From: Opitutales bacterium
GTDB taxonomy: Bacteria > Verrucomicrobiota > Verrucomicrobiia > Opitutales > Oceanipulchritudinaceae
DNA length: 52,738 nt
Direction of reading: 5' to 3'
NCBI GenBank assembly: GCA_020831485.1
Contig: JAFIGG010000018.1
Span: forward strand, 1-52,738
Shown here: piece by piece, positions 1 to 52,738 of the stretch
Layout of the letters: each line of letters starts with the position of its first letter
How positions within the stretch are numbered: the first letter of the stretch is position 1
Position numbers and translations under genes: made by a program
The notes under the pieces: generated by a model
Databases searched by the model: none
What the model saw: only the letters and a program-made list of their open reading frames with translations
Told to the model about the DNA's origin: nothing

Positions 1-339
1 AAATCTATCAGCGTCGAGCGCACCTACGAAAGCAACCTGCAAACCCTGGAAGCCTGCACAGCCGCATTGGACGACATCCTGCGGGAACTCGAAGAGGACT
101 GGGAACGGCGTGAGGGTAGGCGCCCCTTTCGGGGAATCTGGGTCAAACTCAAGTTTGCCAACTTCCAGACGACCACCTGCAGCTCAGCAGGGAAGCAAAT
201 CGAGCGGGAAAGCTTTCAGGCGCTGCTCGAAACAGCCTTTGGCAGAAGTCCCCACGCCGTGCGCCTGATCGGAGCAGGCCTGCGGTTTCCGGCTATCAGC
301 GACGAGAATCCGGCGCAATTGCAGTTGTTCTCGAATTGA
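1..339 (+). CDS. dinB: DNA polymerase IV, C-terminal part (truncated by window edge)
   Basis: The reading frame is open from base 1 and ends with TGA at 337-339, giving 112 residues of a protein whose start lies outside the window. The visible part resembles the little-finger domain of Y-family translesion polymerases: it opens with KSISVERTYE, continues with a helix rich in acidic residues, then VKLKFANFQTTT, and ends with the typical closing stretch RLIGAGLRF...QLQLF. The family copies damaged DNA with low fidelity, and this domain grips the template duplex. The catalytic palm is not visible, so activity cannot be judged. It converges on mmdB with 12 bases between the stop codons. The family call rests on the C-terminal pattern only. 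Confidence 0.85.
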   Translation, partial: KSISVERTYESNLQTLEACTAALDDILRELEEDWERREGRRPFRGIWVKLKFANFQTTTCSSAGKQIERESFQALLETAFGRSPHAVRLIGAGLRFPAISDENPAQLQLFSN

Positions 340-351
340 TCCGGCGTGTCT

Positions 352-1503
352 TTACGACAGCACGGCAATGAAGTAACCAGCTGCAAGGGCGCTGCCAATT
401 ACACCGGCCACATTCGGGCCCATGGCGTGCATGAGAAGGAAGTTGCCCGGATCGGCGCGTTGGCCTTCAACCTGGCTGACGCGTGCCGCCATCGGCACAG
501 CACTGACGCCGGCGGAGCCGATCAGGGGGTTGATCTTCTGCTTACTGAGGAGATTCATCAGCTTGGCCATGATCACGCCCGAGGCCGTTGCGATGAGGAA
601 GGCGACCACGCCCAGCACCAGAATGCCGAGGGTGCGGGGATCGAGAATGTTGTAGTAGGTCATCTTCAAGCCCACCGTGAGGCCGAGGAAGATCGTGACG
701 ATATTGATAATTTCGTTCTGGGCTGCCTTGCTCAGGCGCTCGGTGACACCGCATTCCCGCAGGAAGTTGCCGATGAAAAGCATGGAGATTAGTGGTGCGG
801 CGGAAGGCACGATGATCAGGCAAAAAAGCATGACCACCACGGCAAAAACCAGCTTTTCCGCTTTGCTCACTTTGCGAAGGGATTTCATCCGGATCTTGCG
901 CTCCTTCTGAGTCGTCAGCATGCGCATGATCGGTGGCTGCAGGATCGGTACCAGTGCCATATATGAATAGGCGGCAACAGCGATCGCACCCATCAATTCC
1001 GGAGCCAATTTATTGGCGACGAAGATCGAAGTCGGACCGTCCGCACCACCTATAATACCAATTGCAGCTGCTTCATTGATCGTGAACATACCGCTGCCAA
1101 CAGCACCAAAGAAGGTCGCAAAAATACCAAACTGAGCAGCGGCCCCGAGTAGAAGCATGCGCGGGTTGGCAATTAGCGGTCCGAAATCCGTCAGGGCACC
1201 CACGCCCAGAAAAATCAGCGGAGGAAAGAGCTCCAGACGAACGCCTTGGGTGATGTAATAGAAAAGCCCGCCGGGCTCGATCAGGTTGCCGACTTCATCA
1301 AAGTGCGGAGGCCGCATGATGACGTCCTCGATCGGCAGGTTTGCCAGCATACCGCCGAGGGCGATCGGGACCAGCAAAAGCGGTTCGAATCCTTTGACAA
1401 CGGCGAGGTAAAACAGCCCCCCGAGGATGACCCACATAAAGATCATTCCCCAGTTCAATTGGGCGAATCCGGTTGTTTCCAGTGTTTCCAGGACGAGGTC
1501 CAT
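352..1503 (-). CDS. mmdB: Sodium-pumping decarboxylase beta subunit (methylmalonyl-CoA decarboxylase type)
   Basis: This 383-residue, very hydrophobic protein has about ten membrane segments and is the sodium-translocating subunit of the biotin-dependent decarboxylase family (OadB/MmdB/GcdB). The family removes CO2 from carboxybiotin and couples this to sodium export across the inner membrane. The key motif [10 protein letters not shown] is at about residues 152-161; its Asp (about 155) corresponds to the conserved intramembrane Asp needed for sodium transport. Length matches the family. It is the last gene of the leftward mce-mmdA-mmdD-mmdC-mmdB run and starts 53 bases after mmdC. Sequence alone cannot separate oxaloacetate, glutaconyl-CoA and methylmalonyl-CoA pumps at this subunit; the adjacent epimerase and mutase genes favour methylmalonyl-CoA. 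Confidence 0.9.
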
Positions 1504-1556
1504 TACAATGCCTTTCCAGTGTTTCCGTTAACGGGTTTGTTTCGAACCCCGGCAAA

Positions 1557-1949
1557 TTAAGAGATGATGAGGAGGGCCTGGCCTTCTTCGACGGAATCAC
1601 CGGCAGCAACCAGTACCTTTTCGATTTTTCCAGCACGGTCGGCTTGCACCGAGGTGTTCATCTTCATCGCTTCCAGAGTCATAACCGTGTCGCCTTCCGC
1701 GACCTCACTGCCAACTGCCTTGTCGATGGAGACCACTTTGCCGGCCAGTGGGCTGAGAAGTTCGCCGTCGCCTCCGCTGGGAGCTGGGGCTGCGCTGGCC
1801 ACTGGGGCGGCTGCTGCAGCCGGGGCGGATGACCGGCTTGATGCGCGGCTTGCGGGCGCGGGAGTTGCAGTGCTGCCGCCTTGATCGAGAACCTCGGCGA
1901 CGACCTCAAAAGTTTTACCATTAACCGTGATACGGAGCTGTTTTTTCAT
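1557..1949 (-). CDS. mmdC: Biotin carrier subunit of the sodium-pumping decarboxylase
   Basis: The 130-residue protein has three parts: an N-terminal strand-rich segment (residues 1-22), an Ala/Pro/Ser-rich flexible linker (about 25-60), and a biotinyl domain (about 62-130). The biotinylation motif EAMKMN is present, with the acceptor lysine at about residue 96. The carrier receives the carboxyl group from the MmdA carboxyltransferase and swings it to MmdB for decarboxylation. The long Ala/Pro linker fits that swinging role. It lies between mmdD and mmdB, as in known methylmalonyl-CoA decarboxylase operons. A biotin-dependent carboxylase carrier is the alternative, but there is no biotin carboxylase gene in the window. 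Confidence 0.9.
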   Translation of the reverse strand: MKKQLRITVNGKTFEVVAEVLDQGGSTATPAPASRASSRSSAPAAAAAPVASAAPAPSGGDGELLSPLAGKVVSIDKAVGSEVAEGDTVMTLEAMKMNTSVQADRAGKIEKVLVAAGDSVEEGQALLIIS

Positions 1950-1971
1950 GAAGGGAAATTATGGGTGGGAT

Positions 1972-2340
1972 TTAACGAATCTTGTGGGAAGCAAAGTGCT
2001 GACGACGGCCTTCCTGGCTCCAACTGGTGCTGCTGCTCTGGATCGACACAATACGATGCCCGCTGCCCAGGAGGAGATAGGTCGCGGCCGCGACGGCGGC
2101 GATTTCTTCATCGGAAACCGCATCCTGGCCTGCCGCTGGCGGCCCTGAGGCTTCGGCTTTGGCCGGTGGCTGGGCTTTTGCTGCTGACGCTGCTTTGCGG
2201 TTGGCTGAATTGCTGAAGTATTTTCCAATCAGCAGCGTCAGCATCCAGAGCACCGTCAGCGTGATAAGCACACTCAGGAAGCCGACGATGTGTTCGAGGG
2301 ATTCAGTGAATGCGTTAGCTAAAACGTGAATGGTTGGCAT
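1972..2340 (-). CDS. mmdD: Decarboxylase small membrane subunit (OadG/MmdD family)
   Basis: This small protein (122 residues from the ATG at 2340) has one N-terminal membrane helix (about residues 12-38), an Ala/Pro/Lys-rich linker, and a C-terminal soluble tail ending in WSQEGRRQHFASHKIR, the kind of tail seen in OadG/MmdD subunits. The subunit anchors and assembles the carboxyltransferase, carrier and pump. A TTG two codons upstream (2346) is also open, but the ATG is the more natural start. No strong Shine-Dalgarno sequence is visible for either. It lies 15 bases after the mmdA stop, suggesting co-transcription. Such subunits diverge quickly, so the call rests on the fold layout, the tail and the gene order. 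Confidence 0.8.
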   Translation of the reverse strand: MPTIHVLANAFTESLEHIVGFLSVLITLTVLWMLTLLIGKYFSNSANRKAASAAKAQPPAKAEASGPPAAGQDAVSDEEIAAVAAATYLLLGSGHRIVSIQSSSTSWSQEGRRQHFASHKIR

Positions 2341-2355
2341 GTACAATCTAGGGGA

Positions 2356-3909
2356 TTAGAGAGGGATATTACCGTGTTTTTTCGGTGGGCGGGTTTCACG
2401 TTTGGACAATAATGAGCGTAAGCCAAGCGAAATGATTCCTCTTGTGTTCGCAGGATCGATGACATCGGTAATCAGAGCGTTGCCAGCCGCTTGGTATGGG
2501 GAGGCGAATTCATCCCGGTAATTCGCCACCAGATCAGCTTTCGCTTTGGCCGGATCGTCGGACTGCTTCAGCTCTCTGCCGAAAATAATGTCGACAGCTC
2601 CATCCGCACCCATCACCGCGATTTCGCCTGTGGGCCAGGCGTAGACCAGATCTGCGCCAAGGTCCGAGCTGCACATGGCGAGGTAGGCGCCGCCGTAGGC
2701 TTTACGCATGATCAAAGTGATCTTGGGAACCGTCGCGGATGCGTAGGCAAACAGCATCTTTGCCCCGTGACGGATGATTCCACCGCGTTCCTGAGCCAGT
2801 CCTGGGAAGAATCCGGGGACATCGACGAGGGATACGATTGGCACCTGGTAGATGTTGCAGACGCGCACAAAGCGGGCGGATTTATCCGAAGCATCGATGT
2901 CCAGACAGCCCGCCTTGACCTTGGGCTGATTGGCGACAATGCCAACGACCACACCATCGATGCGGGCAAAGCCGGTGACAATGTTGCGGGCGAAATCCGG
3001 CATGATTTCAAAGAAATGGGCGTCGTCCACAAGCACATCGATGACGTCGAGCACATCAAATGGCGACTTGGGGTCCGCAGGGATGATTTCGTTGAAACGC
3101 TCTATTGCATCCAGGCTGAGGTCCGGCGTCGGTTTATGCGGCGGGTCATCGAGGTTGTTTGATGGCAGGAAGGACATCAGCTCCTTCGCCAGCTCGATTG
3201 CATGCGCATCGTTGTCGGCAATCATGTGGATGTTGCCGCTAACGCTTGCGTGGGCCTGGGCTGTCGCAAATTGCTCGAGCTTCGCATTTTCACCTGTGGC
3301 CGCCTTGATAACCTGTGGGCCGCAGATGAACATGTTAGCGTTCTCGCGGGTCATGATCAGAAAGTCGGTGAGGGCAGGCGAGTAGGCAGCGCCTCCGGCA
3401 CAGGGGCCTGCAATGATTGCAATCTGCGGGACGAGTCCAGAAAGCTGGACGTTACGGAAGAATATCTGGCCGTAGCCGGAAAGGGAGTCCACTCCTTCCT
3501 GAATGCGTGCGCCGCCGGAGTCGTTGACTCCAACCACTGGCATGCCGGCCTTCATTGCATAATCCATCAGGTTGCAGACCTTGCGCGCATGAATGCGCCC
3601 CAAGGCACCGCCGCCGACGGTGAAGTCATGCGCAAATGCTGCCACTGGCCGTCCGTTGACATAGCCGATGCCGGTGACTACGCCGTCGCCAGGCAGATCT
3701 TTTTTGTCCATGCCAAAGCTCTTGCAGCTATGGCGGGCATGCATGCCGAATTCCTGGAAGGTATCGGCATCGAATAGGAGATTAAGGCGTTCGCGTGCTG
3801 ACAACACGCCTTTTTCCTTGCGTGCGTCGAGCTTGTCCTTACCTCCACCGAGCATCGCGGCGTCGCGGCGCTTTTGGAGGTCCTTCAGTATTTCAGGGTC
3901 AATGGGCAT
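2356..3909 (-). CDS. mmdA: Methylmalonyl-CoA decarboxylase alpha subunit / acyl-CoA carboxyltransferase
   Basis: The 517-residue protein has the two crotonase-fold halves of the acyl-CoA carboxyltransferase family. The N-terminal half carries SGGARIQEGVDSLSGYG (CoA and oxyanion-hole region); the C-terminal half carries VDVPGFFPG and KAYGGAYLAM. It ends with the family's usual RPPKKHGNIPL. The reaction moves the carboxyl group between methylmalonyl-CoA and biotin on MmdC. Propionyl-CoA carboxylase beta subunits look very similar. The decarboxylase role is inferred from the following mmdD, mmdC and mmdB genes and the absence of a biotin carboxylase. mce lies 40 bases upstream in the same direction. 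Confidence 0.92.
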   Translation of the reverse strand: MPIDPEILKDLQKRRDAAMLGGGKDKLDARKEKGVLSARERLNLLFDADTFQEFGMHARHSCKSFGMDKKDLPGDGVVTGIGYVNGRPVAAFAHDFTVGGGALGRIHARKVCNLMDYAMKAGMPVVGVNDSGGARIQEGVDSLSGYGQIFFRNVQLSGLVPQIAIIAGPCAGGAAYSPALTDFLIMTRENANMFICGPQVIKAATGENAKLEQFATAQAHASVSGNIHMIADNDAHAIELAKELMSFLPSNNLDDPPHKPTPDLSLDAIERFNEIIPADPKSPFDVLDVIDVLVDDAHFFEIMPDFARNIVTGFARIDGVVVGIVANQPKVKAGCLDIDASDKSARFVRVCNIYQVPIVSLVDVPGFFPGLAQERGGIIRHGAKMLFAYASATVPKITLIMRKAYGGAYLAMCSSDLGADLVYAWPTGEIAVMGADGAVDIIFGRELKQSDDPAKAKADLVANYRDEFASPYQAAGNALITDVIDPANTRGIISLGLRSLLSKRETRPPKKHGNIPL

Positions 3910-3949
3910 GGTGCTTTATTTCGGTTGAGACGTTCGTTGCAAGTTCGCT

Positions 3950-4360
3950 TCAGGAGTCCTTGTTGCAGGCGCAGAATTCGGTCAATACCCCGTGGGTCGA
4001 CTTGGGGTGGAGGAAGGCCACTAGTTTATTGGCTGCTCCGGGAAAGGGTTTCTCGTGGATCAAGCGGCAGCCAGCCTCGGCTGCCTTATTGAGCTGGCCT
4101 TCAATGTCGTCCGTGCGAAAAGCGATGTGGTGGATGCCCTCGCCGTTTTTCTCGAGAAATTTGGCGATCGGGCTCTCCGGGTCGGTGGGCTCAAGTAATT
4201 CGATGTGGACTTCACCCACATGGAAGAAAGCGGTGCGGACTTTTTGGGAGGTGACTTCCTCGCGGCCTTCGCAGCTCAGTCCCATTACGTTTTCATAATA
4301 GGCAATGCCCTCGTCAAGTGAGCGGACTGCGATTCCAATATGGTCGATTTGCTGGATCAT
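3950..4360 (-). CDS. mce: Methylmalonyl-CoA epimerase
   Basis: The 136-residue protein belongs to the vicinal-oxygen-chelate fold. It begins IQQIDHIGIAVRSLDEGIAY, has a second metal-ligand region near GIHHIAFRTDDIE, and ends with a Glu-containing strand near GVLTEFCA. The two His residues and the late Glu fit the divalent-metal site of methylmalonyl-CoA epimerases. The enzyme interconverts the R and S forms of methylmalonyl-CoA, needed because the B12 mutase and the decarboxylase use different stereoisomers. It is the first gene of the leftward decarboxylase run and faces mutA across a 187-base divergent region. Length is normal for the family. Confidence 0.92.
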   Translation of the reverse strand: MIQQIDHIGIAVRSLDEGIAYYENVMGLSCEGREEVTSQKVRTAFFHVGEVHIELLEPTDPESPIAKFLEKNGEGIHHIAFRTDDIEGQLNKAAEAGCRLIHEKPFPGAANKLVAFLHPKSTHGVLTEFCACNKDS

Positions 4361-4547
4361 GGGTGGGCGCTTTTATCTGAATTTTGTGGTTGGGTCAGAG
4401 CATGAGAATGCCTTATTCTCCGGACGATCTGAAGATCATTTTAAATCCGCTTAAAATTCAAGCTTAAAATTAACTCTGCTTAACGAAATTTCTTGCAGAA
4501 TTAGAATAAGTTATTGATATGGATAACTGGAAACCCGCCTTTTTTCT
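4361..4547. promoter_or_regulatory. Divergent mce/mutA control region with repeated GCTTAA elements
   Basis: This 187-base AT-rich stretch separates the leftward mce-mmd run from the rightward mutAB run, so it should hold both promoters. A ten-base direct repeat GCTTAAAATT occurs at 4449-4458 and 4462-4471, and a shorter GCTTAA follows at 4478-4483. A short palindrome GATCT-GA-AGATC lies at 4426-4437. I could not place a convincing -35/-10 pair for either direction. The repeats look like a regulator binding array, but no regulator gene adjoins and the function is inference. Confidence 0.4.
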
Positions 4548-6716
4548 ATGAATGATCCGCAACAACCATCTTCGAGCTCCGACCGCAAACTCCTGAGCCA
4601 ATTCCCTCCGCACAGCTATGAGCAGTGGAAGGAGGCGGCCGAGGTTCTGTTGAAGGGGCGTTCTTTTGAGAAAACGCTGATCACCCCGACTTATGAGGGC
4701 TTTGACCTCCAGCCGATTTACCTGCAGCAGCACCTGCATGGAATGCTTTGGAAGGACGACCTTCCGGGGTTGGGTAGTCGTGTGCGCGGCATGCGTGCCG
4801 AAGGCTACCGCGAAGCGTCCTGGCTGGTATCGCAGGAGTTGTCCGCGCCTACGCCCGACGGTCTCAATGCTTTGATTCATGAAGGACTGGGCGGCGGTCA
4901 GGATGAACTGAATTTGTGGCTCGACAGCAATGGGCGGCGTGGCCTCGACGCGGACGCCGAGCAGGCGCGGACCGTCGGTGTCTGCGGCGTTTCGCTGTCT
5001 TCGCTTGACGACCTCAGCCGGCTGTTGCGCGATGTTCGTTTGGACTGGATTTCGATCTACTGGCGTTCGGGCCTGGCGACAGGCGCCTTGGCGGCCTTGT
5101 ATTTCGCTTATGTGCGCAAGGCGGGCTTCCGTCTCAGGGAACTGCGGGGCGCATTTGACAATGATCCTCTCGGTCTGTTGGCCGAGGGCGGTTCTCTGCC
5201 TTGTTCTCTGGATGATGCCTACGACGAAATGGCGGCCTTGACCCAGTATGTGAAGTCTGAGGCTCCGGGCATTAAATCCATCGGCGTGCAGGGTCATGTT
5301 TACCACAATGGCGGTGCTTCTTCGGCGCAGGAGCTGGCTTATGTGCTGGCGACTGGAGTGGAGTATTTGAGTGCCTTGAGCGAGCGTGGACTGAATCCCG
5401 CTGAGATTGCGGCCCACATGCGGATTTCGCTTTCCGTAGGTCCGCAGTTCTTTGTCGAAATCGCCAAGTTCCGTGCTTTTCGCATGTTGTGGAACCGGGT
5501 TTTGGAAAGTTTTGGGGTCGCGGAGGCTGACCGTCGCCTGCACCTGCACGCGCGCACAGGTCTGTGGAATAAAACCCTCTACGATCCCTATGTAAATATG
5601 CTGCGGACCACGACGGAGGCCTTCTCGGCAGTGGTTGGTGGTTGCGACAGCCTGCATGTTGGCCCGTTTGATGAAGTGATTCGCGAAAGTGACACCTTTT
5701 CGCGGCGCATCGCTCGCAATACTCATGCAATTCTGTCTGAAGAATGCCATCTGAGTAAGGTGGTGGATCCTGCCGGAGGTTCCTGGGCAGTCGAATCGCT
5801 GACCGCGCAAATGGCCGAGCAGGCTTGGAAACAGTTTCAGGAAATTGAGGCGGGAGCCGGAATGGCGGATGCGCTGGACCGTGGCATTCCGCAGGCAGCT
5901 GTAGAGTCGATGCGGAGCGTGAAGCTGAAGAACATGCAGAAGCGCAAGGATGTCCTGGTTGGCTCCAATGTCTATCCGATGGCGGGCGAGTCGCGACTGG
6001 ATGGGCGGAAGGTGGATTACGAAGCAATCCTGCGCCAGCGCCTGGCTGCCTTGAAGGAGGCGCGTGCATCCTCCGAGGCTGCAAGTCTGATTGCGGACCT
6101 GCGCGAAGTGCCTGCATTTGGATTGGAACGCATGGAACTGGCGGTTGAGGCCGCCCGTCGAGGGGCGACGCTGGGCGAATTGCATTCAGCTTGGTATGCC
6201 TCCGCAAATGGCAGTGAATCCGCACCGACGATACCGTTTCGGCGGGCGGCGGAGGATTTCGAGCGCCTGCGGACTCAGTCGGAAAACTGGAAACTGGCCA
6301 AAGGCGAAGCGCCCGTGATTCTGCAGTTGAACTACGGTCCGTCGCGGGCCTACCGGATTCGTGCCGACTGGACCAGCGCATTTTTCCAAACGGGCGGTTT
6401 CAAAGTGCTGAACGATCAGGACTTTAATTCTCTGCCCGAATTGCTTGTGGCGGTTGAAACCAGCAATGCATCTGTCGCGGTGCTGACTTCGGACGACGAA
6501 ACCTACGCGGCCGAGGCGGTCAAGCTTGCCCAGGCTTTGAAACAGGCTCGACCTCACCTCTACCTCTTGATGGCAGGTGCCCCCGGTGAGCGGGAAGCAG
6601 AGCTGCGGGCAGCTGGATTCGACGACTTTGTGCATGTGCGTGTGAACAATTATGAAATGAACGAGGCCCTGCTCGAGCGGGTGGCCCCGAAAGATTTTGG
6701 AGAAGCAATCATATGA
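4548..6716 (+). CDS. mutA: Methylmalonyl-CoA mutase small (beta) subunit
   Basis: The 722-residue protein aligns by pattern with the small subunit of heterodimeric methylmalonyl-CoA mutases: a TIM-barrel-like body (about residues 20-500) and a C-terminal Rossmann-like domain (about 580-722). The C-terminal domain lacks the DxHxxG cobalamin-ligand motif, as expected for the non-catalytic subunit. The heterodimer interconverts succinyl-CoA and methylmalonyl-CoA. The ATG at 4548 follows a T-rich stretch without a strong Shine-Dalgarno sequence. Its stop overlaps the mutB start in an ATGA at 6713-6716, which suggests coupled translation. A long antisense frame over the same bases is a shadow of the codon pattern. 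Confidence 0.92.
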
Positions 6717-8905
6717 GTACCCGACCCAATTTCAGTGAAATCAACTGGCAGTCCGAGGCCGATGCGAGCCGAACTGGCTATGCTGCATGGAAGGACCGCC
6801 TGGAGCAGCAAACCGGCAAACGGGCCGAAGACCTGGTCTGGGACACAATGGAGCGGATTCCGGTGAAGCCGGTCTACGATGCGGGCGACCTTAAGGGCAT
6901 GGAACACCTCGGATACCAGGCCGGGATCGCCCCCTTTCTGCGCGGGCCGTACGCGACAATGTATGTGTTTCGCCCCTGGACCGTGCGCCAATACGCAGGC
7001 TTTTCGACAGCGGAGGAGTCCAACGCGTTCTATCGCCGCAACCTGGCAGCCGGCCAGAAAGGGCTTTCCGTAGCATTTGATCTGGCGACGCACCGGGGCT
7101 ACGACAGCGATCACGAGCGCGTGGTTGGCGATGTGGGTAAGGCTGGCGTAGCCATCGACTCGATCCTCGATATGAATGTGCTATTCGACCGGATTCCGCT
7201 GAACAAGGTCTCCGTTTCAATGACCATGAACGGCGCCGTGCTGCCGGTGTTGGCCTTCTATATTGTGGCCGCAATGGAGCAGGGCGCGAAGCTGGAAGAG
7301 CTCAGCGGCACTATTCAGAATGATATTTTAAAGGAATACATGGTGCGGAATACCTATATCTATCCGCCCTTGCCGAGTATGAAAATTATCGCGGACATCT
7401 TTGCCTTCACCTCGCAAAAGATGCCGAAATTCAATTCGATTTCGATTTCCGGCTACCACATGCAGGAGGCCGGTGCGACCGCTGATCTCGAAATGGCCTA
7501 TACTCTGGCCGATGGTCTCGAATACCTGCGTACCGGAATTCAGGCCGGAATCCCTGTGGATGCCTTTGCTCCACGCCTGTCCTTCTTCTGGGCCCAGGGG
7601 AAGAATTACTTTATGGAAGTCGCGAAGATGCGGGCGGCCCGTTTGCTTTGGTCGAAGATTGTGCAGGACTTTAAACCGAAGAATCCGAAATCCCTCGCCC
7701 TGCGCACCCACTCACAGACCAGCGGCTGGAGCCTGACTGAGCAGGATCCCTTCAATAATGTGACTCGCACCTGTGTGGAGGCCATGGCCGCAACTATGGG
7801 CCACACTCAGAGCCTGCATACCAATGCGCTCGACGAGGCCATTGCCTTGCCGACAGACTTCTCGGCCCGGATTGCCCGCAATACCCAGCTCTTCCTTTCC
7901 GAGGAAACCGGCATGTGCAAGATCATCGACCCCTGGGGCGGCAGCTACTACCTCGAAGCCTTGACCCATTCCTTAAAGGAACGCGCTTGGGCACACATCG
8001 AGGAGGTCGAGGAACTCGGCGGAATGGCCAAGGCCATTGAGACCGGTTTGCCGAAAATGCGCATTGAGGAAGCCGCCGCTCGGCGTCAGGCTTGGATCGA
8101 CAGTGGCCGTGAAGCCATTATCGGCGTCAATAAGTATCGCCTCGACCGCGAGGATCCAATCGACATCCTCGATGTTGACAACTCAGCCGTGCGCGAGTCG
8201 CAGATTCTCCGACTGAAAAAACTGAAGGCCGAAAGGGATGAGTCTAAGTGCCGGGCAACTTTGGAGAAAATTACCAAAGCCGCAGCCGGGGAGATTGACG
8301 AAAACCTGTTGGCCCTCGCCATTGAAGCCACTCAGGCCCGGGCAACTCTGGGCGAAATATCCGATGCCATGGAAAAAGTTTATGGACGCCACAAGGCAGT
8401 GATCCGCTCGGTGAGCGGCGTCTACAGCAGCGAATTCGGTCAGGGCGATCAGATTCAAAAAATCCGTGCCCGCACCGATGCTTTTGCCGAACAGGAGGGA
8501 CGCCGTCCCCGTATCCTTGTCGCCAAGATGGGGCAGGACGGTCACGACCGCGGCGCCAAGGTGGTATCCACCGCCTTCGCCGACATGGGTTTTGACGTCG
8601 ACGTGGGTCCGCTCTTCCAGACTCCGGAGGAAACCGCCGCACAAGCCGTTGAAAATGACGTACACGTGGTCGCCATGAGCTCCCTGGCCGCAGGCCACAA
8701 AACATTGCTGCCACAGCTTGTAAAGGCACTGAAGGATCATGGCCGCGAAGACATTCTGGTTGTCTGCGGCGGTGTGATCCCTTCTCAGGACTATGCCTTC
8801 CTTTATGAGAACGGCGCACAGGCCATTTTTGGCCCGGGCACCATCATTACGGAGTCGGCGGCAAAGGTGATGACCCTGCTCGAGACCCAGATCAAAGAGG
8901 ATTAA
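6713..8905 (+). CDS. mutB: Methylmalonyl-CoA mutase large (alpha) subunit, B12-dependent
   Basis: This 730-residue protein is the catalytic subunit. The substrate-binding barrel includes [32 protein letters not shown] and [11 protein letters not shown]. The C-terminal cobalamin domain (about 590-725) has [12 protein letters not shown], giving the DxHxxG signature with the cobalt-ligand His at about residue 611. It rearranges succinyl-CoA to (R)-methylmalonyl-CoA by radical chemistry using adenosylcobalamin. It overlaps mutA by four bases. The chaperone gene meaB, often next door, is not in the window. Both subunits are full length and look intact. Confidence 0.95.
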
Positions 8906-8977
8906 TCCAAGGAAAGTCTTGACTCTCTTCCTCCGGCGTTCTTTTTTCGTCGGTTTCATTCAACTCAATTTCTCAAG

Positions 8978-9262
8978 ATGGCTTTAAAGATACGTTTGCA
9001 ACGCGGAGGTTCCGCCCACAATCCACACTACCGGATGGTTGTGGCTGATTCCCGCTGTCGCCGAGACGGTCGCTTTGTCGAAGTTCTGGGCACCTATGAC
9101 CCTAAGAACAAGGACGCTTCCAAACAGGTGAACCTCAATCTCGAGCGCGCCGATTATTGGATCAGCGTCGGTGCCCAGGCTACGGACACTGCCCGCTCTC
9201 TGCTCAAACGCGCCCGTCGCGAAACCCCTGCGGTTGCAGCGGGTGAAGGCGAGTCCGCTTAA
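8978..9262 (+). CDS. rpsP: 30S ribosomal protein S16
   Basis: The 94-residue basic protein begins MALKIRLQRGGSAHNPHYRM and contains VLGTYDPKN, both typical of S16, a small-subunit protein that binds 16S rRNA during early assembly. The C-terminal tail is short and acidic/Ala-rich. It heads the rpsP-trmD-rplS run; rimM, which often sits between rpsP and trmD, is missing. The 72-base gap after mutB presumably carries its promoter, but only a weak TTGACT-like -35 at about 8924 is visible. The ATG at 8978 gives the normal family length. Confidence 0.95.
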   Translation: MALKIRLQRGGSAHNPHYRMVVADSRCRRDGRFVEVLGTYDPKNKDASKQVNLNLERADYWISVGAQATDTARSLLKRARRETPAVAAGEGESA

Positions 9263-9288
9263 GCGGAACGGCTTCAATTTAGGAGGCG

Positions 9289-9993
9289 ATGACGGTGGCC
9301 GCCGTGCTCACGGTGGATGTGCTTACGCTGTTTCCGGGGATGATCTCCGGCTACATGGCGGAAAGCATGCTTGGAAAAGCCGTCGAACGGGGACTTTTGT
9401 CCGTAGATGTGCGCAATCTGAGAGATTGGGCGCACAATAAATGGAACATCACCGATGACCGTCCTTTTGGTGGCGGAGCCGGAATGGTGATGAAGCCGGA
9501 ACCTTTGGCCGCAGCCATTGATGAATTGAAGCAGAAACGGTCGACGGTCATCTACCTTACTCCAGACGGAGAGCCGTTGACCAGTCCGCTGGCGAAGGAG
9601 CTGTCTCAGCAGCAACACCTGATTTTGGTCAGTGGCCATTACGAAGGAATTGACCAACGCATTCGCGATACCCGGATCGATCGGGAGATCAGTATCGGGG
9701 ATTATATCCTCACCAACGGAACGCTTCCGGCAGCCGTTTTAATCGACGCCGTGGCCCGCTTTATACCCGGTGTTTTGGGTGAAGAAAAGTCCTTGACGCA
9801 AGACAGTTTCCAACGCAATCTTCTCGGTTTTCCTCAATACACCCGGCCTGTCGAATTCGAGGGGAGGGGCGTTCCCGAGGTCCTGTTATCAGGAAACCAC
9901 GCTGCGATTGAGCAGTGGAGGGAAGAACAGCGCATCGCTAAAACTAAACAACGCCGACCAGATTTAATCGACCAACCGGATCCAGAGACATGA
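9289..9993 (+). CDS. trmD: tRNA (guanine-N1-)-methyltransferase
   Basis: TrmD methylates G37 next to the anticodon of a subset of tRNAs, preventing frameshifting. Visible features include [10 protein letters not shown] near the start, [16 protein letters not shown], the SAM-binding trefoil-knot segment [13 protein letters not shown], and [11 protein letters not shown]. The 234-residue length is normal. The start is uncertain: the strong AGGAGG at 9281-9286 is only two bases from the ATG at 9289 but eight bases from the in-frame GTG at 9295, and further GTG codons at 9304 and 9313 would give the more usual short N-terminus. The last bases overlap rplS in an ATGA at 9990-9993. Confidence 0.93.
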
Positions 9994-10364
9994 ATTCGAT
10001 CATTAACGAAATTACCGCAGATCAACTCAAAGACGACCGCAGCAACTTTAAGGTTGGTGACGGCGTCCGTGTTCACACCCGTGTGCGTGAAGGCAACAAG
10101 GAGCGTATCCAAGTCTTTGCCGGGATTGTGATCGCTCGCAAGGGATCTGGAATCCATGAAACCTTTACGGTTCGCCGCATCAGTTTTGGTGAGGGTGTTG
10201 AGCGTGTGTTCCCAGTGCACAGCCCCAACATTGAGAAGATTGAAGTCGACCGAGAGTCGGTTACAATGCGCGCCCGTATGTATTACCTGCGTGACCGGAT
10301 TGGCAAGGCTGCCAACAAGGTTAAGGAAAAGCGCCTTTACGAGGCTACCAAAGCGGCTAAGTAA
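9990..10364 (+). CDS. rplS: 50S ribosomal protein L19
   Basis: The 124-residue protein has the L19 core: [50 protein letters not shown] and the C-terminal [12 protein letters not shown]-like stretch (here [16 protein letters not shown]). L19 lies at the 30S-50S interface. It overlaps trmD by four bases, so translation is probably coupled. It ends 13 bases before the convergent mntR stop, and no clear terminator is visible between them. The Lys/Ala-rich C-terminal tail is common in this family. Confidence 0.95.
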
Positions 10365-10377
10365 GGATTTGGGCTTT

Positions 10378-11046
10378 TCAGCCTTTGGGGCTTACCCAGA
10401 TCGATTCGGCGGCTTTGCCGCCCAAATGCATTTTTCTGCCGTCGGGTACGGTTTCCAGTTGATGGAGATCGGCGGTGGCATCGTGGTCCAGGACCCGGAT
10501 TGTACTTCCCGGTGTTAGTCCTGTGCGGTCGAGAAATTGGAGAAATCTGGCGTCCTGTTGTTTGATCTGGGCGATGCGGACGGTTTGACCTTTTTGGCAT
10601 TCGCTGAGTGCCTGGAGTTTACGGGCTTTGATTTCGCCCAGCCGTGTCGGTATGGGATCGCCGTGGGGATCGTAGGCTGGCCGTCCCAGGTATTCGTCCA
10701 TACGGTCGAGTACTTTATCCGAGATCGCGTGTTCGAGCGCTTCAGCTTCCTGATGGATTTCCGACCAATCGAGTTTCAGGGCTTCAACCAGAAACATCTC
10801 AACCACCCGGTGTTTGCGTAGCACCTTCAGTGCAAGCTGGTTGCCTTCTTCTGTCAGGGAAACCCCTTCGCGGGGAATGTAGTTGAGCCAGCCCGATCGG
10901 TCCATCGCCTTGACCATTGTGGTGGCCGTGCCTGGCACTACTTGCATACGTTCAGCGAGCTTGCCCATGGGAACGCGCTCGTTGGCCAATTCGTCGCTGA
11001 GGAGTAGAATCTGCTTGAGGTAGTTTTCTATCGTGATCGAAGCCAT
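10378..11046 (-). CDS. mntR: DtxR/MntR-family metal-dependent transcriptional regulator
   Basis: The 222-residue protein has the three DtxR-family parts: a winged helix (about 1-75) with recognition helix near GTATTMVKAMDR, a metal-binding dimerisation domain (about 76-140), and a C-terminal SH3/FeoA-like domain (about 148-222). Ligand positions match DtxR numbering: His79, Glu83, His98, Glu102, Glu105 and His106. Glu at 102, where iron-sensing DtxR has Cys, is the pattern of manganese-sensing members. It is divergent from the metal ABC transporter, with inverted repeats in the shared intergenic region, so it probably represses that operon when metal is plentiful. Metal specificity is inferred; the gene symbol is given by family. 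Confidence 0.85.
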   Translation of the reverse strand: MASITIENYLKQILLLSDELANERVPMGKLAERMQVVPGTATTMVKAMDRSGWLNYIPREGVSLTEEGNQLALKVLRKHRVVEMFLVEALKLDWSEIHQEAEALEHAISDKVLDRMDEYLGRPAYDPHGDPIPTRLGEIKARKLQALSECQKGQTVRIAQIKQQDARFLQFLDRTGLTPGSTIRVLDHDATADLHQLETVPDGRKMHLGGKAAESIWVSPKG

Positions 11047-11082
11047 GCGAAGAAGGTTTTCTGTATAAATGTGGCTTCTGTG

Positions 11083-11099
11083 TCAAAACATTATTTTGA
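11083..11099. promoter_or_regulatory. Inverted repeat TCAAAA-N5-TTTTGA, candidate metal-regulator operator
   Basis: Perfect six-base arms (11083-11088 and 11094-11099) flank a five-base spacer in the region between the divergent mntR and ABC transporter genes. It lies 37 bases upstream of the mntR start. A second related palindrome follows at 11103-11122, and both share the TCAAA/TTTGA half-site. A binding site for the adjacent DtxR-type regulator is the simplest reading. This is inference from position and symmetry. Confidence 0.5.
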
Positions 11100-11102
11100 A
11101 TA

Positions 11103-11122
11103 GTCAAAGTTAATCGTTTGAC
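11103..11122. promoter_or_regulatory. Inverted repeat GTCAAA-N8-TTTGAC overlapping a consensus -35 of the ABC operon
   Basis: Perfect six-base arms at 11103-11108 and 11117-11122. The right arm overlaps TTGACA at 11118-11123, an exact sigma-70 -35 element for the rightward ABC transporter operon; the possible -10 (TTGTTT at 11141-11146, 17-base spacing) is poor. A repressor bound here would block polymerase, which fits metal-dependent repression by the neighbouring regulator. Confidence 0.5.
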
Positions 11123-11153
11123 ATGTATTGCTATCTTGCTTTGTTTGGGCCCT

Positions 11154-12065
11154 ATGCGAATTTGGCTCATCTTTGTCGCTTTATTACTGCCTTCGTTTCT
11201 GCTGGCGGGGCCGGTGCGCGCGGTGGCTACGTCGACATTTGTTGCGGATCTGGTTCGTTCGGTCGGGGGCGAGGACGTTGAAGTGGTCGGATTGATTCCG
11301 CACGGCGTGGATCCACATATGTTCAAGCCAACGATCGCGGATGTGAATCACCTCATGCGGGCGGACGTTGTTTTTTTCAATGGTCTGGGCCTCGAGGGCC
11401 GCATGGCAGATGTTCTGCGGCGTCTGGAACGGCGTGGCACGCGGGCGGTAGCTGTGGCGGAATCGATTCCGACGGAATACTTGCTGCAGGATGAAGACAA
11501 TCCCAACCAGGCCGATCCCCATATCTGGTTTGATCCGCGACTTTGGGCACGGGCAGTGGACTCGGTGGTGCGGGTCTTGTCAGAGTTGGATGCATCGAAT
11601 GCCGAACACTTTACCGCTCGCGGGGAAGCCTTGAGCGCATCCTATGAATCCCTGCATGAATGGGCGGCCGCATCGCTGGCTAAGATTCCACCGGAGCGCC
11701 GGATATTGATTACCAGTCATGACGCCTTTCAATATTTTGGCCGTGCCTACGACCTTGAGGTGATCGGGGTGCAAGGCATCTCCACGGTAGGGGAGGCGGG
11801 CTTGTCCGACATCACCCGAATTGTGGACCGCGTTCGCGGGCAGTCCATTCCTGCGGTATTTGTTGAGACGAGTGTGTCCTCCGCGGCGGTTCGCCGTATC
11901 AGTCAGGATTCCGGTGTGCGCATCGGCGGTTCGCTGTATTCGGATTCCACTGGAACTCCGGGCGAGGTGCTGCACAGCCCAACGGGTATGCGCTACGATC
12001 CGAGCACGTATACCGGTGCTTTCCGCCACAACGTTTTAACCATTGTCGATGCTTTGGGCTTATGA
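11154..12065 (+). CDS. Metal (Mn/Zn/Fe) ABC transporter substrate-binding protein
   Basis: From the ATG at 11154 the protein is 303 residues with a clear signal peptide (MRIWLIFVALLLPSFLLAGP). A longer frame begins at 11118 but would put twelve extra residues before the signal and overlaps the -35 element. It is a cluster A-1 metal-binding protein of the TroA/MntC/YtgA type: HGVDPHMFKPT, NQADPHIWFDP and SHDAFQYFG supply the conserved His ligands, and a late Asp lies in SLYSDS. The His-rich loop of zinc-specific ZnuA proteins is absent, which favours manganese or iron. It acts in the periplasm and delivers metal to the permeases encoded downstream. The stop overlaps the ATPase start by four bases. 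Confidence 0.88.
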   Translation: MRIWLIFVALLLPSFLLAGPVRAVATSTFVADLVRSVGGEDVEVVGLIPHGVDPHMFKPTIADVNHLMRADVVFFNGLGLEGRMADVLRRLERRGTRAVAVAESIPTEYLLQDEDNPNQADPHIWFDPRLWARAVDSVVRVLSELDASNAEHFTARGEALSASYESLHEWAAASLAKIPPERRILITSHDAFQYFGRAYDLEVIGVQGISTVGEAGLSDITRIVDRVRGQSIPAVFVETSVSSAAVRRISQDSGVRIGGSLYSDSTGTPGEVLHSPTGMRYDPSTYTGAFRHNVLTIVDALGL

Positions 12066-12823
12066 AACCTGTTCTTGAAACCCATGACTTGACCGTGATC
12101 TACAGCCGCAAGCCGGTTTTGTATGGGGTCGATCTGACCGTGCATGCCGGATCCATTGTCGGCTTGCTGGGTCCGAACGGAGCGGGCAAGTCGACCTTTA
12201 TCAAAGCCTGCATGGGTTTGATCCCGCTGGAATCCGGATGGGTCGAGCTCTTTGGCCAGCGCGGCCGCAAGGCGATTCGGCGGGCGGGTTATGTGCCTCA
12301 GCGCGAATCCGTTGATTGGGACTTTCCGGTCAACGCACTCGATGTGGTGCTTATGGGGCGCTATGGAAAGCTCGGGCTTTTTCGCAGGCCCGGCAAAGCC
12401 GACCGTGAAATGGCGATGGATTGTTTGCGCATGGTCAATATGGAGGCCTATGCGGATCGGCAGATCGCCGCATTGTCAGGAGGTCAGCAGCAACGCATCT
12501 TTCTTGCCCGGGCCTTGGCACAGGAGACGGATCTGTATTTTCTGGACGAGCCATTTGTGGGCGTAGATGCGGCCACCGAGGCCGCCATAATCACGATTCT
12601 GCGCAAGATGCGGGATCAGGGGAAAACCTTGATTGTGGTGCACCACGACCTGACCACGGCAGCCCAGTATTTTGATCAACTGGTGCTTTTGAATATGCGG
12701 GTCATCGCGTCCGGGCCTACTCAGGAGGTTTTTACAGAAGAAAACCTGCACCGGGCCTACGGCGGACGTTTGACATTGCTGACTCAGGCCGCGAGCGAGC
12801 GGATCCAGCAGCGTTCCTCCTAA
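12062..12823 (+). CDS. Metal ABC transporter ATP-binding protein
   Basis: The 253-residue ATPase shows Walker A (GPNGAGKST), a Q-loop (YVPQRESVDWDFP), the signature LSGGQQQR and Walker B (LYFLDEPFVGVD), followed by the switch His in VVHHDL. The Q-loop followed by the DWDFP stretch is typical of the manganese/zinc/iron ABC subfamily (MntB, ZnuC, YtgB). It powers import through the two permeases downstream. It begins in an ATGA overlap with the substrate-binding gene and is followed 18 bases later by the permease-repressor fusion. Confidence 0.92.
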   Translation: MKPVLETHDLTVIYSRKPVLYGVDLTVHAGSIVGLLGPNGAGKSTFIKACMGLIPLESGWVELFGQRGRKAIRRAGYVPQRESVDWDFPVNALDVVLMGRYGKLGLFRRPGKADREMAMDCLRMVNMEAYADRQIAALSGGQQQRIFLARALAQETDLYFLDEPFVGVDAATEAAIITILRKMRDQGKTLIVVHHDLTTAAQYFDQLVLLNMRVIASGPTQEVFTEENLHRAYGGRLTLLTQAASERIQQRSS

Positions 12824-12841
12824 ATCTGGTAACATTCAGCT

Positions 12842-14188
12842 ATGGAAGTCTTCTGGGACCAGACCCTTCGTTTTTTTAGCTTCGGTGATCCGATCGTGCG
12901 GGTTGCCGTGGCGGGCTGCCTTTTGCTCGGCCTTGCCTGCGGCTTGATGGGGAGTTTTATCATGGTGCGGCGCCTGTCGTTGTTTGGGGATACCCTTTCG
13001 CACGCGGTGCTGCCTGGAGTAGCGATGGGCTTTATCTGGAACCTCAGCAAGGATCCGGTGGCCATCCTAATAGGTGCGGTATTGGCCGGCTATCTCGGCG
13101 TCATGCTGGTTCGCTGGTTGACGGCTACAACCCGTTTAAAGGAAGACGCCGCAATGGGCATGGTGCTTGCCGGGTTTTATGGGCTTGGAGTGTGCCTGCT
13201 GACCTTTGTGCAGCGGCAGGCCGTGGGCGATATGGCAGGGCTGGACAAGATGTTGTTTGGTCAGGCTTCAGCGTTGACCGGAACGGATATTCAAGTGTTG
13301 GCTGTGGTTTCCGGGGTTGCCTTGGCTCTTGTTGCGGTCTTTTACAAAGAGTTTCTAGTCATCAGTTTTAACGAAACCTTTGCCCGGGTTTCGGGTATTC
13401 CAGTTCGCTGGTTCAATGGATTGTTTTTCCTGCTACTGTCGTTTGCCATCGTTGCCTCGCTGCAGGCTGTCGGGGTTGTCTTGGTGTCCGCAATGCTGAT
13501 TACACCAGCGGCGACGGCCTATATGTTGACCGACCGTATGCACCGATTGATCGGCCTTGCCTGTGTTTTTGGGATGCTTGCCGGCCTGATTGGGTGCTAT
13601 CTTTCATTCCTCGGTGCCGGCTTGCCGACGGGGCCTTTCATCGTTCTGGTGTCGAGCCTGGGTTTTATTGCGGCATGGTTCTTCAGTCCCCGCTACGGAT
13701 GGGTATTGGAAAAGCTTCGAAGAATCAGCCGCAGGCGCCGCATGGCGCTCGAAAACACTCTGGCTTCCATTTACCGCTTTCGTGAAGGGGAGGGCCATGC
13801 GGAGACCGTGGCCCTGTCCTTGCTGGGCCTTTCCCGTCACCGCAACGAATCCCTCGAAGAAGTCGAATCCCGCCTCAAGCGCCTGCAAGCCGAGGGTTTT
13901 GCCAAGCTTGTTCCGTCGCCACGGACCGCTGCCCTGGAGCACTGTCAGGTGGTCCTCACCGCCAAAGGCGCGCGGCGGGCCCGCACACTGATTCGCAATC
14001 ACCGCCTTTGGGAACTTTACCTGAATCGGGCGGCTGACTACGCCGATGACCATGTGCATGACGATGCCGAATTGATGGAACACTATTTGAGCGAAGGGCT
14101 GGTCGACCGTCTCGACCAGCGCCTCGACTATCCAAGGGTCGATCCGCATGGGCGCACGATTCCCTCGAAGGAGGAGGCACGCCAATGA
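12842..14188 (+). CDS. Metal ABC permease fused to a DtxR-type repressor domain (YtgCR-like)
   Basis: Residues 1 to about 285 form an ABC-3 family permease with eight or nine membrane helices (MGSFIMVRRLSLFGDTLSHA is the family's loop). A basic linker (RRISRRRR) follows, and residues 301-448 form a DtxR-type winged helix plus metal-binding dimerisation domain without the SH3 domain. Ligand positions offset by 308 from DtxR are all kept: His387, Glu391, His406, Glu410, Glu413 and His414. The same fusion exists in Chlamydia as YtgCR, where the repressor part is released by cleavage and represses its own operon. Met301 could also serve as an internal start, but no ribosome binding site is seen before it. 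Overlaps the next permease by four bases. Confidence 0.9.
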   Translation: MEVFWDQTLRFFSFGDPIVRVAVAGCLLLGLACGLMGSFIMVRRLSLFGDTLSHAVLPGVAMGFIWNLSKDPVAILIGAVLAGYLGVMLVRWLTATTRLKEDAAMGMVLAGFYGLGVCLLTFVQRQAVGDMAGLDKMLFGQASALTGTDIQVLAVVSGVALALVAVFYKEFLVISFNETFARVSGIPVRWFNGLFFLLLSFAIVASLQAVGVVLVSAMLITPAATAYMLTDRMHRLIGLACVFGMLAGLIGCYLSFLGAGLPTGPFIVLVSSLGFIAAWFFSPRYGWVLEKLRRISRRRRMALENTLASIYRFREGEGHAETVALSLLGLSRHRNESLEEVESRLKRLQAEGFAKLVPSPRTAALEHCQVVLTAKGARRARTLIRNHRLWELYLNRAADYADDHVHDDAELMEHYLSEGLVDRLDQRLDYPRVDPHGRTIPSKEEARQ

Positions 14189-15117
14189 GCGCGAGATTGG
14201 AAATACCGGCATTTGACTGGCTACGGGTCGTGGTTGAGCCATGGGCTTTGTATCCGGAAACCACGATCTGGATCGTGTTGATGGGCTGGCTGGTTTCGCT
14301 AGTCTGCGGCGCGGTTGGGCTGTTTTTGATCCTGCGACGAATGGCCATGACAGGGGATGCCATCAGTCACAGCGTTCTTCCCGGTCTGGTGTTGGCGTTT
14401 TTGTGGACAGCCTCACGCGCGACCTTGCCGATGATGCTCGGGGCCCTGATTGCCGGAGTGCTGTCAGTGATTCTGATTGAATGGATTCACCGCAGTTCCA
14501 GGGTGAAACCGGATGCCGCCATGGGCATTGTTTTTTCGCTGTTTTTTGCGGTCGGGGTGATTTTGGTGACAGCCTACGCAGATCACATCGACCTCGATGC
14601 CGACTGTGTGCTCTACGGCGAAATTGCCTATGTGCCCCTTGAGCCAATGTGGGCCCTTGCAGGAATTGAGCTTGGGCCGGCTCCAGTGATGCGAATGGCG
14701 ATGGTCGGCCTGATCGTGGCGGGGCTTGGATTTCTCTTTTTCAAGGAGTTGATCACCACCAGCTTTGATCCGGTGCTGGCCGCTTCGCTGGGCTTATCAC
14801 CCAAGGCTTTTCATTATGGCCTGATGATTGTGCTGTCCGTTGTGATCGTCAGCTCCTTCGAGGCCGTTGGCGCCATTCTGGTGGTCGCCATGCTGATATT
14901 TCCCGGTGCGACTGCCTTGTTGCTGACGCACCGGCTTAGACTCGCACTGGCCTTGTTGCCTATGATAGCCGCTCTGCACAGTCTGCTCGGTTATCACTTG
15001 GCAGTCTGGTTCGATGTCACCGTAGCTGGCAGCATGGCCGTAGCCGCGGGCGGTCTGCTCGCGATTGCCTGGGCTGTATACTGTATTTGGGCGCGGGTCG
15101 CGCGCTCGAGCCACTAA
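14185..15117 (+). CDS. Metal ABC transporter, second permease
   Basis: The 310-residue protein is a second ABC-3 family permease with about nine membrane helices. It contains LILRRMAMTGDAISHSVLPG, the loop that contacts the ATPase, and the late pattern FEAVGAILVVAMLIFPGATA. It carries no extra domain. With the fused permease it would form the heterodimeric channel, as YtgC and YtgD do in Chlamydia or TroC and TroD in Treponema. It starts in an ATGA overlap with the fusion gene. Its stop codon overlaps the convergent purB stop by two bases. Confidence 0.92.
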   Translation: MSARLEIPAFDWLRVVVEPWALYPETTIWIVLMGWLVSLVCGAVGLFLILRRMAMTGDAISHSVLPGLVLAFLWTASRATLPMMLGALIAGVLSVILIEWIHRSSRVKPDAAMGIVFSLFFAVGVILVTAYADHIDLDADCVLYGEIAYVPLEPMWALAGIELGPAPVMRMAMVGLIVAGLGFLFFKELITTSFDPVLAASLGLSPKAFHYGLMIVLSVVIVSSFEAVGAILVVAMLIFPGATALLLTHRLRLALALLPMIAALHSLLGYHLAVWFDVTVAGSMAVAAGGLLAIAWAVYCIWARVARSSH

Positions 15118-16538
15118 AGAATACTGCCGGGCTGATAGTTCGCGGCCTCGGGGTGTGCGGCGGCGATCGTCTGCACCTGACGAGAGAACTGATCGACCTG
15201 GGTCTGGGCATTGCCGGTCAGGGACAGGCCACCGGCGAGAACCTTCTGAATCTCTGTCGCAGTGAGCGGGAAGTCTTCGTCCTCACCAAGGCGCTCGATC
15301 ATGTCGTTCTTGTCGCTGCGGCCCGACCGCATGTCGGCTACTGTGGCCAGCGCATGTTCTTTGATCCGTGCGTGGGCTTGTTCGCGGCCCGTGCCTTTTT
15401 TGACGGCTTCCATCATCAGCGTAGTTGTCGCCAGGAAGGGCAGGTAGCGGGCGGTTTCCTTGCGGATGACCGCTGGGTAAATCTCCATTTGCTGCAACAC
15501 GGTGAGTGCGGTTTCGAGCAGGCCGTCGAGCGCAAAGGCTGCGTCCGGTAGCATAACCCGGCGGACCACTGAGCAGGACACATCGCCCTCATTCCACTGG
15601 TCGCCCGTCAGGCTCGAAGCCATGGTCAGGTAACCCTTGAGCAGGCTGTGGAAACCATTGATGCGCTCGCAGCTGCGGGCATTCATCTTGTGCGGCATGG
15701 CACTGGAGCCCACCTGGCCCTTGGCAAAACCTTCACTGGCCAGTTCGTGACCGGCCATTAGGCGCAGCGTGCGCGCGAGGTTTGCCGGTCCCGAGGCCAA
15801 CTGGCAGTAGAGGCTGATCACCGCAAAGTCCAGGCTGCGCGGATAGACCTGGCCCACCGCGTCGAGCTTTTGAGGGATACCCAGGTGTTTTAAAATCCGG
15901 GATTCCAGCTGGGAAACCTTGTCCGGATCGCCATTCAACAGGGTCAGCGTATCCAGTTGGGTGCCGACCGCTCCTTTCAAACCACGGGCCGGGTAGCTGG
16001 CGATCAATTGTTCACAGGCAAAGTAGGCGTGCAGCAATTCTTCGCCAAACATTGCCAGACGTTTGCCGATCGTGCTCGGTTGGGCGGCGACGTTGTGCGT
16101 GCGGGCTGTGAAGGGGACCGCCTTCCATTCTTCGGCCCGGGTCGATATGCGGGCCAGCAGGGCGACTGTTTTATCGCGCACAACCAGCAGGGAATGGAAT
16201 ACCTGAAGCTGTTCGACATTCTCCGTTAAGTCTCTGCTGGTCATCCCTTTGTGGATGTGCTCGTGCCCCGCCAGTTCGTTGAATGCCTCAATGCGCGCCT
16301 TCACGTCGTGGCGTGTGATCCGTTCGCGGCGGTCAATGGCCGCCAGATCGACCTGATCCTTAACTGATTCGTAGGCCTCGATTGCGGCTTCCGGGATGTC
16401 GATTCCCAGGTCGCGCTGGGCACGCATGACGGCGATCCAGTAGTCGCGTTCCAGACGGATTTTTCCTTCCGGGGACCAGATGGACTTGATGGCGGACGAG
16501 GCGTAACGCTCGGCGAGTACATTCGGGATGCTTTCCAT
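15114..16538 (-). CDS. purB: Adenylosuccinate lyase
   Basis: The protein (474 residues from the ATG at 16538) belongs to the fumarase/aspartase superfamily. It has TARTHNVAAQPSTIGKR around the catalytic His and the signature GSSAMPHKMNARSCERING (the flexible catalytic-Ser loop). It cleaves SAICAR and adenylosuccinate in purine synthesis. The frame is open 33 codons further upstream to 16637, but that extension lacks family similarity and would run through the -35 of the divergent nusA promoter. The 3' end overlaps the ABC permease gene by three bases. No other purine gene is nearby. Confidence 0.93.
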   Translation of the reverse strand: MESIPNVLAERYASSAIKSIWSPEGKIRLERDYWIAVMRAQRDLGIDIPEAAIEAYESVKDQVDLAAIDRRERITRHDVKARIEAFNELAGHEHIHKGMTSRDLTENVEQLQVFHSLLVVRDKTVALLARISTRAEEWKAVPFTARTHNVAAQPSTIGKRLAMFGEELLHAYFACEQLIASYPARGLKGAVGTQLDTLTLLNGDPDKVSQLESRILKHLGIPQKLDAVGQVYPRSLDFAVISLYCQLASGPANLARTLRLMAGHELASEGFAKGQVGSSAMPHKMNARSCERINGFHSLLKGYLTMASSLTGDQWNEGDVSCSVVRRVMLPDAAFALDGLLETALTVLQQMEIYPAVIRKETARYLPFLATTTLMMEAVKKGTGREQAHARIKEHALATVADMRSGRSDKNDMIERLGEDEDFPLTATEIQKVLAGGLSLTGNAQTQVDQFSRQVQTIAAAHPEAANYQPGSIL

Positions 16539-16617
16539 GTTGCTGCCAGTTTCAGGCAGTCTTTCGGAAAGCCAAGCTGAAAGATGCGAGGGCCCCGATC
16601 CCTTGTCTGCCAGAGGC

Positions 16618-16646
16618 TTGACAAAGCGCCCCTGCATTTATGTTAA
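16618..16646 (+). promoter_or_regulatory. Candidate sigma-70 promoter of the nusA operon
   Basis: TTGACA at 16618-16623 is an exact -35 match. With 17-base spacing the -10 is TGTTAA (16641-16646), which is only partial; TTAATA two bases further on is an alternative. It lies about 80-110 bases upstream of the nusA start and upstream of the leader hairpin at 16671-16708. No other rightward promoter candidate was seen between purB and nusA. Confidence 0.5.
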
Positions 16647-16670
16647 TAGTGAATTCAGTCCTTTAAGACA

Positions 16671-16708
16671 GGGAGAGTGGGTTTTTTGCCCGCTCTTTTT
16701 TGTCTCCC
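16671..16708 (+). terminator. Terminator-like hairpin with competing fold in the nusA leader
   Basis: AGAGTGGG (16674-16681) pairs with CCCGCTCT (16689-16696), with one G-T wobble, and runs directly into T's up to 16701, the form of an intrinsic terminator. A competing pairing exists between GGGAGA (16671-16676) and TCTCCC (16703-16708), which would use the left arm. No rightward gene ends here: the nearest one upstream stops at 15117. The hairpin therefore sits inside the nusA leader and could act as an attenuator. The regulatory role is inference. Confidence 0.55.
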
Positions 16709-16727
16709 ACCACTTTTTACAGCAGAT

Positions 16728-17978
16728 ATGAGTCAAGAAATTTTATCCGTTCTCGAGTTTATGGAGAAAGAGAAGGGGATCGCGCGGGAAGAGATGATCG
16801 CGGCGATCGCCAATGCTATCCGTGGCGCTGCCCAGAAGGGTGTCAACGCTGGACAGGAGCTTAAAATCGAAATCAATCCCAAGAACGGGGGCCTCAAGGC
16901 CTGGGCGATTATGGAAGTGGTGGACTCGGTCAGTGATCCGCGCCGTGAAATCCATATTGAGAAGGCCCGCAAGTTAAATCCGGATGCGGAAGTTGGGCTT
17001 TTCATTGAAAAGGAAATGGAACCCGAACAGCTCGGCCGGATCGCCGCACAGACTGCGCGGCAGACCATCATGCAGCGTCTGCGCCAGTTCGAGAAAGAGC
17101 GGATTTACGACGACTACAAGGATCAGACCGGCGATATTGTCACCGGTGTTGTCCGTCGCCGTGAGCGCGGAGACCTGGTTGTTGACCTGGGTAAAGCCGA
17201 GGCCATTTTGCCGCCAAAAGAGCGGGTTCCCGGTGAGGATTATGCTCCCGGTGAGCGCATTCGCTGTCTGCTGTTGAACATCGAGCCGACCGCGCGTGGG
17301 CCCGAGTTGATCCTTTCCCGGGCCAGTGTGAAATTCGTCCGCCGACTGTTTGAGTTGGAAGTGACGGAGATCATGGATGGCACGGTTAAAATAGAAGCTA
17401 TTTCCCGTGAGCCTGGCTACCGCACCAAAATTGCCGTCAGCAGCAGCGACCCCAAGGTGGATCCTGTCGGAGCCTGTGTGGGTGCCCGTGGTGCCCGCGT
17501 GAAGAGCATCGTGCGCGAGCTCGGCGGTGAGAAAATCGACATCGTCAAATACTACGAGGATCCGGTGGAGATGCTCGCGGAGGCGATTAAACCGGCTGTG
17601 CCGCTGAATATTCAGATCGATTCGGCCGGAAAACGTATTTATTTCGAGGTCAATGAGGAGCATCTCTCCATTGCCATTGGCCGCCGGGGGCAGAATGCCC
17701 GTCTGACTTCCCGCCTGCTGGGCTGGAAGCTGGACATTGCAAAAGAGCAGGTTGAAGCCGCTGGCTTCGACGAAAAGATGAGTGAAGCCATTAAGGGCTG
17801 GGAAGGTGTTCAGGGGATTTCCGACGAAGTTGCGGCCTATTTGGTCCAGCATGGTTTGGTCAGCCCTGAGACCTTTGAAGGCGTGGAAGCACCGGATTTG
17901 GAAAAGATTGGCTTTTCCAAGGAAGACGCGGAGCAGATTGTCCGGCTGGTGGACGCGCACCGTCACTCGAATAACTGA
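16728..17978 (+). CDS. nusA: Transcription termination/antitermination protein NusA
   Basis: From the ATG at 16728 the protein is 416 residues. It has the N-terminal RNA-polymerase-binding domain (about 1-130), an S1 domain (about 135-200; [20 protein letters not shown]), two KH domains (about 205-345; [17 protein letters not shown] and [20 protein letters not shown]), and a short C-terminal helix-hairpin-helix region (about 370-416). NusA binds the nascent RNA and polymerase and tunes pausing and termination. An upstream in-frame ATG at 16677 lies inside the leader hairpin and gives an unlikely N-terminus. rimP, the usual gene before nusA, is absent. Confidence 0.95.
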
Positions 17979-18004
17979 AATTACAAACCAGCAACTAGAT
18001 TTTT

Positions 18005-20545
18005 ATGAGCGTTCGCATTTACCAACTCTCCAAAGAAATCGGCATGGAGAATGCCGAGCTGATCGATTTATTGCGGGATCGCGGTTACGAAGTTAAAAGT
18101 GCATCAAGCACAATCGACAACATATCCGCTGACAGCCTGCGGGATGAATTTGCATCACAAGCAACCGATTCAGGTTCCGAGGAAGGTTCGAAAGATACAG
18201 CTTCCGCGGATGCAGCCAAATCGGATGAGTCGGAAAAGCCGGTGAGCCCGCCCCCTGGCGGTGCCATTGTGCGCTCCAAGGAAGACATCGAGAAGGAGCG
18301 TCTTGCACGTGATGAAGAGGAGAAGGAGAAGCGTGCCCAACGTGCTGCTCTGCCGCAGAAGCCGCCGCTGAACGCTCCCCCGCCGCTGCCGAAGGAGCCA
18401 ACTGTGACGATCCGCACGGGTCCGACCGCACCGCCGACTCCTAAATTTAACAAAGCCCCGTCTTTGACCCCGCCCACTTTGCGCCCACCCAGGCCGGTGA
18501 TCCGTACGGACCAGCCGGCTGAACCTGCTCCAAAGGCTGAGAAGCCAGCAGAGAAACCGGCTGAAACTCCGGTCAAGCCTGAAGCGCGTTCCGGGCGTCC
18601 GGGGCCGATGACGACTCCGCCGCCCTTGAACAAGGCGCCGAAGTCCATGGCACCACCGCCTGTCGTCTCGGCTCCAAAGTCGATTAAACCGCCGGCACGT
18701 GTTTCCGAGGATAAGCCAGAAGAAAAGCCGGAGGATTCAGAAGCGGGCGAGGCGAGTGCCGAAGTTTCCCCGGAGCTTCGTGCATTGCAGGTCAAGAGCC
18801 CGATTGTGGTTCGGGACTTTGCGATTCAAGTTGGCAAGAAGCCGTTCCAGTTGATTTCCGAATTGATGGAGCTGGGCATCTTTGCCTCGATGAATACTTC
18901 CGTTGATGAGGAAGTTGCGACGCGCATTGCCCGCAACAATGGTTTCGCACTGGAAGTGCGTCACCGCGGTGAAGGTGCTGCTGTTGCCGAGCAACCCAAG
19001 GAAGTAAAGGTAGACGAAAGCGCCTTGCTGAAGCCACGTCCTCCGGTTATTTGTATTCTGGGACACGTTGACCACGGGAAAACGACGCTGCTCGACACGA
19101 TCCGCAAGGCCAATGTGGTTGGCGGTGAGGCGGGTGGCATCACCCAGCACATCGGTGCCTATCAGATCGAGCACAAGGATCAGAAGATCACTTTCATCGA
19201 TACTCCCGGTCACGCGGCCTTTTCGAATATGCGTGCCCGCGGGGCGGATACGACGGACATTGCCATTCTGGTGGTGGCCGCGGACGACGGTTTTATGCCG
19301 CAGACGGATGAGGCCTTGACCCATATCCGCAAGGCAAACGTTCCGGTTGTTGTCGCCATTAACAAGATGGATGCGCCCGGGGCAGACATCGAGAAGGTGC
19401 GCCGCCAGATGCAGGAGCGTGAATTGACTCCGGAAGAGTGGGGCGGTGAAACACTCAGTGCCCAGATTTCAGCACTTAAGGGCGAAGGCATTGATGATTT
19501 GCTCGATACGCTGTTGCTGCAGGTCGAAGTGACCGAAGGCATCACTGCGAATCCGACCGCCGATCCAGAGGGTGTTGTGATCGAAGCGCAGAAGGAAGTG
19601 GGTCGTGGCTCCACCGCGTCGATTATCGTTCAGCGTGGAACTTTGAAGCCCGGAATGGCCTTGGTTTGTGGAGAGAATTACTGCCGTGTGCGTCAATTGA
19701 TAGACGACAAGGGCAAGGTGATTCGCGAAGCGCCTCCGGCGACGCCAGTTAAGGTGGTCGGCTGGTCGGGTCCTCCGGCGGCAGGCGACACTTTCTACAC
19801 GGTTAAAAACGAGCGTACGGCCAAGCGTGAAGCGGAAGAGAATGAACTCGGACGCCGTCAGCTTGAAGCTGCTGAGAAGCAGGAGGGCGGAGCATCGATT
19901 GAAGACTTGTTTGCTGCCATCGCCAAGACGCAGAAGGCCCGCTTCCGGGTGCTTGTCAAAGCGGACGTTTATGGCACAGCGGAGGCCTTGGCCACCAGCC
20001 TTCTGAACATCAAGAGCGAAAAGATTGACCTCGAGGTGATCGATATGGGCGTTGGCCCGGTGACACGCAACGATATTGAAATGTCGAGTGCGGCTCAGTG
20101 TGCGGTTATCGCTTTCAACGTGGGTCTGGAGAATGGCGTAACGGCCGTAGCCAAACACCGCGGCGTCGAGATTCTGTCCCACAACATCATTTACGAGGTG
20201 ATCAACCAGGTGAAGGATGCAATGGCAGAGCTGCTTGAACCGGAAGTTCGCGAGAACAAGATCGGTGCCGCTCAGGTGCGTCAGGTATTCCCGTTTGCAA
20301 AGGGCTTTGTGGCTGGTTGCATGGTTACCGAAGGGCGTGTTCAGCGTGACGCGATTGCCCGCTTGATCCGCAACAACAAGCAGGTTGCGGAAAGCAAGGT
20401 AGCTACTTTGAGGCGCTTTAAGGACGACGTGAACGAAGTCCGCGCCGGCTATGAGTGCGGTGTTCAGATCTCTGGCGTTAACACTTACCAAGAGGGTGAT
20501 GTGATTGAGGTCTATGAGATTCTCAAGATCAAGCCCAGCCTCTGA
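18005..20545 (+). CDS. infB: Translation initiation factor IF-2
   Basis: The 846-residue GTPase starts with an IF2 N-terminal helical domain (VRIYQLSKEIGMENAELIDL), then a long Pro/Glu/Lys-rich disordered linker (about 60-260), a second IF2-N region, and the G domain (from about residue 345) with GHVDHGKTT, DTPGHAAF and NKMD. Domains II-IV complete the C-terminus. It places initiator tRNA on the 30S subunit. It follows nusA by 26 bases and precedes rbfA by 11, so it is part of the operon. The linker differs in length between taxa and its repeats of Pro-Ala-Glu-Lys are not unusual. Confidence 0.96.
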   Translation: MSVRIYQLSKEIGMENAELIDLLRDRGYEVKSASSTIDNISADSLRDEFASQATDSGSEEGSKDTASADAAKSDESEKPVSPPPGGAIVRSKEDIEKERLARDEEEKEKRAQRAALPQKPPLNAPPPLPKEPTVTIRTGPTAPPTPKFNKAPSLTPPTLRPPRPVIRTDQPAEPAPKAEKPAEKPAETPVKPEARSGRPGPMTTPPPLNKAPKSMAPPPVVSAPKSIKPPARVSEDKPEEKPEDSEAGEASAEVSPELRALQVKSPIVVRDFAIQVGKKPFQLISELMELGIFASMNTSVDEEVATRIARNNGFALEVRHRGEGAAVAEQPKEVKVDESALLKPRPPVICILGHVDHGKTTLLDTIRKANVVGGEAGGITQHIGAYQIEHKDQKITFIDTPGHAAFSNMRARGADTTDIAILVVAADDGFMPQTDEALTHIRKANVPVVVAINKMDAPGADIEKVRRQMQERELTPEEWGGETLSAQISALKGEGIDDLLDTLLLQVEVTEGITANPTADPEGVVIEAQKEVGRGSTASIIVQRGTLKPGMALVCGENYCRVRQLIDDKGKVIREAPPATPVKVVGWSGPPAAGDTFYTVKNERTAKREAEENELGRRQLEAAEKQEGGASIEDLFAAIAKTQKARFRVLVKADVYGTAEALATSLLNIKSEKIDLEVIDMGVGPVTRNDIEMSSAAQCAVIAFNVGLENGVTAVAKHRGVEILSHNIIYEVINQVKDAMAELLEPEVRENKIGAAQVRQVFPFAKGFVAGCMVTEGRVQRDAIARLIRNNKQVAESKVATLRRFKDDVNEVRAGYECGVQISGVNTYQEGDVIEVYEILKIKPSL

Positions 20546-20556
20546 GGAGCGTTGCA

Positions 20557-20901
20557 ATGAGCCAGCGGGTTATTCGGGTTAACGAACTGCTGAAGCGGGA
20601 GATAAGCCATGTGCTGCACACCCGTTATCAGGCGGAGAGTGTACAGGTTACCGTTTTGGCTGTGGATACCTATCCGAATCTACGCAAAGCCATTGTGCGG
20701 TATGCAACCCATGGCGACAATCAGGCGCGTGTGAATGCAGAGCAGTTCTTCAATCGCCATGGCGAAACCATTCGCCGGGAAGCCGGCAAGGTTATCCGGC
20801 TCAAATACCTGCCCCACCTGACGTTTATTTATGATGAAGGCGCCGAAGCCGGAGCCCATATCAACCAGCTGTTGGATGAGCTGGGTTTGGAAGGAGAGTA
20901 G
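20557..20901 (+). CDS. rbfA: 30S ribosome-binding factor A
   Basis: The 114-residue protein has the RbfA KH-like fold pattern: RVIRVNELLKREISHVLH at the start, then strands with VTVLAVDTYPNLRKAIV and RLKYLPHLTFIYDEG near the end. RbfA binds the 30S subunit during late maturation and cold adaptation. It is encoded in the classical position after infB. It ends 7 bases before the nrnA start. Length and motifs are normal. Confidence 0.93.
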   Translation: MSQRVIRVNELLKREISHVLHTRYQAESVQVTVLAVDTYPNLRKAIVRYATHGDNQARVNAEQFFNRHGETIRREAGKVIRLKYLPHLTFIYDEGAEAGAHINQLLDELGLEGE

Positions 20902-20908
20902 AACTTTT

Positions 20909-21913
20909 ATGAGTGAGTTTTTTCCTGAACACGCCGGGCCGTTCGCGCAAGCCGCGTCCGCTCTGGAGGGTAAACGCATTGCAGTGTTGGGACATGTTCG
21001 GCCGGATGGCGATTGCATTGGCTCCCAGGTCGCTGTGACCCGCATACTCCGGCAGGTATTCCATGTCGATGCCGCGGCGATCAACCAGCATCCGGTCCCG
21101 CGGGCCTGTGCTTCTTTTGTCGGCGATACGCCCTTTTTTGAGGCTGGCGATGTGGACCTGAATGGCTTTGATTATGCCGTGTCCGTGGATTGTGCCGACC
21201 GGAGCCGGTTTGGGTCGGTGGTGGATCAGGCATTCCCGGAAATTGCCCTTAATGTGGACCACCACATTTCGAATACCCGCTATGCGGCGCACAATTTGGT
21301 GGAGGCGGGAAGCTCGGCCACGGGCGAGCTGCTTGCTGGCATTTTTCTGGACAATGGGTACGCGATCGATCCGGTGACGGCGCAGGCCCTCTATGTGGGC
21401 ATTGCCACGGATACCGGGCAGTTTCGCTTTGCATCGACGACTTTCAAAACCTTCGAAATCTGCTGCCACTTGCTTGAGAACGGAGCAGACGCCGCGCAGG
21501 CAGCCTATGAACTCTACGAGAAGGAGAGTCGGGCGAAGCTGGCACTGTTGCAGCGCTTTCTGGCTTCGTTTCGCTACATTTGCGACAACCGGGTGTGCAT
21601 CGGATTGATCCGTCAGGAGGATTGGGATGCAACGGCTGCACTGAAGGAAGACACCGAAGGTCTGGTCGACTACGCCAGAGCGATTGAGGGCGTCGATATT
21701 GGCGTTCTTGTGGAAGAGAAGGATGGCATGGTCAAAGGGAGTTTTCGCTCCAACGATGCCAGCTTCCGGGTGAATGAGCTGGCGAAAAAATTTAATGGAG
21801 GAGGGCATGCTTGTGCCGCGGGTTTTAACCCTGGAATGTCGGTAGCGGACTTAATGCCGAAGCTTGAAGCAGCGCTCGAATCCCACTTAACTAAACTTGC
21901 AGAAATCGGATAA
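20909..21913 (+). CDS. nrnA: DHH-family phosphoesterase, NrnA-like (oligoribonuclease / pAp phosphatase)
   Basis: From the ATG at 20909 the protein is 334 residues. The DHH domain has [28 protein letters not shown] and [11 protein letters not shown], giving the two-metal site; the DHHA1 domain ends with [12 protein letters not shown]. NrnA-type enzymes degrade very short RNA oligonucleotides and, in some members, pAp. A longer frame from 20831 overlaps rbfA and lacks family similarity. The gene lies between rbfA and truB, an arrangement seen in several phyla. The stop TAA shares its last base with the truB ATG. Confidence 0.88.
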
Positions 21914-22632
21914 TGGCAGCAGGAGCATACGAAGGAGTTTTACTGATCGACAAGCCGGATGGCATAACCTCCCACGATGTGGTGGATCGGGTTCGCCGGA
22001 AACTTGGAATGAAGCGTGTCGGGCACGCTGGGACCCTGGATCCGAATGCGACTGGGCTGATGATCGTGCTGGTAGGCAAGGCGACCAAGCTGTCACAGTA
22101 TTTGATGGGCCTGGGCAAGGTATATGAGGGTGTGGTCAGCCTGGGCATTGCCACGGACACGCAGGATTCCGAGGGTGAAGTGATCGAGGAACACGAGGTG
22201 CCTGAGCTTACTGAATATCAGATCCGGGAATACATGGCTACCTTCATGGGTGACCAGTATCAGACCCCTCCAATGTTCTCCGCCAAGAAGGTCGATGGCG
22301 TTCCGCTCTACAAGTTGGCCCGAAAGGGTAAGACGATCGAGCGTGAGCCGCGTTTTATTCGGATTGCCCGCTTTGATCTGGATGGCTGGGTTTCCCCCGA
22401 AATCCAGTTCACCGTTGAGTGCAGTAAGGGCACCTACATTCGCACCCTGGCTCATGACCTCGGGCAGAAGATCGGCTGTGGCGCCTACCTCAAAGAATTG
22501 CGCCGGATCGAGATCGATCGCTTTGAGATCGAAGACTCGATTGAGCTGGATGAGTTCGAGGAACTCGATTCCTCCGAGATTCAGCGTTGGTTGATTCCGC
22601 CGTATCAGGCGGTTCCGAGCAACGTGATGTGA
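21913..22632 (+). CDS. truB: tRNA pseudouridine-55 synthase
   Basis: The 239-residue protein contains [17 protein letters not shown], the catalytic-loop motif [14 protein letters not shown] with the nucleophilic Asp, and the later [20 protein letters not shown] and [12 protein letters not shown]. It converts U55 of the T-loop to pseudouridine. It lacks a C-terminal PUA domain, as many bacterial short forms do. It begins on the last base of the nrnA stop (TAATG), so translation is probably coupled. Confidence 0.95.
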
Positions 22633-22666
22633 TTTTCATCTGTAAACCGCTTATCCTACAACTGCC

Positions 22667-23686
22667 ATGAGCCGAACCAACCAGACATTGAATGTGGACT
22701 TTGGCCGGGACGGTTGGATGCGCATGCCGGCGGCCAGTGTTGTCATTGACCGCCAACGAGAGGCTTGGATTCGGGCCCATGGCCGGCATCCGCTGGCTTT
22801 GTCCATTGGTATTTTTGATGGGGTGCATCTGGGGCATCAGACGGTCATCGAGTCTGCTGTGACAACCGCCAAGCGTACGCACGGGATTTCCGCATTGCTG
22901 ACTTTTTCTCCGCACCCGAGCCGGGTTTTGGGCAGCCCGTCTCCGACACAGCTGTTGATGCCCGAGGAGTGGAAGAACGAGCGGGTGATGGGGCTTGGCA
23001 TGGATGCTTTGATCTGGAAGCGCTTCGACGCTGACTTTGCAGCGATTGAAGCTGAGGATTTTGTGTCCTGGCTGGTTCAACACTTGCCGCACCTGTCGAG
23101 CCTGCACGTGGGGGCCAATTTCCAATTTGGAGTGGGTCGTCGCGGCGACATTCACTTACTGACCGAGAGCGGTCGTGCTCATGGGGTCGATGTGTTCAGC
23201 GTCGAGCGTATTCAATACAACGGAAACCCAATCAGCAGTTCGCGGATTCGGCAGGATCTTAGAGAGGGAAATCTCGATCAGGTCAACCGCATGCTGGGTT
23301 ATCCCTATCACGCATATGGTCAGGTTCGGCCAGGTAAGAAGCTGGGCCGTAGTATCGGTTTCCCAACCTTGAATCTCTCCTGGAATCCGGAAACCAAGCC
23401 GCGCTATGGCGTCTATGCGGTTCAGGTCTCAGGCAAGGGAGATGAACTCTATCCTGCCGTCGCCAATTATGGGCTGCGGCCAAGCGTCGAGAAGGACGCT
23501 GTGGATCCCTTGCTGGAAGTGCACCTCATTGGCGATTGTCCTTTTATTGAGGGTGACTACCTGTCCGTGGACTGGATGGAATTCCTGCGTCCGGAGAAGC
23601 GGTTTGAAAGCCGGGAGGATCTGGTTGAAGCCATCGCCCGTGACAAGGTGCAGGCATCGAAGATTCTCCAACGCTATCTGGACTGA
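22667..23686 (+). CDS. ribF: Bifunctional riboflavin kinase / FAD synthetase
   Basis: The 339-residue protein has an N-terminal nucleotidyltransferase (FAD synthetase) domain with SIGIFDGVHLGHQ and NPISSSRIRQDLREG, and a C-terminal riboflavin kinase domain (about 210-335) with PGKKLGRSIGFPTLNL and RYGVYAVQV. It makes FMN and then FAD. The first 40 residues before the ALSIGIFDG motif are longer than usual, so a later start is possible, but no better one is obvious. It is the last gene of the nusA operon and abuts the convergent trhO with no gap. Confidence 0.93.
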   Translation: MSRTNQTLNVDFGRDGWMRMPAASVVIDRQREAWIRAHGRHPLALSIGIFDGVHLGHQTVIESAVTTAKRTHGISALLTFSPHPSRVLGSPSPTQLLMPEEWKNERVMGLGMDALIWKRFDADFAAIEAEDFVSWLVQHLPHLSSLHVGANFQFGVGRRGDIHLLTESGRAHGVDVFSVERIQYNGNPISSSRIRQDLREGNLDQVNRMLGYPYHAYGQVRPGKKLGRSIGFPTLNLSWNPETKPRYGVYAVQVSGKGDELYPAVANYGLRPSVEKDAVDPLLEVHLIGDCPFIEGDYLSVDWMEFLRPEKRFESREDLVEAIARDKVQASKILQRYLD

Positions 23687-24598
23687 TCAGGCCTTGCGGC
23701 CAATGTGTGCTTCGCCCCTCGATTTCGCCAATTGGATCTGACGGTGCCGTTCGCGTCGATTTCGCAGGGTCTCTGGATCTGTATGGTCTGCGCAGTGCGC
23801 ACAGGCAACGCCTTCTTCATACTTGGGGTGCGCGCGGTCTTCGTCGGAGAGTGGTTGGCGGCAGCCCGGGCAATTGATGAAATCGCTTTCGGCCAAGCCG
23901 TGTTGGAGAGCGACTCGATTGTCGAAAACGAAACAACTGCCTTCCCAAAGGCTTTCTTCCGGTTCGATGGTTTCCAGGTATTTGAGAATCCCACCCTTCA
24001 GATGAAAGACCTGTTCAAAACCCTGTTGGCGGAGCAGGGCGGTGGCCTTCTCGCAGCGAATTCCGCCCGTGCAATACATGGCGACTTTGGTCTTTTTTTT
24101 GTCCTCCAGGTGCTTTTCCGCCCAGGCAGGAAATTCTCTGAAGGACTGCGTATTCGGGTCGACCGCTCCTTTAAAGCGTCCAATAGCGTATTCGTAATCG
24201 TTGCGTGTATCAACCAGCACCACGTCGGGTGACTGGATCAGCTGGTTCCACTCTTCCGGTTGCACATAGATTCCTACCTTGTTGACCGGATCCACCTGGG
24301 GCACGCCCATGGTCACAATTTCCTTTTTCAGGCGAACTTTAAAGCGGTAGAAGGGCTTTTCTTCGGACGAGGACACCTTGACCTCCAAGTCCTCAAAACG
24401 AGGATCCTTCTTCAATTCGGCGATAAATCCCTGCATTGCATCGGGCAGGGCAGCCACTGTGCTGTTGATGCCCTCCGGTGCGACCAGAATCGTTCCACAA
24501 AGCGTGTAGCGTTGGCCGAGCTCAATCAGTTTTTCCCTGAGCCCCTGTGGGTCTTCGACCTCCACAAATTTATAGAACGCATTGACCTCGTGTTTCAC
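23687..24598 (-). CDS. trhO: tRNA uridine hydroxylase TrhO (rhodanese-domain, YceA family)
   Basis: From the GTG at 24598 the protein is 303 residues. It has an N-terminal acylphosphatase-like domain (VNAFYKFVEVEDPQGLRE; GTILVAPEGINSTVA), a rhodanese domain (about 120-225) with VLVDTRNDYEYAIG and the active-site loop YCTGGIRCEKA, and a Cys-rich C-terminal part (NCPGC; CAHCADH). TrhO family enzymes form 5-hydroxyuridine in tRNA using oxygen. The frame is open to a GTG at 24661, but that codon sits at the edge of the sucCD terminator and the extra 21 residues are not family-like. Its stop directly abuts the ribF stop. Confidence 0.88.
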   Translation of the reverse strand: MKHEVNAFYKFVEVEDPQGLREKLIELGQRYTLCGTILVAPEGINSTVAALPDAMQGFIAELKKDPRFEDLEVKVSSSEEKPFYRFKVRLKKEIVTMGVPQVDPVNKVGIYVQPEEWNQLIQSPDVVLVDTRNDYEYAIGRFKGAVDPNTQSFREFPAWAEKHLEDKKKTKVAMYCTGGIRCEKATALLRQQGFEQVFHLKGGILKYLETIEPEESLWEGSCFVFDNRVALQHGLAESDFINCPGCRQPLSDEDRAHPKYEEGVACAHCADHTDPETLRNRRERHRQIQLAKSRGEAHIGRKA

Positions 24599-24659
24599 CC
24601 GTCCTAATTCAGCGGCCGTGCGGCCGAAGGCAATATCGAAAATGCACCAACCGCTGTAC

Positions 24660-24698
24660 ACAAAAAGTGCCTGTCCACTTAATCGCGGCCAGGCACTT
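24660..24698 (-). terminator. Intrinsic terminator of the sucC-sucD operon
   Basis: On the minus strand AAGTGCCTG (24698-24690) and CAGGCACTT (24673-24665) form a perfect nine-base stem with a 16-base loop, followed at once by a T-run. It lies 22 bases after the sucD stop and just before trhO in the same direction, so it separates the two transcription units. Confidence 0.85.
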
Positions 24699-24719
24699 GA
24701 AAAATAAGCTCAGCGAAAA

Positions 24720-25592
24720 TCAGGAATAGATCTTCAGCAAAGTATCTGCGATGTCGCTGGGTGTTGGCGCGACGGCAATACCGGCAGCTTCCAGAGCGGC
24801 GATCTTCGACGATGCGGCACCGCTGCTGCCACTGACGATGGCACCGGCGTGGCCCATGCGGCGCCCGGGAGGCGCTGTGGTGCCGGCAATGAAGGCGGCG
24901 ACCGGCTTTTTCACGTTGTTTTTAATGTACTCCGCAGCTTCTTCTTCTGCGGTACCGCCGATTTCACCGATCATGATGATGGCTTCGGTTTCAGGGTCTT
25001 CGTTGAACATGCGAACCGCATCGGTGTGGCTGGTACCGTTGATGGGGTCTCCACCGATACCGATGCAGGTGCTCTGGCCGTGGCCGCGAACGGTCAGCTG
25101 GTAAACAGCTTCATAGGTCAGGGTGCCGGAACGGCTGACCACGCCCACTTTGCCGGGTTTTGCAATGTAGCTCGGCATGATACCGATATTGCACTCACCG
25201 GGGGTCATGATGCCGGGGCAGTTGGGTCCGATCAGGCGGGTGTTGGACTTTTTCAATGCGTCCTTAACCACTGCCATATCGCGCACCGGAATGCCCTCGG
25301 TGATGCAAATAATAAGCTCAATGCCGGCATCGATCGCCTCGAGGATGCCATCAGCCGCAAACGGAGGCGGGACGAAGATAACGCTCGTGTTGGCGCCTTC
25401 GTTTTTGACGGCATCGTGAACCGAGTTGAAAATCGGAAGTTTGTCCTCGAATTGCTGCCCACCCTTGCCAGGTGTGACGGCGGCAACGTAATTGGTGCCG
25501 TATTCGATGTTCTTGAGTGCGTGCAGGCGACCGAAGTTACCGGTGATGCCCTGGCCGACCACACGAGTGTTTTTTCCTACGAGAATAGACAT
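24720..25592 (-). CDS. sucD: Succinyl-CoA ligase (ADP/GDP-forming) alpha subunit
   Basis: The 290-residue protein starts [18 protein letters not shown] (CoA-binding Rossmann domain) and has [20 protein letters not shown] and the phosphohistidine region [13 protein letters not shown]. It cycles between succinyl-CoA and succinate with substrate-level phosphorylation. It follows sucC by 34 bases. Besides the TCA cycle, it can supply succinyl-CoA to the MutAB/Mmd pathway encoded in the same window. Full length and intact. Confidence 0.96.
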
Positions 25593-25626
25593 GTCTCTAA
25601 ATATTTAATGGTTTGCTGTGCAGCGC

Positions 25627-26820
25627 TCAGGCTTTGTTGGCGACCTCTTCGACGACTTTCTTGGCCGCGTCACTGAGGTCATCGGCCGGGGTGATTGGCA
25701 GATTGCTGTTTTTTAGAATCTCTTTGCCTTCTTCCACTTCATTGCCTTCTAGGCGGACGACCAGCGGGACGTTGATGTCCACATTCTTAGCCGCTCCGAC
25801 GATGCCGTTGGCGATGACTTTGCAGCTCATAATGCCACCAAAGATGTTCACCAGAATGCCTTCGACATTCGGATCGCTGAGGATGATTTTGAAAGCCTCG
25901 GTAACCGCCGCTTCACTGGCACCACCGCCTACATCGAGGAAGTTGGCAGGGGATCCGCCAAAGTGCTTGATGATGTCCATTGTGGCCATCGCCAGGCCTG
26001 CGCCGTTGACCAGGCAGGCAATATTGCCATCGAGAGCGATGTAGCTCAGGCCGTGCTTGCCGGCTTCGATTTCCTTCGGGTCCTCTTCGTCGAGGTCGCG
26101 GAGGGCGAGAATATCCGGGTTACGGAACAGGGCATTCGAATCAAAGCCAACCTTCGCGTCCAGAGCTATGAGCGCGCCTTCATCGGTCGTGATCAGTGGA
26201 TTGATTTCGACCATGCTGGCATCCTTTTCCCAGTAGAATCGGTAGAGCCCGTCCAGCAGCTTGCTCAGTTGCTTAAAGGATTCCTTGTCACTGAGGCCGA
26301 GGCCAAAGCCGATGGTGCGCTTGTGAAAGGGCATGATGCCGGTCGCTGGATCGATGAAAATCTTGATGATCTTCTCGGGCGTTTCTTCGGCCACGGTTTC
26401 GATGTCCACGCCGCCTTCAGTAGAGGCGATAATAACTGCCTTGCTGGTTGCTCGATCGAGGGTGATGGCGAGGTAATACTCTTTTTTGATCGAGCAAGCT
26501 TCATTGAAATAGACGGTCTTCACCTCGCGGCCCTCGGGGCCGGTCTGGTGGGTAACAAGCGTGTTGCCAAGCATGCGAGTGGCGGCTTCTTTGGCCTCCT
26601 CTTTGGTTTTGCAGACTTTGACGCCACCTTTGTAGCCGTCCTTGAAAGTCCCTTTACCGCGACCTCCTGCGTGAATTTGTGATTTGACGACTATCAGCTC
26701 CGATTGAATGGAGGCGATCGCGTCGTCGAATGCGTCAGTAGATCGTGCGGCCACGCCCTTTACTGTTGGGATGCCGTAGTCCGCAAAGAGTTGTTTTGCT
26801 TGGAATTCGTGAATGTTCAT
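25627..26820 (-). CDS. sucC: Succinyl-CoA ligase beta subunit
   Basis: The 397-residue protein starts MNIHEFQAKQLFADYGIP, the usual beginning of SucC, has the ATP-grasp region with QIHAGGRGKGTFK and ends with the CoA-ligase domain containing VNIFGGIMSCKVIANGIV. It binds the nucleotide and receives phosphate from the His of SucD. It is first in the sucC-sucD pair. The 135-base region between rph and sucC holds a GC-rich inverted repeat but no clear promoter. Confidence 0.96.
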   Translation of the reverse strand: MNIHEFQAKQLFADYGIPTVKGVAARSTDAFDDAIASIQSELIVVKSQIHAGGRGKGTFKDGYKGGVKVCKTKEEAKEAATRMLGNTLVTHQTGPEGREVKTVYFNEACSIKKEYYLAITLDRATSKAVIIASTEGGVDIETVAEETPEKIIKIFIDPATGIMPFHKRTIGFGLGLSDKESFKQLSKLLDGLYRFYWEKDASMVEINPLITTDEGALIALDAKVGFDSNALFRNPDILALRDLDEEDPKEIEAGKHGLSYIALDGNIACLVNGAGLAMATMDIIKHFGGSPANFLDVGGGASEAAVTEAFKIILSDPNVEGILVNIFGGIMSCKVIANGIVGAAKNVDINVPLVVRLEGNEVEEGKEILKNSNLPITPADDLSDAAKKVVEEVANKA

Positions 26821-26883
26821 GGATATAAGTTGTTCCGGATTCAGAGTTTAAAGGGATGCAGGGGTCGCCTGACAACGATATAG

Positions 26884-26899
26884 CGCCGGAAATCCGGCG
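26884..26899. repeat. 16-base inverted repeat upstream of sucC
   Basis: CGCCGG-AAAT-CCGGCG forms perfect six-base arms (26884-26889 and 26894-26899), lying 64 bases upstream of the sucC start between rph and sucC. There is no T-run on the minus strand after it, so it is not a standard terminator for rph. On the plus strand five A's come soon after. It could be an operator or an RNA hairpin in the sucC leader. Confidence 0.4.
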
Positions 26900-26955
26900 A
26901 AAATAGCCTAATTGTAGAGGCTGTTTTTGACCACAAGTAAATTTACACCAAAATC

Positions 26956-27699
26956 CTATGATTTTGCCTCAGTGATGATTTTTTCCTGGAAGTTGGACAA
27001 TTCCTGTATCCCTTTGCTGGCCAGAGCAGTGAGTGCATTCATCTCGTTGGTGGAGAAAACTGCTTCTTCACCGCTGGCCTGATATTCGACAAAGGCGCCT
27101 TCACCGGTCATCACGATGTTGGCGTCGACGCTGGCATCCCGGTCCTCCTCGTAACAGAGGTCGAGAATCGGCTGGCCCTTCCAGACACCGGCACTGATGG
27201 CAGCGACGGAGGTTTTCAGGGGGCTTTTTTCCAGTTTGCCTTCGGCGATCAGGCGATTGACGGCGATGGCTGCAGCAATGTAGGCGCCGGTTATGGAGGC
27301 GGTGCGGGTTCCGCCGTCGGCTTGCAGCACATCGCAATCGAGCCAAAGTGTATAACCTGGCAGCAGGCTGAGGTCTGTAACAGCCCGGAGCGAGCGGCCA
27401 ATAAGGCGTTGAATCTCAATGGAACGTCCGTCCTGCTTGCCCCGGTTGATGTCGCGGTTTTTGCGGTCCAGAGTCGAGTAGGGCAGCATGCTGTACTCGG
27501 CTGTGATCCAGCCCCCGTCGATGCCCTGGGCACGCATCCATCCGGGGATTTTCCTTTCCAAAATTGCGGAGCAGATCACTCGGGTTTTGCCAAAACCAAG
27601 CAGCAGGGACCCACTGGCGTGGGGCGCTATGTCGAGCTCGTAGCTCAGTGGGCGCAGCTCATCGGCTGCTCGATTGTCAGGGCGTTGCAGTTCTGTCAT
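26956..27699 (-). CDS. rph: Ribonuclease PH
   Basis: From the ATG at 27699 the protein is 247 residues, normal for RNase PH. It has RPDNRAADELRPL at the start, SLLLGFGKTRVICSA, the phosphate-binding RSLRAVTDLSLL and the late DANIVMTGEGAFVEYQASGE. The enzyme trims tRNA 3' ends phosphorolytically. The frame extends to a TTG at 27711, but the ATG with GAGG just upstream is the better start. It lies 46 bases after the GGCT-like gene and 135 bases before sucC. Confidence 0.94.
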   Translation of the reverse strand: MTELQRPDNRAADELRPLSYELDIAPHASGSLLLGFGKTRVICSAILERKIPGWMRAQGIDGGWITAEYSMLPYSTLDRKNRDINRGKQDGRSIEIQRLIGRSLRAVTDLSLLPGYTLWLDCDVLQADGGTRTASITGAYIAAAIAVNRLIAEGKLEKSPLKTSVAAISAGVWKGQPILDLCYEEDRDASVDANIVMTGEGAFVEYQASGEEAVFSTNEMNALTALASKGIQELSNFQEKIITEAKS

Positions 27700-27745
27700 C
27701 GCCTCAGACAATAGGCGATACAGCCTGTTGATTGCACGGACAAAA

Positions 27746-28204
27746 TCAGCTCAGCCGGTGACTGTTTGTCCACAGGTGCCAGTCTCCAGTTGCCACGTAT
27801 TGTCCGTCTTCTGTCTGGATCCGTTCCCTCTGCATCCAGTAAGCGGGGATTTTGCCGAGTAATCGCCGGTCCAGGTCGAAGGTAGGCGAGTCCTTTCTTA
27901 AATACTCATTCGATTCTGATGCCCGATCCGGGTCGTAACCTTCGAGATTGTCGATGTCCTGCATCAGGGCCGGATCGTTGAAAGCCAGAACATCTCCACG
28001 CACCCAGTCGCTGCCATCGCACAGCGCCGGGTAGCCCAGCTTCAGATGAAAGAGCTTGCCGCGAACGAGTGCAGGCAGGCTCAGTGGCACACGACCCTCG
28101 CAGATTCTGCGATAGTAATAGCCTCCGGGTCGCAGTGTGCCGTAGACAAATACCTGGAAGCGGAAAGCCTTAAGCTCTTCAGCTTTGCTGCTTGACGAGG
28201 GCAT
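27746..28204 (-). CDS. Gamma-glutamylcyclotransferase-like (GGCT/AIG2 fold) protein
   Basis: The 152-residue protein shows the GGCT-fold signature VFVYGTLRPGGYYY, a central VRGDVLAF strand, and LEGYDPD, which supplies the family's acidic catalytic residue. Family members cleave gamma-glutamyl amines or act on other gamma-glutamyl compounds; the substrate here cannot be told. Its first 26 bases overlap the 3' end of the E1-E2 fusion gene in a different frame, suggesting coupled translation. The role next to a 2-oxoacid dehydrogenase is unknown. Confidence 0.8.
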   Translation of the reverse strand: MPSSSSKAEELKAFRFQVFVYGTLRPGGYYYRRICEGRVPLSLPALVRGKLFHLKLGYPALCDGSDWVRGDVLAFNDPALMQDIDNLEGYDPDRASESNEYLRKDSPTFDLDRRLLGKIPAYWMQRERIQTEDGQYVATGDWHLWTNSHRLS

Positions 28205-31200
28205 TCAATGAGAACTGCTCGATTTCCCTGCGCACTTCAGCCATGAACTGGGCTCCGGCTACTCCATTGGCCCAGCGATGGTCAAAACTCAGGCATAGGC
28301 TGACTTTTTCGCAGGGTTTTTCGCCTGAAGTCGCATCGAGGTGGGCTTCTCCCATGAACAAGGTTGCGATCGCCGGCGGCACGACCACCGGCAATGCATC
28401 CCGCACGCCGTATGCGCCCATACTGGTGAGGATGACCGGGGTGCCCGATTTGGATCGGACCCTGCCCGCGCGCACATCGGCAATGGCGAGTTGGCAACGT
28501 TGCGAGAATTCGTCCCAGCCAAGTTCATTGGCGCCTTCGACCACTGCCGTTTCCAGAGCGTCGTTGGGTAGGGCTACTGCGATGCCCAGATTGAACCGTT
28601 CATGCCGCAGGAGGGTGTTGTCTTTGGTGACCGTGCAGGTGAAAACGGGGCAGCGTTCCATCGCGCGGGTGATTGCCCAGGCGACCATGACTGTAGGAGA
28701 AGGTGGAGAATCCGGGACTAGTTCTTTGGCTTCGCTGCGGGCTTTGCGGATGCTGTCCCAGCCCGCTTTTACCGTCATGTGAGCGGGCACGACATCCTTC
28801 AGCTGGGCAATGATATGGGGCGATAGGCCGCCCTCGGTCGGTTTGTGCGCCTGCACTTTGCTCTCTGTTCTGGCCGGGATGGGCGCGCTTTCCTGCGCAA
28901 CCGGGGCTTGGCTTCTGGTGGGTGTCTTTACTCCCGAGCTCGTGGCCAGATAGGCGATGACCTGGTGGACTTCCACTTCGTCGCCTTCTGCGATTAACCA
29001 TTCAACCAGGGTTCCGGCTTCAGATGCCTCGATGGGGAATAGGGCTTTGTCGGTTTCGACTTCGCAAAGTGCGTCATCCGGCTCGATGTCTTCACCCGTT
29101 TCGGCGATCAGCGAGATCACCTTTGCGCTGGTGATGCCCTCGCCCAGAATGGGCACGCGTATTTCGGTGCGATCGGCTTCGTTCGTTTCCGCCCCGGTTT
29201 CGGCAAATGTCTCTTTCATCATTTCGAGAGTTTTATTTTCACTGTCGGCTGGTTCTGCTTCAGCGCTCGCAATGGAGCGTTTTTGCTTACTCGCCAATAG
29301 CTCACGCAGCTTCTGCAAAACGGTGTTTTTGTCCGGCAGGGCGGCGTATTCAAGAACCGGATTGTAGCCGATGTTTACGTCAGGCTTCGCCAGCAGGGTC
29401 GGCGGTGCGAGCAAGCGGCTGAAGAGTTTTCCGGAAGAAATATGGCTGAGGATCTTCTGGCCGATACTGCAGCTTTCTCCATCCTCCTGAACCACCAGAA
29501 TCCGTCCCGTTTTTTGCACCGAATCGGCGATAGTCGCGAGGTCAAGCGGGGCAACGGTGCGGACATCAATCAATTCGACCGCGTGCGCGTCGTCCAGCAG
29601 CTTGAGGGCTTCCTCTGCCACTTCGATGCAGTTGCCCCACGCGACCAGCGTCAGGTCTTCACCCTCACGGCAGATGCGCGCTTTGCCAAAGGGAATCGGC
29701 TGCGGCCTTGCTGTGACTTCGCGCGGGTGCCACATGAGGTGTTTGGGAATCAGGAAAATGGATGGGCTGTTTGCGTGCATTGCCGTCCAGAAAAGGCCGG
29801 CGGCGTCTTCCGGGTTGCTGGGGATGGCAACCTGCAGGCCGGGAAAGTGTGCCAGGGCGCTCTCATTACTTTGGCTGTGCCAAAGAGCGCCACCCGGCAG
29901 GTAGGCGCCGCAGGGAGCGTAAAGGACTGCTGGTGCAGACCATTCGCCGTTGCTGCGCCAGTGCAGGGTTGATAAATGGGTGACTAGTTGGTTGAAGCCC
30001 GGCCAGATGTAGTCGGCGAACTGTATTTCAAAGACCGGTCGCTTGCCATAAGCAGCGAGACCAACCGCGACGCCAACAATTGTGGATTCCGCCAGAGGGG
30101 AGTTGAATACATTGTCGGGGTGGGCGTCGGAGAGCCCTTTGGTCAAACTGAAAACGCCACCTTTCGGGTCTTCAATGTCCTGCCCGAAGAATACGAAGTC
30201 CTTCTTCTGCCGAAGGCCCGAGTGGAAAGTTTCATTGATGGCATCCACCATGCGGCGCTTGTCTTTCCATTCCAGACCGATGCGGGGTGGATTTGCGGGT
30301 TCGCCATAGACATGCTTGAGGAGGTCTGAGGGGTCGGGATCGAGTTCGCTGAAAGCGCGCTCATAGTCGGCCCGTACCTCTGCTTCGACTTCCGCGTAGA
30401 GTTCCTGGTAAGCTTTCTCAGTCAATGCCTTGGCGGCTATCAACTGTTTTTTAAGGCGTTGGATTGGGTCTTTTTGTTCGAGGCCCGCGATTTCATCCTC
30501 AGCGCGGTACTTGCGTTGATCGTCGGCACTTGAGTGGCTGGATATACGCTCAGTGCGGCACCAGATAAACTGCGGTCCGGATCCTTTGCGCAGGGCCTCC
30601 ATAGCGGCACCAACCTCGAGCTGGACTTCGTCTACATCGCAGCCATCAATGCTGCGCCAGTTTTCCGGGTTGAGCACTTTCAGGGCCAGCGGATTCATCT
30701 GCTGCGTCGCGGTCGAAATGCCGATGCCGTTGTCTTCAACCAGGAAAAGGACCGGCAGCTTGCGTTCCACGGCAAAGCTCACCGCTTCGAAAAAATCTCC
30801 CTGACGGGTACCGGCGTCGCCAATGGTGGTCACCACCAGGTTTGGTTTTTGATCCAGCTTCAAGCCCCAGGCGAGCCCGCAGGCCGGCAGCAGCGAGGCT
30901 CCGACCACTGAAGCGATGCTGAAAATACCCTTTTCGCGACTGCTGTAGTGTGCCGGCATCTGGCGGCCTCCGCTGGCGCCAGAACGTTTAGCGAAGAAGG
31001 ACAAGGCCATTTCATAGGTGTCGACTCCGCGGCCCAGAGCAATTGGTCGGTCACGGTAGTAGCCTGCGAAGAAATCGCCGTCTTTGAGCAGGCGGCCAAC
31101 TACGGTGAGGGCTTCGTGGCCCATGCCGGATACATGGAACCAGCCCTTTCCCTGACGAATCAGGCTCTGTTCCCTGAGGTCACCAAGACGACTGTTCAGC

Positions 31201-31247
31201 ATCAGTCGAAGTAAATCGAGTTTCTCTTTAGGGCGGGTGGGTTTCAT
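28179..31247 (-). CDS. Four-part fusion: 2-oxoacid dehydrogenase E1-alpha, E1-beta, lipoyl domain and E2 catalytic domain
   Basis: One uninterrupted 1022-residue frame. E1-alpha (about 10-325) has the thiamine-diphosphate region starting GDAGTRQGDF (143-152) and ending EDN (171-173). E1-beta (about 330-650) has PLAESTIVGVAVGLA and HSQSNE. A lipoyl domain (about 694-770) has the lipoylation motif ETDKA with Lys734. After an Ala/Pro linker, a short E2 acyltransferase domain (about 805-1022) ends in FDHRWANG. The usual peripheral-subunit-binding domain for E3 is not visible. In the E2 active-site motif HxxxDG, His990 is kept but Asp is replaced by Asn994. The complex would oxidatively decarboxylate a 2-oxoacid, probably branched-chain-like, to an acyl-CoA. 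No E3 gene is in the window. Confidence 0.88.
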   Translation of the reverse strand: MKPTRPKEKLDLLRLMLNSRLGDLREQSLIRQGKGWFHVSGMGHEALTVVGRLLKDGDFFAGYYRDRPIALGRGVDTYEMALSFFAKRSGASGGRQMPAHYSSREKGIFSIASVVGASLLPACGLAWGLKLDQKPNLVVTTIGDAGTRQGDFFEAVSFAVERKLPVLFLVEDNGIGISTATQQMNPLALKVLNPENWRSIDGCDVDEVQLEVGAAMEALRKGSGPQFIWCRTERISSHSSADDQRKYRAEDEIAGLEQKDPIQRLKKQLIAAKALTEKAYQELYAEVEAEVRADYERAFSELDPDPSDLLKHVYGEPANPPRIGLEWKDKRRMVDAINETFHSGLRQKKDFVFFGQDIEDPKGGVFSLTKGLSDAHPDNVFNSPLAESTIVGVAVGLAAYGKRPVFEIQFADYIWPGFNQLVTHLSTLHWRSNGEWSAPAVLYAPCGAYLPGGALWHSQSNESALAHFPGLQVAIPSNPEDAAGLFWTAMHANSPSIFLIPKHLMWHPREVTARPQPIPFGKARICREGEDLTLVAWGNCIEVAEEALKLLDDAHAVELIDVRTVAPLDLATIADSVQKTGRILVVQEDGESCSIGQKILSHISSGKLFSRLLAPPTLLAKPDVNIGYNPVLEYAALPDKNTVLQKLRELLASKQKRSIASAEAEPADSENKTLEMMKETFAETGAETNEADRTEIRVPILGEGITSAKVISLIAETGEDIEPDDALCEVETDKALFPIEASEAGTLVEWLIAEGDEVEVHQVIAYLATSSGVKTPTRSQAPVAQESAPIPARTESKVQAHKPTEGGLSPHIIAQLKDVVPAHMTVKAGWDSIRKARSEAKELVPDSPPSPTVMVAWAITRAMERCPVFTCTVTKDNTLLRHERFNLGIAVALPNDALETAVVEGANELGWDEFSQRCQLAIADVRAGRVRSKSGTPVILTSMGAYGVRDALPVVVPPAIATLFMGEAHLDATSGEKPCEKVSLCLSFDHRWANGVAGAQFMAEVRREIEQFSLNALVKQQS

Positions 31248-31368
31248 GGACTCTTCACGTTGTCTACGATTTGTGATGGGAACGAACCGGTCAATTGGAA
31301 ATGGCGGGCACCTATCGTTGAAGCAGTCCGGTATAGGCGTGTTTGGCGTTTAAGCGAACGTTTTTTTA

Positions 31369-33855
31369 ATGCCGTTGTCGGCAAATACAGTTTTGCATTA
31401 TTTGGGGCGGGCACTCATTATCCGGCGCTTGGTGAAAGATATACCGAATATGGAATGGGCGGCGTGGACATCCTTGAAAAAAGGAATTGTCTGCTTCGAC
31501 AGGGATTGGAACGGGCAGAATCTGCCGGAGCTTTATTGGGGAGACGATCATTTAAAGATGCAATCGATCGAACCGGCAAGTCCGCTTGGCTTCGCTAAAT
31601 CCAGCGGCTACATGGTCGATGGGGGGAAGGTGATCTTTCTGATGTTCGATAAAGTTCGCAAGCGCAAGGGCCAGCCCGAGCGCAGGATCTTTGTGGCCGG
31701 GCCTTTCAATGACTGGGCTCCGGGGACGGATGCAAAGTGGGAGTTGGAGACGGCAAAAATTGATGGCAAGCCTTGTTACCGTCTGGCTGTGCCGGTTAAA
31801 GCGGTGAGTGGAGGAGATCCTGTCAGCTTTAAGTATGTCACCGGAGATGGCGAATGGCTCGAGGTGCCTTCGGATGCTCCGGATGCGGTGACCGATGCTC
31901 ATGGCTTCCGAAACTTTCTTTTCAACCCCGGGCAGACCGGTCGCCATCGATTTTACTTCGTGCCGCCACTCTCTCTGAACCAGAGCGAGGGGCGTGGCTT
32001 GTATCACCGCAAGGGCAAAGACTGGCATTCGTTGCCTGTTCAGGCGGGCGTGTTTCTCAAAAAACTGAGTAGCGACCTGCGCCTCGGGTCCTGGTTGGAG
32101 GACGGCGCGACAATTTTTCGGCTTTTTGCGCCGCGCGCGCGTTCGGTCAAGGTTCACCTGAGTGAGGATGCTGAATCGGCGGGTGAGGCGATTACGATGC
32201 GCTTGCTGGATGGCATGGTGTGGGAGCTACGTTTGGAGGACAACCGCGCTGGATGGTATTATTTTTATTCGGTGACAGGTGAACCGTCGGGAGGGTTTTC
32301 GCACTTCGATCCCGAATTCAAGGTACTGGATCCCTATGCCCGGGCTGTGGTCGGGCCCCTTGGTCCGGCGATTGTTACGCGGGATGAGGATTTCCCCAAG
32401 GTCGAACAGGCCTTTCAGCCGCCTTCCTGGCATGATCTGGTGATTGCGGAGGCGCATGTTCGTGACCTCACACACTGGGCGCCCGTTGCGATGTCCGAAA
32501 AGGAGCGGCTGGGATTCAGTGGCCTGCGCAAGTGGGTGGAATCCGAAGATTTCTACCTCACGGACCTTGGCGTGAATGCGGTTGAGTTGCAGCCGATTCA
32601 GGAATTCGATACCGTTAATCCGGTTGAATACGGTTGGGGTTACATGCCTGTGAATTATTTCGCCCCGGCAAGTCAGTATGGCCTGGAGCCCGAAAGTGGC
32701 AGTCAGGTGGATGAATTTAGGGCACTGGTGGAGGCCTTTCATCGGCGCGGTTTAGCGGTGATACTCGACGTGGTTTACAATCACGTGGGCGAACCCAATT
32801 ACCTTCAATACATCGACAAAGAGTATTACTTCCTGCTGGATGGCAGCGGACGTTACCTCAATCACAGCGGCTGTGGCAACACTCTGGATGCGGATGCGCC
32901 CATGGTTCGGCGGTTGATGCGCGACAGTCTGGTGCACCTGATTGAGCGCTTTGATGTCGATGGCTTTCGCTTTGATTTGGGTGAACTGATCGGGGTGGAC
33001 GCGCTGCACTGGCTTGAACTCGAGCTGAAACAGGTGAAGCCCTCTGTCGTGATGATTGCCGAGCCCTGGAGCTTCCGCGGGCATATTTCCAAAGATCTTA
33101 GGCCGACGGGTGTGGCCAGTTGGAACGACGGTTTTCGGGAAACCGTATGTGGGTACCTGCTGGGTAAGAGCGGTCCTGAAGGCATGTTGTACCACCTCAA
33201 GGGTTCGCATCCGGACTGGACGCGTTTCCCTGCGCAAACAATTAACTACACCGAATCGCACGACGACCGCTGCTGGATCGACAAAATCACTGAAAATCAC
33301 GACCACAACGGCAGCTACCCGACAGCAACTGACCGACGCCGGACGCATTTGATGGCGTCCTTGCTGTTCGTTTCCATTGGAGTTCCGATGATTAACAGTG
33401 GTCTGGAAATGCTCAAGAGTAAGAGCGGCGTGCGGAATACCTATCTGCGTGGAGACCTAAATGCGGTTCCCTATGAACGGGCGGCGCAGTATTCCGGGAC
33501 GGCCACCTATTTTCGCCAATGGATTGCCTTCAGGCAAAGCACCGTAGGCCGACATTTTCTGTGCCGGCACAGCTTCCCGAGTGAAGGGTATTTTCACGCC
33601 GAGATCGAAGGCAATGTATTTGGAGTGTTGTTCAACGCGGATTTCTCCGAGGGTTCAAAGCAATTGCTCTATGCGGTGAATCCAACATTTGAACCGGTTG
33701 AAATCTACTGGGATGGTGTTGCTTTTGATGGGTTTGTGCAGATCGCCGATGCGGAACGGTTTGAACCCGTCGGTCTGGATGCGGCCCGCATACACCTTCA
33801 CCGCCATTGCATGCGCATTCCTCCGCTCAGTTGCGGACTTTGGTTGAAGCGATGA
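31369..33855 (+). CDS. Pullulanase/isoamylase-type GH13 alpha-glucan debranching enzyme
   Basis: The 828-residue protein has two beta-sandwich modules of the CBM48/E-set type (about 90-200 with RRIFVAGPFNDWAPG, and about 240-335 with ATIFRLFAPRARSVKV), then a GH13 barrel (about 360-720) and a C-terminal beta domain. YGWGYMPVNYF (about 421) corresponds to the type I pullulanase YNWGYDP motif. The catalytic triad is visible: Asp536 (GFRFDLGE), Glu565 (IAEPW) and Asp632 (SHDD). No signal peptide is evident, so it probably acts on glycogen-like branches inside the cell. The start lacks a clear ribosome binding site. Its TGA overlaps the next gene's ATG. Confidence 0.85.
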   Translation: MPLSANTVLHYLGRALIIRRLVKDIPNMEWAAWTSLKKGIVCFDRDWNGQNLPELYWGDDHLKMQSIEPASPLGFAKSSGYMVDGGKVIFLMFDKVRKRKGQPERRIFVAGPFNDWAPGTDAKWELETAKIDGKPCYRLAVPVKAVSGGDPVSFKYVTGDGEWLEVPSDAPDAVTDAHGFRNFLFNPGQTGRHRFYFVPPLSLNQSEGRGLYHRKGKDWHSLPVQAGVFLKKLSSDLRLGSWLEDGATIFRLFAPRARSVKVHLSEDAESAGEAITMRLLDGMVWELRLEDNRAGWYYFYSVTGEPSGGFSHFDPEFKVLDPYARAVVGPLGPAIVTRDEDFPKVEQAFQPPSWHDLVIAEAHVRDLTHWAPVAMSEKERLGFSGLRKWVESEDFYLTDLGVNAVELQPIQEFDTVNPVEYGWGYMPVNYFAPASQYGLEPESGSQVDEFRALVEAFHRRGLAVILDVVYNHVGEPNYLQYIDKEYYFLLDGSGRYLNHSGCGNTLDADAPMVRRLMRDSLVHLIERFDVDGFRFDLGELIGVDALHWLELELKQVKPSVVMIAEPWSFRGHISKDLRPTGVASWNDGFRETVCGYLLGKSGPEGMLYHLKGSHPDWTRFPAQTINYTESHDDRCWIDKITENHDHNGSYPTATDRRRTHLMASLLFVSIGVPMINSGLEMLKSKSGVRNTYLRGDLNAVPYERAAQYSGTATYFRQWIAFRQSTVGRHFLCRHSFPSEGYFHAEIEGNVFGVLFNADFSEGSKQLLYAVNPTFEPVEIYWDGVAFDGFVQIADAERFEPVGLDAARIHLHRHCMRIPPLSCGLWLKR

Positions 33856-35999
33856 GAGCCTGCTGGTGGATAGGATCGATGCTGGCATTCAGTCTGCTGG
33901 CCTCGTTGGCGGAAGCCATCTGGTATCCGCAGTCTTGGTCAGGGCCCTTGCTCGACCCGGTGGATGTGACTGGTTTCGAGGACCGTCTGAGGATGATCGA
34001 ACGTTACCAGTTTGTTGACCCCAGCCGAGCCTGGGAGTGGCACAGCCGAATGTTGCAGGATACGGATCACAGTTCAGAGCAGCGCATTCAGTTGGGTCTG
34101 GCCTATGCGATCCCGCGCCTGGTCAGGGATGGCAGAGAGGCAGCGCTGGATGCGCTGAATACACTGGATCGGGAGCTGGAATCGCTCGATCAGCCTGCTT
34201 TTTGGAAGGGCAGGTTGGCATTGGTGTTGGGGGACGTGCATAACCGGACAGGTTTCCCGGACAGTGCCCACGATGAATATCGTCGCGCCGAACGGATTTT
34301 TTTCAGAGGAGGATACAAGGACTGGCAGTCTGTAGCCATGCTGCGCCAGGCGCGGATGCGCTATTATTTTGGCACGGATGTCGGGGTGGCTGAGCAACTG
34401 CAATCGATTCTGGAATTGGAAGGAGCCTGCCCGACCATCCAGGCATTTGCAGAGGTGCTGCTGCTTGTCCCAATGTCGGGAGATTTCGAAGATGCGAAAG
34501 GTCGGCGCTACGCAGCTGCCATGACTGAGTTGCGCGAACTGGACGACCCGATTGTCCAGGGCGAGTTGTGGACCCTTGAATTCTCGAGAGCCGTTCGGAT
34601 GAGCAGCTGGATTGACGCTGAGTCTATTCTGATTCGCTTGGAAGACCATGCCCGCGACCGGGGTTTCCGCTGGTTTGGCGCCCTTGCCAGGATTCAGCGG
34701 GTTGCTTTGTATTTAAGCTATGGACTTGTCGATTCCGCTGCCGAAATTCAGCGCTTGATTCCCAGAGAGGTGGCGGCAGGCGGCTGGCCTGGTTCGCTGG
34801 CATTGATATTGGCTGCGCAGGGCGAGTGGGCATTGGCCCACGGCCAGTTGGAGTTTGCCGAAAAAGTTTTCGAGTCTGCAAACAATGAGGCTTCGGAAGA
34901 GTTAAGGCTATATATGGAACCCGACTTGCAGTGGGGAATGTCACAGGTGGCCAGGGCCCGGGGTGATTTTGTGTCAGCCTATCACCACTACGCAGCCTAT
35001 AAGGAGGCTTCGGACCGGCGCTTGAACTACCTCATGCGCGAGCAGATGGATCATCAGGGAGAGGAGATGGAACAGGACCGAATGCAGCTGGAGATTACAA
35101 TGCAGGAGATGCAGCTGAAGCAAACCAAGCGCATTCGGGACCTCACGATCGTTGGATTCGTTTTGGCACTTTTGGTCGTAATTCTACTTTGGATGCGTTT
35201 GCGCCTGCTGGCTGTTTCGCAGTCGAATCTTCGTCTGGCAGTGGAGAAGGAGCAACTGGCCCGGAACCACGCATTTGCGGCACAGCAGGCGGCGGAAGAG
35301 TCGAGCCGGCTTAAATCGGAATTCCTCTCCAACATCAGCCATGAAGTGAAGACGCCTCTGAACGCCCTGATAGGGATGATCAGTGTACTTCAGGAGATGC
35401 CGGCGGCCTCTTCCGAGCAAAAGCGTTGCCTGGAAACAATCCAGTCCTGCAGCGGGAAGTTATCTAAACTCCTCAACGATATCATCGATCTGGGCCGCAT
35501 GGAATCAGGGCGTTTTGAACTCGATTGGACTCCCTTTTCACCCCGCAAGACGCTGATTGAATGCATCGAGATGATGCAGGCTGCGGCAACAAACAAGGGG
35601 ATAAAGCTTGTGACGGAGGGCCTTGATGATCTCCCGGCGCGGGCAGTAGGGGATGCGGGCCGAATCAGCCAGGTACTTCTCAACCTTTTGGAAAACGCGA
35701 TCAAGTTTACGGACTCCGGGGAGGTCAGAGTCAGGGCCTCAATTGAGCCCACTGAGACCTCCGGCGGCTGGTTGGATGTCGAAGTGGAGGATACCGGGAT
35801 CGGAATTAAACCCGCATACAGGGACAGAATCTTTAAGCCATTTGAACAAGGCGACGGCTCGAGCACGCGCCGTTATCCGGGATCCGGACTCGGGCTTGCC
35901 ATATGCAGGCATCTGGTGCGCATGATGGAGGGCAAGATCAGCTTCACAAGCAAGCTCGGCAAAGGCACTTGCTTCAGGGTTCGGATGCGGCTGCATTGA
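33852..35999 (+). CDS. Membrane sensor histidine kinase with periplasmic TPR-like sensor region
   Basis: From the ATG at 33852 the protein has 715 residues. It shows a signal-like N-terminal helix (about 5-22), a long helical region with TPR character (about 40-400), one membrane helix (about 431-455), and a coiled coil. Next come a HisKA dimerisation domain with FLSNISHEVKTPLNALIG (phospho-acceptor His497) and a HATPase domain (N box LLNLLENAIKFTDSGEV, G1 DTGIGI, G2 GSGLGLAI). It has no receiver domain, and no response regulator is next to it. Its start overlaps the stop of the debranching-enzyme gene (ATGA), which hints at a link to glucan metabolism. The signal sensed is unknown. Confidence 0.85.
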   Translation: MRACWWIGSMLAFSLLASLAEAIWYPQSWSGPLLDPVDVTGFEDRLRMIERYQFVDPSRAWEWHSRMLQDTDHSSEQRIQLGLAYAIPRLVRDGREAALDALNTLDRELESLDQPAFWKGRLALVLGDVHNRTGFPDSAHDEYRRAERIFFRGGYKDWQSVAMLRQARMRYYFGTDVGVAEQLQSILELEGACPTIQAFAEVLLLVPMSGDFEDAKGRRYAAAMTELRELDDPIVQGELWTLEFSRAVRMSSWIDAESILIRLEDHARDRGFRWFGALARIQRVALYLSYGLVDSAAEIQRLIPREVAAGGWPGSLALILAAQGEWALAHGQLEFAEKVFESANNEASEELRLYMEPDLQWGMSQVARARGDFVSAYHHYAAYKEASDRRLNYLMREQMDHQGEEMEQDRMQLEITMQEMQLKQTKRIRDLTIVGFVLALLVVILLWMRLRLLAVSQSNLRLAVEKEQLARNHAFAAQQAAEESSRLKSEFLSNISHEVKTPLNALIGMISVLQEMPAASSEQKRCLETIQSCSGKLSKLLNDIIDLGRMESGRFELDWTPFSPRKTLIECIEMMQAAATNKGIKLVTEGLDDLPARAVGDAGRISQVLLNLLENAIKFTDSGEVRVRASIEPTETSGGWLDVEVEDTGIGIKPAYRDRIFKPFEQGDGSSTRRYPGSGLGLAICRHLVRMMEGKISFTSKLGKGTCFRVRMRLH

Positions 36000-36005
36000 C
36001 CGCCT

Positions 36006-36698
36006 TCAGCGTTTTCGGTTCCATGCTGGGCTTTGGAACTGCTGGCTGCAGGCTGCGGTGGGTTGCGGCAGGGTTGGGATGGATTTAAGGTGGGCTTGCA
36101 GGGTTTGGGTGAGTTCGGCTTCGAGCGTTTGCGCGAAGCGCGGAGAGTCGACTATCGCCCTAGCGAGGATGCTACCCTGAACCAGAAGTCCGGACCGGTT
36201 GCGTTTTAGCGCCGCGCCGGCCAGTTTTTGTCCGGTTTGCAGGTCGAGAACATCGCTGACTGCCGGCCGCTGAAAGCATGCATCCGCGGAGTCTGTGGAT
36301 GCTGCCGGCCTGGTCTCACCGCAATTGAACAAGCGCACGGAATGTCCTTCCCCAGCAATTGCCCCGGCAATTGCACGGTGGAGGGAGGAGTAGACATCGC
36401 ACACCTTTTCACGCCACCACGGGTGTCTATTTGGGACCACCAGACAATAGGTAAAGTCCGCCTGGTGGTCGACAATTCCCCCGCCCGTCGGTCGCCGCAC
36501 GCATTCGGCAATTACCTCAGGCCGGTCGGCTTCAATTTGCTGCCAGCGCTGGGTGTAGCCAAAGGTCCAGCTGGGCCGTTTCCAGCCATAGTGGCGAAAG
36601 CGAATGCAGTCCGCAGGCCCGGCCTCCAGCAGACTAAGGTCGAGGGCCATATTGGTGGCTGCATCACTGATCTGGTAGGGATAGCTGAGGAAGTCCAT
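36006..36698 (-). CDS. Octanoyltransferase/lipoate-protein ligase family protein (LipM-like)
   Basis: The 230-residue protein belongs to the biotin/lipoate ligase fold. RRPTGGGIVDHQADFTYCLV (about 68-87) is the family's nucleotide/acyl-binding loop, and GQKLAGAALKR carries the conserved Lys (about 158). DACFQRP places a Cys at about residue 141, where LipM octanoyltransferases have their catalytic Cys (ACF followed by Pro). It would attach octanoyl or lipoyl groups to lipoyl domains such as that of the E1-E2 fusion encoded at 28179-31247. LplA-type ligation is the alternative. It converges on the histidine kinase gene with six bases between the stop codons. Confidence 0.8.
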   Translation of the reverse strand: MDFLSYPYQISDAATNMALDLSLLEAGPADCIRFRHYGWKRPSWTFGYTQRWQQIEADRPEVIAECVRRPTGGGIVDHQADFTYCLVVPNRHPWWREKVCDVYSSLHRAIAGAIAGEGHSVRLFNCGETRPAASTDSADACFQRPAVSDVLDLQTGQKLAGAALKRNRSGLLVQGSILARAIVDSPRFAQTLEAELTQTLQAHLKSIPTLPQPTAACSQQFQSPAWNRKR

Positions 36699-36784
36699 GG
36701 TTTCCGGGCATCAAACAGGCTTTTGGAGGGATGTCGAATTTTAGCGTTTTCAATTACCCGAATCTGGGTTTCTATGGCGGTCCT

Positions 36785-37876
36785 ATGCCCATAGAACACC
36801 TCTTGCGTGAATCCGTTCGCAGTCTGCCGGTCTATCAGCCGGGCAAGCCCATTGAAGTCGTCGCCAGGGAGCTTGGCCTGAAGCCGTCGGAAATAATCAA
36901 GCTGGCCTCCAATGAGAACCCCATCGGCGCATGTCCTGCAGCCTTGGAAGCAATCCCGCGGGCGATGAAGGATTTGTGGTTGTATCCCGATAATTCCGCC
37001 TGGCAGTTAAGCGGAGTGCTGGCTGAAAAACTGGCTGTTAAGCGTGATCAGATTACACTCGGGGCCGGTTCGAATGAGCTGTTCTATCTGCTCTGCGACC
37101 TGTTCGTGGAGTCGGGCATTGAGGTCGTGATGGGCGCACAGGCCTTTATCAGCTACAAGATCGCCACCCTGCTTGCGGGCGGAACGCCGGTCTGCGTTCC
37201 GATGCCGGATTATACCCACGATTTGGACGCAATGCGCGAGGCGGTCACGGAGCAAACCCGTCTTGTTTTTTTGCCGAACCCCAATAACCCCACCGGAACC
37301 CGCTTGCCGGCGCAGGAGGTCGAAGCCTTTGCCCGTTCGCTGCCTGAGCATGTGGTGTTCTGCTACGATGAGGCCTACCGCGAATACGATCCGGACCCAC
37401 TGGACGTGGTGCGCTTGATTGATGAAGGATTACCGATCATTGCCACCCGGACATTTTCCAAAATCTATGGTTTGGCCGGTCTGCGCATTGGCTACGGTAT
37501 TTCCAGCAGGGACCTGGCTGCCCGGCTGAATTCCGTAAGGCCACCCTTCAATACTTCCTCTCTGGCCCAGGCGGCAGCTGTCGCGGCTTTGGGCGACGAG
37601 GATTGGGTGCGCCATAGCAGCGAAGCCAATCGCCAGGGCATCGGACAATTGGGGGCTGGTTTTGATGCTTTGGGGCTCGAATGGGTGTCGAGTACCGCCA
37701 ATTTTGTGCTTGTTCGTTTCGAGAATTCGAGCAAGGTTGCTGACACATTGCAACAAACAGGCATCATTGTGCGTCCTCTAAAGGGTTACGATCTCCCTGA
37801 CCATCTGAGAATTTCAGTTGGCACGGAGCCCATGAACGCGCGCCTGTTGGAAGCCCTGTCCCGATTGCATCAATAA
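36785..37876 (+). CDS. hisC: Histidinol-phosphate aminotransferase
   Basis: From the ATG at 36785 the protein is 363 residues, normal for HisC. It is a fold-type I PLP enzyme: IIKLASNENPIGACPAAL near the start, NPNNPTGTRLP, the Asp/Tyr motif CYDEAYREYD and the PLP-lysine motif TFSKIYGLAGLRIGYG (Lys226). It transfers an amino group between glutamate and imidazole acetol phosphate in histidine synthesis; aromatic substrates are possible in this family. An upstream in-frame ATG at 36731 sits only one base from its GGAGG and adds 18 non-family residues. No other his gene is in the window. Confidence 0.88.
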   Translation: MPIEHLLRESVRSLPVYQPGKPIEVVARELGLKPSEIIKLASNENPIGACPAALEAIPRAMKDLWLYPDNSAWQLSGVLAEKLAVKRDQITLGAGSNELFYLLCDLFVESGIEVVMGAQAFISYKIATLLAGGTPVCVPMPDYTHDLDAMREAVTEQTRLVFLPNPNNPTGTRLPAQEVEAFARSLPEHVVFCYDEAYREYDPDPLDVVRLIDEGLPIIATRTFSKIYGLAGLRIGYGISSRDLAARLNSVRPPFNTSSLAQAAAVAALGDEDWVRHSSEANRQGIGQLGAGFDALGLEWVSSTANFVLVRFENSSKVADTLQQTGIIVRPLKGYDLPDHLRISVGTEPMNARLLEALSRLHQ

Positions 37877-37908
37877 GGAGCTGTCTGGAGATCGTGACTG
37901 TCATATGA

Positions 37909-39228
37909 GTGAATACGGTATTGTTTGATATCCTCCCGACTGTGCTGTCGGGTTTGATTGTTCTTGGGTTGCACGGCCTCCTGGCCTCTTGCGAGTTCAG
38001 CTTATTGAAACTGCGCTTTGCGCAGGTTCCTGAGGATTGGGCGGCCGCACTGAAAAAGACGCCGGCACTCGAGCGCCTGCTGGACGAAGCTGACAGGGGC
38101 ATCCGCGTGGTGCGATTGTTCCTTGCGGTAACCTTGATTGCCCTGACCGTTTTCTGGGTCCCAATGCTGGCGCATTACCTCGCCGATCTCGAGCATTCCT
38201 GGCGCGGATCCACGACAGCTTTGCCCTGGCTGATCGCCATTCTGGTGGTACTGCTGATTCACCAGCTGGTGGGAGAAGTTATTCCGCGGGCCCTTGGATT
38301 GGCTTTTCCGCTGCAATCGTTGCGGGCTGGTGCGGCTGTTCTGATTGTGTTCGAATGGGTGAGCCGGCCTCTCCACGGGGGCTTGCATCATCTCGCGCAG
38401 TTGCTTTGGCGCTTGGCAATGCGTTCCAAGGAGAAAATGCCTTCATTGGATTCTCTGAGTTTCGAAGCCCAGTTGGAATCGATTTGCGGCACGGATCAGG
38501 CAGGTTTGCTGCAGCGTATTCTCCGCAATGCGGTTAATATTCGGGAACTGGTGGTCTCTGATGTGCTGCTTCCGCGCAATCAGGTCAAATACATTGATCT
38601 GAACGAGCCGGTTCCGGAGAATTTGAAAATGGCCCGCGAGTCCGGACATACAAGATTCCCGTTGTGCATGGGGGATCTGGACCATTGCATTGGTTTGATT
38701 CATATTAAAGATTTATTCCGCTACTCTGGTAATTTGGAAAAGGCTGATCTGCGCTGGCTCAAGCGGGACATCATCCGCATAGACAGTGAGGAGCCTTTGG
38801 AGAGTGCCTTGAGTAAACTATTGTCCCACCGAATGCACATGGCCTTGGTGATTGACGAGTTTCGGGGCACCGAAGGTGTGTTGACTCTTGAACGAGTACT
38901 CGAGCAGGTCGTGGGCGAAATCCAGGATGAATTCGACAATGAGGAGGAGCTGCGCATTCGGCCTGAGGACGAAGGGGGCTCGGCTGTTGTCTCCGGCCTT
39001 ACTCCCATCCATGAGCTTGAGCAAACCTTTGGTTTGGACATCGACAATGACACCGTGAGCACTTTGGGAGGTTTGATCACCTCGGAGATCGGCCGGATTC
39101 CTGAACAGGGTGAAGTGATTCAGGTCGAGGGGCTGGAGGTCACGGTGACCGAGGTGGATGAAACCCGCGTAATTGAGGCCCGTGTTCGTTTACTCGTCGA
39201 TGTGGACGACAATACCCCGATGGATTGA
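37909..39228 (+). CDS. CNNM/CorC-family membrane protein with CBS domains
   Basis: The 439-residue protein has an N-terminal DUF21-type membrane domain (about 1-180, four hydrophobic segments, LHGLLASCEFSLLKLR), a pair of CBS domains (about 215-345; VLLPRNQVKYIDLNEP, FPLCMGDLDHCIGLIHIKDL, MALVIDEFRGTEGVLTLE) and a C-terminal CorC/HlyC domain (about 360-435). The family is linked to magnesium or cobalt efflux; the 'hemolysin' label is historical. The start is GTG at 37909, the first possible codon after an in-frame stop, with no good ribosome binding site. A seven-codon frame (ATG at 37905) overlaps it. Confidence 0.85.
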   Translation: MNTVLFDILPTVLSGLIVLGLHGLLASCEFSLLKLRFAQVPEDWAAALKKTPALERLLDEADRGIRVVRLFLAVTLIALTVFWVPMLAHYLADLEHSWRGSTTALPWLIAILVVLLIHQLVGEVIPRALGLAFPLQSLRAGAAVLIVFEWVSRPLHGGLHHLAQLLWRLAMRSKEKMPSLDSLSFEAQLESICGTDQAGLLQRILRNAVNIRELVVSDVLLPRNQVKYIDLNEPVPENLKMARESGHTRFPLCMGDLDHCIGLIHIKDLFRYSGNLEKADLRWLKRDIIRIDSEEPLESALSKLLSHRMHMALVIDEFRGTEGVLTLERVLEQVVGEIQDEFDNEEELRIRPEDEGGSAVVSGLTPIHELEQTFGLDIDNDTVSTLGGLITSEIGRIPEQGEVIQVEGLEVTVTEVDETRVIEARVRLLVDVDDNTPMD

Positions 39229-39257
39229 GTCTATCGGGCTGCCCGTGCCGCTCGCCT

Positions 39258-40940
39258 TCAGCCTTCTTCGGTAACCTGGCGAAGCGGTGGCATCAGATCC
39301 AGTTCCTCAGTGCGCGGTCTCGACAGGATGATGTCCAGACGGCTCAGTAGCTCACGTCGGTTAGGAGTATAAATAAAGCGATCACTACTCAGGGCGTCGT
39401 GGATTGCCTGAATGATTCGGTAGTCCGGGCGCCTCAGTTCCAGGAGGTCTGAAATCTGTCCGGCAAGGCCGGAAGCTTCACCCAGATCGATTTTCATCGT
39501 TATAATTGAGCTCAGTGCGCGTTCATGATTAGGTGAGCTTCTGTTTGCTGCCTCGAGCAAGGTCAGTGCTGCATCCTTCAGGTCGACGGCCGCAAGCACC
39601 TCGGCAACGTAGATCTTCTGGTCGGCAGTTGACCTTCTTGAGTTTCGAAAACTGTTGAGATAGAAGTGACCCCGATCGCGGTTACCCATGCTAAAGTAGG
39701 CTATCGCCCGCATGGCGCTGAACAAATGTTGCTGCGCTGCAAGCCAGGCAGGTTCGGCCTCTGACCATTCGTTCAAGATCCTGATGGCCTCTGCATGCTC
39801 GCCAGCGCGAATCGTTGCTTCAGTGAGCATGAGACTGAATGATCCCATATCGAAGAAGTTTTCGACAGCAATCTCATAGATTCTGGTCGCCAGTTCCCGG
39901 TCGCCTTTACTCGTAACCAGGCTGCCAAGCCTGCGCATGGCAGCTTCGTTGCTGCTAAAGGCGCGAACAACAGCCCGTGCCTCACGTGAAAATTGACCAT
40001 GAGGATCTGTCTCAGCGAGGCTCTCGAGCAGTAGGATGCGCGCCTGCCACTTTTCCGGGTTGCGAATGGCGTAGTCGAGGGCGCGCTGACGGGCGCGCTC
40101 CAAATTGCCTGTATCCCGGTAGATGCTTACCAGACGTTGGTGGATGGCGTCCAGTTCATGGTCCGGAAACTGACGGATGAGCGCTTCGAGCAGGGCAACA
40201 GCCTGTTCCTTTTGTCCCAGCCTGGCCATGATGTCGCAGGCGAGCAGAATGCCGTCCGGGGTCTCATAGAGAGTGTGGTCCCAATAGGTCTGGTTGGCCA
40301 ATGAATAGTCGCCGGTCTGGATAGCCGCCTGCATCCGGCTGATGGCCGCGACCTTTCGCACTTGATCCGGCAGGTCCGGCTCAGCCAGCAGCCGGTCGGT
40401 CAGGGCGATCAGTTCATTATCCTGGCGCTCCCTGAGTAGCAGGGTGCAGTAAGCGCGGACAAACTCAGCATCCTCTTTGCCATATTCGTACCCGTTCTCG
40501 AGCAATTGCAGCGCAAGCTCGGTTCGCCAGCCGGCAAAGAGCTGCACGAGGAGCATGCGCCCCTCAAGATTAGCGGGCGATCGGCTCACCCCCTGTTGCA
40601 ATAGATTTCGAGCCCGAAAGTAGTCACCCCGGTCAATGGCGAGCTCGGCCTGGCGGATCTGATAGTCACCCTGAGCTTCTCGGACGGAGCTCCGGTTTAG
40701 CGGAAAAGCCAGCATGTCGACTAGGCTGACTTCATCAAATTGTCGAATGCTCTTGAAAAAATAGTAGAACGCCACCGATTTTATAGCCCAGGCGCCCGTG
40801 CTCATGATAAGAAACACCAGAAGAATCCGTGTCCACCGTAGCTGCAATCGAATGGTTCCACGCTCGGTTCGGACCCTTGTTGCTAATCCCAGAAGTGCGG
40901 ATGGGGTCTTGTCCTGTTTACTTTTGAATGAGTTGGGCAT
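39258..40940 (-). CDS. Membrane-anchored TPR-repeat protein
   Basis: The 560-residue protein has a basic N-terminal segment, one membrane helix (about 38-60), and then helical repeats of TPR character through most of the length (for example GDYFRARNLLQQGVSRSPAN and GNLERARQRALDYAIRNPE). It has no catalytic motif. The C-terminal region lacks the repeat pattern. It is divergent from the outer-membrane barrel gene, with 198 bases between them, and stands beside a polysaccharide export cluster, where TPR scaffold proteins are common. The role is inferred from this context only. Confidence 0.7.
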   Translation of the reverse strand: MPNSFKSKQDKTPSALLGLATRVRTERGTIRLQLRWTRILLVFLIMSTGAWAIKSVAFYYFFKSIRQFDEVSLVDMLAFPLNRSSVREAQGDYQIRQAELAIDRGDYFRARNLLQQGVSRSPANLEGRMLLVQLFAGWRTELALQLLENGYEYGKEDAEFVRAYCTLLLRERQDNELIALTDRLLAEPDLPDQVRKVAAISRMQAAIQTGDYSLANQTYWDHTLYETPDGILLACDIMARLGQKEQAVALLEALIRQFPDHELDAIHQRLVSIYRDTGNLERARQRALDYAIRNPEKWQARILLLESLAETDPHGQFSREARAVVRAFSSNEAAMRRLGSLVTSKGDRELATRIYEIAVENFFDMGSFSLMLTEATIRAGEHAEAIRILNEWSEAEPAWLAAQQHLFSAMRAIAYFSMGNRDRGHFYLNSFRNSRRSTADQKIYVAEVLAAVDLKDAALTLLEAANRSSPNHERALSSIITMKIDLGEASGLAGQISDLLELRRPDYRIIQAIHDALSSDRFIYTPNRRELLSRLDIILSRPRTEELDLMPPLRQVTEEG

Positions 40941-41138
40941 CGTTTTATGTTGTTTTTACATTAAAGCGGTCTGCGCGCTCAAATAAGGGTTGATCTGAGT
41001 GATTTTTTGTTTCAACTTATCACAGTATCTTTGTCGAATAGATTCAGTTGGAGCATGGCGCTGCTTTTAATATGGGGTGCAATGTCTATAGAATGAAAAC
41101 CGTTTTACTATCCAAGTGGAACACCAATTAGATTGAAA

Positions 41139-42284
41139 ATGAAAAAAACTTTAATTACGACCTCCATCGCTGTGGCTGCAGCCGCTTTTGGGCTGAGCAG
41201 CTACGGGGCACCGCTGTTGGCTCTGGACGAGGACACAGAGCTCTTCGTTCTGGGCAGTGCGGGCATCCAGTATGAATCGAACCTCTATACTGACCGGGTG
41301 AATCGTGTCAGCGACTTCCGCTTCACGGCTTCGCCGGGCGTAGAGATCGCTCACGGCCGCACGCCTGCTGCGAATGCGAGCGTCACCTACCGTCACCACT
41401 TCCATTTTTACGATTCAGAGTCGACTCAGGACGGTAACTATGCCGACCTCTCGGCCCAGGCGCGGTACGACACCGGTGTTACGATCAGCAATATTCAGGC
41501 GTCTTTTCGCCAGCGTGCGAGCAATGACGCGGATGTCAATCTGGTCGGTCGCCTGGTGAAGCGTGATGAGACCCGCCTGAATGGAAGCAGCCGTTACCAG
41601 ATATCCGAATTGATGGGGATTTCGGCAGGCTTGGAATATGCGGACACAAGTTTTAAGGATCCGGCTCTGACCTCCTTTGACTACTACGCAATTCCTTTGA
41701 CCTATTATTACAAGGTTCGTCCCCAGTTGGACTTGACTGCCGGTTACCGCTATCGGAACACCAGCGTCAGTGGCCCTACCGGCGACTCGAAGGACAATTA
41801 CTTCTTTGTTGGTGCGCAGGGTGAGCTGGGATCTCCCATGTTCATTGGTAATCTGTCGCTCGGCTATCAGGAACGTAAGTTCTCCGGAATAAACGACAAG
41901 CGTTCTTCCCCGTCGTACAGCTTTATGGTCAGCTATCTGGCCACTCCGCGGATCACTCACTTCGCCAATCTCGCCTATGACTTCCGCACCAGTTCCAGCC
42001 AGGGTTTGAGCTATTCCTACGGTAGCCTTACTATCGGAACCCGTGCTCGGATCACTGACATGATTGCCACGAACTTCTCGCTCACTTACGCAGAAGCTGA
42101 ATACCAGCGCAGTCCCCGTGCTGAAGACCATATGTTCTTTAATGCCGGTGTTACTTATAACCCGAACGACTACGTAACGATTCGGGCTGACTACGCCTAT
42201 CAGAGTGTTGATGGAAAGAATACTGCGGGTGCTTCGGACTACCGGAATAACCGCTTGAGCGTTTCTGCTTCGGTTCGTTACTAA
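41139..42284 (+). CDS. Outer-membrane beta-barrel protein (BBP2/EpsL-like)
   Basis: From the ATG at 41139 the protein is 381 residues with a signal peptide (KKTLITTSIAVAAAAFGLSS...GA). The rest alternates polar and hydrophobic residues in 16 or so strands, with many aromatic girdle residues, and ends in VSASVRY, a typical barrel C-terminus. It resembles barrels encoded beside exopolysaccharide systems, where they are thought to help polymer cross the outer membrane. The frame also opens at a TTG two codons earlier. A strong terminator follows directly, so it may be transcribed separately from the Wza-like gene. The upstream 198 bases are AT-rich; no clear promoter was identified. Confidence 0.75.
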   Translation: MKKTLITTSIAVAAAAFGLSSYGAPLLALDEDTELFVLGSAGIQYESNLYTDRVNRVSDFRFTASPGVEIAHGRTPAANASVTYRHHFHFYDSESTQDGNYADLSAQARYDTGVTISNIQASFRQRASNDADVNLVGRLVKRDETRLNGSSRYQISELMGISAGLEYADTSFKDPALTSFDYYAIPLTYYYKVRPQLDLTAGYRYRNTSVSGPTGDSKDNYFFVGAQGELGSPMFIGNLSLGYQERKFSGINDKRSSPSYSFMVSYLATPRITHFANLAYDFRTSSSQGLSYSYGSLTIGTRARITDMIATNFSLTYAEAEYQRSPRAEDHMFFNAGVTYNPNDYVTIRADYAYQSVDGKNTAGASDYRNNRLSVSASVRY

Positions 42285-42306
42285 AATTTTGTGAACTTTT
42301 CCTAAT

Positions 42307-42352
42307 GGAGGAAGGTCAATCATTATGCGTTGACCTTCCTCCTTTTTGTTTT
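42307..42352 (+). terminator. Strong intrinsic terminator after the barrel gene
   Basis: GGAGGAAGGTCAA (42307-42319) and TTGACCTTCCTCC (42330-42342) form a perfect 13-base stem with a ten-base loop, followed by TTTTTGTTTTT. It lies 22 bases after the barrel gene stop and 20 bases before the Wza-like gene start. Confidence 0.92.
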
Positions 42353-42372
42353 TGAAAGCTGATAGGTACTTT

Positions 42373-43017
42373 ATGAAATTCATTGCTCGTTACGCCACCC
42401 AACTGTTGCTCATCTTAATTCTAGCGGCAGGAATCCCAGCTTCATTGGATGCTCAAGGCGGGGGATCTCCTTCGCCCAGTGAAGGAATGGGCGGTTCCGA
42501 GGTGATGACTTCCTCATCCTACCGGATTGCAAACTTGGATGTGATCCGTGTAACGCTTTATGTTGCGGATGAAGTCCAATTTAAGACGGAAGCGCGGGTT
42601 TCCCAGAATGGGACCATTTCACTTCCCTACCTCGGTAGTGTCGAAGTGGTTGGTCTGACGATGGACGAGGTTCGCGAGCGTCTCTACGAGCCCTATAACA
42701 GGGACTACTACGTCGAGCCACACCTCGATGTGGCGATCATGGCCTATTCGGAAAGGTTTGTAACGGTTATTGGCAAGGTGAATAGCCAGGGGCCGGTGCC
42801 TTTCCCGACCGAGGAGAGAATGTACCTTCTTGAAGCGATTGCCCGTGCAGGCGGTTGGAGTAACGACCGACTCGCGGACATGCGTAATGTCACAATCACC
42901 CGGACGGACGATGAAGGGGAGCGCCAAACGATTCAAGTGGACGCGCGCAACATAACCGCCCGGGATCATCCGCTTAGGGATGGCGACTTGATCAATGTGC
43001 CTGAGCGCATGTGGTGA
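42373..43017 (+). CDS. Polysaccharide export protein (Wza-like, short form)
   Basis: From the ATG at 42373 the protein is 214 residues. It has a signal peptide (about 1-28), a polysaccharide-export domain (about 45-120; YRIANLDVIRVTLYV, ISLPYLGSVEVVGLTMDEV) and one SLBB-type domain (about 125-190; RFVTVIGKVNSQGPVPF, YLLEAIARAGGW). Such proteins form the periplasmic/outer-membrane channel for capsular or exopolysaccharide. It has no lipobox Cys and only one SLBB domain, so it is shorter than E. coli Wza. The Wzc-like kinase gene follows after 44 bases. Confidence 0.85.
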   Translation: MKFIARYATQLLLILILAAGIPASLDAQGGGSPSPSEGMGGSEVMTSSSYRIANLDVIRVTLYVADEVQFKTEARVSQNGTISLPYLGSVEVVGLTMDEVRERLYEPYNRDYYVEPHLDVAIMAYSERFVTVIGKVNSQGPVPFPTEERMYLLEAIARAGGWSNDRLADMRNVTITRTDDEGERQTIQVDARNITARDHPLRDGDLINVPERMW

Positions 43018-43061
43018 GCCTTGATCCTCACTTTTTCTGAATCCATTCAACTATTTTTCAC

Positions 43062-45281
43062 ATGAGCAATTCTTCGAACCAGTCTTCCGGTGGCGGTTAT
43101 TACGGTGGTGGTTATTATTATGGCGAGGGCTATGGTGATGCCGCCACGGCGCATTCGCGCTCAATTAAGGATTACCTGCTTATCCTTCGTGAACGTATCT
43201 GGTGGTTGGTGGTCACTGTGTTTGTGGTCTTTCTGGCGACTTCACTCTACACATTCAATGCGCCGAAGATCTACCGTTCAGTGGCAACCGTTGAGATTCT
43301 CAGAGAGAAGGACCGCATTGTACAGTTTCAGGATGTGGTCCGCCAGGATGTGGCAAATGCAGAGGATTTTAACACCCAAATCCGTGTTCTCGAGAGTGCT
43401 TCAATTATTCAAGCAGTGGACGGTCGCCTGACAGGCAGCGAGCGGGCACAGTTCCTTGCTCCCTATGAACGCGGGATCGATGCTTCGCTTCGGGGTACGC
43501 CGAGTGTTGGCTCTCTGTTGTCGAGGAATCGTACCGTTTCCCCGGTGAGGCTCTCCCTGGTTGTAAATATCCTCTACAGTCATCCAGACCCGGAAATCGC
43601 GGCCAGAGTGGCAAACTATTTTGCTGAAGAATTTATTGATTTTAATCGAAATAAGCAGATTGAAGGTTCGATGCGGGCGGTGGACGACCTGCAAAAGCAG
43701 GTCGATGACCAGGTGAAAAAGATCGCGGAAATTGAAAACCGGGTTGCAGATTTTAAAGAGAAACACAGCACGCTGTCCGTCGATCGTTCGCAGGACATCG
43801 ACAATGAACAGTTGATCAACTTGAACCGAAGGTTCGAGGAAGATCGTCGACGCTACGACGAGGCGCGGACCCGTTGGAATCAGGTGCAACGGTACAGGGA
43901 TCTTGGCGAACCTCTGTGGGAGCTTGATTTTATCGCCAATGCGCCGGAAGTTCCCGATTTGTTGAACCGTGTTTCGGCGAATCAGATCGAAGTGGCACGG
44001 CTATCCCAGCGCTTTCGCGCAATGCATCCAACGATGATTGCTGCAACCGAGCAGCTTCAACAGACTCGACGTGAGTTGAGCCGGGCGGTCGATTCAGCAG
44101 TGTCCAGCGTGCGCAACGATTATAACCGTGCGAGCGACAACTTCCAGAACTCTCAGGATCGCCTGGATGAGAAGAAGAGGGAGTTGATTGAGCTGGATCG
44201 AATACGTCCTCAGTACAATGCGATGATGCGGGACCTGGAAGTCAGCAGGCAGCTGTACGACCATTATTACAATCGTCTGCAACAGGCAGCCGTATCCATA
44301 GCTTCAGAAGGGCAGACTGCGCGGATTATCGACCGGGCCCGCCCGGCGGGTTCGCCCTATAAACCGAATATACTATTGAATTTGATCATTGGATTGATGC
44401 TGGGATCGGGCTTGGGCCTCGGGCTGGTCTTCCTGTTGGCTATTCTGGACGATAAGGTTAAAACCGCTTTCGATATCGAGACCACCATCGGAATCCCATT
44501 GGTTGGTATTGTGCCCCGAATTACGCGCATTGATGCCGGAGAGAAGGCCCGAATAGTGGCGGAAGATGCTGACAAGCATACGGTTGAGGCTTTCCGCGCC
44601 ATAAATTCTGCGCTCAAGTTGAATGAGGAGAGTAAAAATGCCAAAGTCATACTCTCCACCAGTACTATCCCGAGTGAGGGTAAGTCTTTTGTTTCCACTA
44701 ATTTAGCTCTGACTTTCGCGAATCATGGAGAGAAAACGATTGTGATCGATGGTGACTTGCGGATGCCGAACATCGCAAAGTCTCTGGATGTTCCCAATCG
44801 CACGGGTGTGCTGCAAGCCGTCGCCGGTGAATTATCTTTGGACGATGTCATTATCCGTGATTATTACCCGAATATGGACCTTCTGGTTGCTGGTGGGCGA
44901 AGCAAGAGTCCCACGCGGATTCTCAGCTCCGATGGCTTTGCAAACCTGATCCATGAGCTGCGCATGCGCTACGACAAGATCATCATCGACTCTCCGCCTT
45001 TGGCGCCGGTTAGTGATGCCTTGAACATCCTTCCATTGGTGGATGGCGTGCTGTATGTGATTCGCTTCAACACGGTGAAACGCAAGACTGCCAACCTCAA
45101 TATTCGTCGTCTGCGTGAAGCCAATGTGCCGATCTTTGGTGCAGTGTTGAACAATCTGAATACCCATATGGCTGGGTACTACTATTCGCACTATTACGAT
45201 AATTCGTATAAGCACTACTATTTGCGGGGAGGTCAGGATGCTGCTGAGGACAGCCCTCGCAAGGAACCGCAAAAAGTCTGA
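43062..45281 (+). CDS. Wzc-type polysaccharide co-polymerase / bacterial tyrosine autokinase
   Basis: The 739-residue protein has a Gly/Tyr-rich N-terminal tail (Tyr13, 14, 18-20, 24), a first membrane helix (about 48-66), a long periplasmic coiled-coil region with a GNVR-type segment, a second membrane helix (about 435-460), and a cytoplasmic BY-kinase domain. The kinase has Walker A PSEGKS (Lys541), Walker A' VIDGDLRMP and Walker B IIIDSPP. The C-terminus carries a Tyr cluster at about 706-720 (eight Tyr), the autophosphorylation tail. The family controls chain length and export of surface polysaccharides by cycling phosphorylation. No partner phosphatase or glycosyltransferase is in the window. 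Confidence 0.9.
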   Translation: MSNSSNQSSGGGYYGGGYYYGEGYGDAATAHSRSIKDYLLILRERIWWLVVTVFVVFLATSLYTFNAPKIYRSVATVEILREKDRIVQFQDVVRQDVANAEDFNTQIRVLESASIIQAVDGRLTGSERAQFLAPYERGIDASLRGTPSVGSLLSRNRTVSPVRLSLVVNILYSHPDPEIAARVANYFAEEFIDFNRNKQIEGSMRAVDDLQKQVDDQVKKIAEIENRVADFKEKHSTLSVDRSQDIDNEQLINLNRRFEEDRRRYDEARTRWNQVQRYRDLGEPLWELDFIANAPEVPDLLNRVSANQIEVARLSQRFRAMHPTMIAATEQLQQTRRELSRAVDSAVSSVRNDYNRASDNFQNSQDRLDEKKRELIELDRIRPQYNAMMRDLEVSRQLYDHYYNRLQQAAVSIASEGQTARIIDRARPAGSPYKPNILLNLIIGLMLGSGLGLGLVFLLAILDDKVKTAFDIETTIGIPLVGIVPRITRIDAGEKARIVAEDADKHTVEAFRAINSALKLNEESKNAKVILSTSTIPSEGKSFVSTNLALTFANHGEKTIVIDGDLRMPNIAKSLDVPNRTGVLQAVAGELSLDDVIIRDYYPNMDLLVAGGRSKSPTRILSSDGFANLIHELRMRYDKIIIDSPPLAPVSDALNILPLVDGVLYVIRFNTVKRKTANLNIRRLREANVPIFGAVLNNLNTHMAGYYYSHYYDNSYKHYYLRGGQDAAEDSPRKEPQKV

Positions 45282-45356
45282 TTCGGCATATGGTTTTCTG
45301 CTTTGGGATAATTACACTCTTCCCAGTCTGTAAAAAAGCTGCATAATTCTCAGATT

Positions 45357-45734
45357 ATGTCTGAAAATTCTTTTTCGAAGTTGCCTGTCTTGGATGATGC
45401 TCAAATTAACATGCTGAAGGAGACTGCTCCCGATGATGCTGCTGAGCTTTTCACTGAATTAAAGGACCTGTTTGAAGAAGAGAGTGAACCACTTCTCGCC
45501 AAGCTTGAGCAGTCGATTCGGGAGCGGGATTGCACTGGCGTAGCGCGGAGCGCCCATGCGTTGGCGGGATCGAGTTCTAATATTGGCTATCTGCGCCTTT
45601 CAAAAATGGTCCGTGCCTTGGAAAACTCGGATTTAAATCGATCCACGGAAGCACTCCAGCAGGACCTTTCAGATATACAACAAACCTACGCCGAGACTCG
45701 TCAGGCTATGGCAGACTTGATTGATTCCCTTTGA
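45357..45734 (+). CDS. HPt (histidine phosphotransfer) domain protein
   Basis: The 125-residue, all-helical protein has the HPt signature RSAHALAGSSSNIGYLRLS, in which the His of SAHALAGSS (about residue 63) would accept phosphate. HPt proteins relay phosphate between hybrid kinases and response regulators. It stands alone, 75 bases after the Wzc-like gene and before a bidirectional terminator. The histidine kinase at 33852-35999 has no receiver domain, so it is not an obvious direct partner. A link to exopolysaccharide control is possible from position. Confidence 0.85.
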   Translation: MSENSFSKLPVLDDAQINMLKETAPDDAAELFTELKDLFEEESEPLLAKLEQSIRERDCTGVARSAHALAGSSSNIGYLRLSKMVRALENSDLNRSTEALQQDLSDIQQTYAETRQAMADLIDSL

Positions 45735-45764
45735 TCTGAGTTGCAGCGGGTAGACAGGACATAA

Positions 45765-45796
45765 AAAAACTGCAGAATCTGAATTCTGCAGTTTTT
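45765..45796. terminator. Bidirectional intrinsic terminator
   Basis: AAAAACTGCAGAAT (45765-45778) and ATTCTGCAGTTTTT (45783-45796) make a 14-base perfect stem with a four-base loop. A's on the left and T's on the right let it work in both directions, ending the HPt gene on the plus strand and the small basic protein gene on the minus strand. Confidence 0.9.
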
Positions 45797-45816
45797 GAAA
45801 GTCTATTGAAGAAGGC

Positions 45817-45975
45817 TTATTCTTCCGGCTTGGTCTTCACAAGACCTGAAACCCGGTCACCAGTTTTCCACTGACCGCGTTTTTTAAGCAAGCTCACGCG
45901 TTCGAAGCGCTTGAGAACGTTCCGCTTTTTCTTATTACCGCCGCCTCCGGCTTTAAAACTGGGATGTTGTGACAT
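45817..45975 (-). CDS. Small basic protein of the Chlamydiae/Verrucomicrobia type
   Basis: From the ATG at 45975 this is a 52-residue, Lys/Arg-rich protein: MSQHPSFKAGGGGNKKKRNV is followed by LKRFERVSLLKKRGQWKTGD and an acidic end. The pattern NVLKRFER...L...W..G is shared by a family of short basic proteins known from Chlamydiae and Verrucomicrobia, of unknown function and possibly ribosome- or RNA-associated. The frame extends upstream to 46116, but that part overlaps cutA and is not family-like. A strong bidirectional terminator follows. The family call is from memory of the pattern. Confidence 0.7.
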   Translation of the reverse strand: MSQHPSFKAGGGGNKKKRNVLKRFERVSLLKKRGQWKTGDRVSGLVKTKPEE

Positions 45976-46091
45976 GGTTCTATTTCTGGAAATTCGATTT
46001 TGAGAAAACGTCAGACAACATAGAGCGATCGGCACAATGGCAAGCGTTTTTTGCTCATAGGATCCTGCATCTGAAAAAGCCGCGAATTTTC

Positions 46092-46409
46092 TCAGTTCAA
46101 AACCTCTCGGGCCCATTGGAGATAGCTTGGACTGGTATCATTGGCCTCGATCGAAATCCATTCGGGCGTGTCGTAAGGATGCACGCCGGTGACCCAAGTC
46201 TTCAACCCAGCAACCTTCTCTGAGGTCGTTTTGAAGAACAGACGCCACTCAGTGTCGTTTTGAACTTTTCCATTCCAGGAATAGTAGGATTGTACGGGTC
46301 CCTCGACCTGAACACAGGCAGCCAGCCCATTTTGCACCGCCTTTTGGGCAATCTCCTCCGCTGAGTCTTTGTCGGATACAGTTGTCCATGCGAGAATCAA
46401 TTCACTCAT
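46092..46409 (-). CDS. cutA: Divalent-cation tolerance protein CutA
   Basis: The 105-residue protein has the CutA1 pattern: ILAWTTVSDKDSAEEIAQ, LAACVQVEGPVQSYYSWNGK, EWRLFFKTT and the conserved HPYDTPEWISIEA. CutA1 forms very stable trimers and has been linked to copper tolerance, although its biochemical role is unsettled. It lies 47 bases after queF in the same direction and may share its transcript. Length is normal. Confidence 0.93.
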   Translation of the reverse strand: MSELILAWTTVSDKDSAEEIAQKAVQNGLAACVQVEGPVQSYYSWNGKVQNDTEWRLFFKTTSEKVAGLKTWVTGVHPYDTPEWISIEANDTSPSYLQWAREVLN

Positions 46410-46456
46410 AGATGCGATAGTATCAGAACTGCCTCCGCGCCGTCAAACAACCCCGA

Positions 46457-47341
46457 CTATTGGCGCAAAGTCGGTACGAAACGTTCGAGATCCGAAAGGG
46501 GAGCCAACAGCGCATGCCCGTGAGTGGCCCTCAGGGGATTGATATCAATTCCACCACGGCGGGTGTATTGGGCTAAAACCAGAAGCTGTGTTGGCCTGAA
46601 CCGGCACATGATGTCTTTGAAGATTGTTTCCACTATCTCCTCGTGGAAATGGTTCTCTCCACGGAACGATACGATGTAGCGCAGCAAAGATTCAGTGCTC
46701 GGGATCTCTGGCCCCTCCATCTGCAGATAAATGTCGCCCCAGTCTGGCTGGGCGGTTTGGCGGCAGCGTGAACGGAGCAGCTGACTGCGGACCTGCAAAC
46801 TCTTTGCCGGAGTGTTGCCGATCTCAAGCAGCGCCGCGTTCGCTGTGTAATCGGACACGGCCAAATTCGGGTGCAGGCATTCCAGCAGGGGATAGTGCTC
46901 CAGACGGTGGGGATCCTGGCAAACGCGGCCTGCGACCCAGATCTCTATGGGAGTGTCCAGCAGCGCCTCCAGGTCGTATTGAATGGTTTTAATAAGCTTG
47001 TGGAGCGCGCTTGCCCGATCGGCCCCCAGCTTTTCCTGATTGAAACTGTTGAGGTAGAGTTTGAGGGATTTCGATTCGACGAGATCAGGGCTGCTCGCGG
47101 AATACTTGAAGCGCAGGACAGTGCTTAGCGGGAGGCCGAAATCGTTCAGACAGGAAACTTCGTAGGCGTTCCAGAGATCGAATCCTTCAAAAGGCAGCGC
47201 GTCACCGATTCCGAGTTCACTGCGATTGAGCGCGCGGGGAATGGCGACAAGCAGCTTCGGATCATACTGTTCCGGGTATTCGGATTGCTGACCGAGGTGA
47301 CGACCAATGCCGTTGTTATTGTCTGCCTGTGATGCCTTCAT
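46457..47341 (-). CDS. queF: NADPH-dependent 7-cyano-7-deazaguanine reductase (long form)
   Basis: The 294-residue protein is the two-domain (E. coli-like) QueF. The N-terminal half has the substrate motif ESKSLKLYLNSFNQ (Glu89-Ser90-Lys91); the C-terminal half has the catalytic Cys193 in SRCRQTAQPDWGD, and FHEEIVETIF. It reduces preQ0 to preQ1, the queuosine precursor inserted into tRNA. It begins just downstream of queE, with three bases between the genes. It is the fourth gene of the queC-queD-queE-queF run. Confidence 0.94.
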   Translation of the reverse strand: MKASQADNNNGIGRHLGQQSEYPEQYDPKLLVAIPRALNRSELGIGDALPFEGFDLWNAYEVSCLNDFGLPLSTVLRFKYSASSPDLVESKSLKLYLNSFNQEKLGADRASALHKLIKTIQYDLEALLDTPIEIWVAGRVCQDPHRLEHYPLLECLHPNLAVSDYTANAALLEIGNTPAKSLQVRSQLLRSRCRQTAQPDWGDIYLQMEGPEIPSTESLLRYIVSFRGENHFHEEIVETIFKDIMCRFRPTQLLVLAQYTRRGGIDINPLRATHGHALLAPLSDLERFVPTLRQ

Positions 47342-47344
47342 GAT

Positions 47345-48025
47345 TCAATAGCCCAATTCAGGATTGCCGCCGAGGGGCGCAGGTTTGGCGATTCCGGGGT
47401 CGAGTTCGTCGGCACGGAAGAGCTTGTGCAGCTGCCAGCCAGCGCGGAAGGGAGCGCCTTTTGCTTTTATCCACTCGGAAATTGCCGTGAGTATTTGCGG
47501 GTCCCGGCGTTTGCTCCATTCCGGATGCAGCCAGACGGTCGGAGTGCTCAGTTGGGATTCCAGTTGCTGCCACCAATAGTCGAGGTCTTGAGGAGACTCG
47601 ATGATCCATTTTTGTTCGCTGGCTTTGGCTATGACTTCCGGCAGCGCAGCCTGGGCACGCTTTGGACTTAGAGTGATCCAATCGAATTCGCCCTTTAGCG
47701 CAAAGGCACCACTGGTTTCGAGGTGGACCGGGAGCCCTGTCTCGTGCAGCTGGCGGGTCAGGTCTGTCAGGTCATGAATCGCTGGTTCGCCTCCGGTAAT
47801 GACCACAAATTCAGGTTTTTTGGAACTGGCCCATCGAACCAGCTCTTCGCTTTCCAGCCGCTCCACCTTGTCCGGCACATAGTCGGGATGCCAGGTGCCC
47901 GCGGAATCGCACCAGGGGCAGTGCAGGGGGCATCCGAACAGGCGAATGAAGCAGGCACTGCGTCCCATGTGCAAGCCCTCTCCCTGCCAGCTGTGGAAGT
48001 ATTCGTGAACGGGAAGCTTGCTCAT
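47345..48025 (-). CDS. queE: 7-carboxy-7-deazaguanine synthase (radical SAM)
   Basis: The 226-residue radical-SAM protein has the cluster motif CPLHCPWC (Cys32, Cys36, Cys39) preceded by [18 protein letters not shown], and [14 protein letters not shown] for SAM binding. It ring-contracts 6-carboxytetrahydropterin to 7-carboxy-7-deazaguanine. Start ATG at 48025 overlaps the queD stop by four bases. The gene lies in its usual pathway position between queD and queF. Confidence 0.94.
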
Positions 48026-48453
48026 GCTTCGTAGCGAGCCGCGTTGCGGCTATCCTCCAGAACCTCGACCGATTCGATCCAGGCGCGGTCGCCTGTTTCC
48101 TTGCGGACCATCGGGTCAAAGGTCTCGTAAAAGTATTTAGCCAGGCCTTCGGCCGAGCAGTTTTCGACGATCAAGGGTTGGATCATACCATCGAGTTCCC
48201 TGAGCAGGTGCTCCAGCTTTGGATCCTCCCGATTTAGCACGCAGGCATGGTCCAGGTTTTTATCGATCCATTGACGGATGAATTTGAGTCCACCGAAGTC
48301 GATTACAAAGCCATTGGCGTCCGTTTCCCTGCAGGCAAAGGTCAGTTTAATGCCCCAGTTGTGTCCGTGAATGAGTTGGCAGTGTCCGGGGTGGTGGTGT
48401 TGCCGGTGGGCAAAAGGGATGTCGCTATAGGTTTTGCTGCAGCTGAGTTTCAT
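48022..48453 (-). CDS. queD: 6-carboxytetrahydropterin synthase
   Basis: From the ATG at 48453 the protein is 143 residues. It shows the QueD/PTPS zinc site His16, His29 and His31 and the catalytic Cys25 in CQLIHGHNW, with [11 protein letters not shown] and later [13 protein letters not shown]. It converts dihydroneopterin triphosphate to 6-carboxytetrahydropterin. The frame runs upstream to 48576, but that part overlaps queC and is not family-like. It overlaps queC and queE by four bases each. The GTP cyclohydrolase gene is not in the window. Confidence 0.93.
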
Positions 48454-49157
48454 GCGTCTATGTTCCAATTGTTGGCAATGAGGCTTTCGAGCGAGGGCGC
48501 ATCCGGGGCGTAGACGGTTGGGTCTTTGATCCCGTTCAGGTAAAAGGCCTCGCGCCTCTCCAGGCAGGTCCCGCAACGGCCGCAGTGGAGTTCGCCGCCC
48601 TGATAGCAGGACCAGGTTTTGTCGAAAGGCACTCCCAGCTCAATGCCGAGTTTAACGATGTCCGCCTTGGATGTGTCGACAAATTGACGGTCCAGGCGCA
48701 GCGCATGCCAGTCGGCCAACCCTATGGCCTGATTCATCGTTTCCGCAAACTCCGGCCGGCAGTCCGGGTAGATTGTGTGATCGCCACTGTGCGCAGCATA
48801 GCTGACAGAATCCGCTTTCAGCGCGATTGCCCAGGAGGTTGCCAGGGACAGCAGGATCATGTTGCGGTTGGGAACCACCGTCGATTTCATATTTTCCGCC
48901 GCATAGTGGCCGGACGGAACAGGGATGGCAGTGTTGGTCAGGCTGCTGTCACCGAAGAGCGCCTGCAATTGTGGTAGTTCAAGCACCTGATGCTCGACCT
49001 TGAGCTCTTTGCAAATTGTTGCTGCAGCGTCGAGTTCCCGCCGATGGCGCTGCCCATAATGAATGGACAAAGCGTGTGTTTCGACTCCTTTGGCAAGCAG
49101 GTCGTAGAGCAGAACGGTGGAATCGAGTCCACCCGAGTAGACAAGGACGGTTTTCAT
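48450..49157 (-). CDS. queC: 7-cyano-7-deazaguanine synthase
   Basis: From the ATG at 49157 the protein is 235 residues, normal for QueC. It has the PP-loop [19 protein letters not shown], and the C-terminal zinc Cys cluster CYQGG...CGRCGTC. It makes preQ0 from 7-carboxy-7-deazaguanine, ATP and ammonia. The frame is open upstream to 49340, but that stretch is not family-like and crosses into the divergent receptor gene region. It heads the que run; I saw no preQ1 riboswitch motif in its leader. Confidence 0.94.
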
Positions 49158-49324
49158 GGCAAAATTCAGTGGTTTCGTGCTTCGGCCCTGGGAATTTGCA
49201 AAGCAGGGCGAAATGGGAAAGCAAGGACTCAAGCATGGATTGGGGTCCGCTGTCGACCGTAAAGCACGGGCTGTGTTCTTGACCAATCGATCTAAATAAG
49301 TGATGGCTGCTTGTTTTAGGTCAA

Positions 49325-51631
49325 ATGAAACGCCTCTCACTCTTCAGTCTAATTTCGGTTGTGAGCCTTCCGGCACTCGCCGAGGAACTTTGGGACCTCG
49401 ACCCCTTTCGCGTCGAAACCACCCCGGAGCAGGAATCCATTGTACCGACTGTCCGGCCGATTGAATCGGTCTGGATGCAGGGTGGCAATGTGCTGGAAAT
49501 GCCGCGGTCGGTCTCGACATTAACCCGTGGCCAGCTGGAGGCCCGAAACATTCAACGCATCGAAGAATTGAGTCCCTATGTGGCCGGCGCCGTATCCGCT
49601 CCCATCTTTGGCAATGCGGGCGTTCCAACGCTCCGCGGAGATCTCGGGGAGGCCTATCAGAACGGTCAGCGCAAAACCTTTAACCGCAATGTGTTTCCGG
49701 TCAGCTTTAATGGCGTAGAGTCGGTCGAAGTGGTGCGTGGCGCTCCACCAGCTGTTTTTGGCTTTGGCAACGCCACTGGAGGCTATCTCAACTTTGGCAT
49801 GAAACAACCGCATTGGACCGAGTGGACGAGTCAGCTGCGGGCAACGGCCGGCAGTTGGGATAGCTACCGTGCTCAGGTGGACAGCGGTGGACAGATCTCA
49901 GAACACTGGGCGGCGCGGGTGAGTGCGGATTGGCTGGATGCAGGCAGTTTTTACCGCTTGGTTTACAACCGCTCGCAGAGTCTCTACGCCGCCCTGCAAT
50001 ACCGTGCCAACGAGCGCGTAACCCTGGACCTGAATGCCGAGTATTTCCGCGCCTCCTACACAGAAAATCTGGGGACCACGCGCCCCACCCAGGAACTGAT
50101 CGATTCAGGCTGGTACATCACTGGCAGCTCCGTTGGGGAACCGGGATCCGCTTTGTTTGGGAACACCTTTGAACCCACCGGGCGGGTGCGAATCGACGGG
50201 TCTCAGGTGCTGCTTGCCCCGGGCGACGGAGCGCGGGCCCGGGTTTTCAACGCGCAGGCCATCCTGCGGGTTAAAGGGGACGAATGGAACTTTAGCAACC
50301 GGACATACTTCGAGGATGTCTATGCCGAGCGTTACTCGTCTTATTATTTTGTCGGTTACCTGCCGGACTCCTACACTGCCGAAAACCGCAGCGAATGGAG
50401 TCGGGACCTGGAGTGGGGCGGGCTGCGTCATGAATTTCTGGCAGGCATCGCCTACCGCTTTGAATACCGAAAATCCTATGTGGATATCCTGAACCAGGTA
50501 TTCAACCCCTTCGACGTGACCGCGGATCCGGACACCCTCCGCTTCCCTGAGGATCAATTGTTTTTTGTTCAGCCAGTGCCGGGCACACCACATCTGGCTA
50601 CGCCGGGCGGCCGCTACCCCCGAGAAGGCATGGGGCCCTCGGTCGGCTTGAGCGCAACCCTGAATTCTACGCTCCACAACGTGGGCAGCTTCGCGCAAAA
50701 CCGAATTCAATTCAGTGAGCAGTGGAGCCTGACGCTGGGTGGGCGCCTTGACCACCTCTGGGTCGACACCAAAGACCCTTTGCCGCGCTCAGGGCACACC
50801 GCTGCTGAGGCCAGTCACAACGACACGCTTTATTCGGGCTCCGCGAGCCTGAGTTACCAGCCCGTGGACCCACTGGTGGCGTATATGACCTTGAATCGGG
50901 CGGCAGCGGTTGAGGGTTCGGGCTCCAGTGGTGGTTTTGGTTTGAATTCGAATCTGGATACAGGAAAACTCAATTTTATCGCCCCGGAGCTGTTTCGCAA
51001 TTCCAGCGAGCTGGCCGAAGTGGGCCTCAAGCTGAGTTTACTCGCGGATACCCTGTTCATCGCCAGCAACCTCTACACCCAGAAGCGCAATCGCCTGAAC
51101 CCGCGCTTCAATCTGCCCGATGAGATTCGCGTGCGCGGATTCGAATCCGAATTGGTCTTCCAGCCCAATGCCCAATTGTCGATCGGCGGTAATTTCAGCT
51201 ACTCGGAAGCGAATTACATCAACGGTCCCTTGCCTGGAAGCATTCAGACCGTTCCATACTTCGACCCTTCGCAACCCAGTGGCAATTTTGGCGCTTACGA
51301 GCCCGGGGATTACCGGCTTCCGGGCTTGCCGCGCACTCTCTTCAATGTTTTTGGCAGCTACCGCCTGCGCAATGGTCTGGGCACGACCTTGGCGCTCGAG
51401 ATGCAGGGCGAGCAGAACCTTGACCTGTTTGGCCATGTTGTCATCCCGTCCCTGCAGCAGTTGAACCTGACGCTTTTCTATCAGCGGGATCCGATTGAGA
51501 TCTTTCTGCACATCAATAATCTGACGAATGAATTCAATTGGCGCCCATCGGCAACTCCCTTTGCCGGCGCGGACCTCGTCACCCGCGAGCTGCCGCGGCA
51601 CTGGCAATTTACGATGCGCTACCGCTTTTAA
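49325..51631 (+). CDS. TonB-dependent outer-membrane receptor
   Basis: The 768-residue protein has a signal peptide ([19 protein letters not shown]), a short TonB-box-like stretch near [12 protein letters not shown], a plug domain (about 50-160) with [23 protein letters not shown], and a 22-strand-type barrel ending in FTMRYRF with the terminal Phe. It takes up a ligand with TonB energy. The pattern is closest to siderophore receptors, but the substrate is not evident. A secreted NTF2-like gene follows after 23 bases. The 167-base region before it, shared with queC, has no riboswitch I could recognise. Confidence 0.9.
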
Positions 51632-51654
51632 TTCGAAATGGAGAATCAAAGCTC

Positions 51655-52194
51655 ATGAAAACATCCCCCACAGCCATCCGAATCCTTTGTTGCCTTTGCA
51701 TGCTGTTGCCGCTGAGACTGGCCGCTGCTGATAGTGCTTCATCGAATACCCTCGAGCGCGATGCAGTGATTGAATTGATCACCCGTCAACTGGATGCCTG
51801 GGCCTCCGGTGATTTGGAGGAATTTAAGGCGACCCTGCATCCGGATGTGGTCTTTGCTTGGCCTGGCAAGCGATTGGATTTCGACGGCGTGGTCGAAGCC
51901 TTCAAGGGTTGGCGGGAAGCCTTTCATGAAACAGAGATCGTGTATTACCGCTGGGTAATTGACGGGGAGCAATTTGCGCTCGAATACCGGTTTTCTTCTA
52001 CCCGGATCAGCACAGGAGCCCGCCAATCCGTTGGCAACGTCGCCATAGGTGAAATCCGCGATGGGCGTATTCTGGTCCTGAAAGAATACCTGGATGGTCG
52101 GGTTTCCCGGCTGCAGGAAGCCGGGGAACTGCGCCTCGACGAGGGCGAGCCACCCTTTCCCTGGCCGGACACTCCGGAGAGTCGGATTCCTTGA
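51655..52194 (+). CDS. Secreted NTF2/SnoaL-like domain protein
   Basis: From the ATG at 51655 the protein is 179 residues with a signal peptide (about 1-25, with a cluster CCLCMLLPL inside it). The rest (about 40-160) has the alpha/beta cone pattern of NTF2-like proteins: a long first helix (RDAVIELITRQLDAWASGDL), FKATLHPDVVFAWPG and FKGWREAFHE. No catalytic residues can be assigned. It follows the TonB receptor by 23 bases and is probably co-transcribed. An upstream frame to 51538 overlaps the receptor gene and is rejected. Confidence 0.75.
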   Translation: MKTSPTAIRILCCLCMLLPLRLAAADSASSNTLERDAVIELITRQLDAWASGDLEEFKATLHPDVVFAWPGKRLDFDGVVEAFKGWREAFHETEIVYYRWVIDGEQFALEYRFSSTRISTGARQSVGNVAIGEIRDGRILVLKEYLDGRVSRLQEAGELRLDEGEPPFPWPDTPESRIP

Positions 52195-52249
52195 GCTTGC
52201 ATCGGATTTCCCTTGCCGCCGCAGGTGCATCGCTGTCATTTTCGCAATA

Positions 52250-52348
52250 GTTTTCGTAGGGGTGTCCGCGGCGTCGGGCTGAGATTTGAAAGCGTCCCTT
52301 TCATAAACCCTTGGAACCTGATCCAGATCATGCTGGCGAAGGGAAGCG
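52250..52348 (+). promoter_or_regulatory. TPP (THI-box) riboswitch upstream of thiC
   Basis: The conserved TPP aptamer elements appear in order: GGGGTG (from about 52259), CTGAGA at 52279-52284, and ACCCTTGGAACCTGATCC (52307-52324), then the 3' part TGCTGGCGAAGGGA up to about 52344. The spacing fits the pyrophosphate- and pyrimidine-sensing arms. It ends about 85 bases before the thiC ATG. The expression platform is not clear: a weak hairpin GATTGA...TCAATC lies between aptamer and start and no T-run was seen, so translational control is possible. Confidence 0.93.
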
Positions 52349-52433
52349 ATGGACTCATTGCTCGTGCGCCGGTTTATGAAATGGATTGATCTTCAGTCTT
52401 CTTCAATCGATCACCAACGTCTCACTTGCAGTC

Positions 52434-52738
52434 ATGATTCAGTCCAATCCAGAAACCCGACCGGGGCACCTGTTCCCCAAATCGAAACGCGTTTACATCG
52501 AGGGCACTCGTCCGGATATCCGCGTGCCCATGCGCGAGATTGAGCTTTCCCAAACCCGCACACCCGACGGTAGTCTTGAGGACAACGAACCGGTGCGGGT
52601 GTATGATACCTCCGGGCCTTGGGGTGACCCGGACTTTCACGGTGACTGCGAGCAGGGGATTCCGGCCGTTCGTGCGGATTGGATTCGCGAGCGGGGCGAT
52701 GTTGAAGCGATCGAAGGCCGCGTTGCCAGGCCCGAGGA
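52434..52738 (+). CDS. thiC: Phosphomethylpyrimidine synthase ThiC, N-terminal part (cut by window edge)
   Basis: The frame is open from the ATG at 52434 to the end of the window (about 101 residues). It shows the ThiC N-terminal pattern RVYIEGTRPDIRVPMREIEL, then VRVYDTSGPWGDPDF and IPAVRADWIRERGD. ThiC is a radical-SAM enzyme that makes the thiamine pyrimidine from AIR. Its position right after a TPP riboswitch supports the call. The cluster-binding C-terminus is beyond the window. There is no strong Shine-Dalgarno sequence before the ATG. Confidence 0.95.
   Translation, partial: MIQSNPETRPGHLFPKSKRVYIEGTRPDIRVPMREIELSQTRTPDGSLEDNEPVRVYDTSGPWGDPDFHGDCEQGIPAVRADWIRERGDVEAIEGRVARPE

Follow-up and report, generated by a model that had tools for sequence, protein, structure and literature searches.

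The closest described counterpart of the locus reported here is YtgCR (CT069) of Chlamydia, a product of the ytgABCD operon in which an ABC-3 permease carries a C-terminal DtxR-like domain with conserved metal-coordinating residues (PMC5599777). Its repressor part, YtgR, is reported to be cleaved and to bind DNA in an iron-dependent manner (PMC5599777, PMC7755916, PMC6504234); no protease site is known (PMC5599777). The permease-DtxR fusion itself is already known, the relevant passage of a review (PMC5599777, citing Thompson 2012) giving orthologous fusions in 11 phyla. The manganese importers PsaBC and MntBC have ABC-3 permeases; Asp46 and His50 of PsaC coordinate Mn (PMC11779740), and PsaC, with chains of ~270–290 residues, has no DtxR tail. 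The importers MetNI and ModABC provide the precedent for trans-inhibition (PMC10710835): they carry an extra cytoplasmic ligand-binding C-terminal domain on the ATPase subunit.

The window (the whole stretch of DNA analysed, 52,738 nucleotides) is contig C68 of a 3.86-Mb genome (G000). A continuous frame on its forward strand, 12842–14188, encodes a protein of 448 residues in which Pfam recognises an ABC-3 permease domain (PF00950) at residues 18–281 (E 2.6e-66) and a DtxR-type metal-binding and dimerisation domain (PF02742, Fe_dep_repr_C) at residues 373–441 (E 1.4e-24; nucleotides 13958–14164). A sequence-only reading of this DNA had proposed a permease-DtxR fusion in the YtgCR layout, and this is confirmed: as in Chlamydia, both domains lie in one ORF, within an operon that also encodes a binding protein, an ATPase and a further permease, and the metal-coordinating residues of the tail are conserved. 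Among named relatives, the protein of the Opitutales MAG L015 is closest to the fused protein, at 53% identity.

The operon starts with a ZnuA/TroA-type metal-binding protein (11118–12065, forward strand; PF01297, E 2.1e-70) and continues with an ABC ATPase (12062–12823, forward; PF00005), for which the NCBIfam matches are led by Mn/Fe ATP-binding models. The second permease gene, downstream of the fusion (14185–15117, forward; PF00950, E 3.8e-49), has no tail; its ATG overlaps the stop codon of the fused gene and is preceded by a strong Shine-Dalgarno sequence (GGAGGAGG). The permease part of the fusion (residues 1–283, nucleotides 12842–13690, forward) shares the fold of PsaC (7kyp, TMt 0.90), and its transmembrane Asp50 and His54, invariant in 18/18 relatives, correspond by motif to PsaC Asp46 and His50, as in importers of the PsaBC/MntBC kind. 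Among Mn, Fe and Zn, the matches of the ATPase and the permease lean toward Mn or Fe as the metal carried.

Divergent from the operon, on the reverse strand at 10378–11046, lies a stand-alone repressor of the MntR/DtxR family with an FeoA domain (PF01325, E 9.2e-11; PF02742, E 1.1e-30; FeoA, E 1.3e-11), so that the second regulator claimed by the sequence-only reading is also present. Its helix-turn-helix (HTH) is complete in alignment, with VPGTATT in the recognition helix. Repeats previously pointed out at 11083–11122 resolve into two palindromes without strand assignment, TCAAAA-N5-TTTTGA at 11083–11099 and TCAAA-N8-TTTGA at 11104–11121, both candidate MntR operators. If the ORF of the binding protein is taken to begin at TTG 11118, it runs across part of the second palindrome; the more likely start is ATG 11154, which opens a signal-peptide-like sequence 3' of both palindromes.

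The motif class recurs 5' of homologous operons. TCAAA-N(5–10)-TTTGA, with at most one mismatch, was found 5' of the binding-protein gene at 22/41 other loci, and since the motif was derived from the window, only these other loci count as evidence. In total, 31 hits were observed against 3.0 expected from mononucleotide shuffles, a count that includes the two of the window and takes overlapping spacings separately. In G000, TCAAA-N8-TTTGA was counted at eight sites and its reversed control at two; further MntR targets may lie at the seven sites besides that of the window. A third DtxR-family protein of this genome (G000:C119:9096-9278; L143:3579-4034) is short and has a canonical-looking HTH.

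First-shell metal positions of the tail were assigned from sequence and from structural superposition as Asn305, His387, Glu391, His406, Glu410, Glu413 and His414. The last six correspond to DtxR 79, 83, 98, 102, 105 and 106; among 18 close relatives (window included), positions 387, 391, 406, 413 and 414 are identical in 18/18 and position 410 is Glu in 16/18, with Asp in the other two. The earlier statement that all metal-ligand positions were kept thus stands for the six residues of the C-terminal half, and the constant offset of 308 from DtxR applies to that half as well. It does not extend to helix 1, where the offset is 295 (superposition numbering: model residue 15 = residue 298 = DtxR 3) and the seventh ligand, Met10 in DtxR and Asp8 in BsMntR, is replaced by Asn305 (codon 13754–13756), Asn or Asp being found at this position in 18/18. 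The stand-alone MntR of the window likewise has Asn at position 10, its ligands being Asn8, His79, Glu83, His98, Glu102, Glu105 and His106; the Asn305-containing site of the tail is therefore probably functional, even though position 10 is not kept relative to DtxR. Because this seven-position ligand set is common to both proteins, they may sense the same metal, as the sequence-only reading had supposed. The absence of BsMntR Glu11 was considered as a sign of lost metal binding and dropped, stand-alone MntRs at these loci also carrying Lys there.

More distant tails (type B) have His at position 10 in 21/24 and mostly Asp at positions 98 and 102; type C tails, which are those of second permeases, have Asp at position 10 and otherwise standard ligands. 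Since position 10 is nearly always occupied by a possible metal ligand, the alignments suggest that helix 1 is still coupled to the dimerisation domain through metal. Type B tails may differ in metal or in function.

The fold of the tail was examined in predicted structures. The AlphaFold model of the tail (pLDDT 83.8) retains the two-domain DtxR fold including the winged helix and superposes on DtxR (1bi2_B) with Z 19.2 and 1.8 A over 137 residues; it was built from an alignment of five sequences, and the two true MntRs among these may have favoured this fold. In the model of the full-length protein (pLDDT 76.6, low around 400–416) the permease part matches PsaC. The claim that residues 301–448 reproduce DtxR therefore holds for the predicted fold and fails for the HTH at the level of sequence. 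The winged-helix region (residues 301–372, nucleotides 13742–13957, forward) has drifted, its DNA-reading sequence is unconserved, and the Pfam scan of the fused protein of the window gave no match to PF01325, the DNA-binding domain of DtxR/MntR regulators. Sequence searches of solved structures gave best matches that align to the metal half only.

Between permease and tail lies a basic linker (residues 284–300, nucleotides 13691–13741, forward), for which the sequence-only reading had named an RRISRRRR stretch as a release point and Met301 as a restart. The basic character is conserved (5–8 K/R in 18/18 relatives). It is what the positive-inside rule alone would give; residues 285–317 (model residues 2–34) are predicted as one continuous helix that runs from the linker into tail helix 1, and no mark of a cleavage site was found in the sequence of the fused protein. 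Internal restart at Met301 was rejected: Met is present in 1/18 relatives, and the codon is not preceded by a Shine-Dalgarno-like sequence.

Loss of a recognisable DNA-binding domain is general among the fused proteins scanned. Of 68 such proteins, from the phylum of the window and that of the planctomycete MAG L016, 67 are distinct (one protein occurring in two alignments was counted once); PF00950 and PF02742 were matched in all 67 and PF01325 in none (0/67), whereas stand-alone MntRs matched both PF01325 and PF02742 in 7/7. Pairwise identities of the HTH and the dimerisation domain are 0.55 and 0.64 in stand-alone MntRs (n = 37, one FeoB-associated protein left out; ratio 0.86, 95% 0.83–0.91); 0.30 and 0.64 in fused type A proteins, the type of the window (ratio 0.46, 0.42–0.51); 0.33 and 0.64 in type B (ratio 0.52); and 0.20 and 0.50 in type C (ratio 0.41). 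In a same-genome control, the HTH is less conserved in the fused than in the stand-alone protein in 16/16 genome pairs, which share genomes and are not independent. Type A dimerisation domains in these pairs are as conserved as their stand-alone counterparts (0.67 vs 0.66); the contrast is weaker in type B (fused vs stand-alone, HTH 0.67 vs 0.79, dimerisation domain 0.88 vs 0.96).

The drift reaches the residues that read DNA. At the N-terminus of the recognition helix (DtxR 37–43), stand-alone proteins have VPGTATT with an identity of 0.66 and an acidic residue in 5%; type A tails have an identity of 0.20 and an acidic residue in 78%, the window reading SLEEVES. Type B tails have a basic, partly conserved RSWS helix. 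HTH length hardly varies among stand-alone proteins and varies among fused ones: the spacing between ligand 10 and His79 is 69–72 residues in the former, and values of 57 (L094) and 58 (L192) occur among the latter, these two proteins missing ~13 residues inside the HTH with the metal ligands spared. A single value of 127, probably produced by a pattern mismatch, was disregarded. Plain pseudogene decay of the tail was rejected: the dimerisation domain equals that of stand-alone MntR in conservation, and the HTH region shows dN/dS values below 1 (0.19–0.37 in 5/6 computable pairs and 0.73 in the closest pair, with dS often saturated), which indicates that this region is not free of constraint. 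Compared with the DtxR/MntR family (DtxR, IdeR, BsMntR, DR2539, ScaR/SloR), the tail of the window thus shares the predicted fold and ligand positions 79, 83, 98, 102, 105 and 106; it differs in its unconserved recognition helix and wing, in Asn at position 10, in the lack of an FeoA/SH3 domain and in its fusion to a permease.

These data bear on the main rival explanation, a YtgCR-like repressor that is proteolytically released or acts while tethered, its winged helix being diverged and still working, with a DNA target of its own or as a helper of MntR. Gene order and fusion are those of ytgABCD, the winged-helix fold is predicted to be intact, the published behaviour of YtgR is that of a DNA-binding repressor, and fast-evolving recognition helices can also reflect changing targets. 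Against this stand the missing PF01325 matches, the deletions in the HTH, the acidic residues at contact positions, the unconserved Met301 and the linker predicted as helical. Even in three type A pairs of close relatives the recognition helix is unconserved (identity 0.46–0.54, compared with 0.82–0.86 for the dimerisation domain). A full MntR is moreover already there, and conservation extends to the operator class but not to the reading helix of the tail; an operator that is conserved calls for a reader that is conserved too, and of the two candidates the stand-alone protein alone has such a helix. Judged by its published description, YtgCR differs from the fused protein in that YtgR is cleaved and DNA-binding, while Pfam does not recognise a DNA-binding domain in the tail of the window, the operon has a complete MntR beside it, and some relatives are tailed on both permeases. 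Taken together, the sequence evidence lowers the probability of a YtgR-like repressor, which is in our judgement unlikely. The picture of a repressor awaiting release, as drawn by the sequence-only reading, was accordingly not upheld: HTH decay, which that reading had itself named as counting against it, is found at sequence level in the 0/67 vs 7/7 PF01325 matches, the type A and stand-alone ratios and the 16 genome pairs.

The fusion is widespread. Matches to the fused protein at E <= 1e-50 were obtained in 51/387 genomes of the phylum of the window and in 33/149 of the phylum of L016, and nearly all extend into the tail, to residue 417 or beyond; an assembly artefact or a frameshift as the source of the fusion was rejected on these grounds. 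No relative was found in the viral contigs searched, and the plasmid matches listed are all annotated as ordinary metal-dependent regulators. At seven loci (L080, L085, L088, L092, L093, L094, L139) both permeases carry tails; two adjacent full-length matches in each of G534, G540 and G580, of the planctomycete phylum, suggest the same arrangement. A separate DtxR-family gene was present in 14/14 fused genomes inspected singly. Several of the genomes whose loci were compared for palindromes (L097–L100, L111) have their MntR away from the operon. In a tree of 101 domains, a branch with support 99/97 separates the 48 permease tails from stand-alone MntRs and FeoB-associated proteins.

Separate DtxR-family genes in all genomes inspected, a dimerisation domain and ligand set common to both proteins, and a lost DNA-reading function that would suit a decoy partner would all agree with a tail that serves as a membrane dock for the stand-alone MntR, where pairing of the dimerisation domains would let the importer sequester the repressor or set it free (cf. 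MalK-MalT). We consider such docking very improbable: in many genomes the partner would be a short DtxR protein of 150–180 aa with no room for FeoA, or the product of a distant gene, and the tails group apart from the stand-alone MntRs in the tree. A tail that does no more than accept or buffer metal, or serve assembly, where the permease opens to the cytoplasm, with no regulatory output, would account for conserved metal ligands beside unconserved DNA reading. It is likewise improbable, given that the helix 1 ligand is kept as Asn, His or Asp throughout types A, B and C; the coupling of helix 1 to the dimerisation domain that this implies would be needless for a pure buffer.

The observed fusion, kept ligand set, unconserved recognition helix, separate DtxR-family genes and recurring operator-like palindromes favour a metal-binding, dimerising tail that does not read DNA. 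The explanation that we prefer, and for which we see about an even balance of probability, is that the tail is a metal-sensing dimerisation module, derived from DtxR/MntR, that acts on the importer and does not specifically read DNA, the operator being read by the stand-alone MntR. In the models, a rigid helix connects the last transmembrane helix to tail helix 1, which bears Asn305, and the remaining ligands belong to the dimerisation domain. At high cytoplasmic Mn2+ or Fe2+, metal would bridge helix 1 and the dimerisation domain, the bridged tails would dimerise, and the permease would be held in a non-transporting state, a trans-inhibition by analogy with MetNI and ModBC; the stand-alone MntR would repress the operon at the 11083–11121 palindromes. 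The transport-regulating step is inferred from the position of the tail, from the retained coupling of helix 1 and dimerisation domain, and from MetNI and ModABC. By position and ligand residues, the tail of the window resembles the extra domains of these two, each being a C-terminal addition on the cytoplasmic side of an importer, with a site for the ligand imported; it differs in its fold and in being placed on the permease, and inhibition, shown for them, is for the tail a supposition. Its sign (inhibition, not activation) is a guess in line with MetNI/ModABC, and its partner is equally presumed: as the window has a tail on only one of two permeases, a tail-tail dimer would need a permease homodimer, two transporters or some other partner, while tails on both permeases, as at the seven loci, would permit dimerisation within one transporter.

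Several points weigh against the importer-side sensor. The predicted fold is still that of a complete winged helix; the mostly low HTH dN/dS values indicate that some constraint remains; and YtgR, the only studied relative in this layout, binds DNA (PMC5599777, PMC6504234). The basic RSWS helix of type B could bind nucleic acid and is a real reason for caution.

DtxR-like domains also occur beside other importers. Proteins of ~320–375 aa that have two FeoA domains C-terminal to a DtxR-like domain are encoded beside an ORF bearing the FeoB G1 motif (L127:3802-4794, L128:3205-4299, L129, L130, L131, L132, L133, L134, L138, L140:3134-4180, L146:3529-4569), and 8/8 of those scanned had no PF01325 match. 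In L128 and L027 (Melioribacteraceae) the protein has an N-terminal TM-like helix and its gene lies 3' of a complete mntR. In genome G402 (L141:2000-4300, reverse strand), one open frame of 767 residues holds a DtxR-like domain that does not match PF01325, together with two FeoA domains and an Nramp/MntH transporter. PgMntR of Porphyromonas gingivalis, a DtxR protein with twin FeoA domains from the feoB2 operon, has the same domain order as the FeoB-associated proteins; it differs in having a recognised DNA-binding domain and binds its own promoter (PMC4805248). It is conceivable, with a probability that we put somewhat short of even, that DtxR-family sensors were turned at least twice into non-DNA-binding importer modules, as tails on one or both ABC-3 permeases and as DtxR-like/FeoA-FeoA proteins beside FeoB or fused to Nramp, and that together they make up a class of domains for post-translational metal feedback, built on a repressor fold. 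In the literature, of which coverage was incomplete, no account was found of lost DNA reading in the tails, of double-permease tails or of the FeoB- and Nramp-associated versions, a weak sign that these are new.

The usual explanation of permease-DtxR fusions, as repressors that need to be freed by cleavage, is drawn from the one studied case, Chlamydia YtgCR. Should most tails be unable to read DNA, it would not be transferable, and names such as 'iron dependent repressor' would mislead. The importer-side sensor, if true, would give cytoplasmic metal a direct route to shut off manganese or iron import, and a sensor fold would have moved from the control of genes to the control of a transporter.

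Follow-up and report, generated by a model that had tools for sequence, protein, structure and literature searches.

The E2 of the pyruvate dehydrogenase complex of Azotobacter vinelandii (E2p) is canonical and forms a cubic core as a subunit of its own. In OdhA, of the actinobacterial two-in-one 2-oxoglutarate dehydrogenases (OdhA/KGD), Gln320 stands at the Asp position of the E2 motif HxxxDG, and its catalytic role was shown by mutagenesis. The OdhA E2 tail is altered and its trimers do not build a cube, according to the accessible part of PMC10415282. Another multi-domain chain, QncL, carries E1-beta-like domains, a lipoyl domain and an acyltransferase, and acts with the E1-alpha-like QncN and the acyl carrier protein (ACP) QncM, as described in the accessible part of PMC6335953. 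No paper on an E1-alpha/E1-beta/lipoyl/E2 architecture was found among the open-licence papers searched.

The window, 52,738 nucleotides of DNA from an Opitutales bacterium, encodes such a chain (Table 1). As the sequence-only reading had proposed, four parts are joined in one intact frame: the minus strand is open throughout the gene (1022 aa plus stop), with many stops on the plus strand at the same positions, and all five Pfam domain matches exceed the Pfam cut-offs (E-values of 1.3e-49 for E1_dh and 8.3e-26 for 2-oxoacid_dh). The features of an alpha/beta-type E1 are all present, namely E1_dh, Transket_pyr, Transketolase_C, the ThDP motif and the catalytic Glu, followed by a lipoyl domain with its lipoyl lysine and by an acyltransferase domain with 2-oxoacid_dh and HxxxNG, the same motif as in A. 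vinelandii E2p. The E2 part enters the Pfam profile at position 23 of 232, so the same reading was right to call it short, and right to see no E3/E1-binding domain, as a Pfam search gave no match to the E3_binding (peripheral subunit-binding) domain at E<=0.1. Tethering of E1 to the lipoyl domain would explain this absence, since a binding domain would then not be needed. The lipoyl–E2 linker, with 40 residues in the window protein, ranges from 25 to 69 residues among the relatives.

Table 1. Features of the fusion gene in the window.
Feature	Position	Strand	Remark
Whole gene, 1022 aa: E1-alpha, E1-beta, lipoyl and E2 in one chain	28179..31247	-	Stop codon included
E1-alpha part: Pfam E1_dh, residues 14-306; ThDP motif G143-D144...N173, H238	30330..31208	-	
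E1-beta, part that binds the pyrimidine: Transket_pyr (residues 332-504) with conserved E387	29736..30254	-	Pfam, alignment
E1-beta C-terminal part: Transketolase_C, residues 521-643	29319..29687	-	Pfam
Lipoyl domain: Biotin_lipoyl, residues 695-767	28947..29165	-	Pfam
Lipoyl lysine K734	29046-29048	-	K in 50/50 aligned
Lipoyl–E2 linker, 40 residues, without E3/E1-binding domain	28827..28946	-	
E2 acyltransferase part: 2-oxoacid_dh, residues 815-1013	28209..28805	-	Pfam
HxxxNG motif H990-R-W-A-N994-G995	28263..28280	-	
C-terminal tail, F1012 to stop, without LL-type C-terminal knob	28179..28214	-	

The database search that the earlier reading called for recovered the full-length architecture in 49 relatives, each as a single frame. 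The conservation alignment comprised 50 full-length sequences, i.e., the window protein and these relatives, one of which (L007) is cut by a contig end. Lys734, His990, Asn994, Gly995, Glu387 of E1-beta and His238 of E1-alpha are kept in all 50, as are G143 and N173 of the ThDP motif, and position 941 is always Ser or Thr. The gene occurs once per genome in housekeeping surroundings; in one metagenome-assembled genome (L011/L032), it is broken across three frames. Five genomes of the window's own taxonomic family (G003, G008, G010, G012 and G015) have no counterpart and only one or two E2s each, which counts against the role proposed below. The window genome encodes a separate pyruvate dehydrogenase (PDH) set (E1a-E1b-E2) on contig C89, a 2-oxoglutarate dehydrogenase set (E1-E2-E3) on contig C82 and two E3s above the lipoamide_DH cut-off, so that the normal E2 and the E3 whose presence elsewhere had been in question do exist. 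With these separate sets and only three E2s in total, fusion included, the fusion fills the remaining slot and is a third enzyme beside PDH and 2-oxoglutarate dehydrogenase.

No conserved neighbourhood was found around the fusion gene in the 16 loci compared; thus, there is no operon partner to name the substrate. In the window, sucC/sucD are adjacent and rph is also nearby. Beside the relatives' genes (15 loci), these and the majority of the remaining neighbours were not found; a GGACT gene recurs there in one locus and histidine kinases in four. In an all-against-all comparison of the 16 loci, histidine kinases were the only neighbours common to three or more. A link to succinyl-CoA metabolism through sucC/sucD was rejected as incidental because the neighbours are not kept in the relatives.

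The E1 tree groups the window type with E1s of Streptomyces plasmid clusters (L148, L149 and L150) with a support of 1.000, and both with a sister type fused to FabH (0.981); the clade stands apart from PDH and Listeria Bkd. The Streptomyces E1s were the nearest found outside the phylum (41–45% identity over the matched stretch), and we assign their clusters to the streptogramin type from annotated features. In these clusters, a megaenzyme opens with lipoyl-E2(HxxxNG)-ACP-KS at the start of the assembly line. The starter of streptogramin A is isobutyryl according to the accessible part of PMC6963833, while a paper on virginiamycin (PMC10006238) contains nothing on the starter. The sister family, found in other genomes of the phylum, is an E1-lipoyl-FabH fusion (8/8 by Pfam), of which no report was found among the open-licence papers searched; no genome checked has both fusion types.

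From the E1 tree, the FabH fusion and membrane lipids, we infer branched-chain 2-oxoacid activity. Opitutales membranes abound in iso/anteiso fatty acids, with aiC15:0, iC14:0 and iC15:0, as given for named strains other than the window's organism in the accessible parts of PMC13274419, PMC10288369 and PMC5303756. We therefore favour, with moderate confidence, a single-chain, catalytically competent branched-chain 2-oxoacid dehydrogenase (E1 and E2, with E3 in trans) that primes branched-chain fatty acids. The fused E1 would decarboxylate 2-oxoisovalerate, 3-methyl-2-oxovalerate or 4-methyl-2-oxovalerate on ThDP, and the lipoyl domain within that chain would take over the acyl group. The E2 domain (His990 with Asn994) would pass it to a pantetheine thiol, most likely that of CoA and possibly that of ACP; free E3 would re-oxidise the lipoyl group, and the branched acyl products would prime iso/anteiso fatty acids.

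A more tentative version, which we consider rather unlikely, is that no free acyl-CoA arises at any stage and that the branched acyl group is handed from the chain's own lipoyl arm through the HxxxNG E2 to ACP and into fatty acid synthesis. Channelling from lipoyl arm to fatty acid synthase would then have been invented twice in this phylum, once as E1-lipoyl-E2(N), related to the streptogramin-type loading unit adjoining its ACP, and once as E1-lipoyl-FabH, with a ketosynthase in place of E2.

Three alternatives to branched-chain priming appear improbable, each to a similar degree. The chain may belong with QncN/QncL and NapB/NapD, taking two carbons of a ketose phosphate and loading them as a glycolyl group onto an acyl carrier. 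QncL is, by its description in the accessible part of PMC6335953, the nearest published architecture that we found; however, the closest E1s lie in streptogramin-like clusters with isobutyryl as the known starter, and a single copy in housekeeping surroundings is unlike secondary metabolism. A catabolic enzyme burning valine, leucine and isoleucine would use identical chemistry, and three of the 15 window-type genomes (G050, G062 and G094) combine the fusion with two to three acyl-CoA dehydrogenase domains each. Against this, that domain (PF00441) has no match in the window genome (96.8% complete), and of the 15 window-type genomes tested, 12 likewise gave none; it was present in seven of all 28 genomes tested, and the control search was positive in nine of 14 known genomes. 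Its absence from the window genome speaks for synthesis and not breakdown, and the FabH-fused sister family points the same way. Lastly, the substrate may be another 2-oxoacid (e.g., with the fusion as a paralogous PDH, or an aromatic or unknown 2-oxoacid). The best NCBIfam names are indeed PDH E1 subunits, although the fusion E1-alpha scores far below the cut-offs (200 of 411 bits for TIGR03181 and 165 of 394 for TIGR03182), and the best PDB match of E1-beta, 1ik6, is labelled pyruvate dehydrogenase. However, PDH is already clearly represented in this genome, with an E1-alpha that passes TIGR03182 (411 vs. 394 bits). In the PDB, 1ik6 is followed by a Thermus 2-oxo acid dehydrogenase and by 2-oxoisovalerate dehydrogenases, with Geobacillus PDH narrowly behind.

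The altered motif noted in the sequence-only reading, HRWANG with Asn994, stands: HxxxNG occurs in 50/50 sequences, and a search for close homologues with HxxxDG, which would have marked the Asn as an error, found none among them. The suggestion that acyl transfer is altered, or the role a non-core one, on account of the Asn found no support: A. vinelandii E2p naturally carries Asn at this position (PDB 1eaa sequence; also in the text of PMC8421416), OdhA functions with Gln, and the Asn is the same in all 50 aligned sequences. Judged by these comparisons, Asn994 is real but not exotic, and the E2 domain is probably active, given the invariant Asn, the Azotobacter residue and the Gln of OdhA/KGD. 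A catalytically dead or merely structural E2 is very improbable: Asp does occupy the position in 34/34 canonical E2 loci examined, but the invariance of His, Asn, Gly and Ser/Thr at 941, the natural Asn of A. vinelandii and the catalytic Gln320 of OdhA led us to reject both error and dead site. A sequencing or assembly artefact fusing separate genes, conceivable in a fragmented draft of 142 contigs, is next to impossible and was rejected because the identical single frame recurs in 49 relatives, with full-length matches also in the single-contig genomes G050, G165 and G273.

At 22 residues after the motif His, Pro is found in 27/30 canonical E2s and Phe in 45/49 of the fusion family (F1012 in the window), and the fusion tail lacks the Pro...LL pattern found in most of those 30. 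The Phe in place of Pro speaks against a cubic core, and the chain probably forms, as far as the tail can tell, a hexamer built from E1 dimers and E2 trimers rather than an E2-cored cube. AlphaFold models based on 8 and 6 sequences were not of usable quality (mean pLDDT of 50 and 45, respectively).

The fusion is a minimal form, in a single chain, of what is usually a machine of several megadaltons, and thereby tests the real need for an E2 core and a binding domain. If the substrate assignment is true, it would explain how a large part of the Opitutales produces iso/anteiso lipids although it lacks a conventional Bkd complex, and the E1-lipoyl-FabH fusion would directly link the lipoyl arm to the fatty acid starter enzyme. 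Among known systems, the Streptomyces clusters share the nearest extra-phylum E1 and the HxxxNG motif, but have two genes joined to ACP and a polyketide synthase, with an E2 only 25–26% identical. The glycolyl-loading systems of natural products (QncN/QncL/QncM and SclQ1-4), compared by description only, resemble the fusion in the multi-domain QncL chain and differ in the separate E1-alpha-like part, the ketose phosphate substrate, the ACP acceptor and their place in secondary metabolism. Bkd (e.g., of Listeria) has an alpha/beta-type E1, and the same reaction scheme is expected, whereas the Listeria E1-alpha, E1-beta and E2 genes are separate, adjoin lpd and buk, and encode an E1 outside the window clade. 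A. vinelandii E2p shares HxxxNG, but as a separate canonical subunit with a cubic core. OdhA/KGD shares the joining of E1 and E2 on one chain, an amide (Gln) at the Asp position with the catalytic role kept and, from what is accessible of its description, an altered E2 tail; as OdhA Phe340 lies at His+24 and the fusion Phe at His+22, the tails are analogous at best. Domain order and E1 type set the fusion apart from OdhA/KGD: OdhA places E2 before a homodimeric-type E1o, has no lipoyl domain and takes the lipoyl-lysine in trans (accessible part of PMC10415282), whereas the fusion begins with an alpha/beta-type E1 and has a lipoyl domain of its own.

The minus strand of positions 28179–31247 is a single open frame of 1022 codons, the plus strand of this stretch being closed by stops, and Pfam places E1_dh, Transket_pyr, Transketolase_C, Biotin_lipoyl, and 2-oxoacid_dh along it in that order, each above cut-off. 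The four-part E1-alpha/E1-beta/lipoyl/E2 chain of the sequence-only reading was thus borne out, as was its claim that an E3-binding domain is missing (none found with Pfam); the E2 motif is HRWANG, including Asn994, exactly as that reading gave it. Homology searches also recovered full-length counterparts from related genomes and again across a class-wide sample, where 64 of 384 genomes had a match at E ≤ 1e-95, the matches being of several kinds. Of 65 distinct proteins collected, 50 (the window protein and 49 others) were aligned after removal of 15 that were incomplete or of a different kind. Lipoyl Lys734, E2 His990, Asn994, and Gly995, E1-beta Glu387, and E1-alpha His238, Gly143, and Asn173 were identical in all 50, and position 941 was Thr or Ser; one sequence (L007) ends at a contig edge yet still includes the HxxxNG motif. 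The window-type fusion is a conserved family rather than an accident, accidental joining being ruled out by the conserved full-length relatives. In one metagenome-assembled genome (L011/L032), the gene was split across three frames.

Canonical E2s carried HxxxDG at all 34 loci examined (30 by pattern search; L114, L118, L132, and L173 by reading), and Asn994 had been considered a possible sign of altered acyl transfer. This was not sustained, given that the Asn is retained throughout the family and that Azotobacter vinelandii E2p has asparagine where Escherichia coli has Asp607, according to the relevant passage of PMC8421416. PDB chain 1eaa reads HRVINGAAA, as confirmed by a peptide match, unlike 1dpc, which has Asp at the same motif position. 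Because A. vinelandii E2p bears Asn too, Asn994 is no mark of lost function, and very probably this E2 domain has activity.

The normal E2s and E3 sought elsewhere in the genome were found. Only three E2s matched PF00198, namely the fusion and those on contigs C82 and C89, and two E3s (C82 and C122) exceeded the lipoamide dehydrogenase cut-off. On C82, a 931-residue frame, an E2, and an E3 lie in a row, which we read as a 2-oxoglutarate dehydrogenase operon from gene order and frame starts. C89 carries E1-alpha, E1-beta, and E2, its E1-alpha passing the NCBIfam PDH cut-off (411 of 394 bits); the fusion E1-alpha fell below such a cut-off (200 of 411 bits). Given these separate sets, both pyruvate and 2-oxoglutarate seem to have an enzyme of their own; the fusion is a third one, which must borrow its E3.

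Within the phylum, the fusion E1 module is common to three arrangements: the window type, E1-lipoyl-FabH, and E1 alone (approximately 660 residues; L092–L096, one family); next to the E1-only genes, neither a lipoyl nor an E2 part was seen. FabH is beta-ketoacyl-ACP synthase III. All eight E1-lipoyl-FabH proteins submitted to Pfam contained E1, lipoyl, ACP_syn_III, and ACP_syn_III_C, and among 20 more stretches from a phylum-wide search, BLAST found FabH after E1 in 17 and E1-lipoyl only in two, frame picking giving no assignment in the last (L169). These fusions are widespread in the phylum and apparently replace the window type. A check for E2s covered 28 genomes. All 15 carrying the window-type fusion showed its E2; the eight FabH-type genomes (Pfam typed seven of them, and G255 was assigned from a PF08545 hit to its long frame) had only one to three canonical E2s and no fused E2, and five relatives had neither fusion. 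The two types co-occurred in none of 64 genomes at E ≤ 1e-95, a count based on a single match each, with many rows typed by length and position only. Five genomes of the window's own taxonomic family (G003, G008, G010, G012, and G015) have neither a fusion nor a third E2 and would need another source for branched lipids, if any. The E1-lipoyl proteins of genomes G108 and G359 (L170 and L171) are only distantly related. The E1-lipoyl-FabH order suggests direct transfer from lipoyl to the fatty acid starter enzyme.

Coordinates of genes near the fusion and of related genes in compared genomes and plasmids (L numbers)
Feature	Location	Strand	Remark
sucD + sucC (succinate-CoA ligase)	window 24720-26820	-	downstream of fusion gene
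Short homologue of lipoate or octanoate ligases (LplA/LipB type)	window 36006-36698	-	~5 kb from fusion gene
E1-alpha/E1-beta/lipoyl/FabH single chain	L033:313-3732	+	~1100-1270 residues
E1-alpha/E1-beta/lipoyl/FabH single chain	L034:1423-4809	+	~1100-1270 residues
E1-alpha/E1-beta/lipoyl/FabH single chain	L101, L102, L103, L104, L105, L111, L152-L168		~1100-1270 residues
E1-alpha/beta/lipoyl without E2	L170:2733-5888	-	genome also carries window-type fusion
E1-alpha/beta/lipoyl without E2	L171:76-2193	+	genome also carries window-type fusion
Streptomyces polyketide/peptide megaenzyme, lipoyl-E2-ACP start	L148:13936, L149:11928, L150:9881 onwards

Streptomyces supplied the best matches in a search of 72,556 plasmid records. 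In the three loci opened of the five best, an E1-alpha/beta gene is followed by a megaenzyme starting with lipoyl, 2-oxoacid_dh, PP-binding, and ketoacyl synthase domains, with E2 motifs HTVLNG, HTVLNG, and HTVFNG. This lipoyl-E2-ACP start reads as a putative unit for loading a starter acid that the neighbouring 2-oxoacid dehydrogenase E1 gene would provide. The segment between lipoyl and E2 resembles an E3-binding domain by eye; Pfam gave no match there at the limit applied. We read the S. xanthii cluster as a streptogramin A+B cluster from its annotated genes (ornithine-cyclodeaminase family, aminodeoxychorismate synthase, chorismate mutase, an HMG-synthase cassette, and a free malonyltransferase). 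The streptogramin A (pristinamycin II) starter is isobutyryl, as stated in part of PMC6963833; it would be loaded by a lipoyl-E2-ACP unit fed from the Streptomyces E1.

An E1 tree was built with FastTree from 641 columns and 64 sequences, namely 27 drawn from the 50 window-type proteins, 16 FabH-type, five E1-only, three Streptomyces, and 13 others. In it, the window type, with E1-only nested within it, split from the rest at 0.998 and joined the Streptomyces E1s at 1.000; the FabH type joined this group at 0.981, apart from PDH, Listeria Bkd, and other E1s. In an E2 tree of 29 sequences, the window-type and Streptomyces E2s split from nine canonical E2s at 1.000, the placement of the Streptomyces E2s being supported at just 0.240.

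The fusion is a real, conserved single-chain 2-oxoacid dehydrogenase and most likely branched-chain and biosynthetic. Iso and anteiso fatty acids require branched primers. Anteiso-C15:0, iso-C14:0, or iso-C15:0 are among the main acids of Opitutales lipids in the relevant parts of PMC13274419, PMC10288369, and PMC5303756. The acyl-CoA dehydrogenase domain PF00441 had no match in the window genome (matches in 7 of 28 genomes), and full branched-chain amino acid breakdown is therefore unlikely there; the same genome has KASIII (FabH-type) genes, with three matches. The gene neighbourhood is uninformative: the fusion gene's neighbours are not conserved in relatives, including sucD/sucC, which are separated from the fusion gene by rph and a GGACT-type gene overlapping its end. 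For the LplA/LipB-type homologue, NCBIfam gave no match at the limit applied. The acyl acceptor, the point of greatest interest in the fusion, may be CoA or ACP.

In alpha/beta E1s, two alpha-beta pairs make up the working dimer, and E2s act in trimers; with one of each per chain, the fusion would most simply assemble as a hexamer. This model also draws on the E2 tails: 27 of 30 canonical E2s carry Pro at His+22, and canonical E2s finish in a hydrophobic knob, whereas at this position the window-type family has Phe (45 of 49), Leu (3), or Tyr (1), the chain often ending a few residues on. The predicted hexamer resembles that of OdhA, the actinobacterial E1-E2 fusion, the likeness between the OdhA insertion and the fusion E2 tail being analogy, not homology. 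The active-site Asn is an already known residue, and the architecture, judged against open-licence papers, is a new variant; the nearest published architecture found among these is, by its description in part of PMC6335953, the glycolyl-loading QncN/QncL machinery.
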